Part shown: in pieces, positions 1 to 64,000 of the stretch
Numbering within the stretch: position 1 is the stretch's first letter
How the letters are laid out: every line of letters starts with the position of its first letter
NCBI RefSeq assembly: GCF_000949475.1
Contig: NZ_JRHC01000001.1
Location: 1,116,001 to 1,180,000, forward strand
Source: Draconibacterium sediminis
Lineage (GTDB): Bacteria > Bacteroidota > Bacteroidia > Bacteroidales > Prolixibacteraceae
Reading direction: 5' to 3'
DNA: 64,000 nt
Translations under genes and position numbers: made by a program
The notes under the pieces: model-generated
Told to the model about the DNA's origin: nothing
Database searches by the model: none
Seen by the model: the letters and a program-made list of their open reading frames with translations, nothing else

Positions 1-1
1 G

Positions 2-841
2 TATCAATTGGTGGTGGAATTTCCGTCGCGAACCCGTTTTTTCTTTGCCACGGCAGGTTACATGTTCCTTGGGTCGGTAATTCTGATCTTCCTGCTTATC
101 CTTTCGCTCCTTTATCTTTTGCGCATTTATAACCGCGAAATTCGTATTGCCAAACATACCAAAGAGTTGCTGAATAATGTGAGTCATGAGTTTAAAACGC
201 CTTTGTCGTCAATTGCTCTGGCATCGAATATGATTCGTAAAAAACGCTATGGTGAGGATGAGCAAAAATTAAGCAGTTACGCAGATCTGATAAGCAAAGA
301 GAACCGTAAACTTCAAAACCTGGTAGAAAGTTTATTGCGCCTGGAAGCTGTGGAGCGAAACGAATTTGATTACAACAAAGAAGAAACATCGATAGAGGAT
401 GTGGTAAAAGAAGCTGCATCAACCTGCGAAATGTTGCTGAATGAAAGGTACGGACGAATTACATACGATTTTGAAGCAGGGAACACTCCGGTTTTTATAG
501 ATCGGTTGCACTTTATAAACGTGTTCGTTAACCTGCTTTCGAATGCTATAAAATACTCCAAGCGCAATCCTGACATTGCTATTTCTACCCATATTGAAAA
601 CGATAAGCTGGTAATCCTGGTAAAAGATAACGGAATTGGTATCCCATTTAAATTTCAAAAGTATATTTTTGATAAGTATTACAGGGTGCCAACGGGCGAT
701 GTGCACAACGCCAAAGGTTTTGGAATTGGGCTGGCCTACGTTAAACAAATTGTAGAAGCGCATAACGGAACCGTTGCTGTTGAAAGTACAAGCGATGAAG
801 GGACTGTTTTTAGGATTCAACTGCCACTAGAAAAATCGTAA
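2..841 (+). CDS. Sensor histidine kinase, 5'-truncated by window edge
   Basis: C-terminal part of a membrane-bound sensor kinase that autophosphorylates and passes phosphate to the regulator encoded 2 bp downstream. The reading frame is open to the first bases, so the start and the sensor domain lie outside the window. Counting from base 8: a transmembrane helix at residues 17-40, then the HisKA H-box NNVSHEFKTPL with the phospho-accepting His at residue 60 (bases 185-187), an N-box (NLLSNAIKYSK), a G1 box (DNGIGIP) and a G2 box (GFGIGLAYVK) of the HATPase domain. The order and spacing fit a complete kinase core. The signal it senses cannot be told from here. Kinase assignment is firm. Confidence 0.95.
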   Translation, partial: YQLVVEFPSRTRFFFATAGYMFLGSVILIFLLILSLLYLLRIYNREIRIAKHTKELLNNVSHEFKTPLSSIALASNMIRKKRYGEDEQKLSSYADLISKENRKLQNLVESLLRLEAVERNEFDYNKEETSIEDVVKEAASTCEMLLNERYGRITYDFEAGNTPVFIDRLHFINVFVNLLSNAIKYSKRNPDIAISTHIENDKLVILVKDNGIGIPFKFQKYIFDKYYRVPTGDVHNAKGFGIGLAYVKQIVEAHNGTVAVESTSDEGTVFRIQLPLEKS

Positions 842-843
842 AG

Positions 844-1536
844 ATGGACGAAAAAAACTTAAACATTATTTTAGTTGAGGACGACCTTAACCTTGGATTT
901 TTGTTAGAGGATTTTTTGAAAAGCCGCGGAGTTGGCGTTACGCTGTACCGCGACGGAGAAGAAGGGCTGGAGGGCTTCAAAAAAAACGGAGATTTCAACT
1001 TTTGCATTTTTGATGTGATGCTCCCGAAAATGGATGGATTTACACTTGCCAAAAAGGTGAAAGCTGTTCAACCTGAAATTCCCGTAGTTTTTCTTACGGC
1101 GCGCGCCATGAAAGAAGATAAAATGAAAGGCTACAATATTGGCGCCGACGATTACATCACTAAACCTTTTGATGAGGATGAGTTGTGGTGTAAAATTGTG
1201 GCCATCAGTAAACGCAGCGATTTTATCCAGGAAGAAAGCGAAACCGTTTACCAGGTGGGTGCTTATGAGTTCGATTATGAAAACCTTTCGCTCAGTTTGG
1301 ATGGAAATATAAAACGCCTTACAACACGCGAGGCCGAAGTGTTGCGTATGCTTTGTAAGGAGAAAAAGAATGTAGTGCGCCGCGAGCAGATTCTTACTGC
1401 CATTTGGGGCGAAAATGATTATTTTGCCGGACGAAGCCTTGATGTATTTATCTCGAAACTTAGAAAGTATTTCTCCGGAGATCCTTCAATTTCTATCGAG
1501 AATGTGGTGAAAGTGGGTTACATTTTACATTGCTAG
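844..1536 (+). CDS. OmpR/PhoB-family response regulator
   Basis: Cytoplasmic transcription factor and partner of the kinase ending 2 bp upstream; the spacing implies co-transcription and translational coupling. Receiver domain at residues 5-120 with acidic pocket D13/D14, phospho-acceptor D57 in FDVMLPKMDG, the conserved Thr in FLTAR and Lys in TKPFDEDEL. A winged-helix DNA-binding domain follows at about 130-229 (LTTREAEVLRMLC, then the SLDVFISKLRKYF recognition region). The 230-residue length is typical. Regulon not deducible. Confidence 0.96.
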   Translation: MDEKNLNIILVEDDLNLGFLLEDFLKSRGVGVTLYRDGEEGLEGFKKNGDFNFCIFDVMLPKMDGFTLAKKVKAVQPEIPVVFLTARAMKEDKMKGYNIGADDYITKPFDEDELWCKIVAISKRSDFIQEESETVYQVGAYEFDYENLSLSLDGNIKRLTTREAEVLRMLCKEKKNVVRREQILTAIWGENDYFAGRSLDVFISKLRKYFSGDPSISIENVVKVGYILHC

Positions 1537-1651
1537 AAAAACTCGTTCGAGATTATTGGAAGTTACCAATAGGCATGGCCGATTTTTTTTCATTCCCTTT
1601 TGTTCCCCTTCAATGGGGAATTCGTATTAGACTACTGCAATAGCTTATCGC

Positions 1652-1701
1652 AAATCCTCCTTGTGAAGGAGGTGGCTGCCGAAGGAAGCCGAGGATGATT
1701 T
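1652..1701. repeat. Small palindromic intergenic element
   Basis: Inner hairpin TCCTCCTT-gtg-AAGGAGG at 1656-1672 inside a looser outer pair (AAATCCTCC at 1653-1660 region versus GAGGATGATTT near 1691-1701). The CCTCC/GGAGG theme resembles the larger palindromic element at 48391-48530. No coding potential is seen in 1537-1730. It could be a dispersed repeat remnant or a weak terminator for the two-component operon. Confidence 0.4.
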
Positions 1702-1734
1702 TACGGGGACCTGTTTTTACGAGCCAGACTTTCA

Positions 1735-1771
1735 TAAAAAAAAAGTCGCTCATTAATTAATGAACGACTTT
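1735..1771 (-). terminator. Rho-independent terminator of the small secreted protein gene
   Basis: Near-perfect palindrome at 1742-1771 (arm AAAGTCG.TCATTAA) with one mismatch. On the minus strand it is followed by a run of T residues. It lies about 20 bp past the stop of the gene at 1792-2094. Confidence 0.8.
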
Positions 1772-1791
1772 CGTTTATGAATGGTAATCAA

Positions 1792-2094
1792 CTATGATTT
1801 ACCTGATTTTTCGCCACCACAAGTTTTGCTGCAGTCGCTTTTCTTTTCTGCTGATTTTTCGCCACCGCATCCGTCAGCTTTTGCTTTGGCTTTTGCCTCA
1901 CCTCCTGAACAACCTTCGCCTTTAGCTTCAGATTTTGCGGCTTTTTTGGCATCTTCTTTCTTCTCTTTTTCTACTTTATCAGCGTTGTCTACAACCTGAA
2001 CGATTTCATCGTTGGTAACAACTGTTGCTTCAGTCATTGCTAATGATACTCCGTAAACTGCAACAAACGCTAAAAGAAATAATACTTTTTTCAT
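1792..2094 (-). CDS. Small secreted Lys/Ala/Glu-rich protein with C-terminal Cys-Gly motifs
   Basis: Not recognised as a named family. The 100-residue product has an N-terminal signal peptide (residues 1-20, MKKVLFLLAFVAVYGVSLA), a short neutral stretch, then a highly charged Lys/Ala/Glu segment (40-60). The tail carries four cysteines (62, 76, 88, 92) in Gly-rich contexts, including two CGGEKS repeats. It is presumably exported to the periplasm; four Cys in a flexible Lys-rich tail could bind metal or form disulfides, which is inference. It is a single-gene transcript with its own terminator. The strongly biased composition means homology searches may be unreliable. Confidence 0.75.
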   Translation of the reverse strand: MKKVLFLLAFVAVYGVSLAMTEATVVTNDEIVQVVDNADKVEKEKKEDAKKAAKSEAKGEGCSGGEAKAKAKADGCGGEKSAEKKSDCSKTCGGEKSGKS

Positions 2095-2282
2095 GATTTA
2101 CAATTTTAGTTATTAATGAAAATTTTTGTCTCAATGTTTATTTAGACTCAATATTAATAACTAATACAATTAAAAGCAAGTCAAGAATGAGATAAATCAG
2201 TCTTTATTTCATGCGAATTATATAACAAGCAGGAATACAGCAGGTTGCAGTCATGTTAATGTGTTGTTAAAAATGTTAATGC

Positions 2283-3677
2283 TTAGTTGCCTAGGCGACA
2301 AACTGCTTCGGGAGTGATCAACTGATCAAATTCATCGGCAGTTAAATGCCCTGATTTTAAGGCTGCTTCCTTGATGGACAGGCCGTTGTTTTCACTCAGT
2401 TTTATGATTTCGGAACAGCGGTCGTAGCCAATTTTGGGAATAAGCGCAGTAATTGTAGCCGTTGAGTTATTTACATGCATCAGGCAAACCTCTTCATTGG
2501 CGGTTATACCTGAAACACATCTTTCGCTGAATAATTTACAAGCATTTTTAAGTAAATCGATCGACTCAAGAAAAGTGTGGGCAATTAGCGGCATAAACTG
2601 GTTGAGTTCGAGATTTCCGGTGCTGCAGGCTTGTGCCACAACCTGATCGTTGCCCATAACTTTTATGGCGGCCTGTGCCACAGCTTCAGGAATAACCGGA
2701 TTTACTTTTCCCGGCATAATCGATGACCCCGCCTGAAGTTGCGGCAGGTTAATTTCTCTCAGTCCGGCATGCGGGCCGCTGGATAACAAGCGAAGGTCGT
2801 TGCTGATCTTTAGTAAATTAACAGCACAAGCTTTTAAGATTCCCGAAACTTCCACAAAAACATCTGCGTTTTGTGTTCCGTCAATCAGATTTTCGCTGCG
2901 TGCCAGGCCAATATTGGTGTTTTCGCGTAGTTTGTCGACAACCCTAAAAATAAACTGTTTGGGTGCACCAAGCCCCGTTCCTATGGCTGTTCCACCAAGA
3001 TTTACCACGCGCAATCTTTCTTCGCATTTATAAATGCGCCATCTGTCGCGGTTAAATGCTTCGGCATAGGCGCTCATTTCGCGTCCTAATGTTGTTAAAA
3101 CGGCATCTTGCAATTGTGTACGGCCAATTTTTACGATGTGTGCAAATTCCTTTTCTTTTTGCTGAAAAGCCTCTTGAAGATTCAGCACATGTTGTTCCAG
3201 ATCGCGCAATAAACGTATGGCAGCAATTTTAAGTGCAGTGGGGTAGGTGTCGTTGGTGCTTTGGTGCAGATTGATATCATCAAGTGGAGAAATGGTGGCA
3301 TAATCGCCCAACTCTTTTCCAAGAATTTGCAGAGTACGATTAGCCAGCACCTCGTTCACATTCATATTGGTAGATGTTCCGGCACCGCCCTGCAAAGCGT
3401 CCACCACAATGTGCTCATTCAGTAATCCCTGACTCATCTCAAAAGCAGCCTTTTCAATGGCTTCAGCTTTTGTTTTATCTCCCCAAAATCCGAGTGTATT
3501 ATTGGTTTGTGCACAGGCCAGTTTTACCTCGCCGTAAGCTTTAATAAGTTCGGGATGAACCTGCTGCCCCGAGATGGGGAAATTCTCTACCGCGCGAGCT
3601 GTATGAATGCCCCAAAGCGCATCGGCCGGTAGTTGTTTCTTTCCAATAAAGTCACTTTCTTCTCTTGTGTTGACCAT
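2283..3677 (-). CDS. aspA: Aspartate ammonia-lyase
   Basis: Catalyses L-aspartate to fumarate plus ammonia in the cytoplasm. It belongs to the fumarase/aspartase superfamily: the signature GSSIMPGKVNP is present, as are the TSTNMNVNEV and HQSTNDTYPTA active-site segments. The product is 464 residues from the ATG at 3677, the usual aspartase length; the frame is open 18 codons further upstream, but those codons (a basic stretch before MVNTREESDF) do not look like aspartase. It lies 93 bp downstream of hydG on the same strand. Ammonia released here could feed the bridging dithiomethylamine ligand of the H-cluster; this role is inference from position. Fumarase is less likely given the sequence pattern. 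Confidence 0.93.
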   Translation of the reverse strand: MVNTREESDFIGKKQLPADALWGIHTARAVENFPISGQQVHPELIKAYGEVKLACAQTNNTLGFWGDKTKAEAIEKAAFEMSQGLLNEHIVVDALQGGAGTSTNMNVNEVLANRTLQILGKELGDYATISPLDDINLHQSTNDTYPTALKIAAIRLLRDLEQHVLNLQEAFQQKEKEFAHIVKIGRTQLQDAVLTTLGREMSAYAEAFNRDRWRIYKCEERLRVVNLGGTAIGTGLGAPKQFIFRVVDKLRENTNIGLARSENLIDGTQNADVFVEVSGILKACAVNLLKISNDLRLLSSGPHAGLREINLPQLQAGSSIMPGKVNPVIPEAVAQAAIKVMGNDQVVAQACSTGNLELNQFMPLIAHTFLESIDLLKNACKLFSERCVSGITANEEVCLMHVNNSTATITALIPKIGYDRCSEIIKLSENNGLSIKEAALKSGHLTADEFDQLITPEAVCRLGN

Positions 3678-3716
3678 GATTCGTCGGATTTTCCTGATTA
3701 CATGATTTGGTAGTTG

Positions 3717-3749
3717 CTCGTCACTCGTCACTCGTCACTCGTCACTCAA
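3717..3749. repeat. Heptanucleotide tandem repeat (TCACTCG)
   Basis: Between hydG and aspA the 7-mer TCACTCG is repeated about four times in perfect tandem and then degenerates (CAACGCTCGTGGCTCG). It is non-coding in the chosen annotation because aspA starts at 3677. A second, unrelated heptamer array is at 40877-40911. Confidence 0.85.
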
Positions 3750-3770
3750 CGCTCGTGGCTCGCAGCTGTT

Positions 3771-5162
3771 TTAACAATAAACATCGTCGCGTCCGGCTTC
3801 TACACGATTTACCAGTTTTTCAGCTCGTTGTTTTGCTATGCCGCTCATTCCTGCAATGGTTTCACGAATTAGCTGGTCGCCAATTTCACGTGTTTCCGAC
3901 GATGCATAATTTTGCAAATATTCTTTAAAAGAACTAAGCCCGTTAGGGGCACAGTGCAAACGAATGTCGCCCGGTTTTGCCAGGTCCATAAAATCCTGTC
4001 CTGTTCTACCCATGCGGTAACAGGCTGTGCAAAAAGAAGGAATATAACCCATTGATGCCACATCGCGAATTACTTCATCCAGCGGACGGTGATCGCCAAG
4101 ACTAAACTGGCCTGAGATTTCATTGGCTTCTTCATAACCTCCCGGATTGGTTTTGCTTCCCGCTGAGATTTGGCTCACTCCCAACGCAAAAGTATCGCGG
4201 CGCATTTTGGCGGTTTCGCGTGTCGACATGATTATACCGGTGTAAGGAACCGCCAAACGAAGAATGGCTACGATTTTTCGGAAATCGATATCCGATACCG
4301 GGAATGGCGGGTGCGATGCCATATCGCTGTTGGTTGCCGGCTCCATACGCGGAACACTGATGGTGTGCGGGCCAACTCCAAATTTATCTTCCAGCTCGAA
4401 AATATGCTGCATCATCGCCATTATCTCAAAACGATAGTCGAAAAGGCCAAACAATACGCCAATTCCCACGTCGTCGATTCCGGCTTCCATGGCGCGGTGC
4501 AATGCCCAAACACGCCAGTTGTAATCGCGTTTTTTTCCGCCCACATGAACCTTTTGGTAGGTTTCGCGGTGGTACGTTTCCTGGAAGATCTGATAGGTGC
4601 CAATACCTTCCGCTTTTAGTTGTTTGAATTCGTCAACAGCGAGCGGAGCTACGTTAATATTCACACGGCGTATTTCTCCGTGCTCATTTTTAACGCTGTA
4701 CACGCTTCGAATCGACTCCAATACATAATCAAATCCTTTTTTCGGATACGACTCTCCGGCAACAAGCAGTACTCGTTTGTGTCCCTGGTTGATGAGCACT
4801 TCTGTTTCGCGAGCAATGTGTTCCTGCGATAGTGCATGGCGGTCGATTTCCTTATTCGTTGCCCTGAAAGCGCAGTACAAACATTCGTTCGCGCACAGGT
4901 TTGAAATGTAAAGTGGCACAAACAACACCAGTCGTTTGCCATAAATGGTTTCTTTAACGGTGTTGGCCGTGTTAAAAAGTTCGCCCAGCATTTCCGGATC
5001 GCTGATTGAAGTTAAAACCGCTACATCAGCAAGGTTTAAACCTTTCATTTCGGCCGCCTTGGCAAGTACTTCCTTTAATTGTGCCGGTTCGGGATTTTTG
5101 TTTTGCTCCAGTGTTTCCCAAACTTTGGTTTCGTTGATAAAATCGGCAGGTACGTTGTACAT
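3771..5162 (-). CDS. hydG: [FeFe]-hydrogenase H-cluster maturase HydG (radical SAM tyrosine lyase)
   Basis: Radical SAM enzyme that cleaves tyrosine to supply the CO and CN ligands, as an Fe(CO)2(CN) synthon, for the hydrogenase H-cluster. The radical SAM motif is C90-x3-C94-x2-C97 (CANECLYC). The C-terminal auxiliary cluster motif CTACYRMGRTG gives C378-x2-C381-x22-C404, which separates HydG from the related thiamine enzyme ThiH. The 463-residue length is typical. It is followed by aspA and preceded at 34 bp by a TM1266-type regulator on the same strand, with hydE divergent. Confident assignment. Confidence 0.97.
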   Translation of the reverse strand: MYNVPADFINETKVWETLEQNKNPEPAQLKEVLAKAAEMKGLNLADVAVLTSISDPEMLGELFNTANTVKETIYGKRLVLFVPLYISNLCANECLYCAFRATNKEIDRHALSQEHIARETEVLINQGHKRVLLVAGESYPKKGFDYVLESIRSVYSVKNEHGEIRRVNINVAPLAVDEFKQLKAEGIGTYQIFQETYHRETYQKVHVGGKKRDYNWRVWALHRAMEAGIDDVGIGVLFGLFDYRFEIMAMMQHIFELEDKFGVGPHTISVPRMEPATNSDMASHPPFPVSDIDFRKIVAILRLAVPYTGIIMSTRETAKMRRDTFALGVSQISAGSKTNPGGYEEANEISGQFSLGDHRPLDEVIRDVASMGYIPSFCTACYRMGRTGQDFMDLAKPGDIRLHCAPNGLSSFKEYLQNYASSETREIGDQLIRETIAGMSGIAKQRAEKLVNRVEAGRDDVYC

Positions 5163-5197
5163 ATTTTTTATGAGTTAAAAGATCGGTTTTTATTCTA

Positions 5198-5443
5198 CTA
5201 TTTTTTGGCAAGGCCTGATTTTACAGATACACCCGGAATGTTTCCCAATTTTCCGGTTAGTTGGCCCAACTCATCGGTTGTGGCATCAATTACAAGTGTA
5301 ATAACGGAATAGTTTTCTCTTGCATTGGGCAGACCGGTGCGGGCCAGAATAAGTTCAGAGTACTGACTTAGTACCTGGTTTACGCTTCCCGATGATTTTT
5401 CACGGTTTTCAATTATTATACCTACAAAACCCAGTCGTTTCAT
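5198..5443 (-). CDS. Iron-only hydrogenase system regulator, TM1266 type
   Basis: Small 81-residue cytoplasmic protein with an ACT-like/NikR-C-like ferredoxin fold: KRLGFVGIIIE strand at the start, a central VNQVLSQYSELILARTGLP helix-strand unit, then NYSVITLVIDATTDELGQL. Its size, sequence pattern and place directly upstream of hydG match the family annotated as a putative iron-only hydrogenase system regulator. Members lack an obvious DNA-binding domain, so the mechanism is unknown. It is probably the first gene of the regulator-hydG-aspA operon. Confidence 0.85.
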   Translation of the reverse strand: MKRLGFVGIIIENREKSSGSVNQVLSQYSELILARTGLPNARENYSVITLVIDATTDELGQLTGKLGNIPGVSVKSGLAKK

Positions 5444-5545
5444 TTTTAGTATTGAGATTTGAGTCCTTAGTAATGAGAATACTGCATACTCAGTTAATCA
5501 ATTAAATTCTGCGGGAAATAATGGAGATAAAGGAATTGAAAGACT

Positions 5546-5640
5546 TTTGCTCCCGACGTTTATGTCGGGATTTGGCTGTGGCCGATTTTCAATTCGCCCA
5601 GCAAAGCTGATCTCAACTTTGTCTTTTTGTTTTTGCCTTG
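5546..5640 (-). repeat. Dispersed hairpin repeat family A, copy 1
   Basis: On the minus strand it reads GGCAAAA..GTTGAGATCAGC, then GAATTGAAAATCGGCCACAG, then CCAAATCCCGAC-loop-GTCGGGAGCAAA. The same core recurs at 40730-40811 and 51881-51950 in unrelated intergenic sites. The CCCGAC/GTCGGG arms form a hairpin. The intergenic stretch 5444-5780 otherwise shows nothing recognisable. Confidence 0.8.
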
Positions 5641-5780
5641 TTCTCCCTAAAGTCAGCCGTGACCTTCCCGCAGGATTGTGGTACAAAAGTAAATTTAATT
5701 TCCATTGACTAACATGAGAAATGTTGTAAAGTGCTAATGTTATGCAACGTAGTTCTAAAACATAACATACCGTTTCGTTC

Positions 5781-5813
5781 TTGAGCTTTATTGCGCAGAA
5801 AAGCATATTTTTG
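5781..5813 (+). promoter_or_regulatory. Candidate Bacteroidota promoter for hydE
   Basis: TATTTTTG at 5806-5813 matches the TAnnTTTG -7 box, with a TTG (weak -33) at 5781-5783, 22 nt upstream. Transcription would begin near 5820, just before the proposed hydE start, leaving an almost absent leader. Confidence 0.45.
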
Positions 5814-5831
5814 TGGCTCAAAATATTTGGT

Positions 5832-6890
5832 TTGGATAAACAGGAAATCATACAGTTACTAAAGACCACAGGCGAAGAGCGCACCGCACTTTTAAAGCGG
5901 GCACAGGAGGTGAAGGTAAAAGAAACAGGGAATAAAGTCTATTTCCGCGGTTTGGTGGAGTTTTCGAATATTTGCGCCAAAGACTGTTTGTATTGCGGTA
6001 TTCGTAAGGGAAACGACAAAGTTATTCGCTACGACGTGAGCGATGAAGAGATTTTGGAATCGTGTCGTTTTGCCTGGGAAAATCGATTCGCTTCGGTGGT
6101 GTTGCAATCAGGCGAACTATCGTCGCCGGCATTTATAAAACGGGTTGATGATTTACTGAAAAAGATCAAGCAGATTTCGAACGGAGAGTTGGGAATTACA
6201 CTAAGCTGCGGAGAGCAAAGTCTGGAAACCTATCGTCGCTGGTTCGAGAGTGGGGCACACCGGTATTTATTACGCATCGAGTCATCGAATCGTGAACTTT
6301 ACTATAAAATTCATCCTGAAAATGAAACTCATTCTTTTGAGAAGCGAATAGAAGCCTTAGAAAACTTAAAAACTGCCGGTTACCAGGTAGGAACAGGAGT
6401 GATGATCGGATTACCTTTTCAAACCTACGAACACCTTGCCGACGATCTTTTGTTTTTCCAAAAACTCGATATTGATATGTGCGGAATGGGGCCTTATCTC
6501 GAGCATGAGGACACGCCTTTATATCAATATCGTCACCTGCTAAAAACAAAGCAGGAACGTTTTGATCTGGCCCTGAATATGATTGCTGTTTTACGCTTGT
6601 TAATGCCTGATATTAATATTGCTGCTGCCACTGCTTTGCAGGCCATTGATCCGGCAGGACGTGAAAAGGCGTTGGCCATTGGCGCAAACGTAATTATGCC
6701 GAATTTAACGCCAACGGCGTACCGCGAAGAATATCAGCTTTACGAAAATAAACCCTGTTTGGACGAGGATGCCGAATTGTGCCGTAATTGTCTGGAAGCA
6801 CGAATTCATATGGCCGGTTCGGAAATTGGTTATGGCGAATGGGGTGACTCGAAACATTTTCAGAGCCGAAAGAAAATGGAACGCAGATAA
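5832..6890 (+). CDS. hydE: [FeFe]-hydrogenase H-cluster maturase HydE (radical SAM)
   Basis: Radical SAM protein of H-cluster assembly; it acts on the HydG product to build the organometallic precursor delivered to HydF. The motif C-AKD-C-LY-C (CX3CX2C) is at about residues 48-55 of a 352-residue product, followed by conserved segments LQSGELSSP, GITLSCGEQS, HRYLLRIESS and GTGVMIGLPFQT. No ATG is available; TTG codons exist at 5781, 5811 and 5832. I chose 5832 (reading MDKQEIIQLL) because it fits the family N-terminus and lies after a promoter-like box; 5781 is the alternative. Divergent from the hydG operon. hydF is not in the window. Confidence 0.94.
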   Translation: MDKQEIIQLLKTTGEERTALLKRAQEVKVKETGNKVYFRGLVEFSNICAKDCLYCGIRKGNDKVIRYDVSDEEILESCRFAWENRFASVVLQSGELSSPAFIKRVDDLLKKIKQISNGELGITLSCGEQSLETYRRWFESGAHRYLLRIESSNRELYYKIHPENETHSFEKRIEALENLKTAGYQVGTGVMIGLPFQTYEHLADDLLFFQKLDIDMCGMGPYLEHEDTPLYQYRHLLKTKQERFDLALNMIAVLRLLMPDINIAAATALQAIDPAGREKALAIGANVIMPNLTPTAYREEYQLYENKPCLDEDAELCRNCLEARIHMAGSEIGYGEWGDSKHFQSRKKMERR

Positions 6891-6982
6891 CACTGATTTA
6901 GCAGAATTTCGCTGAAGATTTTTTAGAAAACATCTTCGAGCATCCGAAAAATCTGCGTCTTCAGCGTTCTAAATCGAACAAC

Positions 6983-7036
6983 AAAAAAGCAGCCTAAAAC
7001 TGAAAGATGAACATTGTTTTTGTTTCAGGCCGCTTT
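6983..7036 (-). terminator. Terminator of the sulP gene
   Basis: Arms AAAGCAGCCTAAAAC (6986-7000) and GTTTCAGGCCGCTTT (7022-7036) pair with two wobble or mismatch positions. On the minus strand a T-run follows. It may also stop hydE from the other side. Confidence 0.6.
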
Positions 7037-7084
7037 CAAAGCTAATCCGTAAAAGCTTTTCTGCATTTAATGACAAGTTTTTGT

Positions 7085-8692
7085 TTACGAGGTTGCATTT
7101 TTATTCAATTTTGCCTGTAACTTAATTAACTTGTTGTAGTGGTCGATGGCCACAAAATAATTCGGATCTTCCAATACATTTACATCGCAAATAGCTTCTG
7201 CCTTTTTCACCAGTTTAATACAATCGTGGCTTAGGTGGCGAAGGTGGATTGTTTTGCCTGCTTTTTGGTAACGCTCGGCCAGTTTGTTAATGGCTTCAAT
7301 TGCCGACTGATCGGCAATACGCGACTCTTTAAAGTCGACGATAACCTCATTGGGATCGTTTTGTACATCAAACTTACTTTGGAAAAGTGCAGTAGATCCA
7401 AAAAACAGAGGGCCAAAAATTTCGTAGTGTTTAATGCCATGTTCGTCTACACTTTTGCGGGCACGAATACGCTTGGCATTTTCCCACGAAAATACCAGTG
7501 CTGAAACCACAACACCCGCTAACACGGCTATTGCCAAATCGAAAGCCACGGTAAGTCCGGTAACCAGAAGTATTACGATAAGATCGGAAACCGGAATTTT
7601 ATTGATGATATTGAAAGTACTCCAGGCAAAGGTGCCAATTACCACCATAAACATAACGCCTACCAGTGCTGCAATCGGTATCATTTCAATGTACGATGAG
7701 GCGAACAAAATAAAAACCAGCAACATTACGGCTGCAACAATCCCCGATAAGCGTCCTCGTCCACCCGATTTTATATTGATGATACTTTGACCGATCATGG
7801 CACAACCGCCCATTCCTCCAAAAAATCCGTTAACGATGTTGGCCAATCCCTGAGCTGCAGCCTCGCGGTTTCCGCTACCACGTGTTTCGGTTAGCTCATC
7901 AACAAGGTTCAGTGTCATTAAAGATTCTATCAGTCCAACTGCTGCAAGTATCATTGCAAATGGGAAGATCAATTTTAAGGTCTCGAGATTGAATGGAATG
8001 ACAGGAACATCAAACGTAGGCAGGCCGGCTTTAATACTGTCGCCGCCACCACTTTGAATAAAACTACGTACTGTTTCCGTTTCAATATTTCCGAAGATTA
8101 CAATGGCAGTAACCACCAAAATTCCGATCAGTGCTGCCGGTATGGCTTTACTTAGTTTTGGGAGAAGAACCATTATCGCCATGGTTAGGCCAACCAGCCC
8201 AAGCATGGTGTACAAAGGCGTTCCGCTTAGCCATTCGCCTCCGGCTTTAAACATATTCAGCTGCGACAGGAAAATAACAATGGCTAATCCGTTTACAAAG
8301 CCCATCATTACCGAGTGAGGCACCAGTCGAATAAACTTTCCGAGTTTGAAAAAGCCAAAAAGTGCCTGTATCGTTCCGGCCAGAATTAATGTGGCAAATA
8401 GGTATTGCAAACCTTGTCCGTCGCCTATGGCGTTACCCTGTTGTACCAGGCTAACCATTACAACGGCCATCGCTCCTGTTGCTCCCGATATCATTCCGGG
8501 GCGGCCTCCAAATATGGAAGTAATCAGCCCCATCATAAACGCACCGTACAAGCCAACAATTGGCGACACGCCTGCCACAAAACTAAAAGCCACCGCCTCG
8601 GGTACCAGTGCCAGTGCAACGGTTAATCCCGAAAGGATATCATCTTTTATGCTTCCCTGCTTCTTATCTATAAATTTAAATTCAAACTTCAT
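7085..8692 (-). CDS. SulP/SLC26-family inorganic anion transporter with STAS domain
   Basis: Inner-membrane transporter, probably for sulfate, bicarbonate or another anion. The product is 535 residues from the ATG at 8692, which has a purine-rich AGAAAGA just upstream; an upstream in-frame TTG would add 18 non-membrane residues and is less likely. The N-terminal SulP core has many hydrophobic helices, starting DILSGLTVALALVPEAVAFS, with a conserved GLIESLMTLNLVDE and GGMGGCAMIGQS. The C-terminal STAS domain (about 420-520) includes EVIVDFKESRIADQSAIEAI. It is monocistronic between two terminators. The substrate cannot be assigned from sequence. Confidence 0.92.
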   Translation of the reverse strand: MKFEFKFIDKKQGSIKDDILSGLTVALALVPEAVAFSFVAGVSPIVGLYGAFMMGLITSIFGGRPGMISGATGAMAVVMVSLVQQGNAIGDGQGLQYLFATLILAGTIQALFGFFKLGKFIRLVPHSVMMGFVNGLAIVIFLSQLNMFKAGGEWLSGTPLYTMLGLVGLTMAIMVLLPKLSKAIPAALIGILVVTAIVIFGNIETETVRSFIQSGGGDSIKAGLPTFDVPVIPFNLETLKLIFPFAMILAAVGLIESLMTLNLVDELTETRGSGNREAAAQGLANIVNGFFGGMGGCAMIGQSIINIKSGGRGRLSGIVAAVMLLVFILFASSYIEMIPIAALVGVMFMVVIGTFAWSTFNIINKIPVSDLIVILLVTGLTVAFDLAIAVLAGVVVSALVFSWENAKRIRARKSVDEHGIKHYEIFGPLFFGSTALFQSKFDVQNDPNEVIVDFKESRIADQSAIEAINKLAERYQKAGKTIHLRHLSHDCIKLVKKAEAICDVNVLEDPNYFVAIDHYNKLIKLQAKLNKNATS

Positions 8693-8953
8693 TCTTTCTA
8701 CTTGTTTCTGGTGTGGAAAAACCCGGAAGGTGGGAGACCCCAGCACTATGGCTGGTTGGAGAAGATGGTTTTGTATTCTCCAGAAGTCTCGTTCCGGCGG
8801 ATTATCAATAAAAATTCAAAAAGACTATTCGTTTAATTGTTCGTGCAATTAAAGGGCGCGAAAATAGAGCAAATTTTTAGAAAATATGTTGTAGAGCATA
8901 TTTGAAGGGGGATTGTTAATGTAGGGGTAAAGTGCCTTTAGGGGAATGAAAAT

Positions 8954-8983
8954 AAAAAGGAGGCATCTGCTTGCCTCCTTTTT
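8954..8983 (-). terminator. Rho-independent terminator of the GH29 gene
   Basis: Perfect stem AAAAAGGAGGCA / TGCCTCCTTTTT with a 6-nt loop, 5 bp past the stop codon at 8988. It is symmetric, so it could work in both directions. Confidence 0.88.
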
Positions 8984-8987
8984 AGCG

Positions 8988-10466
8988 CTACTCAATAGCT
9001 GATATTTTTACTGCCCAGGCTAAATCGCAAGGCAGGTTTTTCCGAATGCCGGAAGGGATGGTAACTTTTACCCCATCGTTGGTGTTTTGCCACTTTAGGT
9101 TGCCTTTGGCACCCAGTAGCGTAAGTTTGGCATTTTTAGCCGCTTTTATTCCTTTTACCGTAAACGATGCAGGAAGTCCGCTGCCGTCTTCTTCTTCAAG
9201 ATATAGCGCATAAACTGCTTTTGTATCTTTTTGCTGACTCAGACAAATATTGTCGGTTTTATATGGCGGAATGGCGCGTGTTGAGTAGATGGCTTCGCCG
9301 TTTACATCAATCCAGTTGCCCATGGCAGCCAGTAATTCGTAAGCTCCTTCGGGCCATCTCCCATCGGGGCCGGGAGCAATATTGTACAACAGGTTTCCGC
9401 CTTTTGCCACAATATCAATCAGCATATGAATGGCTTGTTTTGGTGTCATGAATGATGCATCCGGCACCCACGACCAGCCGCCACCGGCAATAATACAGCT
9501 TTCCCATGGGTAAGGAAGTTGCGTCTCCGGTACCTTATTTTCCGGTGTCAGGTAGTTTTGGTTTGGTCCTTTTACTGCACGGTCAACTACAATTAATCCG
9601 GGTTGTTTTTCGCGGGCTTTGGCCGCCAGCTCATCCATTTTTATATCCTGATCGATTACGCGGTTTTTGATAAAACCACCCGGGGCTTCTTCATGTCGGC
9701 TTTTATAATATTCTTCCAGGGCCTCATCCGACTGTTTACAAACCCAGCCACCATCGAGCCAAAGAATGTCGATTTTTCCGTAATCGCTCATCAGCTCCAT
9801 AATCTGGTTGTGTGTGAAATCCACAAACTTGTTCCATTTCTCGGGATAAAGTCGCGGATCGTAATTTACGTTTCTGTCCAGCGGCGGAAATTTCGGGTCC
9901 CAATAGTAGGGGCTGTTCCAGTCGGGTTTCGAGAAATAAGCACCTGCCCACAATCCTTCGTTACGAAAAGCATCAAAAATTTCTTTGGTAACATTTGCCT
10001 TTGGATTCGAGCTAAACGGAGACTCGGGACTGGTAATTTTATAATCGGTGTATTTCGAGTCGAACATACAAAAACCGTCGTGGTGTTTGGTGGTAAAAAC
10101 CACGTATTTCATTCCGGCATCGGCAGCTGCTTTTGCCCAGTCATCAGGATTAAAACCGGTTGGGTTAAACGACAATTTCAGGTTTTCATATTCCTTTTTG
10201 TAGGTAAAGTAATCTTCGGGATTACTGCCTTTTTTGCGTTCGCACCACCCGTAATCCTCTGGGCAAATCGACCACGATTCCACAATTCCCCACTGACTGT
10301 ATGCCCCCCAGTGCATCAGTAATCCAAATTTCAAATCCTGCCAGTCTTCCAGCTTATCCAATACTGCCTGGTCGGTTGGCCATTCATAGCCGGTAATTTC
10401 GTGTTCCAACTGGGCATTTACCATTAAGGCCAGAAAAACCGGTAGTATTACCAGTAATTTTTTCAT
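8988..10466 (-). CDS. Alpha-L-fucosidase, GH29, exported
   Basis: Removes alpha-linked L-fucose from glycans by a retaining mechanism, in the periplasm. Signal peptide at residues 1-18 (MKKLLVILPVFLALMVNA), then a GH29 catalytic barrel: FGLLMHWGAYS (47-57), TTKHHDGFCMFDS (125-137) and the nucleophile region DILWLDGGW with D238. A small C-terminal beta domain follows. The length of 492 residues is normal. Terminator directly downstream; cutC lies just upstream (34 bp gap, same strand). The GH29 call is firm; exact linkage preference is open. Confidence 0.94.
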   Translation of the reverse strand: MKKLLVILPVFLALMVNAQLEHEITGYEWPTDQAVLDKLEDWQDLKFGLLMHWGAYSQWGIVESWSICPEDYGWCERKKGSNPEDYFTYKKEYENLKLSFNPTGFNPDDWAKAAADAGMKYVVFTTKHHDGFCMFDSKYTDYKITSPESPFSSNPKANVTKEIFDAFRNEGLWAGAYFSKPDWNSPYYWDPKFPPLDRNVNYDPRLYPEKWNKFVDFTHNQIMELMSDYGKIDILWLDGGWVCKQSDEALEEYYKSRHEEAPGGFIKNRVIDQDIKMDELAAKAREKQPGLIVVDRAVKGPNQNYLTPENKVPETQLPYPWESCIIAGGGWSWVPDASFMTPKQAIHMLIDIVAKGGNLLYNIAPGPDGRWPEGAYELLAAMGNWIDVNGEAIYSTRAIPPYKTDNICLSQQKDTKAVYALYLEEEDGSGLPASFTVKGIKAAKNAKLTLLGAKGNLKWQNTNDGVKVTIPSGIRKNLPCDLAWAVKISAIE

Positions 10467-10500
10467 AGTTCGATTATTTAGGTTTTGTTTGAATTAATTT

Positions 10501-11127
10501 CTACAATGTCAGGTCGCCAACAATTTTACGGCCGTGTAATTCAGTTGTGCCCGTAAGCTGTTGAATTTCGTTAACGTTTTCATTGGTTACTTTTCCGGCA
10601 ACCAGAATGGTAATCTTTCCTTCTGTTTCGGCAATCATTTTGCGGATTACTTCCTGTCCTTCAAGCGCTGTGGCTTTTCCGCCTGAACTAAGAATTCGTT
10701 TAATATTGGGGATGGTTTTTAAAACGCGCACGCCTTCAACCGGATCGTCCATTTCGTCGATTGCTTTATGAAAAGTAACTTCCAGTGGTTGTGCATATTC
10801 AACCAGCATTTTAGTGTGTTCCACATCAATTTGATTCTCCTTTGTTAACAAGCCTAACACGATGCCCGCAGCGCCTGCTTCTTTGGCGTAATTAATGGCC
10901 ACTTTCATTTGTACCAGTTCAACATCCGAATAAACAAAATCGCCGGCACGTGGTCGTGCCATAACCATTACCGGAATCTTTAGGGCAGCCACGGTTCTTT
11001 TCATCAAACCAAAAGTTGGAGTGAGTCCGTCATTGGCCAAATCTGCACATAACTCAATTCGATTGGCGCCTTTCTCTTCAGCAAGCAAGGCTTCTTTTAA
11101 CGATTCAACACATGCTTCTTTTATCAT
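10501..11127 (-). CDS. cutC: CutC family protein
   Basis: TIM-barrel protein of the CutC family, historically linked to copper homeostasis although a biochemical role is not well established. Characteristic segments: ACVESLKEALLAEEKGANRIELC at the N-terminus, VMARPRAGDFVYSD, GIVLGLLT, VTFHKAIDEMDDP and RILSSGGK. The 208-residue product is at the short end of the family, which usually runs 220-250. It is cytoplasmic, with no signal peptide. It is probably co-transcribed with the downstream GH29 gene; in Bacteroidota this family is often found beside glycan genes (general knowledge, not tested here). Confidence 0.9.
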   Translation of the reverse strand: MIKEACVESLKEALLAEEKGANRIELCADLANDGLTPTFGLMKRTVAALKIPVMVMARPRAGDFVYSDVELVQMKVAINYAKEAGAAGIVLGLLTKENQIDVEHTKMLVEYAQPLEVTFHKAIDEMDDPVEGVRVLKTIPNIKRILSSGGKATALEGQEVIRKMIAETEGKITILVAGKVTNENVNEIQQLTGTTELHGRKIVGDLTL

Positions 11128-11277
11128 TCTATGGTTTTTTCGTATAATGGCATCAAAGATAAATATTACGACAATGATTTATAAAAACAGAGATGGTTTT
11201 TTAAATAATTTAAAAAGTAATTGAAAAATGGATAAGCCACTTATATTTTGTTATTTTGTGGCTAAAACTAGGGAATT

Positions 11278-12201
11278 TTGAAAACCAATTTAGTTACAAT
11301 ACTAGGCCCAACGGCAACCGGAAAAACCGGTTTGGCTGCACATTTGGCCGCACAGTTAAACGGAGAAGTTATATCGGCCGACTCACGACAGGTATATCGT
11401 GGAATGGATTTGGGAACCGGTAAAGATTACGAAGATTATTTTGTTGATGGCGTGGAAGTGCCGTCGCATTTGGTGGATATTGAAGATGCCGGTGCGCATT
11501 ACAATGTTTATCGTTTTCAGACCGATTTTATTAAGGTTTTCAACGAGATACAATCGCGTGGAAAATTTCCGGTGTTGTGCGGTGGCAGTGGTTTATATCT
11601 CGAGGCGGTTTTACGAAACTACCGATTAATTGAAGTTCCGCCGAATAAAAAATTGCGAAAAGAACTGGAAGGAAAATCGCTGGAAGAACTCACCAAAATT
11701 CTGAAAGATTTAAAGCCTGAATTGCACAACGAAACCGATGTGGAAACCGACAGACGTGCGATTCGTGCGATTGAAATAGAACATTATTATCGTGAACACC
11801 CGCAGGAAGATTCGGAAATGCCCGAAATAAACAGTCTGAATGTGGGGATTGATTTCGACCGGCAAATGCGCCGCCAGCGAATTACAACCCGCTTAAAACA
11901 ACGACTTGACGAGGGAATGTTGGACGAGGTGCAGAAATTGCTTGATTCAGGTTTAACACCGGAGCAACTGATCTATTACGGACTGGAATATAAATTTCTG
12001 ACACTGCATTTAATTGGCGAGTTGAATTTTGATGAGATGTTCAGCAAGTTGGAGATAGCCATTCATCAGTTTGCCAAGCGCCAGATGACGTGGTTCAGAG
12101 GAATGGAAAAGCGGGGAACAAAAATTCACTGGATAAACGGGCACTTGCCAATGGATGAAAAAGTTGGTGAAATTTTGAAACTGTTAGAAAAACCTTCGTA
12201 A
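11278..12201 (+). CDS. miaA: tRNA dimethylallyltransferase
   Basis: Transfers a dimethylallyl group to A37 of tRNAs that read UNN codons, first step of i6A/ms2i6A formation. P-loop GPTATGKT at residues 9-16, then ISADSRQVYRGMDLGTGK (DSRQVYRG is the family's substrate motif), PVLCGGSGLYLEAVL, and RRQRITTRLKQRLDEGMLDEV near residue 200. 307 residues, near family norm. No ATG precedes the conserved region; TTG at 11278 (reading MKTNLVTILGPTA) is the best start. Confident assignment. Confidence 0.96.
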   Translation: MKTNLVTILGPTATGKTGLAAHLAAQLNGEVISADSRQVYRGMDLGTGKDYEDYFVDGVEVPSHLVDIEDAGAHYNVYRFQTDFIKVFNEIQSRGKFPVLCGGSGLYLEAVLRNYRLIEVPPNKKLRKELEGKSLEELTKILKDLKPELHNETDVETDRRAIRAIEIEHYYREHPQEDSEMPEINSLNVGIDFDRQMRRQRITTRLKQRLDEGMLDEVQKLLDSGLTPEQLIYYGLEYKFLTLHLIGELNFDEMFSKLEIAIHQFAKRQMTWFRGMEKRGTKIHWINGHLPMDEKVGEILKLLEKPS

Positions 12202-12244
12202 AAAGGAAAAGATAACAATCAATAATCATTTAAACCGAATTGTC

Positions 12245-12424
12245 ATGGCTGAATCAAATTGTGCAGATTGTACACTTCGTGCCAAGTACGATCAAAAACC
12301 AAAATCGTTTGCCGGCCGCTTTTGGCGCTGGCACATCAACTGGTGCCCGGGCTGGAAAGGGTATATGAAATCGTTGGATGAGGCAGAACGTGCTGAAATA
12401 AAACAGCATTACCGGCTAAAATAG
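12245..12424 (+). CDS. Small conserved cytoplasmic Cys/Trp protein (59 aa)
   Basis: Short gene 43 bp after miaA on the same strand. The product has a CADC motif (C6, C9), a third cysteine (C34), His30 and a Trp-rich centre (FWRWHINWCPGWKGYM), ending in a charged helix (DEAERAEIKQHY). No signal peptide or membrane segment. I recall similar small proteins in Bacteroidota and other phyla, but no function is known to me. Three Cys plus His suggest a metal or Fe-S site, which is inference. The ATG at 12245 opens an uninterrupted frame, and composition matches the neighbours. Confidence 0.75.
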   Translation: MAESNCADCTLRAKYDQKPKSFAGRFWRWHINWCPGWKGYMKSLDEAERAEIKQHYRLK

Positions 12425-12535
12425 AGTGCTATTCTGGCAGTATTTTTCTTATACTGAACGCTGTAGTTGCTTATCCCGGAGACATTATGTTTTATGTGTA
12501 TCAGTTGTAGTGTTTTTTTTACTTTTTAAAAAGCA

Positions 12536-12543
12536 TACCTTTG
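12536..12543 (+). promoter_or_regulatory. -7 box (TACCTTTG) upstream of the ECF sigma gene
   Basis: Exact TAnnTTTG match 26 bp before the start codon, in an AT-rich stretch. No clear TTTG -33 box at the right spacing; the T-rich run at 12512-12520 may replace it. Confidence 0.5.
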
Positions 12544-12568
12544 TATTCAACTAACTATCATTAACTAA

Positions 12569-13180
12569 ATGTATCCGAATCAAAAAGAAGATGCAAAACT
12601 TTGGAAGGAGTTTCTTGAAGGAAATCAAGGAGCACTCTCCAAAATATATCTCACCAATGTAAATGACCTGTATGCATTTGGTTGCAAATTTAGTGTCGAC
12701 AAGTCTTTGATCAAGGATTGTATACAGGATCTTTTTGTAACGCTCATTCAAACCCGGACAAAACTTAGTCCAACCGACAATGTAAGAGCATATTTGTTTA
12801 CTTCCCTGAAGCGAAAAATTGTGCGTGAGACAATTCGTTCAAGTAAATTTGAACAAGTGATGGAACGTGGGGACTATCGTTTTGAAGTAGGTTTTGAAAA
12901 GCTGGATACGCAAGCATTCGAGAATGATAATTACTCCAAAAAAACGCTCGCTGTCCGATCTGCAGTCGAATCGCTTACAAGCAGGCAAAAGGAGGCGCTA
13001 TATCTTCGTTTTTATTTTGGCTTAAGCCATAAAGAAATTGCTGAGGTGCTCCATCTGGAGGAGCAATCATCCAGATCGTTAATAAGCAGGGCTGTCAAAA
13101 AGGTTAGAAATGTGATACATAGTGATAAAAAGAGGATTTCGAACTTCTTATTTTTTCTATTCCCCCGGCTGGCTTGGTGA
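12569..13180 (+). CDS. ECF RNA polymerase sigma factor (FecI-like) of the PUL
   Basis: Extracytoplasmic-function sigma factor expected to drive the susC/susD genes downstream when released by the FecR-type anti-sigma. Region 2 lies at residues 20-90 (FLEGNQGALSKIYLTNVNDLYAFGCKF, then DCIQDLFVTLIQ). Region 4 at about 130-190 has the helix-turn-helix LTSRQKEALYLRFYFGLSHKEIAEVL. Region 1 and the long linker of primary sigma factors are absent. 203 residues, typical. The next gene is a FecR homologue 169 bp downstream. Confidence 0.94.
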   Translation: MYPNQKEDAKLWKEFLEGNQGALSKIYLTNVNDLYAFGCKFSVDKSLIKDCIQDLFVTLIQTRTKLSPTDNVRAYLFTSLKRKIVRETIRSSKFEQVMERGDYRFEVGFEKLDTQAFENDNYSKKTLAVRSAVESLTSRQKEALYLRFYFGLSHKEIAEVLHLEEQSSRSLISRAVKKVRNVIHSDKKRISNFLFFLFPRLAW

Positions 13181-13349
13181 TCTGCATTAACATGTTGTTC
13201 AACATGTTATTTTTTTTAAAAAAAAGTATCAACACATTGGCAGGTGCTGTCTTATAATGATAGTTGAGGCCACTGATATTTGGCGCTTTTCAACTTTAAG
13301 AAGCAAAATTGTTATGGCCTTTGTTGTACGTTAAAGTGTTGATGCAGTA

Positions 13350-14549
13350 ATGAATAAATACAAATTATATAGTTCTACTGATTTTTTAAACGACGACTCG
13401 TTTATTCAATGGTTATTGAAATCAGATTCTGATGCTGAACTTTATTGGGACACTTTCATTGAGGAACATCCCGAAAAAAAGGAAGAGTTAGATGAAGCAG
13501 TTGAAATTTTCAATCATTTTAGGTTTTCACATGAAGAGTTAAGTCTTGATGAAGTCTTTTCAATATGGAACAATGTAAAACATCAGTCAGTTAATAAAAG
13601 AACCAGCCTGTTAACGATTCTTAAATATGCGGCAGTTTTCTTACTTGTTTTTACAACCGGGGCCCTGAGTTACTATTTTTATAACGAGGCTGACAAAGAA
13701 ACAGAATTTACAATTGCAGAAACTGAGCCGCTTAACTTTGATGAAGCCCAAATCATTCTATCCGACGGAAAATCAATTCCATTAAATTCAAAAGCTTCTG
13801 AGATAAGATATGATGCAACAGGAGATAAGGTAATTGTTGATAACGATACAATTAACCAGCTTGTTGGAGCAGATAAACCAACAACCAACCGAGTAATCAT
13901 TCCGTACGGCAAAAGTTCGCAAATAACCTTAAGCGATGGAACACGTGTTTGGCTGAATGCAGGTAGTCAATTATTATATCCCTCGGTATTTGATAAAAAG
14001 CAACGTGAAGTATTGCTAATTGGCGAAGCCTATTTTGAGGTTGAACATAACGAACATGTACCATTTGTTGTTCGCACCGAACATGCCGATGTTGAGGTAC
14101 TGGGAACAAGTTTTGATGTGTTGGCCTATCCTGATGACCACATGTTTCAAACCGTGCTGGTTACAGGAAGTGTAAGTATCGAATCGAAAAAATCAGGCTT
14201 ATTATCAGGAAAAGATAAGATGGTTCTGGTTCCAAATCAAATGTTCTATCTCGATAAAGAAAGTGGTGTTAACTATATAAATAATGTTGAGGTAGACAGT
14301 TACACTTCATGGAAAGAAGGGATGTTCAACTGCAATAAGCAAGATCTTAGCCGCGTAGTTCGAAGACTTGAAAGATATTACAACAAACAAATTCATATAA
14401 AAGATCCCCTGCTTGGTACATATAAAATTTCAGGAAAGCTCGACCTGAAGAGTGATATTTCAGAAGTATTGGATGTGCTTCAGGCTTTTGTACCGATCGA
14501 TTGGGGAAAACAACAAAACGGAGATTATTTTATCGTAAAACCAAATTAA
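13350..14549 (+). CDS. FecR-family anti-sigma factor
   Basis: Inner-membrane regulator that holds the ECF sigma in the cytoplasm and receives the signal from the STN domain of SusC in the periplasm. N-terminal cytoplasmic part (1-88, with the WLLKSDSDAELYWDTFIEEHPEK stretch), single transmembrane helix about 89-110, FecR domain about 175-275 (IPYGKSSQITLSDGTRVWLNAGS, EVLLIGEAYFEVEHNEHVPF, VEVLGTSFDV), and a C-terminal DUF4974-like domain (320-399). The gene order sigma, FecR, SusC is the standard module. Confidence 0.94.
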   Translation: MNKYKLYSSTDFLNDDSFIQWLLKSDSDAELYWDTFIEEHPEKKEELDEAVEIFNHFRFSHEELSLDEVFSIWNNVKHQSVNKRTSLLTILKYAAVFLLVFTTGALSYYFYNEADKETEFTIAETEPLNFDEAQIILSDGKSIPLNSKASEIRYDATGDKVIVDNDTINQLVGADKPTTNRVIIPYGKSSQITLSDGTRVWLNAGSQLLYPSVFDKKQREVLLIGEAYFEVEHNEHVPFVVRTEHADVEVLGTSFDVLAYPDDHMFQTVLVTGSVSIESKKSGLLSGKDKMVLVPNQMFYLDKESGVNYINNVEVDSYTSWKEGMFNCNKQDLSRVVRRLERYYNKQIHIKDPLLGTYKISGKLDLKSDISEVLDVLQAFVPIDWGKQQNGDYFIVKPN

Positions 14550-14599
14550 ACTTCTTGCCTATGTAAAAACCAAGTCAATACTATCTAACTAAAAAAATG

Positions 14600-14642
14600 A
14601 ACCGGAAAGTGTTCGTACCACCTGCCGGTTCAATGAGAATAA
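14600..14642 (+). other. Short hairpin in the fecR-susC gap
   Basis: Perfect 7-bp arms GAACCGG (14600-14606) and CCGGTTC (14636-14642) with a 29-nt loop, 35 bp before the susC start. No T-run follows, so it is not a standard terminator; it might affect susC mRNA processing. Confidence 0.35.
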
Positions 14643-14676
14643 TTAATTAACATCTTTAATTAAACGCTTTAAATTT

Positions 14677-17600
14677 ATGAATAAAATTTGTAAGAATGGC
14701 ATTGCCGTGCAATCTCGGCTTGTCAAAAAAACATTCCTTATCATGAGGCTAACTATTATCCTGCTACTAACTTCTATGTTTGCCGTTAGTGCAAACACTT
14801 ATTCGCAAACAGCACGATTTTCAATGCATCTGAATGATGTTACACTTAAACAAGTGTTTCACGAAATTGAAAAATCGAGTGAATTTATTATTGTCTATTC
14901 CGACGATATTGTAAATCCAAACCAACGAGTTGACGTGAAAGTTAACGACGTTGCTGTTGAAAGTGTGCTGGATAAGGCACTGGAAGAAACTAATCTTACT
15001 TACACTATTAGCGACAGGCAAATTGCCATTGCGCGTGAAACAGAAGTAATTGACGCTTTGTCGATACAGCAAAACAGAACTGTTTCGGGTGTTGTTAATG
15101 ATGCCGGAGGCCAACCAATTCCAGGTGTATCAGTGGTTGTAAAAGGAACGACTATTGGAACGGTAACAAATTTCGATGGAAATTTTGAACTTGATATACC
15201 TGTTGATGCAGAAATACTTTCATTTTCTTTTGTGGGATTTCAGACACAAGAGGTGCTAATCGGTACCCAGTCGTTGTTTAATATTGCTCTACAGGAAGAC
15301 GTAATGGAGCTCGATGAAGTAGTGGCCATTGGTTATGGCGTGCAACGCAAAAGCGATCTTACGGGAGCTACCAACCGCTTAACCGAAGATGATATGAATA
15401 AGAGTGTGGCTACCAACCCGGTTGAAATGATGCAGGGAAGAGTTTCGGGTGTAAATATTACTCAAAACAGTGGTGAGCCCGGAACAGGCATGTCAGTACG
15501 TATTCGTGGATCGAACTCAATACGTTCGGGTCAGGAGCCATTGTATGTTGTTGATGGAATTCCATTGGATAACGCCGATATAACACCAACCGGAGGAAGT
15601 GCAGCCGGTTATGGAAGTGGCTCAAGTAAAAACCCGCTTAGCTTTTTAAATCCTGAAGATATTGAATCCATTGATATTCTTAAAGATGCCTCTTCAACGG
15701 CAATTTACGGAGCACGCGGTGCCAATGGTGTAGTAATTATTACCACTAAAAAAGGAACAAAAGGAGAAGGTACATTATCATATGATGGATACATGGGAGT
15801 CTCTCAAATTCGTGAAAAACTTGATATGCTCTCGGCAAGTGAGTTCCGCTCGTATACAAAAGCCGATGGAACTAAATTGTTAGACCTTGGAGCAAGCACC
15901 GACTGGCAGGATGAGATATATAGAACAGGGATAACTCAAAGTCATAATCTGTCGTTTGGAGGTGGCACCGATAAATTTACTTACCAGGCATCTCTTGGTT
16001 ATCTCGACCAGGAAGGTATTGTTGATAAAACCGGACAGGAGAAAATAAATGGGAAAATTAAAGTTTCGCAAGACCTTTTTGATGGGAAACTTAAAATTGG
16101 AGGAACATTGATCGCATCACATATTATCGATTCAAGGTCGCCCATTACCGAACAGGATGGATCGGGTTATGAAGGAGATTTGATTTTGTCGGCTCTGAAA
16201 CTGAATCCTACTTACCCCGTTTTTAACAGCGACGGAAGTTATTATCAGCATGCACACGATCAGCGAAATCCAAGAGCAATGCTTGATTTGGTTGATGATG
16301 AGACATTAACTGACCGTATTATCTTTAACGGATCGGCCGAATATGAGATCATTAAAAATCTGAAATACAAACTAAATATAGGTTTAGACCGGACAGTTGC
16401 TGAACGTCGTGTAAATCAGGATCAGGAACTTAGTTATCTGGTAAACAAAGGAGAGGCGAATATTAATACCGTTGCTGCAAATAACAAATTAATTGAGAAC
16501 TATCTAACCTATGAAACAACCTTAAACGAAGATCATCGTTTCAATTTCCTTGCCGGCCATGCTTATCAATTTATAAAATTCACCACAACCGAAATGAATG
16601 TGAATGGTTTTGAGGTGGATGATATAAAATATACCGATAACCTTCAATATGGTAACTTTTCATCGGCTATTGTTAATTCATCGGCTTACGAACGCGAATT
16701 ACAATCGTTTTTCGGTAGGGTAAATTATAGTTACAAAGATAAATACCTGTTAACGTTTACCGGCCGGATGGATGGTTCTTCAAAATTCGGAGAGAACAAA
16801 AAGTACGGATTTTTCCCGTCTGCTGCTTTTGCATGGCGCGTTTCGGAAGAGGACTTTATGCAAAGCATGGAATCACTTAGTAACCTGAAGTTTCGTTTGG
16901 GATGGGGAATGACAGGAAACCAGGAGATCCCGGATAAAATATCTTTGCTGGCTGTTGGAACAACTCCTTCGGCAAATGGATATTTTAATGGTACTTTAAG
17001 TCCGGGTATAACTTTCCTGCGTACTCCAAATCCCGATATTCAGTGGGAAACAACGCTACAAACAAATATTGGAATCGACTTTGGATTCTTCGACAACCGA
17101 CTAAATGGAACCATTGATGTGTTCAGCAAATCAACCAAAGATGTGCTTCTGGAGATACCTGCAAAAGCACCTGCAGCCACGCAAACACAATGGCAAAATG
17201 TTCCTGATCTTCGAATTGTAAATAACGGATTTGAATTAGGATTGAATGGTTTGATTGTAGATAAAAATGATTTCTCGTGGGAGATTGGTGGTAACTTTGC
17301 TTACATTAAAAACGAAGTAAAAGATTTGCCGGTTCAGTTAATCGAAACAGGAAACGCAAGTGGACAGGGATTATCTGGTACTCGTGTACAAATTATTACC
17401 AATGGAGAACCAGTGGGTACATTTTACGGAATGGTTTACCAGGGATTGGACTCCAACGGTTTAAGTATTTATAAAACCGACAATGAAGGCGTTGCAGTAA
17501 AAGAATATTTGGGTTCTGCCTTGCCAGATTTCACGTATAGTCTTTCTACGAGCATCGATTTCAAACGATTTGATTTTAGCATGTTCTGGTACGGATCTGT

Positions 17601-17991
17601 TGGTAATAAAGTATATAATAATACGGCCAATGCACTATTCCTGAAGGGACCACTTGATAAAGGCTTTAACGTAACCAAAGAAGTATACGAATCAAATGAA
17701 AGCCCCGATAACTCAAATGCTTTCTCATCACGTTTTATTGAAGATGCTTCATTTATGCGTTTGTCAAACCTTACTGTAGGATATACTTTCGACACCAAAT
17801 CGATCGATTGGTTAAGTAATGCACGCGTTTATGTAACCGGAAATAATTTATTGGTAATTACCGATTATACCGGCTACGACCCTGAAATTAATACTGTTGC
17901 AGACGAAAACGGTGTGCCTTCAATGGGAATTGATTATACATCGTATCCGAAACCGCGAACATTTACATTTGGTGTAAACCTTCAGTTTTAG
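14677..17991 (+). CDS. SusC/RagA-family TonB-dependent transporter with STN domain
   Basis: Outer-membrane beta-barrel that imports glycan fragments with SusD as lid. After a signal peptide (cleavage near residue 44, ANTYSQTA) it has an STN domain (about 50-118, LNDVTLKQVFHEIEKSSEFIIVYSDD), which is the signalling extension that talks to FecR. A carboxypeptidase-regulatory-like domain follows (134-215), then the TonB plug (about 220-340; GYGVQRKSDLTGATN, MMQGRVSGVNI, VRIRGSNSI, LYVVDGIP) and the barrel, ending in an aromatic residue (LQF). 1104 residues. The gap to susD is 23 bp. Substrate inferred only from neighbours. Confidence 0.96.
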   Translation: MNKICKNGIAVQSRLVKKTFLIMRLTIILLLTSMFAVSANTYSQTARFSMHLNDVTLKQVFHEIEKSSEFIIVYSDDIVNPNQRVDVKVNDVAVESVLDKALEETNLTYTISDRQIAIARETEVIDALSIQQNRTVSGVVNDAGGQPIPGVSVVVKGTTIGTVTNFDGNFELDIPVDAEILSFSFVGFQTQEVLIGTQSLFNIALQEDVMELDEVVAIGYGVQRKSDLTGATNRLTEDDMNKSVATNPVEMMQGRVSGVNITQNSGEPGTGMSVRIRGSNSIRSGQEPLYVVDGIPLDNADITPTGGSAAGYGSGSSKNPLSFLNPEDIESIDILKDASSTAIYGARGANGVVIITTKKGTKGEGTLSYDGYMGVSQIREKLDMLSASEFRSYTKADGTKLLDLGASTDWQDEIYRTGITQSHNLSFGGGTDKFTYQASLGYLDQEGIVDKTGQEKINGKIKVSQDLFDGKLKIGGTLIASHIIDSRSPITEQDGSGYEGDLILSALKLNPTYPVFNSDGSYYQHAHDQRNPRAMLDLVDDETLTDRIIFNGSAEYEIIKNLKYKLNIGLDRTVAERRVNQDQELSYLVNKGEANINTVAANNKLIENYLTYETTLNEDHRFNFLAGHAYQFIKFTTTEMNVNGFEVDDIKYTDNLQYGNFSSAIVNSSAYERELQSFFGRVNYSYKDKYLLTFTGRMDGSSKFGENKKYGFFPSAAFAWRVSEEDFMQSMESLSNLKFRLGWGMTGNQEIPDKISLLAVGTTPSANGYFNGTLSPGITFLRTPNPDIQWETTLQTNIGIDFGFFDNRLNGTIDVFSKSTKDVLLEIPAKAPAATQTQWQNVPDLRIVNNGFELGLNGLIVDKNDFSWEIGGNFAYIKNEVKDLPVQLIETGNASGQGLSGTRVQIITNGEPVGTFYGMVYQGLDSNGLSIYKTDNEGVAVKEYLGSALPDFTYSLSTSIDFKRFDFSMFWYGSVGNKVYNNTANALFLKGPLDKGFNVTKEVYESNESPDNSNAFSSRFIEDASFMRLSNLTVGYTFDTKSIDWLSNARVYVTGNNLLVITDYTGYDPEINTVADENGVPSMGIDYTSYPKPRTFTFGVNLQF

Positions 17992-18014
17992 TAACACTTT
18001 AAAGACGATTAATT

Positions 18015-19559
18015 ATGAAAAAGTATAAGATAATATTGTTGATAACCATAATCGGAATGTTTTTTACACTAGGATGTACCGATTTGGAAGAAAACGTACT
18101 TGATGAACAGCTTGGAGCAGATCTTGTAAATAATCCTGATAATATAGAATCACTGATTAATCCACCGTACGGAAGTTTAAGACGAACAATTGAGTGGTAT
18201 GACTACTGGGCTTTGCAGGAAGTTACAACCGATGAGGTTATCATTCCGACACGTGGAACCGACTGGTACGATAATGGTGCCTGGATGGAATTGCACCTTC
18301 ACACCTGGACGTCGGATCATATCCGTCTCAAAAATGTTTGGGATGCTCTAAACCAGGGCGTTTCAAGAGCGAATACAGCTATATATTACATTGCTCAATT
18401 CGAACAAACATCAACTTCAGAACAATACATTTACGAAGCACGTTTTCTGAAGGCTTATTTTATGTATTTAATCAATGATCTTTTTGGTCAGGTGCCGTTT
18501 CGCGAGGCAGATGATCTGGATTTTTCGGTTTCACCTGAAGTTTTGGACCAGAAAGCAGCAGCGGATTGGATTATTGATGAGGTAAAAGCTGTTCTTCCTA
18601 ACTTAAAAACTAAAGCCGAAGTTGGATCTGAGCGCGTTACTCAGGAAGCCGCAAAAGCCTTACTCGCAAAATTATATTTGAACTACGAGGTTTACGGGGG
18701 AGAAACAAAATGGACAGAAGCCATTGATTATTGCAACCAGCTGATAAATTCCGGAACATTTACCGTGGCTGATGATTACTGGAGTATGTTTCAGAAAGAT
18801 GTAGCGGAACATCCGGAATTTATTTTCCGGATTCCTATGGACGATAATGTTGACATGGGGAGTGGCAGTGTTTGGGTAAACTTTACGCTGCACTATAGTC
18901 AGCTGTTCGGAAATTATACAAGTACCTGGAATGGGCCGTCTACAACCTCAACTTTTTTTAATACATGGGATAAGGAAGCTGATGCCCGGTATTACGACGA
19001 TAGAATAAAAAGTGAAACCGGATTTAACCAGGGTTTCCTGGTTGGTCAACAGTACGGTGTGGACGGAACTGCGTTGAAACAACGTAATGGCGATCCATTA
19101 ATATTTGTTCCCGAGATCAATCTTGCCAGCTCTCCTGAGAATTCCGGTGTTCGTGTAATCAAGTTTGCCCCAAATCCTGACACTGAGCGACAGTTTTCAT
19201 CGCCAAATGATGTGCCAATTATGCGTATTTCCGATATCTATTTAATTCGGGCCGAGGCCTATTTACGCAGTGGCGACGAATCTCAGGCTTTGGAAGATAT
19301 TAACTATATCCGCTCGAAAAGAAGTGCTGAGGGAAATACCTTACCTGCTCTGACAAGTTTAACACTGGACGATGTGCTGAATGAACGTGGTTATGAGTTG
19401 TATTGGGAAGGATTACGCCGTCAGGACCTTGTACGCTTTGGTAAATTTACCGAATCATACCAGGAAAAACCTGCCACCGATGCTACCAAAGCATTATTTC
19501 CGCTGCCAACTTCAGCATTAGATGTAAATGAAAATCTGGTTCAAAATCCGGGTTACTAG
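18015..19559 (+). CDS. SusD/RagB-family outer-membrane glycan-binding lipoprotein
   Basis: Surface lipoprotein that binds oligosaccharide and caps the SusC pore. The lipobox ends at Cys21 (FFTLGC), followed by an acidic stretch typical for lipoprotein surface export. The TPR-like helical core is recognisable (DALNQGVSRANTAIYYI, ARFLKAYFMYLINDLFGQVPF, TQEAAKALLAKLYLNYEVY), as is the C-terminal RagB/SusD part (IMRISDIYLIRAEAYLRSG, LNERGYELYWEGLRRQDLVRF). 514 residues, normal. Last gene of the sigma-driven operon. Confidence 0.96.
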   Translation: MKKYKIILLITIIGMFFTLGCTDLEENVLDEQLGADLVNNPDNIESLINPPYGSLRRTIEWYDYWALQEVTTDEVIIPTRGTDWYDNGAWMELHLHTWTSDHIRLKNVWDALNQGVSRANTAIYYIAQFEQTSTSEQYIYEARFLKAYFMYLINDLFGQVPFREADDLDFSVSPEVLDQKAAADWIIDEVKAVLPNLKTKAEVGSERVTQEAAKALLAKLYLNYEVYGGETKWTEAIDYCNQLINSGTFTVADDYWSMFQKDVAEHPEFIFRIPMDDNVDMGSGSVWVNFTLHYSQLFGNYTSTWNGPSTTSTFFNTWDKEADARYYDDRIKSETGFNQGFLVGQQYGVDGTALKQRNGDPLIFVPEINLASSPENSGVRVIKFAPNPDTERQFSSPNDVPIMRISDIYLIRAEAYLRSGDESQALEDINYIRSKRSAEGNTLPALTSLTLDDVLNERGYELYWEGLRRQDLVRFGKFTESYQEKPATDATKALFPLPTSALDVNENLVQNPGY

Positions 19560-19584
19560 TTTAAGTTAGATAAGTTTAATTGAA

Positions 19585-19614
19585 AAACCATTACCGGTAC
19601 GCCGGTAATGGTTT
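19585..19614 (+). terminator. Hairpin after susD
   Basis: Perfect 13-bp arms AAACCATTACCGG / CCGGTAATGGTTT around a 4-nt loop, 26 bp after the stop codon. The T-run is poor (GTTTACTG), so it may be a 3'-end stabiliser rather than a strong intrinsic terminator. Confidence 0.6.
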
Positions 19615-19949
19615 ACTGAATTAGAATTTGAAAAGTAATGTTCTGAAAAAATCCTTTGTTTAACGATTTTGTGAAGCATTACTAAATATATCATTAATAA
19701 GTGCGGAAGCTAACTTAACATCCGCGTGACTTTTTAATCAACCAACTAAATACTGGATTTATTCATCACTATATAGCTCTTCTGAAATGGAATGTTAACA
19801 ACGGATAGGTTATCCATGAAGGAATTGCTAATGAAAAATACTATTCCGGAGAGGCCGGAATTGGTTTTACGAATAATAGCCACCGGCAAAAGGTCGGTGG
19901 CTTTCATTTTAAATATATCGCCCGAAGAGATATTCGCTCTTTATTATGC
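19615..19949. other. Gap with two more hairpins between susD and GH97
   Basis: No convincing gene. Two hairpins lie close together: ATTCCGG / CCGGAAT (about 19843-19861) and AGCCACCG / CGGTGGCT (19878-19902), the latter followed by TTCATTTT like a terminator. A short plus-strand frame here runs into the GH97 3' end and is not convincing. A small RNA ending at 19910 is possible, as PUL-linked sRNAs are known in Bacteroides; this is speculation. Confidence 0.35.
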
Positions 19950-22106
<2,157 letters not shown>

Positions 22107-22269
22107 TTAATAAATCTTTAATTATTGGCTTTTGTTAGTATAAATAATTCAAAATAAACTTCTCAAAATCAATGCAAACGTTTGAAATTGCCTGATTTTT
22201 TTTTGATCATTTCGCCTTACTTATTCTTAAAAGAAAAAGAGACTGTGATTATTGAAAAGAACCGTATCG

Positions 22270-23007
22270 TTAAAACGACTGTTTCCGCGGGCTCCAGACG
22301 AGTCGGGCGCGAATCAGATCGGCTTCATCGCTTTCGCGGACAACACTACAAATATGATTATTTTTGTCCAGTATTTGCTTCTTAATTCCCAGGCTGTCGT
22401 TTTGTGTGCCTTCTTTTACAAAATTCACCTCAAATTCGATGAGTTCATTCTGATTGTTGAAATCAAAATCATAACTATCGATAATGCGTTCCAGGTAACG
22501 ACCGCTGTTAAAATGCTGGTTAACGTCAATCTCGTTGAACAGCACCGGTGTAAAAACCACTTCATCGTTGGATTTAACCGGCTTTACTTTTCCTGCATTC
22601 ATTTCCAAAACCCGATCGTCGTGTATCGGAATGGAGCCGAGTTCCAGTTTTACAATACGTTTGGTTTCCTGATTAAGAACCAGCCAGCTGGTGGTAGCTT
22701 TAATTATACTCTCGCCGTTGGCATCGATAAAATGAATATCGCGAAGAGCCAGCAGTCCGTCAATTCCGGCAGGCCAGGTTTCAACCGTAAATTTTTCGCC
22801 CCATTCGGGCCGGCGTTTTATTTTAACCAACAGTCGTGATAACACCCAAAACTGTTTATCCTTTTGAAGATTATCGAACCCGAAACCCAATTTTTCGGCA
22901 TGTTCCCAGGCAATATCCTGAATTTGCCAAAAAAGAAAGGAAGTAGAAAGTTGCCCAAAACGGCTAACGAAATATGATTTTGTCGATAATTCCTGTTTGT
23001 GTTTCAT
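22270..23007 (-). CDS. Acyl-ACP thioesterase family protein
   Basis: Cytoplasmic hot-dog-fold thioesterase that would release fatty acids from acyl carrier protein. Two hot-dog halves are visible: the first around residues 10-130 (FWVLSRLLVKIKRRPEWGEKFTVETWP and SIIKATTSWLVLN), the second from about 150 (FNEIDVNQHFNSGRYLERIIDSY, with the conserved Asn-x-His of the DVNQHFN motif). 245 residues, family-typical. It is divergent from map (156 bp gap). No operon partner. Confidence 0.88.
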   Translation of the reverse strand: MKHKQELSTKSYFVSRFGQLSTSFLFWQIQDIAWEHAEKLGFGFDNLQKDKQFWVLSRLLVKIKRRPEWGEKFTVETWPAGIDGLLALRDIHFIDANGESIIKATTSWLVLNQETKRIVKLELGSIPIHDDRVLEMNAGKVKPVKSNDEVVFTPVLFNEIDVNQHFNSGRYLERIIDSYDFDFNNQNELIEFEVNFVKEGTQNDSLGIKKQILDKNNHICSVVRESDEADLIRARLVWSPRKQSF

Positions 23008-23163
23008 GCTAAAACGATTAGAAGTCTGAAGTGTGAAATTGCAAGTCGTCTTTCTGTTCGTGCTTCCGACTTGGTTCTTTTTGTAAACTTTTTCGCAAAT
23101 TTATTGTTCGGTTTTTGAAAATCAACAACAAATGTTCAATTTTGCAGCAAAATATAACGATTA

Positions 23164-23943
23164 ATGGGAAAAATTATAATAAAAACTCCGGAGCAGATCG
23201 AGGGCATCAGGCAAAGTGCAAAACTGGCGGCAAAAGCTCTTGATTTCGCTGAGCAGTATGTAAAAGAAGGAGTTAATACAGAATATATCGACGATAAAGT
23301 GGAGGAATTTATTCGTTCCCATGGTGCAATTCCTGCAACCAAGGGATATAATGGTTATCCTAAATCGAGTTGTATTTCGTTAAATAACGTGATTTGTCAC
23401 GGTATTCCCTCAAAACAAACCGTTTTAAAACAGGGCGATATTCTGAATATTGATGTCACCACAATTTTAAATGGCTACTATGGCGATACATCGCGTATGT
23501 TTACAGTGGGAGAGGTAAGTAAGGAGGCTGAAGATTTGATTGACATAACCGGTCACTGTCTCGACCTTGGAATTGAGCAGGTAAAACCGGGCAACCGTTT
23601 TGGGAATATAGGATTTGTGATTCAGCGATATGCCAAAGCGCAAGGTTACAGTGTGGTATACGAGTTTTGCGGACATGGTGTTGGTGTTGATTTTCATGAA
23701 GAACCGCAGGTCGATCATGCCTCACGAAGAAATACGGGACCGGAAATGAAACCCGGAATGATATTTACCATCGAGCCAATGATAAACCAGGGGAAACCAA
23801 AAGCGGTGATTGATAAAAATGATGGCTGGACAGCGAGAACAATTGATAATAAATTGTCGGCACAGTTTGAACATACCGTTTTGGTAACCGCAACCGGTTG
23901 CGAAGTGCTTACCGATATTCACAACGATTATCCGATAACATAG
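23164..23943 (+). CDS. map: Methionine aminopeptidase, type I
   Basis: Removes the initiator methionine from nascent proteins; cytoplasmic dinuclear metal enzyme. Metal ligands are visible in NIDVTTILNGYYGDTSRMF (Asp pair), GHGVGVDFHEEPQV (His), GMIFTIEPM (Glu) and AQFEHTVLVT (Glu). The substrate His is in NNVICHGIP. 259 residues, type Ia length, without an N-terminal zinc-finger extension. Terminator 32 bp downstream. Confidence 0.96.
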   Translation: MGKIIIKTPEQIEGIRQSAKLAAKALDFAEQYVKEGVNTEYIDDKVEEFIRSHGAIPATKGYNGYPKSSCISLNNVICHGIPSKQTVLKQGDILNIDVTTILNGYYGDTSRMFTVGEVSKEAEDLIDITGHCLDLGIEQVKPGNRFGNIGFVIQRYAKAQGYSVVYEFCGHGVGVDFHEEPQVDHASRRNTGPEMKPGMIFTIEPMINQGKPKAVIDKNDGWTARTIDNKLSAQFEHTVLVTATGCEVLTDIHNDYPIT

Positions 23944-23974
23944 ATCGCTCGTTTCAAATAAAGGCAAGAATCAA

Positions 23975-24014
23975 TAAAAAACCGCCGCTCTAATTAACGA
24001 GCAGCGGTTTTTTT
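23975..24014. terminator. Bidirectional terminator between map and the repeat-protein gene
   Basis: Arms AAACCGCCGCTC and GAGCAGCGGTTT with A-run and T-run on either side. It serves map (+) and the convergent gene ending at 24036 (-). Confidence 0.88.
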
Positions 24015-24035
24015 ATTAAAATGAGTTATTCGTAA

Positions 24036-24572
24036 TTAGATGTTCCAGTTTTTTGCGTCGGTCATCCATGGTTCCACTTCCAAAGCTGCTTCTGTTTCTT
24101 CTTCAACGTCTACCGATATAACTCCGAAGTAGTCAGTATTTTGCATCCATGGTTCCACTTCCAATGCTTCTTCAGTATCTACTTTTAAGTAGCTTGCCAT
24201 TCCATCAAAGTAGCTTTCGTTAGTCATCCAGTTTTCAACTTCAAGTGCTTCTTCTGCCTCAATTGCCACATCTACTGTTGTAAAGAAATTGTTTTCGGCC
24301 AGCATCCAGTTTTCAACGTCTAATTCTTCTTCTGCGTCAACGGCTGCATACCTGGCATAGGCACTCATATCTGTAGTTGATGAAGCATCGGCTGATGCTG
24401 AGCTAGCTTCAGTGTTATCTGTCATTGCCATGGCTATTTGGCTGAAGCTGTTGTTTTCCATTACGGTTCTCCAAAAATCCTGTGCATTTACTGTAATGCT
24501 GATCAAAACCAAACTAATAATAACCGCCAGTGATTTTGTGATTGCTTTCTGAACATTGTTTCTTGTTTTCAT
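24036..24572 (-). CDS. Secreted acidic protein with four LEVE(N/P)WM repeats, function unknown
   Basis: Not assigned to a named family. The 178-residue product has a signal peptide (1-30, ending TVNA) and then a Ser/Ala/Thr-rich linker (54-70). Four repeats are centred on EEELDVENWM (81-90), EEALEVENWM (107-116), EEALEVEPWM (134-143) and EAALEVEPWM (161-170), spaced 26-27 residues, each followed by a polar stretch with an aromatic residue (NNFF, ESYF, TDYF, KNWN). A degenerate unit may lie at 33-44. The protein is strongly acidic and has no Cys. It is a single gene with a consensus promoter, a leader of about 170 nt and a strong Shine-Dalgarno. I recall similar acidic WM-repeat proteins in related genomes, without function. 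Confidence 0.85.
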   Translation of the reverse strand: MKTRNNVQKAITKSLAVIISLVLISITVNAQDFWRTVMENNSFSQIAMAMTDNTEASSASADASSTTDMSAYARYAAVDAEEELDVENWMLAENNFFTTVDVAIEAEEALEVENWMTNESYFDGMASYLKVDTEEALEVEPWMQNTDYFGVISVDVEEETEAALEVEPWMTDAKNWNI

Positions 24573-24744
24573 GACTTTTCCTCCTGCTTTCGTTTTTGTT
24601 TTCTTGTTTTGTTGCTTCGACTTTTTTGTTTCTTGTTTTCTCGTTCTGTTTTCTTGTTTTCGATATTAAGACGACCAAAAATTGGATTCGTTACAAAAAT
24701 TTAGAACTTTTTTTAAAAATGTACTGGTTTAAAACCTGAACTTT
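24573..24744 (-). promoter_or_regulatory. Long purine-rich 5' leader with strong Shine-Dalgarno
   Basis: Between the predicted transcription start (near 24744) and the ATG at 24572, the message is almost free of pyrimidines over about 90 nt and carries repeated GAAAACAAGAAA-type blocks. It ends in CAGGAGGAAAAGTC directly before ATG. An AGGAGG site is unusual in Bacteroidota, where Shine-Dalgarno sequences are weak. This points to high translation or to protein/RNA binding of the leader (inference). Confidence 0.6.
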
Positions 24745-24750
24745 GTATTG

Positions 24751-24783
24751 CAAATATAAGTACAAAAAATGGTACTATGCAAA
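24751..24783 (-). promoter_or_regulatory. Consensus Bacteroidota promoter (TTTG-N21-TATATTTG)
   Basis: On the minus strand TTTG (24783-24780) is followed after 21 nt by TATATTTG (24758-24751), an exact -33/-7 pair. This is the clearest promoter found in the window and drives the repeat-protein gene. Confidence 0.75.
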
Positions 24784-24994
24784 ACAAAGTAGTATATTTT
24801 TTTGAAAATATTTTCATGGAAGTGTTTAATTGGTTGAAAAAGAGATATTACGGAGCTTGTGTGCAATATGGAAAAATAGAACAAAAAATTAAATTAGACG
24901 ATAAAGGAGTATTGCCTGACAGAAAACACATTTCAGTTTTGTAGAAAAAAAATTTTGAATGAATAACTTTTTTTACTGCAAATTCGAAAACTTC

Positions 24995-25002
24995 TATCTT
25001 TG
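24995..25002 (+). promoter_or_regulatory. -7 box (TATCTTTG) of the GroES-like gene
   Basis: Exact TAnnTTTG match 24 bp before the ATG at 25026. The -33 region is only T-rich. Confidence 0.55.
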
Positions 25003-25025
25003 TCAACAGAAAAAATGTATTGTTT

Positions 25026-25409
25026 ATGTCGTTAGTAATTGAAGAAAAAGATCTGGAAAAGTTTATAATGGTTGGCGACCGGGTTTTAGTTAAGCCTAAA
25101 AATCCTTCGGGTAAAACCAAGTCGGGCTTGTATTTGCCGCCATCGGTTCAAGAGAACGAGAAAGTACAAAGTGGTTATATCGTAAAAGTTGGACCGGGTT
25201 ACCCGATTCCGGCAGTGAGCGAAGAAGACGAAGCGTGGAAAGAAAAAAAGGAAGAGGTAAAATATGTTCCGCTGCAAACGCACATTGGCGACCTGGCCAT
25301 TTATTTAAATAAAAGCGGACACGAAATTGAGTTTAACAATGAGAAGTACATTATTTTGCCACATTCGGCAATTCTGATGATCATCAGGGATGAGAATTTG
25401 TTTGACTAG
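25026..25409 (+). CDS. GroES-like co-chaperone family protein, divergent
   Basis: A 127-residue cytoplasmic protein with the Cpn10 fold pattern: FIMVGDRVLVKPKNPSGKTKSGLYLPPS at the start, a YIVKVGPGYPIP strand, and IGDLAIYLNKSGHEIEFNNEKYIILPHSAILMII at the end. It is about 30 residues longer than canonical GroES because of a charged insertion (SEEDEAWKEKKEEVKYVP) after GPGYPIP. No groEL is adjacent, so this is probably a paralogue and not the main GroES. ATG at 25026 is preferred over the TTG two codons upstream. Own promoter and terminator. Confidence 0.85.
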   Translation: MSLVIEEKDLEKFIMVGDRVLVKPKNPSGKTKSGLYLPPSVQENEKVQSGYIVKVGPGYPIPAVSEEDEAWKEKKEEVKYVPLQTHIGDLAIYLNKSGHEIEFNNEKYIILPHSAILMIIRDENLFD

Positions 25410-25433
25410 ATAATCAATATAATATATGTGCTG

Positions 25434-25467
25434 AGCCGTTTCGGGAATTTCCGGAGCGGCTTTTTTT
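25434..25467 (+). terminator. Rho-independent terminator of the GroES-like gene
   Basis: Arms AGCCG..TTCGGGAA / TTTCCGGAGCGGCT with one mismatch, followed by seven T residues. Confidence 0.85.
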
Positions 25468-25629
25468 ATTCAGTGAGACCCAAATTACAGGAGAGTAACG
25501 AACTGTAATTTGATGGTCGAACTAATCCCGATAGCAGAGCGTGTCGGGATAAATGAGTTATACTCCAAGCTTACATCGTCCTCAAACTAAATTCCACATC
25601 GATAGCTCGTTAGCTTGTTACGAGGTTGT

Positions 25630-26379
25630 TCATTTCAGAACCTCCAGCGTTTTTTTGTAGCCCAGGTCGAAAAGCTCATCGGCATGTTTTCGCTGAAATA
25701 CATCGAATTCGTCAATTCCTTTTGGCTCAATATAAAAGTCAACCTGTTTTTTTATTTCGTCCAGTTTTTGATTTACGCTCATATAAACGATTCGTGTGGC
25801 AATTTGTATGAGGTTTTTCATTTTGGCTTTCGGGTTTATAGGGCTGATGTTCGATGCAATAACGCGTTGGCAATCTTTCCGGATAGGTGCTACCGGAATA
25901 TTATCCATCAATCCGCCGTCGACATATAGATACCGGCCCAGTTCAACCGGTGCAAAAATAACCGGAATAGACGCCGAGGCCAGCACCGTATCGCCAAGGC
26001 TGCCGGTGTTTCGGTATTCAACAGTACCTTTATTCAGGTTCGAAACACAAATATAAAACGGTATTTTAAGGTCTTCGATGTTTTTTTCGGCTATTTCCTT
26101 TTCCAGAATTTCCTTTAAGCCATCCAGCTTAAGCAAACCGTCAACCGGTAAATGAATTTTGGTATATTGAAAAAACCAGCCGCGTTTAAAATTGTCACGT
26201 ACCTCTTCGGGCGATTTTCCGGCGGCAATAAAAGCGCCAACTATGGCGCCGGCACTAACACCCGAAATTACATCGGGCTGCATACCCAGTTTATCTAATG
26301 CAGCAATTACCCCCAAATGGGCAAAACCACGAGTTCCGCCGCCACTTAAAACCAGACCGTTTTCGTATTTCTTTGTCAT
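25630..26379 (-). CDS. Patatin-like phospholipase
   Basis: Cytoplasmic serine lipase/acyl hydrolase with a Ser-Asp dyad. Oxyanion loop GGGTRGFAHLG near residue 13, nucleophile elbow GVSAGAIVGA near 40, and catalytic Asp in YVDGGLMDNIPV near 150. The product is 249 residues from ATG at 26379; an upstream TTG three codons earlier is an alternative. It looks like the short single-domain bacterial RssA/YlbK type. The gap 25468-25629 contains two short hairpins, including TCCCGAT / GTCGGGA, but no gene. Confidence 0.92.
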   Translation of the reverse strand: MTKKYENGLVLSGGGTRGFAHLGVIAALDKLGMQPDVISGVSAGAIVGAFIAAGKSPEEVRDNFKRGWFFQYTKIHLPVDGLLKLDGLKEILEKEIAEKNIEDLKIPFYICVSNLNKGTVEYRNTGSLGDTVLASASIPVIFAPVELGRYLYVDGGLMDNIPVAPIRKDCQRVIASNISPINPKAKMKNLIQIATRIVYMSVNQKLDEIKKQVDFYIEPKGIDEFDVFQRKHADELFDLGYKKTLEVLK

Positions 26380-26534
26380 ACCTCTCAAAGGTAGAAAATC
26401 AATTGAAATGGTATTAATAAAATAAGATTTCAGATGGATGGTTTGATATTTATTTTGGAAAAGAAAATTTCGAGGGTATTTTTACTGATGTAGCAGCGCA
26501 TGTTTACACGCTGTAATTATATTACTATTATATA

Positions 26535-27491
26535 ATGAAGATAGATAAATTCGTTTTGGCCATTATCAGTGTAATCATTCTGGCCTGGTTTTTTCCCGGA
26601 ATTGGAAGTCCGGAAAGTGGTGTGCCACTGGATTTAATTGCGAGTATCGGTATTTCGCTGATTTTCTTTTTCTATGGATTAAAGCTGAGCCCACGCGATA
26701 TAAAAACGGGGCTAAAAAACTGGAAGTTACATATCGTGGTTCAGGCAACTACCTTTTTGGTTTTTCCTTTAATTGTTCTTGCTTTTTATCCTTTTATAAA
26801 AACCGAAAACGGACAAACGATCTGGCTGGCATTTTTGTTTTTGGCTGCGCTGCCTTCCACCGTTTCATCTTCAGTGGTGATGGTTTCAATTGCAAAAGGA
26901 AATATTCCGGCTGCCATTTTTAACGCAAGTATTTCAGGATTAATCGGTATAGTGTTAACGCCGCTTTGGATGGGATTGTTTTTAAAACAGACAACCATTG
27001 ATTTTAACCTTGGCGAGATCTATTTTAAACTGCTTACCGAAATTTTGCTGCCTGTTATTGTCGGTGTTTTTCTGCAACGTTTTTGGGGCGATTATGCCCG
27101 AAAATACAATCGATACCTTACTTTATTCGATAAATCGGTGATCCTGCTGATTATCTTTAAAAGCTTTTCGCATTCATTCGAGAACAAGGTGTTTAGCGCT
27201 GTTGATGCAGTTGATCTTTTTCTGATAGTATTGGCAGTTATTATCCTTTTTTATGCGATTTATTTCCTAACGCTTAAAGTGTCGCAACTGCTGCGATTTA
27301 ATATTGAAGATCAGATAACCACGCAATTTTGCGGAACAAAAAAGTCCCTGGTCCACGGAACTGTTTTTGCCAAAATATTGTTTCAGCAATCGGCAACTAC
27401 CGGAATAATGTTACTGCCCATTATGATTTTCCACCCCATACAAATCCTTATAATCAGTTTTGTGGCTACTAAATTGGGTAAGCGAAAATGA
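26535..27491 (+). CDS. Bile acid:sodium symporter family protein (PF13593-like)
   Basis: Polytopic inner-membrane protein of 318 residues with about ten hydrophobic helices; segments such as GISLIFFFYGLKLSPRDIKTGLKNW, LAALPSTVSSSVVMVSIAKGN and NASISGLIGIVLTP fit the YfeH/SBF-like branch. It probably transports an organic anion with sodium, but the substrate is unknown; real bile acid transport should not be assumed. It converges with the aminotransferase gene at 27507 with only 15 bp between stops. Confidence 0.88.
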   Translation: MKIDKFVLAIISVIILAWFFPGIGSPESGVPLDLIASIGISLIFFFYGLKLSPRDIKTGLKNWKLHIVVQATTFLVFPLIVLAFYPFIKTENGQTIWLAFLFLAALPSTVSSSVVMVSIAKGNIPAAIFNASISGLIGIVLTPLWMGLFLKQTTIDFNLGEIYFKLLTEILLPVIVGVFLQRFWGDYARKYNRYLTLFDKSVILLIIFKSFSHSFENKVFSAVDAVDLFLIVLAVIILFYAIYFLTLKVSQLLRFNIEDQITTQFCGTKKSLVHGTVFAKILFQQSATTGIMLLPIMIFHPIQILIISFVATKLGKRK

Positions 27492-27506
27492 AGCTGAGCG
27501 GATCTA

Positions 27507-28982
27507 TTACTCGTGTTCGAGCGTAAACCACTTACTCAACAATTTCTGATCATCTTTTTCATCTTTGTGCCAGAACGTGTTGGTGCGATTTACGTACTTG
27601 TAATCCTTTTCGTATTCGTTAATGTTCGAAATAATATCATTTAATGCTTCGATCATAATATCAACTTCCTCGTCGGTCATTGTCGGGTGAAGCGACCAGC
27701 GCACCCAACCCGGTTTATCCGACAGGTCGCCGTGGTTGATTTTATCGGTAATTTCCTCTGATTGCTCCAGCGAAACCTCCAACAAAAAGTGTCCGTATGT
27801 TCCGGCGCAGGCACAACCCCCGCGTGTTTGAATACCGTATTTGTCGTTTAGCAAGCGCACCAACAGGTTGTAATGAATTCCTTCAACGTAAAAGGAAATT
27901 ACTCCTAGGCGGTCGCGTACGTTATCGGCCAGAATATTTAATCCTTTAATGGAATCAAGCCCTTTAAAGGCATGTTCAAGCAATTCTTCTTCGCGCTTGC
28001 GGATATTCTCAATCCCCATCTGGTCTTTCAGATCGAAACAAAGTGCGGTTCGTATCGATTGTAGGAATCCGGGAGTTCCACCGTCTTCACGGGCTTCAAT
28101 ATCGTCAACGTATTTATATTTTCCCCAACGATTTGTCCAGTCAACAGTACCGCCGCCGGGATTATCCGGAACGGTATTTTTATACATGCTGGCATCAAAA
28201 ACAATTACGCCGGATGAGCCGGGACCGCCCAGGAATTTATGAGGCGAGAACATCACGGCATCCAGTTTTTCCATCGGATCTTCAGGATGCATATTTATTT
28301 CGTCGTAAGGTGCCGAAGCAGCAAAATCGATAAAACAAACACCGCCGTATTCGTGCATGATCTTCGCCATTTCGTGATAGGGTGTGCGCACCCCGGTTAC
28401 ATTCGAACAAGCGGTAAAAGAACCAATTTTAAACTGGCGGTCTTTATATTTTTCCAATGCTTTATGCAAGTTGTCGGTGTCGACCAGTAATCCTTCGCCG
28501 GGTTCAACAACCACCACATCGGCACTGGTTTCGTACCACGAAGTATGGTTCGAGTGGTGTTCCATGTGCGTGACAAAAACCACCGGTTTTTCGCGCTCGG
28601 CAATACAGGTTTTTCCTGCCACTTTACCGCAGTATTTTAATCCAAGAATCCGCTGAAACTTGTTGATCACAGCAGTCATTCCAAAACCGGCAGTAATAAT
28701 AATATCATTTGGCCCGGCATTTACATGTTGTTTTATCAACTGATGCGATTTATGGTAAGCATGCGTCATGCGTATTCCGGTTTCGCTGGTTTCAGTATGA
28801 GTATTGCCTACATAAGGTCCAATCTCGTCAGTAATTTTACACTCGATAGGGCGATACAACCGACCACTGGCAATCCAGTCGCCATAATTAATTTTCATTG
28901 TGCCATACGGCGTTTCAAACTCCTGATCGATCCCAACAATATTTTTCCTGAATTGGTTAAAATATTTTTCCAGACTTGCCAT
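27507..28982 (-). CDS. Class V-fold PLP-dependent aminotransferase (cysteine desulfurase-like)
   Basis: Fold-type I PLP enzyme of 491 residues. The internal aldimine Lys lies in FSPHKFLGGPGSSGV; other conserved parts are HMEHHSNHTSWYE, FKIGSFTACSNVTGV, GGVCFIDFAASAPYDEINMH, and a GGCACAG loop that may hold a catalytic Cys as in NifS/SufS-type enzymes. It is longer than SufS (about 400) by a C-terminal extension. No suf or isc genes are close, so the substrate is left open. Confidence 0.88.
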   Translation of the reverse strand: MASLEKYFNQFRKNIVGIDQEFETPYGTMKINYGDWIASGRLYRPIECKITDEIGPYVGNTHTETSETGIRMTHAYHKSHQLIKQHVNAGPNDIIITAGFGMTAVINKFQRILGLKYCGKVAGKTCIAEREKPVVFVTHMEHHSNHTSWYETSADVVVVEPGEGLLVDTDNLHKALEKYKDRQFKIGSFTACSNVTGVRTPYHEMAKIMHEYGGVCFIDFAASAPYDEINMHPEDPMEKLDAVMFSPHKFLGGPGSSGVIVFDASMYKNTVPDNPGGGTVDWTNRWGKYKYVDDIEAREDGGTPGFLQSIRTALCFDLKDQMGIENIRKREEELLEHAFKGLDSIKGLNILADNVRDRLGVISFYVEGIHYNLLVRLLNDKYGIQTRGGCACAGTYGHFLLEVSLEQSEEITDKINHGDLSDKPGWVRWSLHPTMTDEEVDIMIEALNDIISNINEYEKDYKYVNRTNTFWHKDEKDDQKLLSKWFTLEHE

Positions 28983-29173
28983 AAATCACTTTTTATTGAA
29001 AGACGCAAATAAAACGTGTTTGGGTGAAATAAATATAGGGTAAAAATCAGCTTTCCGCCATAATTAATGTAGGAAAACGCAATTTTCTGTCAAATCGTCA
29101 CAAAAAACGAATGGCACAGCGTTTGACTTTTGGCGAGCGTAAAAATTGATAGTATAATTTAAAATATAGAAAA

Positions 29174-31228
29174 ATGCAAACAGGAAAAATTGGAGTAACC
29201 AGCGAGAATCTTTTCCCAATTATTAAAAAGTTTCTCTATTCTGATCACGACATTTTTTTGCGTGAGATTGTATCAAACGCAGTTGATGCAACACAAAAAC
29301 TAAAAACACTTGCCGGGAAAGGCGAGTACAACGGCGATGTAAGCGATGCAAAAGTAGTTGTAAAACTGGATCCCGAAGCCAAAACAATTACGGTTTCGGA
29401 TAACGGTATCGGGATGACTGCGGAAGAGGTGGAGAAGTACATCAACCAGATTGCTTTCTCGGGCGCCAACGAATTTCTTGACAAATACAAAGACGATGCA
29501 AATGCGATTATCGGCCATTTCGGATTGGGTTTTTACAGTTCGTTTATGGTGTCGGAAAAAGTGGATGTAATTACAAAATCGTACAAAGATGGTTCGCAGG
29601 CAGTAAAATGGAGCTGTAATGGAAGCCCTGAATACGAGCTGGAAGAAGTAGAAAAAGAAGACGTTGGAACCGACATTGTAATGCACATCAGCGAAGAGGA
29701 AAAAGGATTTCTTGATGATGCGAAAATTTCGGAGATTCTGAATAAGTACTGCAAATTCCTTCCTGTTCCGGTAATTTACGGAAAGAAAAAGGACTGGAAA
29801 GATGGCAAGCAGGTTGATACCGATGAAGACAACCAGATTAACGATGTAGCTCCGGCCTGGACAAAAATGCCCGCTGATTTAAAAGACGAGGATTACAAAA
29901 GCTTCTACCGGAAATTATACCCGATGGGCGACGAGCCGCTATTCAATATTCACCTGAATGTTGATTATCCGTTCAACCTGACAGGTATTTTGTATTTCCC
30001 AAAAATCAAAAACAATTTCGAGGTTCAGAAAAACAAAATCCAGTTGTACTGCAACCAGGTTTTTGTTACGGATTCGGTTGAAGGAATTGTTCCTGAATTT
30101 TTGACATTGCTGCACGGTGTGATTGACTCGCCGGATATTCCGTTGAACGTGTCGCGTTCGTACCTGCAAAGCGATTCGAATGTGAAAAAGATCAGCAGCC
30201 ACATCAATAAAAAAGTGGCCGACCGTTTGAATCAGCTGTTTAAAGACAGCCGTGAAGATTTTGAAAGTAAATGGGACGACCTGAAGATCTTTATCGAGTA
30301 CGGAATGCTGACCGAAGAGAAATTCAACGATCGTGCAATGAATTTCTTCCTGCTGAAAAATAGTGAGAGCAAGTATTTCACCTGGGAAGAGTACGAAAAA
30401 CTGGTTAAAGAGAACCAAACTGATAAGGATAACAACACCATTTACCTGTATACAACCAATGTTGAGGAGCAATTCACTTTTGTTGAAGCAGCTAAAAACA
30501 AAGGTTACGATGTGTTGATTTTGGATGACGTGCTGGCACCTCACCTGATCAACAAATTCGAGCAAAAATACACCGACAAACGTTTTGTGCGTGTTGACTC
30601 TGACGTGGTTGAAAATCTGATTCGAAAAGAAGATACCGCAAAAGAAGAGTGGACATGGGAGCAAAAACAAGAGTTGTCGCCGGTGTTCCAGGCAGTTTGT
30701 CCGCAGTCGAACGCTCATACTTACATTGTTGATTTCCAGGATTTGGGTGAAAACGGTTCGCCGATGGTAATTACCCGTAACGAGTTTATGCGCCGTATGA
30801 AAGATATGAGTGCTGCTCAGGGGGGAATGAGCATGTATGGCGATTTGCCCGATTCGTTAAACCTGGTAGTAAACACGGCTCACCCGCTGGTGAAAAAAGT
30901 GTTGGATGCCAAGGACAAAAAACTGGGTAGTAAACTGGAAGAGATGACAGGAAAGATTTCTGCTACGAAAGAAGAAATTGCCGGTTTGGAAAAAGCAAAA
31001 GAAGGCAAGAAAGAAGAGGAGATTCCGGCAGCAGATAAAGAAAAGCTGGAAACACTAAATTCAGAACTGGCAAAGCTTGAGGAAGCAAAACGCGAAGAGC
31101 TGGCCGGATTTGGTAAAAAGAATAAACTGGCAAAACAAATGGTTGATTTGGCGCTGTTGGCGAATGGCCTGTTAAAAGGTGCCGATCTGGATCAATTTGT
31201 GAAGCGCAGTGTTGAACTGATTAAGTAG
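29174..31228 (+). CDS. htpG: Molecular chaperone HtpG (Hsp90)
   Basis: ATP-dependent cytoplasmic Hsp90 dimer. The N-terminal GHKL ATPase domain has FLREIVSNAVDATQKL, VSDNGIGMTAEEVEKYI and GHFGLGFYSSFMV. Middle domain follows with LPLNVSRSYLQ-type segment (IPLNVSRSYLQSDSNVKKI) and a C-terminal dimerisation part from about 560, with a Lys/Glu-rich coiled stretch near 600-650. 684 residues, usual for Bacteroidota. Upstream (28983-29173) holds a TATAAT-like and TTGAC-like pair but no clean TAnnTTTG box. Confidence 0.96.
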   Translation: MQTGKIGVTSENLFPIIKKFLYSDHDIFLREIVSNAVDATQKLKTLAGKGEYNGDVSDAKVVVKLDPEAKTITVSDNGIGMTAEEVEKYINQIAFSGANEFLDKYKDDANAIIGHFGLGFYSSFMVSEKVDVITKSYKDGSQAVKWSCNGSPEYELEEVEKEDVGTDIVMHISEEEKGFLDDAKISEILNKYCKFLPVPVIYGKKKDWKDGKQVDTDEDNQINDVAPAWTKMPADLKDEDYKSFYRKLYPMGDEPLFNIHLNVDYPFNLTGILYFPKIKNNFEVQKNKIQLYCNQVFVTDSVEGIVPEFLTLLHGVIDSPDIPLNVSRSYLQSDSNVKKISSHINKKVADRLNQLFKDSREDFESKWDDLKIFIEYGMLTEEKFNDRAMNFFLLKNSESKYFTWEEYEKLVKENQTDKDNNTIYLYTTNVEEQFTFVEAAKNKGYDVLILDDVLAPHLINKFEQKYTDKRFVRVDSDVVENLIRKEDTAKEEWTWEQKQELSPVFQAVCPQSNAHTYIVDFQDLGENGSPMVITRNEFMRRMKDMSAAQGGMSMYGDLPDSLNLVVNTAHPLVKKVLDAKDKKLGSKLEEMTGKISATKEEIAGLEKAKEGKKEEEIPAADKEKLETLNSELAKLEEAKREELAGFGKKNKLAKQMVDLALLANGLLKGADLDQFVKRSVELIK

Positions 31229-31318
31229 TGTGAGAAGTCCGTCAAACTGACGGATAGGTGAAGGGAGAGTGAGTAAAACGTCGGTCCGTCAATTGACGGA
31301 TTGGCGTTTGTTTTTTTG

Positions 31319-31448
31319 TTGCTCGCAGATTACGCAGATAGCCGCAGATATAAACTTAAAGCCCCGGTCTGTATATTCTTTACGAATACGGACCGGGGCT
31401 TTTTTATTTCTTTATTCTTCAGCGTAAATCAGCACAATCTGCGAGCAA
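31319..31448. repeat. 130-bp element with perfect 13-bp inverted ends
   Basis: TTGCTCGCAGATT at 31319-31331 is exactly inverted at 31436-31448, and similarity continues inward (GCAGATT/TACGC themes). It encloses a strong bidirectional terminator (31358-31405). The arms' AACGC/CAGATT motif is also seen, more weakly, at about 6878-6980 downstream of hydE, suggesting a dispersed family. Confidence 0.65.
31358..31405. terminator. Bidirectional terminator between htpG and the 31451 gene
   Basis: Arms AAAGCCCCGGTC and GACCGGGGCTTT, loop with further pairing (GTAT / ATAC), then TTTTTT on the plus side and an A-run on the other. Confidence 0.85.
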
Positions 31449-31450
31449 TT

Positions 31451-32659
31451 CTATTCCCCGTCAGCAAAATCCTGCAGATACGAGAATTTTTCGGTTAACG
31501 CACCATCTTTTGTAATAGAAGCGCGTTGGATAATTCCGTCGGTATCTTCGCCAAATAAACTTGGGAATACTTTTTCGATGAGGTTACGCCCAAAATCAAG
31601 CGATGCGTCTTTGGGCAGTTCGCAGGGCAGATTATCCACCGCCTGAACCGACACGTTGTTCGGATTCGAGAAAGCCTCTTCCAATTCTCCGGTTTGCAGA
31701 TTATAATCGTAAAACGGATCGGCAATTGTTGCAGCACGTTTTGTAGATGGAATAGAACCTTCAATATCGCAGGTAATATCCGAGATCACTCCAATGCGGA
31801 ATTTATCTTCTTTCATCTCTTCGGCCGTAAAAAGTACCGGAGATTTTGGATCCCAGTAAGCCGATGCGATCAGCATATCGGTGGCCTCAGCGAAAGGATG
31901 AAAGCTATTCTCGTATAGCGACGGGTTATTGAAAAAATGCATCAGATCAAACGGTTCTCCATCAATACGTTTTGCATAATTCCGGGGCAGCAACTGCACA
32001 TAAATGGCTTGTTCCGGCTCCTCATCATTTAAATAAGCCTCGGGCGAAACCCGCATAATGTTCATGTGGTTCAGAATCTCTAAAACACCCTGTGCCACAC
32101 GTCCGTCGCCGGTAATTGCTATTTTTATCGGTGGCAGATTAACCTCGTCGAGGTGTTGTAACATTTCCTCCAGGTCTTCGCATTCGTGCGCCGGTTTCAG
32201 GTCAAACAAATCGTATTTCAATCCAAATGCACGGAAGCCGTTGTAAGCGCCAACCAATCCGGCAAAACGACCAAACCCGATAATACGAAATCCTGCCTTA
32301 TCCGTCAGCACTTCGTAATCAACCAGCTGAATGTTTTTTTCTAAAACCGTTTGTAACAACTTGCGGTTATACGCTTGCTTTTTTATGGTGTGCGAAAAAA
32401 ACAGGTAGATTTTTCCGGGGAGGAAATCCTCGATGCGGACTTCTTTTACCCCCAGTAAAACATCGCAATCCGAAAGATCTTCCTGTAACGGAATGCCCAA
32501 AGCACTGTACTCTTCGTCTTTATAACTTCGTATGGGGCTGGGTTGAACAATAATTGAAACATGTGGAAATGTTTGCTGCACTTCCACACATTGTTGCGGG
32601 GTTAACGGCACACGCTTATCGGGAGGTGTTTTCCCTTCTCTCAGAATACCTACTAACAT
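31451..32659 (-). CDS. Alanine dehydrogenase/saccharopine dehydrogenase-like NAD(P) oxidoreductase
   Basis: 402-residue cytoplasmic enzyme. The N-terminal AlaDH/PNT-type domain begins MLVGILREGKTPPDKRVPLTP, with SDCDVLLGVKEV and YLFFSHTIKKQAYNRKLL. The centre has a Rossmann-like region (IKIAITGDGRVAQGVLEILN; GxGxxA-like GDGRVA) and a C-terminal DITCDIEGSIPSTKRAATIADPFY segment typical of lysine-forming saccharopine dehydrogenase relatives. The exact reaction is not certain. The start was set at the ATG at 32659; the 27 codons upstream are not family-like. Confidence 0.85.
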   Translation of the reverse strand: MLVGILREGKTPPDKRVPLTPQQCVEVQQTFPHVSIIVQPSPIRSYKDEEYSALGIPLQEDLSDCDVLLGVKEVRIEDFLPGKIYLFFSHTIKKQAYNRKLLQTVLEKNIQLVDYEVLTDKAGFRIIGFGRFAGLVGAYNGFRAFGLKYDLFDLKPAHECEDLEEMLQHLDEVNLPPIKIAITGDGRVAQGVLEILNHMNIMRVSPEAYLNDEEPEQAIYVQLLPRNYAKRIDGEPFDLMHFFNNPSLYENSFHPFAEATDMLIASAYWDPKSPVLFTAEEMKEDKFRIGVISDITCDIEGSIPSTKRAATIADPFYDYNLQTGELEEAFSNPNNVSVQAVDNLPCELPKDASLDFGRNLIEKVFPSLFGEDTDGIIQRASITKDGALTEKFSYLQDFADGE

Positions 32660-32810
32660 TGTTTTGAAATTTTTCCGAATGTACGAAAATTTAAATATAC
32701 CGATACAAGATGGGGCAACAATGCCCGAAAAGAGTGGCACTTGAATTGGCGATCAAAACAGAATGACTATTTTTAGCTGCAAATAAACTAAACTGACTAA
32801 ATAGCAAAAC

Positions 32811-34415
32811 ATGACGATTAAACTTATTTCACAACGAATTTTAACCCTTGCATTTCTCGCGTTTATTGGTTTTGGTTGCGCCACTTCAACAAAAGAAGAA
32901 AGTAAAGAGCGGCCAAACATAGTCTTCATCATGAGCGACGACCATGCTTTTCAGGCTATTAGTGCCTATGGTGGTCCGTTGGCCGAACTGGCGCCAACTC
33001 CAAATATCGACCGGCTGGCTGAGGGCGGAATGCGTTTTAACCAGTGTATGGTTACCAACTCCATTTGCGGTCCGTCGCGGGCAACAATTCTGAGTGGAAA
33101 ATACAGTCATTTAAATGGTTTTATTGATAACACCGGAGGTTCGCATTTTGATTTCAGCCAGAATTCGTACGCTAAAGTGTTGCAAAAAGCCGGTTATAAA
33201 ACGGCGGTAATTGGCAAAATGCACCTTGGGGGCACGCCAACCGGTTTCGATTATTTCGATATACTGCCGGGGCAGGGGCGCTATTACAATCCAACTTTTA
33301 TAAACCAGGAGGGGGAGTACAAAATGGAAGGGTACACCACCGAAATTATTACCGACAAAACAATTAACTGGTTGGAAAGTGAAAAAGAATCGGAGCAGCC
33401 TTTTATGGTGATGATGTGGCATAAAGCACCTCACCGTGCGTGGGAGCCCGGACCAAATGAACTGGGGATGTACGAGAACACCACTTTCCCGGAGCCGGAG
33501 ACATTGTTTGATGACTACGACACCCGCGATGCAGCTGCAAAAAATAACATGTCGATTGCCAATACTATGTTTATCGATCGCGATTTGAAAATGACCGACC
33601 AACCCCGCGCAGGCTACACCGAAGATCAACTGGAGCAGTGGAATGCTGTTTATCAGCCCATTTACGAAAAGTTCAGGGAAGAAAACCCTACCGGAAAAGA
33701 TTTGGTAAGCTTTAAATATCAGCGTTACATGCGCGATTACCTGGCGTGTATTGCTGCCGTTGATAAAAGTGTTGGGGAATTGCTTGATTATTTGAAAGAA
33801 TCGGGATTGGATAAAAATACCATTGTAATCTATTCGTCCGATCAGGGGTTTTACCTGGGTGAGCACGGTTGGTTTGATAAACGCTGGATGTACAAAGAAT
33901 CGTTAAATACGCCGCTGCTGGTTAGCTGGCCCGGAGTAATTGAAGCCGGATCAGTGAACAACGATCTGGTTTCGAACCTCGATTTTGCGGAAACACTGAT
34001 TGATGTTGCCGGTGCCGAAATTCTGGAAGAAATGCAGGGAGAAAGTCTGCTGCCGATATTAAAAGGCGAAACTCCGGCCGACTGGCGCGATGCACATTAT
34101 TATCATTACTACGAACACCCGTCGGAGCACGCGGTAATGCGTCATTACGGAATCACCACCGATAAATACAAACTCATTCATTTTTACTACGATATCGACG
34201 ATTGGGAATTGTACGACCTGGAAAAAGATCCGATGGAAATACATAACGTATACGACGACCCGGCTTATGCTGATGTGCAGGCGCAGTTGCACGTTCAGCT
34301 GGAAGAACTACGCAAAAAGTACGGTGATAACGACGAGCTGAACCAGAAATTTATCGATGAATACCAGGAGAAGGTAAAAGCCAATCCGCGAATTGAATAC
34401 TGGAAATACTGGTAG
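32811..34415 (+). CDS. Sulfatase (S1 family), lipoprotein
   Basis: Formylglycine-dependent sulfatase acting on sulfated glycans or similar esters. Lipobox FIGFGC gives Cys23 after a signal peptide, so it is membrane-anchored. Metal-binding NIVFIMSDDHA (36-46), and the sulfatase signature SICGPSRATILSG with C86 as the residue converted to formylglycine (C-x-P-x-R). Also GKMHLGG, MMWHKAPHRAW and VIYSSDQGFYLGEHGWFDKRWMYKE. 534 residues. Cys-type, so an anaerobic sulfatase-maturing enzyme is needed; none is in the window. First of four plus-strand genes. Confidence 0.95.
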   Translation: MTIKLISQRILTLAFLAFIGFGCATSTKEESKERPNIVFIMSDDHAFQAISAYGGPLAELAPTPNIDRLAEGGMRFNQCMVTNSICGPSRATILSGKYSHLNGFIDNTGGSHFDFSQNSYAKVLQKAGYKTAVIGKMHLGGTPTGFDYFDILPGQGRYYNPTFINQEGEYKMEGYTTEIITDKTINWLESEKESEQPFMVMMWHKAPHRAWEPGPNELGMYENTTFPEPETLFDDYDTRDAAAKNNMSIANTMFIDRDLKMTDQPRAGYTEDQLEQWNAVYQPIYEKFREENPTGKDLVSFKYQRYMRDYLACIAAVDKSVGELLDYLKESGLDKNTIVIYSSDQGFYLGEHGWFDKRWMYKESLNTPLLVSWPGVIEAGSVNNDLVSNLDFAETLIDVAGAEILEEMQGESLLPILKGETPADWRDAHYYHYYEHPSEHAVMRHYGITTDKYKLIHFYYDIDDWELYDLEKDPMEIHNVYDDPAYADVQAQLHVQLEELRKKYGDNDELNQKFIDEYQEKVKANPRIEYWKYW

Positions 34416-34557
34416 TAACAAACTTTTTCATCATCTACTGCGCTAAACTGTATAGATGTTCAAAAACAGTCCCAAAAAAACAGATCGTTGCTGTTGATCA
34501 GCTAAATTTATAAATCGTTAGCATTTGCTGATATTCTAATAACTAAAACAATAATCA

Positions 34558-35787
34558 ATGAGTCAAAAATCGCTTACTCTTGTTTTGCTGACCATGTTCG
34601 CGTGTTCAGGAATCCTGAAAGCACAACAAACATTTTCTGTGTCAGTTGACGAAGTAAAAAACGGAAAAGTTAAAGTAGAACCTGCCATTCCGGCTGATGG
34701 GAAAGTAGCCGAAGGAACGGTACTTACCATTTCGGCCAAACCCGATAAAAACTATGCACTCGATGCGGTTTACTATTCGGTAAAAGGAATGTGGGGCGAC
34801 ATGTATCACGAATGTATGGCATCACCGTACGAGGTGGTGATCAACCAGGATACAAAACTGGGCGCGTCGTTTATCGAAGAAGATGAAGTAGACCACCTGA
34901 TGGTTGCTCAAAATATTCCGTATGCCAAACCGGGCGTTAAACAATTAAAATACGATGTATTTGCTCCCGAAGGAGCGCGTAACCTGCCTTGTATTATTAT
35001 CATTCACGGAGGAGGCTGGATTTGGAATACCGAAGATATTATGCGCGGAATGGCCCGCGAATTAACCAAAAGCGGAAAGTACGTTGTTTTTAGTATCGAT
35101 TACCGCTGGGCCGGAAACCGCGATGGCGACGAGGTTGGAAATACCATGGCCGACATTATTGGCGATGTGTTTGGCGCCATTGCACACATTATGGAACACG
35201 CAGCCGATTATGGCGGCGATCCGACAAAAATTGCTGTAACCGGCGACAGTGCCGGAGGTCATTTGTCGGCAGTGGCCGGAACCATGCCAAATAAAATTGG
35301 CGACGGTGGTTTTGGCCAAACCGAAGGCGTATTTGAGTTTATGCCATCGTACATGCCAGAAAATAAAACGGTTGACCAGGTGCGTGCTGAAATGATGGCA
35401 GCCATAAAAGCGGCGGCTCCGAGTTACGGTGTATTTGGCAGCGACCGACTGAATCATTATTCCGAAGATCCGAAAGCCGACGATAGCTGGAAAGAAGCGA
35501 TCGCGCCATTGAGCAATATCCCCAATGCAGAGGAGCGTAAAATTCCGCATTACCTTACCCGCGGAACAAAAGACGGTTTGATACCTGACGATGGCGTTAA
35601 ACCTTATGTTGATGCGTTGGTGGAAGCCGGTCAACGTGTGCAGTACGTGCAGGTAGGTGGTGCCGGACATGCTTTCTTCGATTGGAAACCGGACGACAAC
35701 ACAAAAGCTACATTTAAAAAATATGGTGTTTACTACATCAATGAGATGGAGACTTTCTTCAATTCGGTGTTTTATCAGAAAAACTAA
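34558..35787 (+). CDS. Exported alpha/beta-hydrolase (carboxylesterase) with N-terminal repeat domain
   Basis: Signal peptide 1-22, then a small beta domain (about 25-108, with FSVSVDEVKNGKVKVEPAIP and GTVLTISAKPDKNYALDAV) of the bacterial-repeat/Flg_new-like kind. The alpha/beta-hydrolase domain follows: oxyanion motif HGGGW at 150-154, nucleophile GDSAGG with S231, Asp in TRGTKDGLIPDD and His in GGAGHAFFDW. 409 residues. It resembles acetyl-xylan or feruloyl-type esterases, but substrate is inference. Its neighbours (sulfatase, alpha-galactosidase) suggest removal of acyl groups from glycans. Confidence 0.9.
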   Translation: MSQKSLTLVLLTMFACSGILKAQQTFSVSVDEVKNGKVKVEPAIPADGKVAEGTVLTISAKPDKNYALDAVYYSVKGMWGDMYHECMASPYEVVINQDTKLGASFIEEDEVDHLMVAQNIPYAKPGVKQLKYDVFAPEGARNLPCIIIIHGGGWIWNTEDIMRGMARELTKSGKYVVFSIDYRWAGNRDGDEVGNTMADIIGDVFGAIAHIMEHAADYGGDPTKIAVTGDSAGGHLSAVAGTMPNKIGDGGFGQTEGVFEFMPSYMPENKTVDQVRAEMMAAIKAAAPSYGVFGSDRLNHYSEDPKADDSWKEAIAPLSNIPNAEERKIPHYLTRGTKDGLIPDDGVKPYVDALVEAGQRVQYVQVGGAGHAFFDWKPDDNTKATFKKYGVYYINEMETFFNSVFYQKN

Positions 35788-35804
35788 CTAACGCTAATAA
35801 TACC

Positions 35805-35844
35805 AAAAGCAGTTTATTCTCATTATGAATAAGCTGCTTTTTTT
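35805..35844 (+). terminator. Rho-independent terminator after the esterase gene
   Basis: Arms AAAAGCAG.TTATTC / GAATAAGCTGCTTTT with a T7 run, 18 bp past the stop. Confidence 0.85.
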
Positions 35845-35906
35845 GTTTTCAACATTTTGAAATTTGTATCTTGCCGCATCAATTAAATGATTCAAAATAT
35901 TTAATT

Positions 35907-38264
35907 ATGAATTTCCATAAATCTCAGATATTAGTTGTTGTTGCAGTAATGCTAACGGCAATCTCCTGTAAACAAAAACCAAAAGAGGTAAGTAACGAAT
36001 TCACCGGATCGGCAAGTTGTATCGAATGTCACGAGAACTTCTACAAGCTTTGGGAACCATCGTATCACGCACAGGCAATGATGCCGATAAATGCGGAATT
36101 TATGGAAGAGCATCAGTTGCCCGATAGCGAACCTGTTGAGGTGGAAGGCCACCTGTTTCAGGTGGAGTTTAAAGATTCAACCATGGTAATGTACGAACGC
36201 GATGGCGACGAACTGGTAAAAACCTACGACGTAATCTGGGCCATGGGTGGACACAATGTGTATACTTTTCTTACACCCTTCGAGAAAGGGAAACTGCAGA
36301 ATATTCCGCTGGCTTTTGATGCCAACCGCAAAGAGTGGTTCAATTACCCCATGGCCGGTATGCGCCATTTTGGTGGAGACATGCCGGATGATGAAGCCTT
36401 GCCCTGGAAAGACGACATGTTTGCCTTTAACACGGGGTGCTACAGCTGCCACATCAGCCAGTTGAATACCAATTACGATTTGGAAACCGACACCTACCAT
36501 ACCACCTGGAAAGAACCCGGAATTAACTGCGAAACCTGCCACGGGCCGGCAAGCGAGCACGTGCGTATTTTCAAAGCATTAAAAGAAGGCGAGGAAGCCG
36601 ATGAGTTGGGTTTGATCAGTACAAAAGTATTTACGCAGGAGCAGCATGTTGCATCGTGTTCGCCTTGTCATGCCAAAATGAATCCGATTACGCCAAGTTA
36701 CATGCCCGGCGATAAATATTTCGACAATTATAACGTGACAACGCTTGAGGATCGTGACTTTTATCCTGATGGCCGTTCGCTGGGCGAAAATTACACCCTT
36801 ACCGAGTGGATGATGAATGCGTGTGCCGATAACAGCGAGTTGCATTGTGTTACCTGCCATACATCGAGTGGCCGCGACCGCAACAAGGACAACCCCAACC
36901 AGGCATGTTTGAAATGCCATAATAACCGCACCGAAGATCTGGAAACACACACAGGGCACCCGGCTTCGGCAGGACTTACCTGCTTAAGCTGTCACATGCC
37001 AAAACGCGAATTTGTTGGCCGCTTCCTGCGCAGCGATCACTCGTTTCGCCCGCCAATGCCCGAGGCGACCATTAAGTTTGGTTCGCCAAATGCCTGTAAC
37101 CAGTGTCATAAAGATAAATCGCCCGAGTGGGCCAATGAAATTGTAAAGGCGCGCCCTAATGGCGATTACCAGGAAGAAACGCTGAAGTGGGCACAACTGA
37201 TAAAAGAGGCCCGCGACATGGAATGGGAGAATGTGGATAAAATGTTCGAGTACATCCGCGATCCTAAAACCGATGACGTAGTAGCTAATTCGCTTATCCG
37301 TTTGTTGAATAATTACCCCGATGCATCGAAAGCCGATGTGCTGATCGACGCGCTGAATAATGAATCGGAACTGGTGCGCTCGTCGGCAGCATATGGTTTG
37401 GGAGGAATTCTTACCGATGAGGTGAAAGCTGCCCTGCTGAAAGCTTGTCAGGATGATATTCGTTTGGTGCGCATACAGGCTGCCAATGCTATTTTAACTT
37501 TCCCTCAGGATGAGTTTACCGCAGAAGAACAAAAAATAATTGCCGCTGCCGAAAAGGAATACGTAACATCGATGACTTCGCGGCAGGACAACTGGAGCAA
37601 TCATTACAACCTTGGTTTGTATCATCAGAATAAAGGCGAGGCAACCGAGGCGCTGAATTCGTACGAAACAGCAGCGCGTTTGTATCCTCCGTCGGTATTG
37701 CCGCTAATCAACAGCAGTGTGTTGTATTCGTATATCGGCAATAACGAAAAAGCCGAAGAGAATCTGAAGAAAGTGTTGGAGTACGAGCCAAAGAACGAAG
37801 CTGCCAATCTGAATCTGGGCTTGTTGCTGGCCGAGCAGGGGCGTATGGACGAAGCCGAAAAGGCTTTACGAACAGCGCTGGAAGCCAACCCCGAAAACCA
37901 ACCGGTTGCAGCCAAAAACCTGAGTGTGATTGTGGCACAGCGCGGCGATCTGGCCGGAGCTGTAAAATATGCAGAAATGGCCTGGAAAGCACGCCCCGAA
38001 AATCCTGATTACGGGTATACACTGGCGTACTACCAGGTGCAGAACGGACAGACTTCAGTTGCCAAAAGAACCCTGGAGAAAGTGATCAGCACCTCACCCG
38101 AATACCTTTCGGCAACAGGCTACCTGGCACAAATATACCTGCAGGAAGGTAACAAAGACAAAGCACTGCAACTGTATAAAAACGCATTGAAAGTTGAAGG
38201 CATCTCGGAACAAGACCGGGCCGCGATTCAGCAATCGATAGCCATGTTACAGCAGAGCATGTAG
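35907..38264 (+). CDS. Eight-haem cytochrome c lipoprotein with HEAT-like and TPR repeats
   Basis: Exported electron-transfer or redox-sensing protein. Start at ATG 35907 gives a signal peptide with lipobox LTAISC. Eight CxxCH haem sites follow: CIECH, CYSCH, CETCH, CSPCH, CVTCH, CLKCH, CLSCH, CNQCH, spread over the first half. Then a HEAT-like segment (about 400-500, ELVRSSAAYGLGGILTDEV) and five or more TPRs to the end (NHYNLGLYHQNKGEATEAL, AANLNLGLLLAEQGRMDEAE). 785 residues. This multihaem-plus-TPR architecture exists in the cytochrome c554/NrfA-like superfamily. Its place between glycan enzymes is unusual. Substrate unknown. Confidence 0.9.
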   Translation: MNFHKSQILVVVAVMLTAISCKQKPKEVSNEFTGSASCIECHENFYKLWEPSYHAQAMMPINAEFMEEHQLPDSEPVEVEGHLFQVEFKDSTMVMYERDGDELVKTYDVIWAMGGHNVYTFLTPFEKGKLQNIPLAFDANRKEWFNYPMAGMRHFGGDMPDDEALPWKDDMFAFNTGCYSCHISQLNTNYDLETDTYHTTWKEPGINCETCHGPASEHVRIFKALKEGEEADELGLISTKVFTQEQHVASCSPCHAKMNPITPSYMPGDKYFDNYNVTTLEDRDFYPDGRSLGENYTLTEWMMNACADNSELHCVTCHTSSGRDRNKDNPNQACLKCHNNRTEDLETHTGHPASAGLTCLSCHMPKREFVGRFLRSDHSFRPPMPEATIKFGSPNACNQCHKDKSPEWANEIVKARPNGDYQEETLKWAQLIKEARDMEWENVDKMFEYIRDPKTDDVVANSLIRLLNNYPDASKADVLIDALNNESELVRSSAAYGLGGILTDEVKAALLKACQDDIRLVRIQAANAILTFPQDEFTAEEQKIIAAAEKEYVTSMTSRQDNWSNHYNLGLYHQNKGEATEALNSYETAARLYPPSVLPLINSSVLYSYIGNNEKAEENLKKVLEYEPKNEAANLNLGLLLAEQGRMDEAEKALRTALEANPENQPVAAKNLSVIVAQRGDLAGAVKYAEMAWKARPENPDYGYTLAYYQVQNGQTSVAKRTLEKVISTSPEYLSATGYLAQIYLQEGNKDKALQLYKNALKVEGISEQDRAAIQQSIAMLQQSM

Positions 38265-38289
38265 AGTCGGGCAAGGCAAAAGTTAAAAG

Positions 38290-38358
38290 TAAAAAGGCAA
38301 AAGTTGAGAGCAGCCCCAACGGGGCGAAATCTAACAGCCCGGTGCGTAAGCGCCGGGG
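38290..38358 (+). repeat. Truncated family A head fused to family B hairpin repeat, copy 1
   Basis: AGGCAAAAGTTGAGAGCAGC matches the head of the family A copy at 40730, then jumps directly to AGCCCCAACGGGG and AGCCCGGTGCGTAAGCGCCG (family B; two hairpins, CCCC-aac-GGGG and CCCGGTGC/GCGCCGGG). The 38265-38533 gap otherwise shows no gene. Confidence 0.7.
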
Positions 38359-38533
38359 AGGAATATATAAATAGAATGAATGACGAATGCCGATTAACGA
38401 TTTCCGATTTCAGAAGGAGTAGGCAAATAGCAAAAGGCAATCGGTTTTATTGGGTCGAAATATCGTTAGAACATCATAGGTACCTTCCTCCGAATCTTCG
38501 TCCTTCTAATAGAAACAATCAAATCTAAAAATC

Positions 38534-40729
38534 ATGAGAAGGATATATCTGTTGACGATCGTTTTATTGCTGTCTGCCGTTGTTTATGCACAGGAAACGA
38601 TTATCCCCATTTCAACCAACAATAACCTGATGTTGTTGCAAACCTCGCGCGATGGCCGTTTAAATACCGTGTATTTTGGCGAACCGCTGGTCAATGAATC
38701 GGAGTATGCTGCGGTGGCACGAGGCTACAATTTGAGCGATAACAACAGTGCAATTAACAATGCCACATACACAACTGCCGGAACCTGGAACCTGGTTGAA
38801 CCCGCCATTGAAGTGATTCAAAGCGACGGCAATACTTCGCTGGAGCTGAAATACGTGAGCCACTCGGCCGAAACGACTTCAGATAATGCGGTGCTGACGA
38901 CCATTGTGTTGGAAGATGCACAATACGAGTTTCAGGTGAAGCTGTTTTACAAGGCGTGGACCAACGAGAATGTGATTGAACAATGGACCGAGATAAAACA
39001 CAACCAAAAAGATGCGGTAACGCTGAAAAAGTTTGCGTCGACAAACCTGTTTTTTACCGGCAACGAGTTTTACCTCACCAGCTTTGGTAACGAGTGGGCA
39101 AAAGAAATGCAGCGTAATGAGGAGAAATTGACCCGCGGTATAAAGTCGATCGATTCGAAACTGGGGACACGCGCCCATTTGCTGCAGTCGCCCAATTTTA
39201 TCCTGTCGTTTGATGGCAAAGCTGCCGAAAACAATGGAACAGTGGTGTTGGGGCAGCTGGCGTGGAGCTCGAACTTTCGTTACGATTTTGAGGTAGACCC
39301 GCAGGGCAACGTTCGTTTTATTGCCGGTATCAATCCGTTTGCGTCGGAATATGAATTGCAGCCGGGCGAGCTGTTCAAAACACCGGGGTTGGTTTATGTG
39401 GTGTCGCACAAAGGAACCGGCGAGGCCAGCCGAAATCTGCACAGCTGGGCACGCGATTACCGCGTTCTGGACGGCAACGGCGAACGCCTGACACTGCTGA
39501 ACAACTGGGAAGCTACTTACTTCGATTTTGATGAAGACAAACTTACAGCCCTGTTTAAAGATGCCAAAGAACTGGGTGTTGATCTGTTTCTGCTCGACGA
39601 TGGCTGGTTTGCCAACAAGTACCCGCGAAACGGCGACACTGCCGGTTTGGGCGACTGGCAGGAAAATAAAAAGAAACTGCCGCACGGAATTGGTTACCTG
39701 GTAGAAGAAGCCACAAAAGAGGGCATAAAATTCGGTATCTGGATTGAGCCCGAAATGGTAAATCCGAAAAGTGAATTGTATGAGAACCATATCGATTGGG
39801 TGATTCGTCAGCCCGAGCGCCCGGAGAAATATTTCCGTAACCAGCTGGTGTTGGATCTGTCGAATCCCGAGGTGCAGGACTTTGTTTTTGGAGTGGTGGA
39901 TAAGCTGCTTTCTGAAAATCCGGACCTGGCATTTATTAAGTGGGATTGCAACTCGGTAATCTACAATGCGCATTCGGCTTATCTCGAAAAAGAAGGTATT
40001 CCGCAAACACATATTTACATCGAATACACCAAAGGCCTGTACAATGTGATGGAGCGCGTGCGCGAGAAATTCCCGAAGGTACCGATTATGATGTGCTCGG
40101 GTGGTGGCGGCCGCGGCGATTACGAGCTGTTTAAATACTTCACCGAATTTTGGCCCAGCGACGATACCGATCCGCTGGAGCGCGTGTTTATGCAGTGGAA
40201 TTATTCGTATTTCTTCCCGTCGATTGTTACCGATTGCCACGTAACCGACTGGAGCGATCTTTCGCTGAAATACCGCGTTGATGTGTCCAGCATGGGGAAA
40301 CTGGGTTTCGACATTGTGGCTCACGAGCTCAGCGAAAACGATCTGATTTTTGCCAAACAGGCCGTGCAGAATTACCACTCGTTTAAAGATGTGGTGTGGC
40401 ATGGCGACCAGTATCGTTTGGTAAATCCTTACGAAAACGACTTTGCTTCGTTGATGTATGTAAACGAGGAGAAGAGCAGGGCAGTGGTATTTAATTACCT
40501 GTCGAATTTCAGGTATATGCAAACGGCTTCGGTGCTTCCTGTTAAGTTTGCCGGTCTCGATCCTACAAAAAAATACACCATAAAAGAACTGAACGTTTAC
40601 CCGGGACGACGCTCGTGGATTGATGCCGAGAAAGTATACTCCGGCGATTTCCTGATGAAAGTGGGTATTAATCCGCACATAACCTTGCGCAGCACCAGCG
40701 TGGTTTTGGAGGTGAATGAGGTAGAGTAG
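38534..40729 (+). CDS. Alpha-galactosidase, GH36
   Basis: Exported retaining glycosidase that releases terminal alpha-galactose. Signal peptide 1-19 (MRRIYLLTIVLLLSAVVYA), N-terminal beta-supersandwich, then the (beta/alpha)8 barrel: NNWEATYFDFDEDKL, FLLDDGWF, GIWIEPEMVNP, the nucleophile motif FIKWDCNS with D471, and WPSDDTDPLERV with D543 as likely acid/base. A C-terminal beta domain ends the 731 residues. Located with a sulfatase and esterase, so galactan or galactoside degradation is a reasonable inference. Confidence 0.95.
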   Translation: MRRIYLLTIVLLLSAVVYAQETIIPISTNNNLMLLQTSRDGRLNTVYFGEPLVNESEYAAVARGYNLSDNNSAINNATYTTAGTWNLVEPAIEVIQSDGNTSLELKYVSHSAETTSDNAVLTTIVLEDAQYEFQVKLFYKAWTNENVIEQWTEIKHNQKDAVTLKKFASTNLFFTGNEFYLTSFGNEWAKEMQRNEEKLTRGIKSIDSKLGTRAHLLQSPNFILSFDGKAAENNGTVVLGQLAWSSNFRYDFEVDPQGNVRFIAGINPFASEYELQPGELFKTPGLVYVVSHKGTGEASRNLHSWARDYRVLDGNGERLTLLNNWEATYFDFDEDKLTALFKDAKELGVDLFLLDDGWFANKYPRNGDTAGLGDWQENKKKLPHGIGYLVEEATKEGIKFGIWIEPEMVNPKSELYENHIDWVIRQPERPEKYFRNQLVLDLSNPEVQDFVFGVVDKLLSENPDLAFIKWDCNSVIYNAHSAYLEKEGIPQTHIYIEYTKGLYNVMERVREKFPKVPIMMCSGGGGRGDYELFKYFTEFWPSDDTDPLERVFMQWNYSYFFPSIVTDCHVTDWSDLSLKYRVDVSSMGKLGFDIVAHELSENDLIFAKQAVQNYHSFKDVVWHGDQYRLVNPYENDFASLMYVNEEKSRAVVFNYLSNFRYMQTASVLPVKFAGLDPTKKYTIKELNVYPGRRSWIDAEKVYSGDFLMKVGINPHITLRSTSVVLEVNEVE

Positions 40730-40811
40730 CAAGGCAAAAGTTGAGAGCAGCTATGCTGATTGAATTGAAAATCGGCCACAGCCAAATCCCGACCGTAGCG
40801 TCGGGAGCAAA
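40730..40811 (+). repeat. Dispersed hairpin repeat family A, copy 2
   Basis: Starts right at the GH36 stop codon: AAGGCAAAAGTTGAGAGCAG, CTATGCTGATTGAATTG, AAAATCGGCCACAGCC, AAATCCCGACCGTAGCGTCGGGAGC. The CCCGAC/GTCGGG hairpin is intact. Compare 5546-5640 and 51881-51950. Confidence 0.85.
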
Positions 40812-40826
40812 TTTCAATAGGCAAGG

Positions 40827-40872
40827 AGCCCCAACGGGGAGATATCAAATAGCCCGGTGCGTGAGCGCCGGG
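40827..40872 (+). repeat. Family B hairpin repeat, copy 2
   Basis: AGCCCCAACGGGGAGATATC, then AAATAGCCCGGTGCGTGAGC, then GCCGGG. About 85 percent like the copy at 38312-38358, also located 3' of a gene and also next to a family A segment. Confidence 0.75.
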
Positions 40873-40876
40873 TTTT

Positions 40877-40911
40877 AATATCCAATATCCAATATCCAAT
40901 ATCCAATATCC
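40877..40911. repeat. Heptanucleotide tandem repeat (AATATCC) x5
   Basis: Five perfect AATATCC units followed by diverged units (AATGACC, GATGACC, AATAAG). Non-coding, between GH36 and the methyltransferase. A decayed relative seems to follow the methyltransferase at 41668-41700 (TGGTCACTTGTCAATAGTCA). Confidence 0.88.
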
Positions 40912-41037
40912 AATGACCGATGACCAATAAGTGATTTGAAGGAGCATGAACATGCTAAATATCAATTCCCATTGGTTGAGAATCCCCATGATAATTATTA
41001 TTTTGCGGGCAATTCTTCCCGGGCAAATGAATAGTAA

Positions 41038-41667
41038 ATGAGAACGATTATGGACCGAAAAAAGCATTGGGAAGATATCTATCAGAGTAAGAACACCGCG
41101 GAGGTGAGCTGGTTTCAGTCTTCACCTACAACATCGCTACAATTTGTTAAGGAGTTTAAATTACCGCTGTCGGCCCGGATTATTGATGTGGGAGGTGGCG
41201 ATAGTTTTATGGTAGATCGTTTATTGGAAATGGGCTACCGCAACATTACCGTTCTTGATATCTCGGAAACAGCCATTAAAAAAGCACAGCAACGTTTGGG
41301 CGAAAAAGCCGATACGGTAAAGTGGATTGTTGCCGACGCTGCAGGATTTCAACCTACCGAAACCTACGATTTCTGGCACGACAGGGCAGCTTTTCATTTC
41401 CTGACCGAAAAACAGGAGATCAGTAATTATGTCGATACTATTAGCTCGTATGTAAAGCCGGGTGGTTACCTGGTTTTGGGAACCTTCTCGGAACAAGGCC
41501 CCACAAAATGCAGCGGCATAGAAATAAAACAGTATTCGGAGAATACGATGACAAGCTTGCTAACGGATTTCTTTAATAAAATCAGGTGTATTTCAGTCGA
41601 TCATAAAACACCATTTAATACGCTGCAGAACTTTATTTTTTGCAGCTTCAGGCGCTTGGCGGTATAA
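41038..41667 (+). CDS. Class I SAM-dependent methyltransferase
   Basis: 209-residue cytoplasmic methyltransferase. SAM-binding motif I is RIIDVGGGDSF at about 48-58; the acidic end of strand 2 is VLDIS; motif near 100 is IVADAAGF; and FLTEKQEISNYVDTISSYVKPGGYLVLGTF is the usual post-core helix and strand. The N-terminus HWEDIYQSKNTAEVSWFQ matches a widespread small methyltransferase type of unknown substrate (thiopurine/tellurite-methyltransferase-like group). An internal ATG at 41050 could be the true start. Confidence 0.88.
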   Translation: MRTIMDRKKHWEDIYQSKNTAEVSWFQSSPTTSLQFVKEFKLPLSARIIDVGGGDSFMVDRLLEMGYRNITVLDISETAIKKAQQRLGEKADTVKWIVADAAGFQPTETYDFWHDRAAFHFLTEKQEISNYVDTISSYVKPGGYLVLGTFSEQGPTKCSGIEIKQYSENTMTSLLTDFFNKIRCISVDHKTPFNTLQNFIFCSFRRLAV

Positions 41668-41754
41668 GACATTGGTCACTTGTCAATAGTCATTGGCTGA
41701 TTGCTACTGCATCCCCGAAGTTTCAGAATACACCAGCATGGGGGATTGGTTTTA

Positions 41755-41893
41755 TTTTTTGCACCGTGGCTTCAGCCCGGTGACAAAATTGTAATATTAT
41801 AAAAGGGCTTTAGCCTTTAAAACTAAATTAAAGGCTAAAGCCTGTTTTCAATTCTCAATCCGAAATCACCGCCCTAAAGGACGGTGCAAAAAA
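41755..41893. repeat. 139-bp palindromic element with perfect 13-bp terminal inverted repeats
   Basis: TTTTTTGCACCGT at 41755-41767 is exactly inverted at 41881-41893. Inside, AAAGGGCTTTAGCCTTTAA (about 41802-41820) pairs with TTAAAGGCTAAAGCCT (41828-41843). The whole can fold into a long cruciform. Size and structure resemble a MITE or a REP-type unit moved by a transposase encoded elsewhere. No ORF inside. Confidence 0.8.
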
Positions 41894-41970
41894 GCACATT
41901 CAAACTGGATCGGATCCCTATCACAAACGCATTTGTTTGTATGCTCACCAAGTTAATGCCCCTGCAACAT

Positions 41971-42265
41971 GATTTTGGAACCACCAGTTGAGCCGAGGGC
42001 ATAAGAAAAAACACGATTGATACCCACTTCACGAACCTGATGGCGCTATAAAATGAGTTTTATACCCACTTCTGTCATCTGGGGGCGTAAAAAAACGCGT
42101 TTGGAACCGACTTCTGTTGCCTGAGGATGAAAAAAAATGCGTTTGAAAGCTTCCCCAGCTGCTGAGGAAGCGATAAAACCTGTTTGAACCCAACTTCTGT
42201 TACCTGGGGAAGCAAAAAAATACGTTTGAAACCAACTTTCGTCACCTGAGGGAGCTTTAAAATCA
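41971..42265. repeat. Degenerate tandem array, seven units of 42 bp
   Basis: Units start at 41971, 42015, 42057, 42099, 42141, 42182 and 42224 (lengths 44, 42, 42, 42, 41, 42, 42). Each opens with GTTTGAAACC-like sequence, has a CACTTCTGT-like centre and CCTGAGG-like block, and ends in an A-tract of 4-8 bases. An additional eroded unit may precede (from 41935). No full ORF: plus-strand frames are stopped; one minus frame is open for about 60 codons but lacks a start. It is not a CRISPR array because there are no unique spacers. Confidence 0.85.
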
Positions 42266-42314
42266 GTTAGTTACGGGTTTTGAAGAATGCAGAAACTTCG
42301 AAAAACCGCGTGGA

Positions 42315-42392
42315 GCGGGAGTTTGGGATTAAAACCCCGGTTTTGCTTGCTGCTTAACCCCGGGCTTAAGCCTGGGGTTAGTGAACTCCCGC
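42315..42392. repeat. Nested palindromic unit
   Basis: Outer arms GCGGGAGTT (42315-42323) and AACTCCCGC (42384-42392) enclose a near-perfect palindrome around GGGCTTAAGCC (42354-42380, TAACCCC / GGGGTTA). Immediately after lies GGGCTTTAGCCC, the same core as in the element at 41755-41893. No gene in 42393-42528. Confidence 0.7.
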
Positions 42393-42528
42393 CTGTAAAT
42401 GGGCTTTAGCCCTTACTTTTGTATTCCCCTACTTTTCGCCAAAGCCATATTGTTTTTGTTAAACAGAGTAGTAACTTTAAACAAAAAAGAATCAAGCCTT
42501 TGAGTACGTATCCTGAAATATAAGATTT

Positions 42529-42632
42529 ACTCCGCTCACGCCGATTTGCAATAGGTGTGCAATTCTACAGAATTGAAATGAACTTATCAGCCTTTGACTG
42601 AGGTACGGATTATAAATCCGCACCAGCGTAGG
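42529..42632 (+). repeat. Family C structured repeat, copy 1
   Basis: Begins ACTCCGCTCACGCCGATTTG and ends ATCCGCACCAGCGTAGG, 17 bp before the first lipoprotein gene. Shortest (104 bp) of three copies; the internal CCTGCGGTA segment is missing. Ends are imperfect inverted repeats of each other (CTCCGCT..GCCGA versus TCCGCACCAGCGGAG in copies 2 and 3). Confidence 0.85.
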
Positions 42633-42649
42633 TAATTTCGAACTAGAAA

Positions 42650-43327
42650 ATGAAGAGGAATTTAATAATAGTAGTTTTTATAATATTTGGCTCATGTGCT
42701 AATAAAGAATCGGTTCTGAGTTTAGACTATGAGATTGCTTCAAATATTATCAAACAAAATAGTTTTCAAGATTCGGGTATCGTAATATTAGAGGCAAAAC
42801 AAGGAATATTTGCTTATTGGGACTCTCCGACAGATACAACTACTATCCTATATTCTGGGATTTCAATTGGGCAAATAAATATGCCCTCAGACAGTTTGAA
42901 AGGATTTTGGTTAAATCTATATGACTTTCAAGAAGCTCCTGGACTTTTTGCTATAACGAGTAATAGGCAAAATATTTCCATCAATGGTATTCCTATATTC
43001 CCAAATAATGAATTAGAATATTATTTAATAGAATCTGACTCAGTAAATGTCTTCACTTTTGATTGGGAAAAATTAGGAAAGATAGGAGTAAAACAAATAT
43101 GCTCCTTTTCAGAACCAATGATAAATGAGAGAGAAAAAACAGGTTATGTTGGATATCAAGTATATTCAAGAAATAATTTTGGAGTTAATGTGGCACGTTT
43201 TGATTATTCTAAGGCCATGATTATATCAGAGTTTAAAAAAATGAATTTTGATTTATTAGACCTTAGCTATCAATCCTCAGAAGGAATTTTAAAAGAACTT
43301 GAACCAAATAGAATGGTTGTAAAATGA
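42650..43327 (+). CDS. Unknown lipoprotein, AT-rich accessory gene A
   Basis: 225-residue product with signal peptide and lipobox (IIFGSC, Cys16). No domain recognised; the mature part is mixed alpha/beta with many Ile, Asn and Ser and motifs such as EFKKMNFDLLDLSYQSS near the end. Codon use is clearly more A/T-rich than the glycosidase genes nearby, consistent with recent acquisition. It is bounded by family C repeats on both sides (copy 1 ends 17 bp before the ATG, copy 2 starts 13 bp after the stop). Confidence 0.75.
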   Translation: MKRNLIIVVFIIFGSCANKESVLSLDYEIASNIIKQNSFQDSGIVILEAKQGIFAYWDSPTDTTTILYSGISIGQINMPSDSLKGFWLNLYDFQEAPGLFAITSNRQNISINGIPIFPNNELEYYLIESDSVNVFTFDWEKLGKIGVKQICSFSEPMINEREKTGYVGYQVYSRNNFGVNVARFDYSKAMIISEFKKMNFDLLDLSYQSSEGILKELEPNRMVVK

Positions 43328-43340
43328 AAAACTGTACACA

Positions 43341-43462
43341 ATCCCGCTCGCGCCGATTTGCAATCGGTGTGTCTTCGACAGAATTGAAGAAAACTTATCA
43401 GTCTGTGGCTGAGCTACGGATTACACCTGCCTGCGGTAGGCAGTAATTCGCACCAGCGGAGG
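43341..43462 (+). repeat. Family C structured repeat, copy 2
   Basis: ATCCCGCTCGCGCCGATTTG, CAATCGGTGTGTCTTCGACA, an internal TGCCTGCGGTAGGCAG hairpin, and ATTCGCACCAGCGGAGG at the end. It fills most of the 167-bp gap between the two lipoprotein genes. Confidence 0.88.
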
Positions 43463-43494
43463 ACTTAATGAGGATTTCAAAATAGATTGGATTT

Positions 43495-44022
43495 ATGAAA
43501 AGAAACGTATTGATCGGATTAATATTTTGTTCTTGTATTTCATGTACCTATCAGTCACAGAAAAAGGCTATTTCTGAAGTTGTTGAATCTTCTGATAATT
43601 TAGGTATTAATGATTTCGAGGATTGGATTTTAGAGGTTCATTATCCAATGATGGAAGGTTGGAATTATATTGAGCTGTCTAAAACAAAAGGAGATACTCT
43701 TATTGTTCTTAAAAGCACTTATAAAAAAACAGATGATAAGTTACATTTTGCTTCTTCAAAATTAGATTATACCATTATTGAAGGTCAATACAAAAAGAGA
43801 ATAATACTTCAAAGTGTTTTAGATACATTATATATTTACAAGTATCCAATGGAAAATCCGAATGAGAAGTTCTTTTATAAAGGGAAATATACATATCAAT
43901 ATGATTATTCACTGCTTAATAAGGAGCAACAAAAGTATTATCTACTTCACAAAGATTCCCTTGATGAACTTGGAGGAAATGATCTTCCCTTATTACCAAT
44001 TCATGACGAAAATGGTCAGTGA
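43495..44022 (+). CDS. Unknown lipoprotein, AT-rich accessory gene B
   Basis: 175-residue product starting MKRNVLIGLIFCSCISCTYQ; a lipobox-like CSCISC suggests Cys17 as the lipidated residue. No known domain. The mature part has DWILEVHYPMMEGWNYIELSK and a YTIIEGQYKKRIILQSVLDTLYIYKYP stretch resembling small beta-barrel or lipocalin-like proteins, but that is weak. The N-terminus MKRN(L/V)LI is like accessory gene A, while the rest is different. AT-rich, flanked by family C repeats. Confidence 0.75.
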   Translation: MKRNVLIGLIFCSCISCTYQSQKKAISEVVESSDNLGINDFEDWILEVHYPMMEGWNYIELSKTKGDTLIVLKSTYKKTDDKLHFASSKLDYTIIEGQYKKRIILQSVLDTLYIYKYPMENPNEKFFYKGKYTYQYDYSLLNKEQQKYYLLHKDSLDELGGNDLPLLPIHDENGQ

Positions 44023-44043
44023 TTACACATCTGAGTGACAAAT

Positions 44044-44164
44044 ACTCCGCTCGCGCCGATTTGTAATCGGTGTGTCTTCGATAGAATTGAAATGAACTTA
44101 TCAGCCTATGGCTGAGGTACGGATTACATCTGCCTGCGGTAAGCAGGAATCCGCACCAGCGGAG
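44044..44164 (+). repeat. Family C structured repeat, copy 3
   Basis: ACTCCGCTCGCGCCGATTTG, TAATCGGTGTGTCTTCGATA, GAATTGAAATGAACTTATCA, GCC.ATGGCTGAGGTACGGAT, TGCCTGCGGTAAGCAGG, ATCCGCACCAGCGGAG. It lies between lipoprotein B and the convergent helicase gene, with perfect CTCCGCT / AGCGGAG ends. Confidence 0.88.
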
Positions 44165-44175
44165 CTACCAATCCC

Positions 44176-45444
44176 TTACCGTCTCTTCCGTCTAAATCCC
44201 GGGTTTTGATTTCCGCGTTTTTTGTTCCGGTTTTCAAAAAACTCCTGTCGCTTGCGTTTTTTTTCTGCTTCAAACTCTTTCTTTTCGCTGTCGTTCATCG
44301 GCTTGTCGGTCTGCGGAAAAGGATTGTTGCCGGCTACATCGATTTTTAGTTTTATCAACTTTTCAATGCTTTTCACATACGCATTTTCTTCCGGTTCGCA
44401 AAGCGATAGTGCCACACCTTCTTCACCGGCCCGGCCACATCGGCCAATACGGTGCACATAGGTTTCGGGCTCGTTGGGTATGTCGTAGTTAATCACATAA
44501 CGCAGTTTGTCAATATCAATACCTCTTGCCGCAATATCGGTGGCTACCAACACGCGTATTTCTCCTTTTTTAAACCGCAATAAGGCCTTTTGGCGTTGAT
44601 TCTGACTCTTCTCACCGTGAATGGCTGCACTCTCGATTTTTTTATTTCGCAGGTTGCGTACAATCCGGTCGGCACCGTGTTTGGTTCTCGAGAAAAGCAG
44701 TACCTGCTCTATGTCTTTATTTTTAAGAATGTGCAACAGCAAGTCCTTTTTATCGCTTTTGTTGGTGAAATAGATTTGCTGTTGTATGGTTTCGGCAGTT
44801 GAGGAAACCGGGTTCACCGCTACCTTTTTCGGATTCACCAGAATTTGTTGCGAAAGCTTTACAATTTTGTTTGGCATAGTAGCCGAAAAGAACAACGATT
44901 GCCGCTGTCTGGGTAATATCTTCAGCAGTTTGTTAATATCGTGAATAAAACCCATGTCGAGCATCCGGTCGGCCTCGTCTAATACAAAATACTTTACATC
45001 GCGCAATGAAATATGCTTCTGACTGATTAAATCGAGCAAGCGGCCGGGTGTGGCAACCAGTATATCTACGCCTTTTTGCAGTTGCCGTACCTGCGGATTT
45101 TGTGGCACACCGCCAAAAATGACAGTGTTTTGCAGGTTGCTGTATTTGCCGTATGCGTCAAAACTTTCGCCTATTTGTATGGCCAGCTCGCGGGTAGGGG
45201 TAACCACCAGCGATTTTATCTGTCGTCTGCCCTTTTCGTGGCGGGTAGTGTTTATTAAATGCTGAATGATAGGAATAGCAAAAGCGGCCGTTTTACCGGT
45301 GCCGGTTTGGGCACTTCCCAAAACATCTTTTCGTTCTAATACCAGTGGAATTGCCTGTGCCTGAATAGAGGTTGGTTCCGAGTAGTTTTCATCCTTTAAT
45401 GCCTTTAGTATGGCAGGATGCAATTGTAAATCTTCAAATTTCAT
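44176..45444 (-). CDS. DEAD-box RNA helicase, RhlE-like
   Basis: ATP-dependent RNA helicase for RNA unwinding in mRNA decay or ribosome assembly. Q-motif (MKFEDLQLHPAILKALKDENYSEPTSIQAQAIP), Walker A AQTGTGKT, motif Ia PTRELAIQI, DEAD (VLDEADRMLDMGF), SAT, and C-terminal motif VI HRIGRCGRAG. After the helicase core there is a short basic tail (ENRNKKRGNQNPGFRRKRR). 422 residues. RhlE is the closest named type; exact subgroup uncertain. The gap 45445-45741 shows no gene. Confidence 0.95.
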   Translation of the reverse strand: MKFEDLQLHPAILKALKDENYSEPTSIQAQAIPLVLERKDVLGSAQTGTGKTAAFAIPIIQHLINTTRHEKGRRQIKSLVVTPTRELAIQIGESFDAYGKYSNLQNTVIFGGVPQNPQVRQLQKGVDILVATPGRLLDLISQKHISLRDVKYFVLDEADRMLDMGFIHDINKLLKILPRQRQSLFFSATMPNKIVKLSQQILVNPKKVAVNPVSSTAETIQQQIYFTNKSDKKDLLLHILKNKDIEQVLLFSRTKHGADRIVRNLRNKKIESAAIHGEKSQNQRQKALLRFKKGEIRVLVATDIAARGIDIDKLRYVINYDIPNEPETYVHRIGRCGRAGEEGVALSLCEPEENAYVKSIEKLIKLKIDVAGNNPFPQTDKPMNDSEKKEFEAEKKRKRQEFFENRNKKRGNQNPGFRRKRR

Positions 45445-45741
45445 TATTGTTTTCTATGGTAAACAAGGGCTCACAAAATAATAACCATGAATAAAGAGCA
45501 CATTGCTACCAAACCGCTACCCCTCTGTTTTTGTTCTAAACCGCGGCAAAGATACTACAAATAATAACTTCGCATCGTTGTTGTAATTTTGGCGGTCTGA
45601 CTAGTCGTATCTTCTACCCCAATTTTGCGTGATCTGACCGCTACGTCCTTATTTCTCCAACATTTACACTCTACAAAAAACCAAAACAAAAACCTGTCAA
45701 TGACCGTTATGGACAAGGTTAAAGTACAGTAGCGATAAACA

Positions 45742-46389
45742 ATGAAGTTAAAATTAAACGCACAAGTGGATAAGTATCTTATTGATGGCTGTATGCGTTG
45801 CAAATATGGTGGTACACCTCAATGCAAAGTCAATAACTGGAGACCGGAATTGAAAACGCTCCGGCAAATAGTGTTGGAGTGTGGATTAACAGAAGAAGTG
45901 AAATGGGGCGTTCCGTGCTATACCGTCGAAGGTAAAAATGTTGTAATGGTTAGTGCCTTTAAAGATTATGCTTCTCTTAGTTTTTTCAAAGGGGCCTTAT
46001 TGATTGATAAAAATAAGATGCTGAGTAAACATGGTGAAAGTTCACAATCGGTGCGACTGATTAAGTTTACAACTGTTGATGAAATAACACAAAACCAGGA
46101 TGTTTTAAAAGACTATGTGCTGGAAGCAGTTAAAAATGAGAAATCGGGGAAGAAGGTGGAAACAATGAAAAATCCTGAGCCTGTTCCCGCCGAATTGCTT
46201 CAGGCTTTTGAAAATGATCCTGCTTTCGAGAAAGCTTTTTACGCTTTAACCCCGGGTCGACAAAGAGGCTACATAATTTATTTTTCGCAAGCCAAACAAT
46301 CGCAAACAAGAATTGGAAGAATTGAAAAATATAAAGAACAGATACTGAACGGAGTTGGGCTAAATGATAAGTACAAACGAACATCATAA
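45742..46389 (+). CDS. DUF1801/YdeI (OmpD-associated) family protein
   Basis: 215-residue cytoplasmic protein with two parts: a DUF1801-like N-terminal domain (about 20-120, with TLRQIVLECGLTEEVKWGVPCYTVEGKNVVMVSAFKDYASLSFFKGALL) and a YdeI-like C-terminal segment (PAELLQAFENDPAFEKAFYALTPGRQRGYIIYFSQAKQSQTRIGRIEKY). Function is not known in detail; the family is common in environmental bacteria. Complete length. Confidence 0.85.
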   Translation: MKLKLNAQVDKYLIDGCMRCKYGGTPQCKVNNWRPELKTLRQIVLECGLTEEVKWGVPCYTVEGKNVVMVSAFKDYASLSFFKGALLIDKNKMLSKHGESSQSVRLIKFTTVDEITQNQDVLKDYVLEAVKNEKSGKKVETMKNPEPVPAELLQAFENDPAFEKAFYALTPGRQRGYIIYFSQAKQSQTRIGRIEKYKEQILNGVGLNDKYKRTS

Positions 46390-46451
46390 AAGAAAACCCG
46401 GTCTTCTGCAATTTGGGATTGGAATGGAACGGAAAGTTTATTGCATCAGGA

Positions 46452-46588
46452 AATGCTGAACTTAAAAAAAGAAAAGCTGTTACCTTTGAAAAATAAAATC
46501 AGAATATATGCTAATCGTAATATCGCCGGCAAAATCACTGAACTATAAAACACTACCGGTACTCTTTTTTAGATCAAAACGTTATTAA
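46452..46588 (+). pseudogene. yaaA: Truncated yaaA 5' fragment (duplicate of 47559-47669)
   Basis: A stretch of about 111 bp (46452-46562) is about 85 percent identical to the upstream region and first codons of yaaA at 47559-47669. From ATG 46508 it still reads MLIVISPAKSLNYKT, then loses similarity after CCGGTA and stops at 46588. The copy sits just before the GH16 gene, the intact yaaA just after it. Confidence 0.85.
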
Positions 46589-46590
46589 AC

Positions 46591-47490
46591 ATGAGAATAA
46601 CAAGCAGTAAACGAATATTGGTGCTAATAGTTGCTTTTATAAGCTGCACTTTAACCGTTCAGTCTCAGGAAAAACATCACAATTATTTTTTCGAAGATTT
46701 TGATTCTTCAACTTCACAACTATTTAAATATGGTTCTGTTGGGGAAAAAGCTGATTTTACCTGGAAAATCGGAGTCGAATCCACCACAGAGCCCGGAACC
46801 AATATTCTATTGTTTAAAATTAATCCCGCTGAGGAAGCCGGGGCAGGAAAAGGACCTGAAATTATTTCAAACAATTTCACACATTTTGGTTCTTATGCCG
46901 CACGTTTAAAAGTTCCTGATGTACGAGATGTTCAACCAAATGTAGGAGCTGTGGTAGGTTATTTTACTTATTTTTCGGATACTATAGCCGGACTAAGCGA
47001 AATCGACTTTGAATGGCTTATTGCCGATCCGGAAATTATTTATATTGGTACATGGACCGGATTTCAAGGAAAACTTAGAAGGATAGGCCGAGTTATTAAT
47101 ATGGCTAGCGGTACTATTTATGAAACCAGTACCAGGGAAAACCATAACGGCATAAGCGCTCCTCTGACCGGTGCTCAATGTCAGCCTGAAACAATTCAAG
47201 CTATTGAAGGCTTTGATGCATCATCACAATTCCACACTTACGGATTTGATTGGTATTCCGACTCAATTAGATGGTGGATGATTCATCCGGCGACTAACGA
47301 TACGATTGTTTTATGGAATTATAAAGGTTCGCAAATGGGTATACCTCAAAACAGTTCGTTATACCGGATGAATTTTTGGCATACCGATAACTGGCCAGTT
47401 GTAAGCAATCCAACTTCAATTGAAAAACCAAAAAAACGATTTGAGCTTGAGGTTGACTGGATGTCTTATGATCCGTTAAAAAAACAATAA
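46591..47490 (+). CDS. GH16-family beta-glucanase/galactanase-like protein, exported
   Basis: Signal peptide 1-26 (ending TVQS-QEK), then a jelly-roll domain. The catalytic strand reads SEIDFEWL with E137 (nucleophile), D139 and E141 (acid/base), the ExDxE form seen in lichenase and XTH-like GH16 members. Supporting parts: YAARLKVPDV, FHTYGFDWYSDSIRWWM and MNFWHTDNW. 299 residues. Substrate unknown: licheninase, xyloglucanase or another beta-glucan/galactan. It is located between a fragment and the full copy of yaaA, an inserted-gene arrangement, with AT-richer codon use than the 38.5 kb GH36. Confidence 0.85.
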   Translation: MRITSSKRILVLIVAFISCTLTVQSQEKHHNYFFEDFDSSTSQLFKYGSVGEKADFTWKIGVESTTEPGTNILLFKINPAEEAGAGKGPEIISNNFTHFGSYAARLKVPDVRDVQPNVGAVVGYFTYFSDTIAGLSEIDFEWLIADPEIIYIGTWTGFQGKLRRIGRVINMASGTIYETSTRENHNGISAPLTGAQCQPETIQAIEGFDASSQFHTYGFDWYSDSIRWWMIHPATNDTIVLWNYKGSQMGIPQNSSLYRMNFWHTDNWPVVSNPTSIEKPKKRFELEVDWMSYDPLKKQ

Positions 47491-47558
47491 AAAAGTCCTC
47501 AACGGAATCGGATTCCTAGTCAGCTTTGCTGCGGGGAGTTTCAATCAATAACTACCAT

Positions 47559-47669
47559 AATGCTGAACTTTAAAAAAGAAAAGCTGTTAAATTTGAAAAA
47601 GAAAATCAGAACATATGCTAATCGTAATATCACCGGCAAAATCGCTGGATTATAAAACATCACCGGTAA
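47559..47669 (+). repeat. Direct repeat partner at the start of intact yaaA
   Basis: Second copy of the 111-bp sequence at 46452-46562, AATGCTGAACTT..AAAAAAGAAAAGCTGTT then CAGAA.ATATGCTAATCGTA. Copies are about 1.1 kb apart and enclose the GH16 gene. Confidence 0.88.
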
Positions 47670-48382
47670 CCACGACCTACACCATGCCCGACATGCTCGA
47701 CGAGTCGGAAAAGATACTTCCGAAACTGCGGAAGATGAAACCCAAACAACTTTCGGAGTTGATGGGAATTTCGGCCAGCCTGGGGCAACTGAATTATGAT
47801 CGTTTTCAAACCTGGCACCAGCCATTTACGCCCGAAAATGCCAAACAGGCGGTTCTGGCTTTTAGTGGCGATGTTTTCCAGGGACTGGAAGCACCTTCAA
47901 TGAGTGAAGAACAATTGTTGAAGTTACAATCGAAGTTGCGGATTCTATCTGGCTTATATGGTGTATTACGCCCGTTAGATTTGATGCAACCTTACCGCCT
48001 TGAGATGGGGACAAAAATCAAAATACAACGTTCTGCCGATCTGTATGCTTTCTGGAAAAACAAAATTACGCCAAAAGTGCAGGAAGCCATTGATGAGTCG
48101 GGGAGTAAGGTGCTGATTAACCTGGCATCGAACGAATACTACAAAAGTATCGACACCAAAAAACTGGATGCCGAAATTATAACACCGCAGTTTAAAGATA
48201 TGAAGAATGGTCAGTACAAAATGATCTCTTTCTTTGCCAAAAAAGCACGTGGCCTGATGACACGTTTTATTGTTGAGAATGACATTGATAATGTGAACGA
48301 TCTGCAGGCTTTTGATGCTGAGGGGTATGTTTATAATCCGCGTTTATCGAAGGTTGGGAATCCGGTGTTTACACGGGGGTGA
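47615..48382 (+). CDS. yaaA: Peroxide stress protein YaaA (UPF0246/DUF328)
   Basis: 255-residue cytoplasmic protein that in E. coli lowers free iron during H2O2 stress. Family hallmarks: MLIVISPAKSLDYKT start, QLNYDRFQTWHQPFTPENAKQAVLAFSGDVFQGLEA, LRILSGLYGVLRPLDLMQPYRLEMGTK and LINLASNEYYKSID. The sequence is complete and in frame. A truncated copy lies 1.1 kb upstream. Confidence 0.94.
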   Translation: MLIVISPAKSLDYKTSPVTTTYTMPDMLDESEKILPKLRKMKPKQLSELMGISASLGQLNYDRFQTWHQPFTPENAKQAVLAFSGDVFQGLEAPSMSEEQLLKLQSKLRILSGLYGVLRPLDLMQPYRLEMGTKIKIQRSADLYAFWKNKITPKVQEAIDESGSKVLINLASNEYYKSIDTKKLDAEIITPQFKDMKNGQYKMISFFAKKARGLMTRFIVENDIDNVNDLQAFDAEGYVYNPRLSKVGNPVFTRG

Positions 48383-48390
48383 TTGGGGGC

Positions 48391-48530
48391 AAATTTCCCC
48401 TCCTGTCAGGAGGGGGGAACCGCGTTTACGGCGGTGGGGTGGTAAGAGTTGATCGAAACAATAACACCACCTCCCCACTGATTCCGTTGCACTCCATCAG
48501 TGGTACTCCTCCTCAAAGGAGGAGAAATTG
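48391..48530. repeat. 140-bp palindromic intergenic element
   Basis: Outer arms AATTTCCCCTCCT (48392-48404) and AGGAGGAGAAATT (48517-48529) pair over 12 of 13; inner arms GGCGGTGGGGTGGT and ACACCACCTCCCCAC pair too. No ORF. Similar CCTCC-type motifs occur at 1652-1701. Confidence 0.7.
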
Positions 48531-48543
48531 GGCAGTAAAAAAC

Positions 48544-48578
48544 AAAAATGCCAGCTGAGTTTTCAGCTGGCATTTTTT
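48544..48578. terminator. Bidirectional terminator before DUF3127 gene end
   Basis: Perfect arms AAAAATGCCAGCTGA / TCAGCTGGCATTTTT with a 4-nt loop; 24 bp past the minus-strand stop at 48602. Confidence 0.88.
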
Positions 48579-48601
48579 ATTAATCCTTAATCGTTCGTCC
48601 T

Positions 48602-48973
48602 TTAAAACGGCAAATCTCCGGCCGAATCTTCCGATGGTTCAGGTGGAATATCATCCATCCCGAACTCCGGTGGTGGCTCGGGTAAGTTACCGTCGGCGCT
48701 TACTTTATCAATCTTCCAGGCATTAATATTGTGAAACCAGCGTCCGTTATATTCGCGCGATTCCAGGTTAAAAGATACATCAACTTCCTCTCCTGCAGAC
48801 AGTCCCTTTACCAAATCAACTTTATCGCCAAATAAAGTAAAACATACCTTACGTGGATATTGCTCGTCTGTTTCAATTACAAATTCTTGTTTGCTCCATT
48901 CTTTTCCTGCACGGCTTACACCCGATTCAGGTTTTAAAATCTGATCAACTTTTCCTTTTACGCTTAATGCCAT
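48602..48973 (-). CDS. DUF3127 domain protein with SSB-like C-terminal tip
   Basis: 123-residue protein of the DUF3127 family, common in Bacteroidota. Beta-rich core (VKGKVDQILKPESGVSRAGKEWSKQEFVIET, KVCFTLFGDKVDLVKGL, VDVSFNLESREYNGRWFHNINAWKIDKV) suggests an OB fold. It is followed by an acidic, Pro-rich tail ending SEDSAGDLPF. That end resembles the D-D-x-P-F tip by which SSB proteins recruit partners. DNA or RNA binding is inference. Confidence 0.88.
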   Translation of the reverse strand: MALSVKGKVDQILKPESGVSRAGKEWSKQEFVIETDEQYPRKVCFTLFGDKVDLVKGLSAGEEVDVSFNLESREYNGRWFHNINAWKIDKVSADGNLPEPPPEFGMDDIPPEPSEDSAGDLPF

Positions 48974-49012
48974 TTCCTAATTTTTTATTTCAGGAACGAA
49001 GATAAAAAAAAG

Positions 49013-49047
49013 AAACCCTTTGCCTAAAAACAGACAAAGGGTTTTTT
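49013..49047. terminator. Terminator downstream of the FKBP pair
   Basis: Arms AAACCCTTTG (49013-49022) and CAAAGGGTTT; T-rich on both sides. It ends the minus-strand FKBP transcript at 49068. Confidence 0.85.
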
Positions 49048-49067
49048 TCAACAATAGTTTTTGTTGC

Positions 49068-49775
49068 TTATTCTTTAACTATCTCCAGTAATTCAACTTC
49101 GAAAATTAAAGCCATATTTGGTTCAATTGCTCCTCCCGGACGTGGGTTAGCCCCATAAGCTATATCAGAAGGGATATAGATTTTCCATTTTGATCCAACC
49201 GGCATTAGTTGTAAGGCTTCAGTCCAACCCGGAATTACCTGGGTAACACCAAATACAATTGGCTCACCTCTGTCAACTGAACTGTCGAAAACAGTACCGT
49301 CGATTAACGTTCCGTGGTAGTGTACGCGCACTTTATCTGTTTCACCTGGTTTTTCGCCAGTACCTTCAGTAAGTACTTCGTATTGTAAACCGCTTTCGGT
49401 AGTTGTTACTCCTTCGCGTTTTCCATTCTCTTCCAAAAATTTGTTGCCTTCTTCAAGGTTTGCCTGATTTTCGCGCTCGCTGGCTTCACGGAAAAAACGC
49501 TGTACCAATGCGTTTGCGTCAGCTTCTGTAATTTCTACTTCTTCGCCTAACGATGCTAAACGGAAAGCTGCAGCCATTGCTTCAAGATTCATCTCTTCGC
49601 TTCCGGGAGCAGTTTCAAGTTGTTGTTTGTTGTTGGCACCAACCAAAACTCCAATTGCATAACTTACTGAATCGGCACTGGTTTCCAATTTTACCGATGC
49701 CGGACCACCTTGCTGGCACGAAGTAGCAGCAACAATCAATGCCACTACAAATACATAAATAATACTGTTCTTCAT
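49068..49775 (-). CDS. FKBP-type peptidyl-prolyl isomerase, lipoprotein
   Basis: 235 residues. Signal peptide and lipobox (VAATSC, Cys20) place it in the envelope. N-terminal FKBP-N dimerisation domain (about 30-125, SVSYAIGVLVGANNKQQLE), then the FKBP domain (130-233): TEKPGETDKVRVHYHGTLIDGTVFDSSVDRGEPIVFGVTQVIPGWTEALQLMPVGSKWKIYIPSDIAYG. Folding catalyst for exported proteins. The paralogue 39 bp upstream is closely similar in the FKBP domain. Confidence 0.93.
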   Translation of the reverse strand: MKNSIIYVFVVALIVAATSCQQGGPASVKLETSADSVSYAIGVLVGANNKQQLETAPGSEEMNLEAMAAAFRLASLGEEVEITEADANALVQRFFREASERENQANLEEGNKFLEENGKREGVTTTESGLQYEVLTEGTGEKPGETDKVRVHYHGTLIDGTVFDSSVDRGEPIVFGVTQVIPGWTEALQLMPVGSKWKIYIPSDIAYGANPRPGGAIEPNMALIFEVELLEIVKE

Positions 49776-49814
49776 TTGTTAATTTTTTTTGGCCGTTAGC
49801 CGACCGTATTTTTA

Positions 49815-50429
49815 TTATTCTACAATTTCTAATAATTCAACCTCGAAAATAAGGGTAGCGTTTGGTCCGATAACTCCGCCTGCTCCGTTCGGTCCGTAAG
49901 CCAGGTTTGAAGGAATATACAGTTTCCATTTTGAGCCAACCGACATCAATTGTAAGGCTTCAACCCATCCCGGAATTACACCGTTTACAGGGAATACAGC
50001 TGGTTGGTTGCGCTCTACCGAACTATCGAAAACAGTACCGTCTACCAATGTACCGTGGTAGTGACATTTTACCTGGTTGCCGGCGGTTGGAATGTCGCCT
50101 TCTCCTTCGGTTATTACTTCGTACTGTAATCCGCTGGGCAATTGAATCACACCTTCGTTTTTAGCGTTATCGGCTAAAAAGGCATTGCCTTCTTCAAGGT
50201 TTTTATTGCCATCGGCAGCTTGCGACTCGGCCATGAATGACTCGAGAATCTGGTTGGCGTCTTCAGGTTTCATTCTTGGTGGAACGCCTGAGAAAACATC
50301 CTGCAAAGCTGTAATGAAAGCGGTTGGATGAACGGTTTTAACTCCTGATTGGATGAGATTTGCAGAAATACTCATTCCTAGTGCATAACTAAATTTTTGT
50401 AAATCGTCTTTTAATTCGAAATCTGCCAT
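49815..50429 (-). CDS. FKBP-type peptidyl-prolyl isomerase, cytoplasmic form
   Basis: 204 residues from ATG at 50429 (MADFELKDDLQKFSYALGMSISANL); the 32 codons upstream are not hydrophobic enough for a signal peptide and are probably untranslated. Same FKBP-N plus FKBP layout as the neighbouring lipoprotein (VKCHYHGTLVDGTVFDSSVERNQPAVFPVNGVIPGWVEALQLMSVGSKWKLYIPSNLAYG). The pair looks like a tandem duplication whose products went to different compartments. Same operon, 39-bp gap. Confidence 0.93.
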   Translation of the reverse strand: MADFELKDDLQKFSYALGMSISANLIQSGVKTVHPTAFITALQDVFSGVPPRMKPEDANQILESFMAESQAADGNKNLEEGNAFLADNAKNEGVIQLPSGLQYEVITEGEGDIPTAGNQVKCHYHGTLVDGTVFDSSVERNQPAVFPVNGVIPGWVEALQLMSVGSKWKLYIPSNLAYGPNGAGGVIGPNATLIFEVELLEIVE

Positions 50430-50607
50430 TTTATTTTTTTCTGAATTCAAGTGGGCGAAGATAAAGTAATTTTTTGGTAATAAGGTAATTGAAGTTTTAT
50501 AATTTGGCGGAGAATTTAAATTCAAAAAAAATAGTCTTTTATGGTAATTATAAGCTGATTAACTTTACAAATGTATTGATGCTATAATTACAGACAACAT
50601 TAGTCTT

Positions 50608-51852
50608 ATGCGATCGACCACATTATTTTTCGAAAATTTGAGAGTAGCTTTCTCTTCGGTAAAAAGCAACCTGTTGCGCACCACGCTTACCGTTATGATT
50701 ATTGCAGTGGGAATAACAGCCTTGGTTGGAATTTTAACAGCTATCGATTCGATAAAAAACTCGATAACCAAAGAATTTGCCGTGATGGGTGCCAACACTT
50801 TTTCGATTACAAGCGGAGGATTGCGCACGCAGGGAAATATTCGCTATCGTACAAAAAACTACTCGTACATTTCGTACTATCAGGCAAAGGAATTTAAGGA
50901 GCTTTTCGATTTTCCGGCAACAACATCTATTTCGGTTTCGTCGACCGGGGCAGCCACGATAAAATACCAGTCGGAAAAGACAAATCCAAATATTGCTGTT
51001 CGTGGAATCGACGAAAATTATCTGGGAACAGCGGGTTACGAAATTGGAACGGGCAGAAGTTTTAGTAATCACGACATTCAGGATGGCCGGAATGTGGTGC
51101 TTCTGGGCAGTAGTTTGGCGAAAAGTTTATTTAAAGGAGGCGAAAATCCCTTGCAAAAAGTGGTGAGTATAGGTAGCGGAAAATACAAAGTTGTTGGTGT
51201 TTTAAAAGAAAAGGGGAGTGGTTTTGGAATGAACAGCGATAGGATTTGTTTTATTCCGTTCACAAATTCAAGAGCTTATTTCTCGCGTCCCAACATGAAT
51301 TTTGATGTGCAGGTAAAAGTTGATCGTCCGGAGTTGATGGATGCGGCAGTGGGGCAGGCCGAAGCCATTTTCAGGGTGGTTCGTAATTTAGATCCACTCG
51401 ACGATTCGGACTTTAGCATCGAAAAAAGTGATAACCTGGCCAACATGCTTCTGGAAAATATTAAGAATATTACGCTGGTGGCAACAATAATAGGGTTGAT
51501 TACTTTGTTCGGTGCGGCCATTGGCTTAATGAATATTATGCTGGTAACGGTAACCGAACGTACCCGCGAAATTGGGGTCAGGAAAGCTATCGGAGCCAAA
51601 AGTACTACCGTAAAACAGCAGTTTCTGATGGAAGCAATTCTTGTTGGGCAAATGGGCGGATTTGTAGGAATAATCCTTGGAATACTGGCCGGGAATGGCG
51701 TTGCCCGTTTAATTGATTCACCTTTCTTTATCCCATGGACCTGGATCATTCTGGGTGTTGTGTTGTGTTTTATTGTGGGAATTATTTCCGGTTATTATCC
51801 GGCACAAAAAGCTTCAAAGCTCGATCCGATCGAATCATTACGTTACGAGTAG
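50608..51852 (+). CDS. ABC transporter permease, MacB/FtsX type
   Basis: 414-residue inner-membrane protein: one N-terminal helix ([26 protein letters not shown]), a large MacB periplasmic core (about 45-265), then the FtsX domain with three helices ([59 protein letters not shown]) and the motif [16 protein letters not shown]. Probably exports or mechanotransmits a substrate with an ATPase encoded elsewhere; no ATPase or fusion protein is adjacent. A TAACTTTA box (7/8 of the promoter consensus) lies upstream near 50560. Confidence 0.92.
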
Positions 51853-51880
51853 GAAGAAAAGGTAAAAGTAAAAAGTTGAA

Positions 51881-51982
51881 AGGCAAAAGTTGAGTGTAGC
51901 GAATTGAAAATCGGCCAAAGCCAAATCCCGACCGTAGCGTCGGTAGCAAAAGTGTTTGTCATCTCGAAGCGAAGCGAGAGAT
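51881..51982 (+). repeat. Dispersed hairpin repeat family A, copy 3, plus a short hairpin
   Basis: AGGCAAAAGTTGAGTGTAGC, GAATTGAAAATCGGCCAAAG, CCAAATCCCGACCGTAGCGT, CGGTAGCAAA (51881-51950). One base of the CCCGAC/GTCGGT hairpin is changed. Directly after, ATCTCG..CGAGAGAT (51961-51982) forms a further hairpin of the widely seen 'TCTCG..GCGAGAGAT' repeat kind. The rest of 51853-52110 is without a gene. Confidence 0.8.
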
Positions 51983-52110
51983 CTGTTAGTGCTTATACGA
52001 ATTCAATATCCATCAGTCTTAATTCAATCTCCATCAATCTCATCAACAGAAAAACTCAGTCACTAGTTTTTCAAGTCGTCAGTCCTTCATTCCTTCCAAC
52101 TTCAGTAAAT

Positions 52111-52140
52111 AAAAAAAGGGACGCCTTTCGACATCCCTTT
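52111..52140 (-). terminator. Rho-independent terminator of the gapdh gene
   Basis: Minus-strand arms AAAGGGATGTC / GGCGTCCCTTT followed by a T-run; 24 bp past the stop. Confidence 0.85.
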
Positions 52141-52163
52141 CCATACAGTATATAATTGTAAAA

Positions 52164-53607
<1,444 letters not shown>

Positions 53608-53754
53608 TTACGAATTTGAAGGTGCGGTAATTCCTGTTTGCGGTAATTGTTGGTAACTGTAAGCAGGGCATTTGCACGTTTTGCACGAGCCAATAAAGAG
53701 CGTCAGAATGAACAGGAGTAAGCCGGTTAAAAATGCTTTGGCAATAGCCTTCAT
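53608..53754 (-). CDS. Tiny lipoprotein with KTCKCPAYS motif
   Basis: 48-residue product starting at ATG 53754: MKAIAKAFLTGLLLFILTL signal, lipobox FIGSC, then KTCKCPAYSYQQ and a short tail. The SCKTCKCPAYS pattern is one I recall as a recurring small lipoprotein of Bacteroidota with no known function. The frame continues upstream without a plausible signal, so the internal ATG is chosen. Confidence 0.7.
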   Translation of the reverse strand: MKAIAKAFLTGLLLFILTLFIGSCKTCKCPAYSYQQLPQTGITAPSNS

Positions 53755-54182
53755 TTTGAAAGATAAATTGGATTTTCCTGTAGTGTAATGTCTTGAAAAG
53801 TAGTAGTTTTTGGTATATTTATGGTCGATTCTTTGCATTGCGAAAATTGGTCTCATTACTTATAAGCGAAAAAATAGGTTTTTTATTATATCAATTTAAA
53901 AAAAATAAGCTTAAAATTGTAGGTAAATGCAGAATTTGGACGACATTTTAACCCAAAAAATAGCAGGATATTAACGACTAAGCCTGAAATTTGGTTTAGT
54001 CGTGTTGAAAACATAGTGCCGGAGAATGTCTTTTTTGCAAGTTATATTTTGTACATTGACAGAAATTTAGGCATATATCAAAGATATATAGCGCAAATTG
54101 AAACCAATTTTCCAAAAGGAATAATTAAAATTAGAGATATTAGAATCAACCAATCGCTTAAGTTCAATTTAAAAGAAGTTCT
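53755..54182. other. Non-coding leader region of the T9SS surface protein gene
   Basis: No gene. It contains a hairpin ACGACTAA / TTTAGTCGT at 53974-54002 without a T-run. AT-rich, probably holding promoters for both divergent genes; no exact TAnnTTTG box was identified in a manual scan. Confidence 0.35.
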
Positions 54183-57100
54183 ATGAGAAAAATGTTTACA
54201 AGGATTTTTAGTTTGGTGTTACTTTTCTTAATGGTGGGCTTTGTTACGGAGCTAAAGGCTGCGTGTGACGTCACTATTACTGATACCGCAGCCGCTGTAA
54301 CAGACATCGCCTGTGGAGGAGAAAGCACCGGAGAAATTACAGTATTCTCTGCCGAGGGAGGAACTGTACCATATGCTTATACTCTACAAGTATGGGAAGG
54401 AGACGCTTGGGTAGATGTTACTCCTTATGTTGGTGTAGCTGATACGGTATATTCCGGCCTTCCTTACGGAACTTATAGAGTAGTAGTTGCCGATTCTGAA
54501 AACTGTGTAACAGAAACAGGAAGTATTGATGTTGCTGGCAAGACACCAGCTGATGCAGTGGTAATTAGCAGCCATGATTTTATGGATATGTCGTGTAACG
54601 GAGCAAGTGACGGAGTAATTGAGATCTGGGCTGCAGGAGGTAGCGGGACATATCAATTCAAAATCAATACTAATAGCTGGGTAGACTTTCCGGTTGGATC
54701 CAGTTATAAAAAGATTGTTGTTACCCTGGCAGGAGAATATGACATTCAGGTTCGTGATGCATTAGCTCCGGATTGCACATCCGAGAGTGTAACATTCATC
54801 ATTAGTGAGCCGGCACCCGTTGCGGTATCAACAGCAGTTGATAATGTTAACAGTGTATGTAGTCCTGATGGTGCGTTTACTGTAACAATTTCAGGAGGGC
54901 ATTTGGGGACATATCCAGTCGATTATAATGTATATGTAAACGACGAGTTATGGAGTACAAACATAAGTGGGCCTTCTGTTACCTATACTGATTTAGCTGC
55001 CGGTACGTATAACGTTAAAGTTATTGAAAACTGGGGAGGAGACAATTCCTGCGAAGGATTCGCAACAGCGGAAGTAACTGCTCCTGCGGCAATCTCGGGT
55101 ATAGCTACTGTTACCAAAAACGTATTGTGTAACGGCGGCGCCAATGGCGAAATCATGATAAGCGAAGTTACCGGAGGTGTTGCACCATACCATTTGTACT
55201 TAACGGGTACAGTTACTACAGATATGGCTTACGATGCTGCAGGTGTAAACACTTTTACAGGTCTGGTGGCCGGTACTTACAGTGTTAGAATTGAAGACGC
55301 GGCTGGTTGCGACTTTTCTATTGATGATATAATGGTTGAAGAACCAACAGCTTTAATGTTAAATACTACGCATATACAAGATATAGTATGTATCGAAGAT
55401 GGTAAATTTTCGGTGCAGGTATCTGGCGGAGCAGGTGGTTATAAGTATTTCGCGGAGTTGTCTAAATTACCCGAATATATTACCGTACCGGATGCAGATA
55501 GTTCAGCTTGGCAAACCGACAGTATTTTTACGGTTACTGATCCCGGAACATATTTTGTTTGGGCAATGGATGCCAACGGATGTGTGATTGGAGGAGAAGA
55601 GGATGAGCTTGGAAGTTCGGTCGACGCGTGGAAAGTTGAAATTGAAGAGCCGGTAATGGAAGTTGTTGTTGAAGCGAGTGTGGCAGGTGCGCCGGTTTGT
55701 AATGGCGATTTAACCGGAAGTATCAGTGTGAACGCTGATGATGTAACCATTTACAGGGATGGAGTTATGGTCGAAAATCCCGAATATACGGTTACAATTA
55801 ACGACGAAGAGACTAATACCCTTGAAAACCTTGGAGCCGGTACTTACTATATTATTGTTACGGATGAAAATGGATGTGTAGGACGTGATACGGTTACATT
55901 TACAGAACCTCAGGTTTTAGATGCGCTTCTGGCTAAGGCAGAAGGACAATTTACATGCCCGGGAGACAACATTGGTTATATTGAAACAACAGTTAGCGGA
56001 GGTACTGAAGGCACAGGATTTATGTACCAGCTTTGGCAAAATTCAGTTCTTAAAACAGATTATCAGGAATCGAATTCATTTTTGGTAGCTATTGATAATG
56101 AATATACGGTTGTGGTGATGGACGGAAATGGATGTACGGATACTTCTAATGTTGTGAAAATCGATCCTGTTCCTCCGATTGAATTTGTACTTTCCGACGT
56201 TACTTGTTCTGATGATACAATGGCTTCAGTATGGGTTGAAGTAGCTTTTGAAGAAGGTAGAATGTACCAGGTGCTTTGGCAAAAAATTGAAACCGAAGCA
56301 GGTGATTATACCGATACATCAGCTTGGTTTAACGAGCCAATAAAATTAGACCAGAAGTTTGCCTATAGTTCAGAAGGTAATGATATTATGTATCAGTTTA
56401 CTGTGGTTGATGATAAAGGCTGTGAAGCTGACGTTGAGACCATGAAATTCGACATGGTAACAGCACTTGAATTAACAGTTACTGAAGGCGATGTTGATGG
56501 CTGTACCACAGGTATAACTGTTGCTGCTGCCGGAGGTGTTGCTCCTTACTCTTTTATGGTTAACGGAGAAGTAACAAGCGGAACAGAATTGAGCTTAGGC
56601 GGAGGAACACACGACATTATTGTAACGGATGCACATGGTTGTATGAACGATACAATACTGGAGTTGGCTTACCCAATTAGCATGGATACGCTGATAAGTG
56701 TTTACGTTGGTGATACTACACAATTTGTATACGGAACAATTGATACCGCCCTGGTAGCTGAAGTTGAAGGCGAAACAAGCCACAATTTGTATAATGACAT
56801 TGAGGAAGGATGTATCGAAGAAGTAGTGGTTACACTTGACGCCAGAGAAAGAGCAATGCCTGTTCTTGACTCTGTAAGTCCGAATGGCGTTACAATCGAA
56901 ACAAACCATGCGGTCTTCACCATTGTATTTACTGATGAAATTCCGATAACATTTAACGAATCAGTAAGTGGATTCCTAACTGTAACAGCTGTAGATTCAA
57001 CTGAAGCTACGCTGGTAATACCAATTACAGCTGATATGGTTGATGGAAATACAATTACAATTGACTACGATTATTTGGTACTTGGAGCACTGGCAATTAA

Positions 57101-57458
57101 CACTACTTATACCGTTTCGGTAGATAGCGGTATTGTTATGGGCGACGGAATGGCCTGGGATGGAGTTACAGGAGACTGGTCGTTCACAACAGGTGACGAG
57201 TATCCGTTAGGAACTGAACCTGATTTTAAAGTTGCAGACTTTAAGGTTTATCCTAACCCATTTAATGAGTACATTAGAATTGATAAGGCTGCAGAACTTG
57301 ATCGTGTAGTGATTTCAAACATCGCTGGCCAGCGTGTACTGGATATTGAATATCCGGATTATGAAATACCTACCGGAAATCTGAATGCCGGCGTTTATAT
57401 AATCACATTGACTGCCGACGGCGAAATTGTTAAGTCAGTTCGATTAATAAAAAGATAA
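54183..57458 (+). CDS. Large secreted SprB-repeat protein with type IX sorting domain
   Basis: 1091-residue surface or secreted protein. Signal peptide about 1-27 (LLFLMVGFVTELKAA), followed by several Cys-containing repeats of the SprB kind, each with the pattern C-x-G-x(2-3)-G-x-I, GG-x-PY-x-Y, then L-x-x-GTYxVxVxDxxxC (for example near 40-120, 130-190, 310-390, 500-570). A bacterial Ig-like SbsA-type domain lies at about 885-1000 (VLDSVSPNGVTIETNH...DWSFTTGDE). The C-terminus is a type A sorting domain: FKVYPNPFNEYIRI, ISNIAGQRVL, LNAGVYIITLTADG, VRLIKR. It is a T9SS client, possibly adhesin or gliding-related. Confidence 0.92.
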   Translation: MRKMFTRIFSLVLLFLMVGFVTELKAACDVTITDTAAAVTDIACGGESTGEITVFSAEGGTVPYAYTLQVWEGDAWVDVTPYVGVADTVYSGLPYGTYRVVVADSENCVTETGSIDVAGKTPADAVVISSHDFMDMSCNGASDGVIEIWAAGGSGTYQFKINTNSWVDFPVGSSYKKIVVTLAGEYDIQVRDALAPDCTSESVTFIISEPAPVAVSTAVDNVNSVCSPDGAFTVTISGGHLGTYPVDYNVYVNDELWSTNISGPSVTYTDLAAGTYNVKVIENWGGDNSCEGFATAEVTAPAAISGIATVTKNVLCNGGANGEIMISEVTGGVAPYHLYLTGTVTTDMAYDAAGVNTFTGLVAGTYSVRIEDAAGCDFSIDDIMVEEPTALMLNTTHIQDIVCIEDGKFSVQVSGGAGGYKYFAELSKLPEYITVPDADSSAWQTDSIFTVTDPGTYFVWAMDANGCVIGGEEDELGSSVDAWKVEIEEPVMEVVVEASVAGAPVCNGDLTGSISVNADDVTIYRDGVMVENPEYTVTINDEETNTLENLGAGTYYIIVTDENGCVGRDTVTFTEPQVLDALLAKAEGQFTCPGDNIGYIETTVSGGTEGTGFMYQLWQNSVLKTDYQESNSFLVAIDNEYTVVVMDGNGCTDTSNVVKIDPVPPIEFVLSDVTCSDDTMASVWVEVAFEEGRMYQVLWQKIETEAGDYTDTSAWFNEPIKLDQKFAYSSEGNDIMYQFTVVDDKGCEADVETMKFDMVTALELTVTEGDVDGCTTGITVAAAGGVAPYSFMVNGEVTSGTELSLGGGTHDIIVTDAHGCMNDTILELAYPISMDTLISVYVGDTTQFVYGTIDTALVAEVEGETSHNLYNDIEEGCIEEVVVTLDARERAMPVLDSVSPNGVTIETNHAVFTIVFTDEIPITFNESVSGFLTVTAVDSTEATLVIPITADMVDGNTITIDYDYLVLGALAINTTYTVSVDSGIVMGDGMAWDGVTGDWSFTTGDEYPLGTEPDFKVADFKVYPNPFNEYIRIDKAAELDRVVISNIAGQRVLDIEYPDYEIPTGNLNAGVYIITLTADGEIVKSVRLIKR

Positions 57459-57474
57459 TATCATACCGATAGAT

Positions 57475-57507
57475 TAAAAAGGGAAGCTTTTAGCTTCCCT
57501 TTTTTTA
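57475..57507 (+). terminator. Rho-independent terminator of the T9SS protein gene
   Basis: Perfect arms AAAAAGGGAAGCT / AGCTTCCCTTTTT, T-run, 17 bp after the stop. Confidence 0.9.
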
Positions 57508-57514
57508 TTTTCAA

Positions 57515-57522
57515 TACTTTTG
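57515..57522 (+). promoter_or_regulatory. -7 box (TACTTTTG) of the nitroreductase gene
   Basis: Exact TAnnTTTG match 34 bp before ATG 57556, right after the upstream terminator. Confidence 0.55.
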
Positions 57523-57555
57523 TGATCTCTTAATTCAAAAAAAACAACAGGCTAT

Positions 57556-58299
57556 ATGGAGTTATTAAATAAGCACGTGTCCATCAGGAAATTTTCGGAT
57601 AAACTAATAGATCCTGATTTATTGAAAAGTATTATTTACTCAGGTACAAGAGCCTCTACAACGGGAAATATGCAGCTGTATAGCGTAATTGTAACTAAAG
57701 ATACTGAAAGGAAGCAAAAACTACTTCCATTACATTTTAATCAGCCTGTTGCCAAAAATGCTCCGGTACTCCTCACATTTGTAGCCGATTTTAATCGATT
57801 TTCAAAATGGTGCCAGTATAACGAAGCCCAACCGGGCTACAACAATTTAATCTCTTTTACCAATGCGGTAATCGATACTTCGCTGGCCGCTCAAAATGTG
57901 TGTATAGCTGCCGAAAATAATGGCCTGGGAATTTGCTATCTGGGTACAACAGCTTACAATGCAAAAGAACACATCGAGGTACTTGGTTTACCAAAACTAA
58001 CGTTTCCTGTTACGACTGTAGCTATCGGTTATCCTGAAGATACACCGGAATTAACAGATAGGATTCCCGTGGAAGGTATTATTCACGACGAAGTTTACCA
58101 GGATTATGACAAGGAGAGAATCAACAAACTATATGCTGTTAAAGAAAGTTTAGAGTCGTCGAAAGCTTTTGTGGCCGAAAATGGGAAACAAACATTAGCG
58201 CAGGTGTTTACCGATGTGCGTTACAAAAAAGCGGATAATGAATTCTTCTCCGCAAAGATGTTGGAAACAATAAAAGCTCAGGGATTTTTAGCTGATTAA
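57556..58299 (+). CDS. Nitroreductase family protein
   Basis: FMN-dependent NAD(P)H oxidoreductase of 247 residues. The N-terminal HVSIRKFSDKLIDPDLLKSIIYSGTRASTTGNMQLYSVIV has the RKF and T-x-G-N-x-Q FMN contacts; ENNGLGICYLGTTAYN and VTTVAIGYPEDTPELTDR match the nitroreductase GxG and GYP-x(3) elements. Likely the NfsA-like subgroup because of the C-terminal extension, cytoplasmic. Its stop overlaps the convergent LytTR gene by 4 bp. Confidence 0.9.
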   Translation: MELLNKHVSIRKFSDKLIDPDLLKSIIYSGTRASTTGNMQLYSVIVTKDTERKQKLLPLHFNQPVAKNAPVLLTFVADFNRFSKWCQYNEAQPGYNNLISFTNAVIDTSLAAQNVCIAAENNGLGICYLGTTAYNAKEHIEVLGLPKLTFPVTTVAIGYPEDTPELTDRIPVEGIIHDEVYQDYDKERINKLYAVKESLESSKAFVAENGKQTLAQVFTDVRYKKADNEFFSAKMLETIKAQGFLAD

Positions 58300-59015
58300 T
58301 CGGCAGTAAACTTATTAATATAGGCAAAGAAGTCCTGTCGGTAACTGTTGCCGATGGGAAGCTTTTCGCCGTTAATAGAAACCAGGTTGCCTTCAAGCGA
58401 TTCAATTTTGTCTACCGAAACAATAAATGATTTATGTGTACGATAAAATTGGTCCTGGGGCAGAAGCGAATGAATCTTTTTCATCGACAGATTGGTAACA
58501 AATTTGTTATCGCTCACATGTATCTTAATGTAATCGCCTAAACCTTCGATGTAAAGTATATCAGTAAATTTTATTTTAATCGTCTTCTTGTTCGATTTAA
58601 TGAACAGAAAGTCTGAAGTCGTCTCATTTTCTGATGTACTTTCGGCTTTGTTTTTTAGCCAATACATCTCTTCGGCTTTTACAAAAGCTTTAAAAAAGCG
58701 TTCAAAAGAGAATGGCTTTTTCAGATAGTCCAAAGCATTAAGTTCGTAACCTTCTAGGGCATATTCCGAATAGGCTGTTGTAAAAATTACCAACACATTT
58801 TTATTCAGATTTTTAAGGAATGAAATGCCCGAAAGTTTGGGCATATTAATGTCAAGAAACAGGAGATCCACCTCATTTTTGAGTAGAAACTCCTGGGCAC
58901 AAATAGCGTCGTTGCATGCCCCAACAATGTCAAGCGAAGGTATTTTTAGCGCATATTGTTTGATAACATTTTGGGCCAGGGGTTCATCGTCGATTATTAG
59001 TGCTTTAATTGCCAT
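58296..59015 (-). CDS. LytTR-type response regulator
   Basis: Transcription factor of 239 residues. Receiver domain with D54-region in LLFLDINMPKLSG, acidic start IIDDEPLAQ and Lys in YLKKPFSFERF. C-terminal LytTR DNA-binding domain about 140-237 (FLFIKSNKKTIKIKFTDILYIEGLGDYIKIH, PQDQFYRTHKSFIVSVDKIESLEG). Overlaps the kinase gene upstream by 11 bp. Its stop shares the TTAA with the nitroreductase stop. Confidence 0.95.
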   Translation of the reverse strand: MAIKALIIDDEPLAQNVIKQYALKIPSLDIVGACNDAICAQEFLLKNEVDLLFLDINMPKLSGISFLKNLNKNVLVIFTTAYSEYALEGYELNALDYLKKPFSFERFFKAFVKAEEMYWLKNKAESTSENETTSDFLFIKSNKKTIKIKFTDILYIEGLGDYIKIHVSDNKFVTNLSMKKIHSLLPQDQFYRTHKSFIVSVDKIESLEGNLVSINGEKLPIGNSYRQDFFAYINKFTAD

Positions 59016-60066
59016 GGTCTTTAAGTTTTAGTCTTAAATGAACAGAATAGGTAGATTCTTCTTGTTTTATATCGAGTTGATATTCGTTGGCGTGGTATAG
59101 GTGCTTAAGGCGTTGTTTTACGTTCGCGATTCCTATTCCGGAATTTTTTGAGTCGAAATTCTCCGGCTCCGCAAAATTGTTCTCAAGATCAAAGTCTAGC
59201 CAGTCTTCGTTTGCACTGAAGGAGATGTTTATATAATCATTTTCGGTGCCGGGCAGGCCGTGTTTAAAGGCATTGTCAATGAAAGGTTCAAACAGCAACG
59301 GAGCAATGTACGAAGAGCTTGTAATATTTGGTTTTTCGTAATTAATAGCGGTATTTTCTGCAACTCTGATTCGCTGAAGTGCTATGAAATTATCCACAAA
59401 CTCAATCTCCTTTCGCAAACTAATAAAGTTATCCTTCGATTCGTAAATAATGTGTCGCATTAGGTCGGAAAGACGCAAAATTAAGTCCGGAACTTTTTCA
59501 GAGTTAATAAGCGACAAAGAGTAAATGTTGTTAAGCGAATTAAAAAGAAAGTGCGGATTTAGTTGTCCTTTCAACGATTTTAGCTCGGCTTCAAGTTTGC
59601 CTTTTTCGGTTTTGGCCAGTTTGTAGTTTAAATCCTGTAACGACAACCAATCTTTAAACAGCTTTAAAAATGTGGTTATTCCGATGTAAAAAAGTGTGGC
59701 AAAGAAAAAGGCCGAATGGGTTTCGGTGCTTAACGATTGTAATCGTTCTGATACTTCGAGAAATTGCCGTAAAGGATAAACAATGAGGACCTGCACAAAC
59801 AAACTGCTGAACGAAAGCAGAACCACCAGCCAGAAAATGTAATAAATGTATTGTTTCCGAGTCAGGAACCGGGGGATCAGAATATTCAGGTTAAGGTAAA
59901 CGGCCACTGCAAAACCGGCGTTTATAACCACTGATTTTGCAACGGAGGTCAGATTAAACTCGCGACTGTATATGAAAAACAGGAAACACAAAAACACAAT
60001 GCTGGCCATCCAAAATAGAATGTGCCCGAAAATCTTATTACGTTTATTTAGCAGGTGTTTTCGCAT
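59005..60066 (-). CDS. LytS/YehU-type sensor histidine kinase
   Basis: 353-residue inner-membrane kinase of the His_kinase (PF06580) class. Four hydrophobic helices in 1-140, then a coiled linker (LQDLNYKLAKTEKGKLEAELKSLKGQ), the phosphorylation motif LNPHFLFNSLNNIYSL, and an HATPase part (IAPLLFEPFIDNAFKHGL, GIGIANVKQRL). Partner of the adjacent LytTR regulator. Directly abutted by the glycosyltransferase gene upstream (stop and start adjacent), so three genes may share a transcript. Confidence 0.94.
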   Translation of the reverse strand: MRKHLLNKRNKIFGHILFWMASIVFLCFLFFIYSREFNLTSVAKSVVINAGFAVAVYLNLNILIPRFLTRKQYIYYIFWLVVLLSFSSLFVQVLIVYPLRQFLEVSERLQSLSTETHSAFFFATLFYIGITTFLKLFKDWLSLQDLNYKLAKTEKGKLEAELKSLKGQLNPHFLFNSLNNIYSLSLINSEKVPDLILRLSDLMRHIIYESKDNFISLRKEIEFVDNFIALQRIRVAENTAINYEKPNITSSSYIAPLLFEPFIDNAFKHGLPGTENDYINISFSANEDWLDFDLENNFAEPENFDSKNSGIGIANVKQRLKHLYHANEYQLDIKQEESTYSVHLRLKLKDHGN

Positions 60067-60777
60067 TTAAATTCTGTCGCGCTTTAAAAATATCTTTTTT
60101 AAATAATAAAGCACCGGGTTTTTATATTTTAGATTTTTCCAGGGCCTGCTTGAGTGGGGCAGGTGCAAAACTCTTACACCTTTTGCCAGGTAGTTGGTAA
60201 ATCCGATTTTTTTCGATTGACGGCTAATAAAAACATCAAACCAGTCTTTATCTTTTGCTAACTCCTTAAAATCAAATTTTTCAAGAAAAGGAACCGAAAT
60301 AAGTGTACAGCAAAAACTTAAACTATGCGAGGTGTCAATAACATCGTCGCTTTTCGTTTTTTCGAAATTATACGGGAAATTATAATCACCATTTTCGTCA
60401 ACGGTAATGGCGCCAACTAAACCCGGTTTTTGCTCTGCTTTCATTATGTCGAGTAACGATTGGATGGTATCTTTTTTAACCACCACGTCTGATTCAATTA
60501 TCAGCAAAGGAACTCCTGCCTCGAGAGCGAGTTGCTGGGCTTTTTGCAGTACGATCTTGTAGTTTGGCGACGGCGTATCGGTAATGTCTTCAAGGTGAAC
60601 TACCGTAAATCCAAGTTCTTTAGCCGCCGAATCGAGATACTGTTTTGTTTCGGGTTGACTAAAATCGTTAAATACATAATACGAAAAATTGCCACCGGCT
60701 TCCATTATTGCTTTTATGGTGCGTTTAGTCGTGTGCAACGAATCTTTAACCGGAGTAATTACTATAGCTTCTGACAT
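60067..60777 (-). CDS. Glycosyltransferase family 2-like protein
   Basis: 236-residue cytoplasmic GT-A-fold protein. N-terminal AIVITPVKDSLHTTKRTIKAI nucleotide-sugar half, LLIIESDVVVKKDTIQSLLD as the DxD-like region (ESDVV), LVGAITVDENGDY, then DKDWFDVFISRQSKKIGFTNYLAKGVRVLHLPHSS as the acceptor part. No membrane helix. Acceptor and sugar unknown; possibly cell-surface polysaccharide. First gene before the LytS/LytTR pair; a signalling link is inference. Confidence 0.85.
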   Translation of the reverse strand: MSEAIVITPVKDSLHTTKRTIKAIMEAGGNFSYYVFNDFSQPETKQYLDSAAKELGFTVVHLEDITDTPSPNYKIVLQKAQQLALEAGVPLLIIESDVVVKKDTIQSLLDIMKAEQKPGLVGAITVDENGDYNFPYNFEKTKSDDVIDTSHSLSFCCTLISVPFLEKFDFKELAKDKDWFDVFISRQSKKIGFTNYLAKGVRVLHLPHSSRPWKNLKYKNPVLYYLKKIFLKRDRI

Positions 60778-60984
60778 TGGTATTGAAATTGAACTGCAAA
60801 GTTAATTAAATTATTGTCCTTTAGGTAACAGAACATTGCTTTTGAAAAGTAGGCGAGTGCGAAAACGTTCAACCATTGTCGGGTTATTTAAACTTATGTA
60901 TCAAATATTCTAAATCCGTTGTATGTCAACGACACCAAGCGTTAAAAAATGCTTTAAAATCTATGGTAGAATCGGCTACTTAAT

Positions 60985-60992
60985 TACCTTTG
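60985..60992 (+). promoter_or_regulatory. -7 box (TACCTTTG) before the PurL-like gene
   Basis: Exact TAnnTTTG match 30 bp before ATG 61022; identical to the box at 12536. The rest of 60778-61021 shows nothing. Confidence 0.55.
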
Positions 60993-61021
60993 CTTAAGGT
61001 TAACAAGAAAAGAAATGCTGT

Positions 61022-62062
61022 ATGAGTAATGCTGTTCAGACTGAAAAAGAGTTCTCGATCGATATGATTCCTGAACCGGAGAACCTGGAGGAGATAGTGT
61101 ATTCCTTAATGGTTAATCCAAACTTATCAACCATTAACTATTTTAATGATTTTAGCGATCAGGGCATTTCGCCCGAGTCAATTGGTGAAAGCGAAACCGA
61201 TGAAATAGGAATTTTTGAGTTGGAAGGTAATGGTACCCGAATGGCAATGAGTACACACGCTTTTCATCACCATTTGGAAAGCGATCCGCAGAAAGCAACA
61301 GAGATTTTAATCTCGCGTGCTACACGTAAAATGTTGTGTTTTGGCGCTCAGCCTTTTGCCGTTAGTGCATTTTTGTATCACATCGACTTTGCCGATCCGA
61401 ACGGTCAGTTTATAGCTTCAGGGGCTAAAAAGGGCCTCGAAAACGCCGCGGCCAAGTTCGGGCTTAAAATATCTGACCGAAAAATTCGCTTTGATCATTT
61501 TTCAGAACACGGTCCGGTGCCGCCAACTATTATTATCAGTATTATGGCACAGGTGCCTGAAGGTGAAAACTTAATAACCCATAGCTTTAAAAATAAAGGT
61601 AACCACATATTTGTAATCGGCCGCTCGCTTGACGATATCAACTCATCGGAATATCTCGAGTTTTACCACGGTATTTCCGAGTCACCTCTACCTGCGTTTA
61701 ATATCGAGGATGAAATTGCCGTTCAGAAAGCAATAAAAACCTTAATCGGTAAAAAGCTGATAGAAAGTGCCAGCCCGGTTGGCAAAGGTGGTCTTTTCTT
61801 TACCTTATTACGCGCTGCCATCCCAAACGAACTGGGGTTTGATATTACACCAGATGCAGAGACCAGAAACGATGCATTCCTTTTTGGCGAATCGATGGGG
61901 CGTTTAATTGTTGGTGTAAATCCTGACAAAGAGGATGAGTTCGTTGATGCAATGTCGGAAATAAATGTGCCTTTCTTTACCTTAGGGCATGTTACCAAAG
62001 GAGAGATAAGAATCGACGATCAGTCGCTGGGTTACATCGATAAAATGACGGTTGGATCTTAA
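61022..62062 (+). CDS. PurM/PurL-like (AIR synthase-related) protein
   Basis: 346-residue protein with the AIR-synthase fold: an N-terminal part FELEGNGTRMAMSTHAFHHHLESDPQKATEILISRATRKMLCFGAQPFAVSAFLYHIDFADPNGQFIASGAKKGLENAAAKFGLKISD and a C-terminal part with GKGGLFFTLLRAAIPNELGFDI and AFLFGESMGRLIVGV, like the catalytic halves of PurL/SelD/HypE. It is much shorter than PurL (about 1200) and lacks a glutaminase. An ATP-dependent phosphotransfer-type reaction is likely but not identified. It overlaps ubiE by 1 bp. Confidence 0.8.
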   Translation: MSNAVQTEKEFSIDMIPEPENLEEIVYSLMVNPNLSTINYFNDFSDQGISPESIGESETDEIGIFELEGNGTRMAMSTHAFHHHLESDPQKATEILISRATRKMLCFGAQPFAVSAFLYHIDFADPNGQFIASGAKKGLENAAAKFGLKISDRKIRFDHFSEHGPVPPTIIISIMAQVPEGENLITHSFKNKGNHIFVIGRSLDDINSSEYLEFYHGISESPLPAFNIEDEIAVQKAIKTLIGKKLIESASPVGKGGLFFTLLRAAIPNELGFDITPDAETRNDAFLFGESMGRLIVGVNPDKEDEFVDAMSEINVPFFTLGHVTKGEIRIDDQSLGYIDKMTVGS

Positions 62063-62793
62063 TGGCAGCTCTTCCTTACAAGCAATCAAAACAATCCAAG
62101 AAAGGTCAGGTAGAGGAGATGTTCGATAATATCTCTCACCGTTATGATTTCCTGAACCATGTACTATCGTTGAATATTGATAAAATATGGCGCAGAAAAA
62201 CCATTAATAAACTACGACCATATCAGCCCGAAAATATTCTGGATATTGCAACGGGCACCGGCGATTTTGCTGTTGCCGCGTTAAAACTGGGCGATGTAAA
62301 AGTTACCGGTATCGACATTTCAGAAGGAATGCTGAATGTTGGACGGGAAAAAATAAAGGCAAAAAAACTGGAAGACAGAATCAGCTTTCAAAAAGCCGAT
62401 TCGGAAAACCTGCCTTTCAATGATGGAGCTTTTGATGCCGCCATTGTTGGTTTTGGCGTTCGTAATTTCGAAAATCTGGAAAAAGGGCTTTCTGAAATAA
62501 AGCGCGTTTTAAAACCCGGAGGTGTGTTTTTTGTTCTCGAATTCTCGAAACCGGTGAGTTTCCCTTTCAAGCAGATATACATGTTTTATTTTATGCGCAT
62601 TTTGCCCTTAATTGGCCGAATGGTTTCGAAAGACAGCAGGGCCTATACCTATTTGCCCGAATCGGTAAATGAATTCCCCGATGGTGACAGATTTTTAACT
62701 ATTTTAGCCGATGTTGGTTTTGTTCAGAATGAATGTTATCGACAAACTTTTGGAATTGCCTCAATTTATATGGCACATAAACCCAACAATTAA
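62062..62793 (+). CDS. ubiE: Demethylmenaquinone/ubiquinone C-methyltransferase UbiE (MenG)
   Basis: SAM-dependent methyltransferase completing menaquinone synthesis. UbiE signature YDFLNHVLSLNIDKIWRRKT near the N-terminus, SAM motif ILDIATGTGDFAVAAL, VTGIDISEGMLNVGREK, QKADSENLPFNDGAFDAAIVGFGVRNFENLEKGLSEIKRVLKPGG. 243 residues, normal. ATG overlaps the upstream stop in TAATG. Followed by porT 59 bp later. Confidence 0.96.
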   Translation: MAALPYKQSKQSKKGQVEEMFDNISHRYDFLNHVLSLNIDKIWRRKTINKLRPYQPENILDIATGTGDFAVAALKLGDVKVTGIDISEGMLNVGREKIKAKKLEDRISFQKADSENLPFNDGAFDAAIVGFGVRNFENLEKGLSEIKRVLKPGGVFFVLEFSKPVSFPFKQIYMFYFMRILPLIGRMVSKDSRAYTYLPESVNEFPDGDRFLTILADVGFVQNECYRQTFGIASIYMAHKPNN

Positions 62794-62852
62794 AACAAAG
62801 CAAACAATAAATTATTTGTTTTTTTGTTTTTCATAAAAGCAACTTTAAGAAG

Positions 62853-63605
62853 GTGAAAAAAGTTTTAATCTCAATCATATTCCTTATTGCAGCTTGTAGT
62901 GTTTTTGGGCAAAAGCAAAAAATTAACTACCTGACAACTTTTGATGATAAACTTTTTCATTTTGGTTTTACTATAGGGATGAACACCCTCGATTTTAATG
63001 TGGTGAATTATAATCCTATCGGCGAAAATCCTGATTTTGTACCTTACCCGCTCGATCGAATAATCTGGGATAGTCAAATCCGTTCTGATGTGGCTACTTT
63101 AATTCCCGGCTTTACCGTTGGAATTGTAACAAGTATGAGGCTTTCAAAAGACTTTAACCTGCGTTTTCTGCCGGGCTTATCGTTTGGCGAGCGGCAGTTG
63201 ACTTTTAATGTGCCGGTAAAAGATATTAATGTTTACGATGAAGATCTTTCATTCTACACCATTCGATCAACCTTTCTTGATTTTCCGCTATTGGTAAAAT
63301 ACAAGGCCCGACGTATTAACAACGACCGGCCTTATGTTATTTTTGGAGGAGCCTATCGTCACGATATTTCCCGAACCGCGCAAGAAGATTTGATTAAGTT
63401 AAAGAGCGGTGGTTTTTATGCCGAAGTTGGTGGTGGCTGGGACCATTATTTTGCGTTTTTCAGGTTTTCGCTGGAAGCCAAATTTAGTTTTGGATTAAAC
63501 AATCAGCTGGGCGATCTTCCGGAACCAACACAACGTTTGTATTACGCGCAATCGATAAAAAATCTGCGATCGAAGATTTTTACCCTATCCTTTCACTTTG
63601 AATAG
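62853..63605 (+). CDS. porT: PorT-like protein, type IX secretion/gliding
   Basis: 250-residue outer-membrane beta-barrel-like protein. Signal peptide about 1-19 (ending CSVFGQ); beta-rich body with FHFGFTIGMNTLDFNV, GIVTSMRLSKDFNLRFLPGLSFGERQLTF, FLDFPLLVKYKARRINNDRPYVIFGGAYRHDI and FSLEAKFSFGLNNQLG, the PorT signature. GTG start at 62853 with AGAAGG just before. The ubiE-porT order is, to my knowledge, conserved in Bacteroidota. Consistent with the T9SS client at 54183. Its 3' end overlaps the next gene by 13 bp on the opposite strand. Confidence 0.9.
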   Translation: MKKVLISIIFLIAACSVFGQKQKINYLTTFDDKLFHFGFTIGMNTLDFNVVNYNPIGENPDFVPYPLDRIIWDSQIRSDVATLIPGFTVGIVTSMRLSKDFNLRFLPGLSFGERQLTFNVPVKDINVYDEDLSFYTIRSTFLDFPLLVKYKARRINNDRPYVIFGGAYRHDISRTAQEDLIKLKSGGFYAEVGGGWDHYFAFFRFSLEAKFSFGLNNQLGDLPEPTQRLYYAQSIKNLRSKIFTLSFHFE

Positions 63606-64000
63606 GCACGTTTAAATTCGGAGCAAAGTATTGCTGTTGCAACCGATACATTTAAAGATTCGGCTTTTATTTCGTTTTCCGAAAAATTAGGGATACTCAA
63701 TTTGTTCGTTATTCGTTTTTCAACTGCAGGTCTTATTCCGTTTCCTTCGTTGCCCATAACCAGTACGGCTTGTTTAGGTAGTTGCTGTTGGTAAATGTTA
63801 TCGCCATTCATAAATGCGCCAAACACGGGGGCTTCAGCATTTTTTGCCAGCACACTCAGTTCTTCAAAATCACATTCATGCAGTTTAATCCGGCTGAACG
63901 ATCCCATGCTGGCCTGGATTACTTTCGGATTATACAAATCAACCGAATCGGGCGAGCAGAAAACATGTTGAATGCCATACCAGTCGCAAATTCGTACAAT
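63593..64000 (-). CDS. SpoU/TrmH-family RNA 2'-O-methyltransferase, 5'-truncated by window edge
   Basis: C-terminal part of a SPOUT methyltransferase that methylates ribose 2'-OH in tRNA or rRNA. The frame runs open to the window end, so the N-terminus is missing. Motifs: VIQASMGSFSRIKL, LVMGNEGNGIRPAVEKRI (motif 2), and SIPNFSENEIKAESLNVSVATAILCSEFKRA (motif 3). TrmH or RlmB-like; subgroup cannot be settled from the partial sequence. Convergent with porT. Confidence 0.92.
   Translation of the reverse strand: MVRICDWYGIQHVFCSPDSVDLYNPKVIQASMGSFSRIKLHECDFEELSVLAKNAEAPVFGAFMNGDNIYQQQLPKQAVLVMGNEGNGIRPAVEKRITNKLSIPNFSENEIKAESLNVSVATAILCSEFKRAYSK

Follow-up and report, generated by a model that had tools for sequence, protein, structure and literature searches.

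Sequence comparison places an array of 42-bp tandem repeats in Draconibacterium sediminis, a marine bacterium, at the head of a platform from which an integrase gene has been deleted; arrays that head other such platforms keep a near-constant spacing while their units change. The window is the whole stretch of 64,000 nucleotides that was analysed. What can be read from it and its relatives is the order of the elements, the integrase remnant, a sharp cargo boundary in sister platforms and the presence of an array at half of the promoters. We infer that proteins would bind the array in helical phase and act on the nearby promoter. Our favoured explanation, to which we give somewhat better than an even chance, is that a gene-capture platform of integron-like kind begins, on its upstream side, with the array, which would carry phased putative protein-binding sites acting on the promoter. 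Such a platform would run in the order array, end motif, promoter, integrase start, attI-like site and variable cargo. The features of the window platform are as follows.

41963–42255, plus strand: tandem array in which a degenerate unit is followed by six clear ones, all of 42 bp save one of 41 (Tandem Repeats Finder, unit profile, two-unit model)
42131–42171, plus strand: type-2 unit of 41 bp with the near-perfect palindrome GCTTCCCCAGCTGCTGAGGAAGC (unit profile)
42263–42273, plus strand: right-end motif TCAGTTAGTTA, common to arrays with dissimilar units (motif count)
42353–42420, no strand: REP-like palindromic DNA between array and promoter, common to other platforms (sequence comparison)
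42450–42479, plus strand: promoter of Bacteroidota type, TTG ... TAACTTTA, conserved over 12 aligned platforms (alignment)
42500–42523, plus strand: remnant of the integrase gene start, TTG AGT ACG TAT CCT GAA ATA TAA, read as MSTYPEI-stop (comparison with nine intact loci)
42528–42628, no strand: repeat of about 100–118 bp in place of the attI-like site of sister platforms (comparison with sister platforms)
42650–43327, plus strand: variable cargo gene 1, whose 225-aa product resembles a lipoprotein by eye and matches nothing in Pfam (open reading frame list, Pfam)
43495–44022, plus strand: variable cargo gene 2, whose 175-aa product likewise resembles a lipoprotein by eye and matches nothing in Pfam (open reading frame list, Pfam)

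The array and its sequence families

Tandem Repeats Finder reported a period-42 array at 42006–42255 (6.0 copies, 65% matches, 1% indels), the only row of that period among 38 in the window. A unit profile resolved six clear units starting at 42005, 42047, 42089, 42131, 42172 and 42214, with spacings of 42, 42, 42, 41 and 42 in order. The seventh, degenerate unit (about 41963–42004) was covered by a two-unit model (E 3.2e-5), whose match lies at genome positions 1157969–1158042, that is, window 41969–42042. An earlier note on this DNA had described seven units near 42 bp, each with an A-tract, in about 1 kb of non-coding DNA, and this description holds: the units fill 41963–42255 with a single 41-bp spacing, a run of at least four A occurs in all six clear units, and the list of open reading frames of at least 60 aa has no entry within 41667–42650, leaving 983 bp between the flanking frames.

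The window array is one of five related arrays in its own genome, three of the others being found at E ≤3.3e-40 and the fifth, a degenerate place, by model. Matches to the window type of array are present in 10 of 61 sampled genomes, 10 of 37 genomes of the genus and 12 of 140 genomes of the family; one of these 12 (G134) has no array, its 36-bp match (L084) being a single unit-like stretch. In another genus, one genome (G151) has three arrays that share the core of the window array and differ in the second half of the unit. BLAST sorted the arrays into clusters of 15, 15, 4 and 2 plus two singletons, one of them doubtful; the window array belongs to the cluster called family A. By this measure there are four or more sequence families, with no similarity detectable between them. 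Two or more families occur in 6 of 13 genomes, with up to three in one genome and two in that of the window. At the site in G009 that is orthologous to the window's (L087, reverse strand 4288–4962), a 42-bp array of dissimilar, family-B units replaces the window type, while its left end and right-end motif are as at the window's site; this array also has a 168-bp higher-order repeat. Because families of dissimilar units keep the same period, what is conserved is the spacing and not the A-tract. Descent of the families from a single ancestor, with divergence beyond recognition, is possible and would leave this interpretation unchanged. Phage and plasmid collections yielded no match and one exact pattern occurred in 0 viral contigs, so spread by phages or plasmids was set aside. 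A pattern match in a mycoplasma record (L068) had no array around it and was taken as chance.

Promoter, integrase remnant and cargo

The window's site lies between an alpha-galactosidase-like and a DEAD-box helicase-like gene, both named by eye. Here the window and three other genomes (G004, G034 and G007) carry an array followed by four different gene sets. G024 has the promoter and genes at this site and no array. G030 has no galactosidase-like gene; its methyltransferase and helicase genes are separated by about 170 bp, and array, promoter and cargo are all absent. Rightward of the array, the first open reading frame of 130 aa or more runs on the same strand as the array at 17 of 21 loci, the exceptions being L048, L060, L062 and L064, where it lies on the opposite strand.

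The promoter sequence TTG ... TAACTTTA matches the Bacteroidota promoter consensus. A model of the promoter plus the gene start had 82 matches in 16 of the 37 genus genomes; it was derived from 12 array-bearing loci, which may bias it toward such platforms. Among the 70 matches in fetched stretches, which were the ones scanned for periodicity, a 42-bp signal (z ≥3) stood upstream of 35 and downstream of none, and other periods of 39–45 bp reached z ≥3 at 2 of 70. For promoters that had not been fetched for a window-type array, the fraction with a 42-bp array was 21 of 54. A looser lag criterion flagged 52 of 77 regions, some of them doubtful, against 0 of 70 controls, and the z ≥3 criterion was preferred. 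The end motif (TCAGnnAGTTA, near variants allowed), which was drawn up after inspection of the arrays, was found at 29 of 35 array-bearing promoters, at 7 of the 35 others and in 4 of 213 pieces of 300 bp taken from the window; in 29 platforms it lies 41–258 bp from the promoter. In another genus, a weak promoter match in G149 is preceded, at about 1.4 kb, by a 42-bp array whose unit is of a further kind, and a weak match in G156 has no 42-bp array.

Some promoter matches stand directly 5′ of a tyrosine-recombinase gene, and the nine intact genes that were read encode 373–393 aa. The conserved leader turned out to be the start of this same gene. The window copy has seven codons and a stop that match intact starts such as MNTRPQIKLE; in the window platform the integrase gene is reduced to its first codons. 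Many platforms among those listed likewise have about 7–8 integrase codons and then DNA that is found past the integrase stop at intact loci. L118 keeps both ends of the gene, including the last codons, and its middle is gone, which indicates an internal deletion.

Residues R230, K255, H319, R322, H345 and Y354 are invariant in 20 aligned recombinase sequences, and we take them to be the catalytic tyrosine-recombinase residues. A structural model of the recombinase (mean pLDDT 84.7, pTM 0.56) has the Vibrio integron integrase 2a3v as its nearest fold, followed by XerA. About 100 residues precede the SAM-like domain; of these, 6–72 are modelled as a small strand-helix domain, with low confidence when modelled by itself. 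The cut-off of the integron-integrase profile TIGR02249 (265 bits) was reached in 0 of the 37 genus genomes: three recombinases scored 193.6, 216.4 and 210.6 bits, and the best matches covered profile positions 6–181 and 238–315. With NF040815 ('site-specific tyrosine recombinase/integron integrase', cut-off 220), two passed at 223.5 and 223 and the third scored 209.

Arrays with a period that is a multiple of 21 bp (z ≥3) accompany four of the nine intact integrase loci; at one of these four (L137) the array lies 1.1 kb away, behind a gene. Upstream periodicity was scanned at 30 loci, one of them that of the window's own genome, and among the 29 best-matching loci from outside the genus a 21- or 42-bp array was found at two, both in genus g56 and with other DNA in between. 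One locus of that genus (L149) has a 42-bp array with alternating 21-bp halves upstream of the recombinase; between the two stands a short gene that looks HTH-like by eye. Relatives of the recombinase at E 1e-70 occur in 89 of 295 genomes of the class Bacteroidia, mostly with one match each and with one in the window's genome, so capture sites of this kind may be widely overlooked.

At the attI-like site, sister platforms have a sharp cargo boundary. The orthologous platforms L047 and L053 differ by one mismatch over the first 190 bases from the promoter, and their cargo then diverges exactly past CAGTAGTT, that is, right after GTT. The platforms of two classes were examined with anchors that themselves exclude GTT; a GTT within 15 bases of the anchor was found in 14 of 15 in the first class and in 12 of 14 in the second, the chance of a GTT in a 14-base window piece being 0.244; 25 of these 26 lie exactly 8 bases beyond the anchor, and cargo is divergent after them. 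In L090, the sole miss of the first class, the script had picked a later chance anchor. Divergence after GTT is the trace that insertion at an attI site would be expected to leave. The window platform itself appears worn, since another repeat occupies the expected attI-like site; further copies of this 100–118-bp repeat at 43344–43461 and 44047–44164 mean that three copies flank the two cargo genes, and relatives of it occur in G004 and G002. A search of 47 intergenic cargo segments for attC-like complementary AAC/GTT ends gave five, no excess over the 6.0 expected, and of the two attC candidates neither that in L087 (z 0.08) nor that in L050 (z −0.48) folds better than shuffled sequence.

The missed TIGR02249 cut-off and the lack of an attC excess make the platform, as judged from its sequence, integron-like and not a proven integron. 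Like integrons it has an integrase gene, an attI-like site after that gene, cargo on the same strand, an upstream promoter and a recombinase whose nearest fold is 2a3v, and the sequence comparison points to exchange at GTT, as at attI. It differs in that the window copy of the integrase is only seven codons and a stop, that the recombinase falls below TIGR02249 and matches it in two stretches, that no attC excess was found and that a phased array lies upstream. Passages of a paper on Treponema integrons (PMC3607928) describe an integrase transcribed toward attI, the orientation found here. In the passages of PMC9024848 that define it, a CALIN is a cluster of at least two attC sites with no integrase; the window platform is likewise a cargo platform bereft of its integrase, but CALINs are defined by attC, and here there is no attC excess while the integrase promoter and first codons remain. 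According to passages of the same paper, IntegronFinder 2.0 found hardly any complete integrons in Bacteroidota, only In0 elements being recorded before, and then one in Salinibacter. Searches of the open-access literature, judged by their listings, brought up neither arrays of this sort nor the platform.

The two window cargo genes had no relative among the open reading frames of 21 compared loci. Ten cargo proteins from six loci, picked by size and position, were scanned: ThsB, ThsA and ThsB stand side by side (Thoeris; L059:5288–7756) in an array-headed platform, and the others comprised a bSEFIR protein, three type IIG enzymes (two of full length, one in two pieces), one protein with an HEPN match just under the Pfam cut-off and one matchless in both libraries. 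Cargo next to the arrays includes anti-phage genes. A stray repeat becomes a marker of gene-capture sites in Bacteroidota. RAYT-like genes (by eye) occur in some cargo, and at L052:8118–12019 a type IIG restriction gene is split in two with a RAYT-like transposase gene (by eye) in between.

Fixed spacing and changing units

Across 21 loci, from which two opposite-strand matches with scores below 20 (L056 and L063) were left out, adjacent units are spaced 42 bp in 76 of 95 cases and 41 bp in 19. The 41-bp spacings follow a type-2 unit, one half of which is palindromic, in 18 of the 19 cases by the script's pattern and in the last by eye. With a looser threshold, 32 loci gave 105 spacings of 42 bp and 27 of 41 bp, and nothing else within 38–46 bp; two of the 41-bp spacings fall outside type 2 as the script defines it. 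Ten comparisons of array pairs at the same or related sites, which share members and are not independent, showed 403 substitutions in the arrays and gaps of 40–42, 84 or 1 bp only, against 803 substitutions and 24 gaps of 1–32 bp in the flanks. The proposal of the earlier note that this is an old array with its spacing under constraint, acting as DNA, is supported by these spacings and gap sizes, and copies elsewhere do keep the 42-bp period.

The variable half of the unit recurs as a few types across arrays, a pattern that separates them from CRISPR arrays with identical repeats and unique spacers. Mean unit scores, with type 2 left out, fall from 55.1 at the promoter end to 39.2 at the far end (Spearman −0.47), which suggests that newer or selected units are probably on the promoter side. 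Scores of arrays with a promoter (48.0, 70 units) and without one (47.5, 26 units) do not differ.

On our favoured explanation the array would act as DNA, its putative protein-binding sites all facing the same side of the helix: 42 bp corresponds to four helical turns, and the 21-bp arrays at several intact integrases would correspond to two. Its likeliest role would be to control or shield the promoter, formerly that of the integrase and now serving the captured genes. Iteron and operator arrays with two- or four-turn spacing are likewise helix-phased direct repeats near a promoter; here the spacing is kept over families without detectable similarity, and binding is putative. BIME and REP clusters are likewise intergenic, with a mosaic of unit types and REP-like palindromes; the units here are mostly non-palindromic direct repeats at one fixed spacing. 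Counting against our explanation are the half of the promoters that have no array, G024 with promoter and cargo and no array, seven array loci that have no such promoter, the rarity of arrays at non-genus integrases (2 of 29), the L137 array 1.1 kb off behind a gene, and the fact that unit palindromes reach significance in only 8 of the 15 arrays of family B and in a single one of family C (L118).

A bolder proposal, which we put forward tentatively and think possible rather than probable, takes spacing as the only conserved property: units of 42 (or 21) bp with exchangeable sequence would form a scaffold in helical phase that controls the integrase and cargo promoter of an unrecognised Bacteroidota integron-like system capturing defence genes. 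It raises the question of whether spacing alone, with the unit sequence free, can be what is conserved in a DNA element.

Alternative readings of the array

The array could instead be a passenger minisatellite, in which unequal recombination of whole units is all that keeps the 42 bp and the platform tolerates or attracts it. Several of the gaps between compared arrays span roughly one or two units, the G009 array has its 168-bp higher-order repeat, units decay leftwards from the promoter end and half of the promoters do without an array, all as this reading would have it. What makes it rather doubtful in our judgement is that families without detectable similarity still share the period and the end motif, that the ten comparisons, for all their shared members, contain no small gaps within the arrays except of 1 bp, and that no array lies downstream of the same 70 promoters.

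Accessory (arm-type) integrase sites, serving capture or excision rather than transcription, would be in keeping with the presence of the arrays beside an integrase or its remnant and with the roughly 100 residues, including a small modelled strand-helix domain, ahead of the SAM-like domain. One attI-like cluster also goes with family B, which heads 7 of its 8 members; these account for only 7 of the 15 family-B arrays. At intact loci a 1.1-kb integrase gene separates the array from the attI-like site, and the window's genome has one such integrase at E 1e-70 for two array families. We regard this role as unlikely.

The earlier note had also proposed that phased A-tracts could curve the DNA, and a reading in which such predicted curvature is under selection seems to us very improbable. 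In the window the nine tracts are in helical phase, with 0 of 200 shuffles as good, and phasing also reaches significance in the three remaining arrays of family A and in several of family B (L098, L106, L116 and L129); all tested arrays of families A and B other than L103 gave p of 0.04 or less. It is absent from five tested arrays of families C and D (p 0.195–0.455) and from L103 (p 0.785), so that L118, L125, L132, L090, L122 and L103 keep the 42-bp period without phasing, and no run of five A occurs in the consensus units of family B or family D. A-tract phasing is therefore not kept across the families. As any tract in a 42-bp period becomes phased of itself, curvature is probably not what the arrays have in common, and it was rejected as a property shared across families.

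It is harder still to credit a set of RNA hairpins. Type-2 units are palindromic in sequence, and a scan with 500 permutations found palindromic units in the family-B and family-C arrays counted above; the window consensus pairs at 6 of 9 positions (p 0.452), type-1 units pair no better than their column composition, the two strands of the window array fold with weak z-scores (−1.44 and −2.03) and there was no covariation, so RNA structure was rejected.

Least credible of all is the 14-residue coding repeat, relic or live, that the earlier note had offered as an alternative: 42 bp is 14 codons, the minus strand does read as LPQVTEVGFK-like peptides, some arrays have open frames and all arrays together have 31 against 17.4 expected by column permutation (related arrays not being independent), but the recurrent 41-bp unit shifts the frame and the window array is closed in every frame, which excludes coding for the window array.

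Three smaller features lie near the array or elsewhere in the window. Just left of the array, 41755–41893 is an imperfect inverted repeat of about 140 bp with 70% identity. On the minus strand, 40827–40872 matches the Rfam family Acido-Lenti-1 with 31.9 bits, below the gathering score of 37. Perfect 7-bp tandem repeats occur at 3717–3747 (CTCGTCA) and 40877–40914 (AATATCC); both 21 and 42 are divisible by 7, which may be coincidence.
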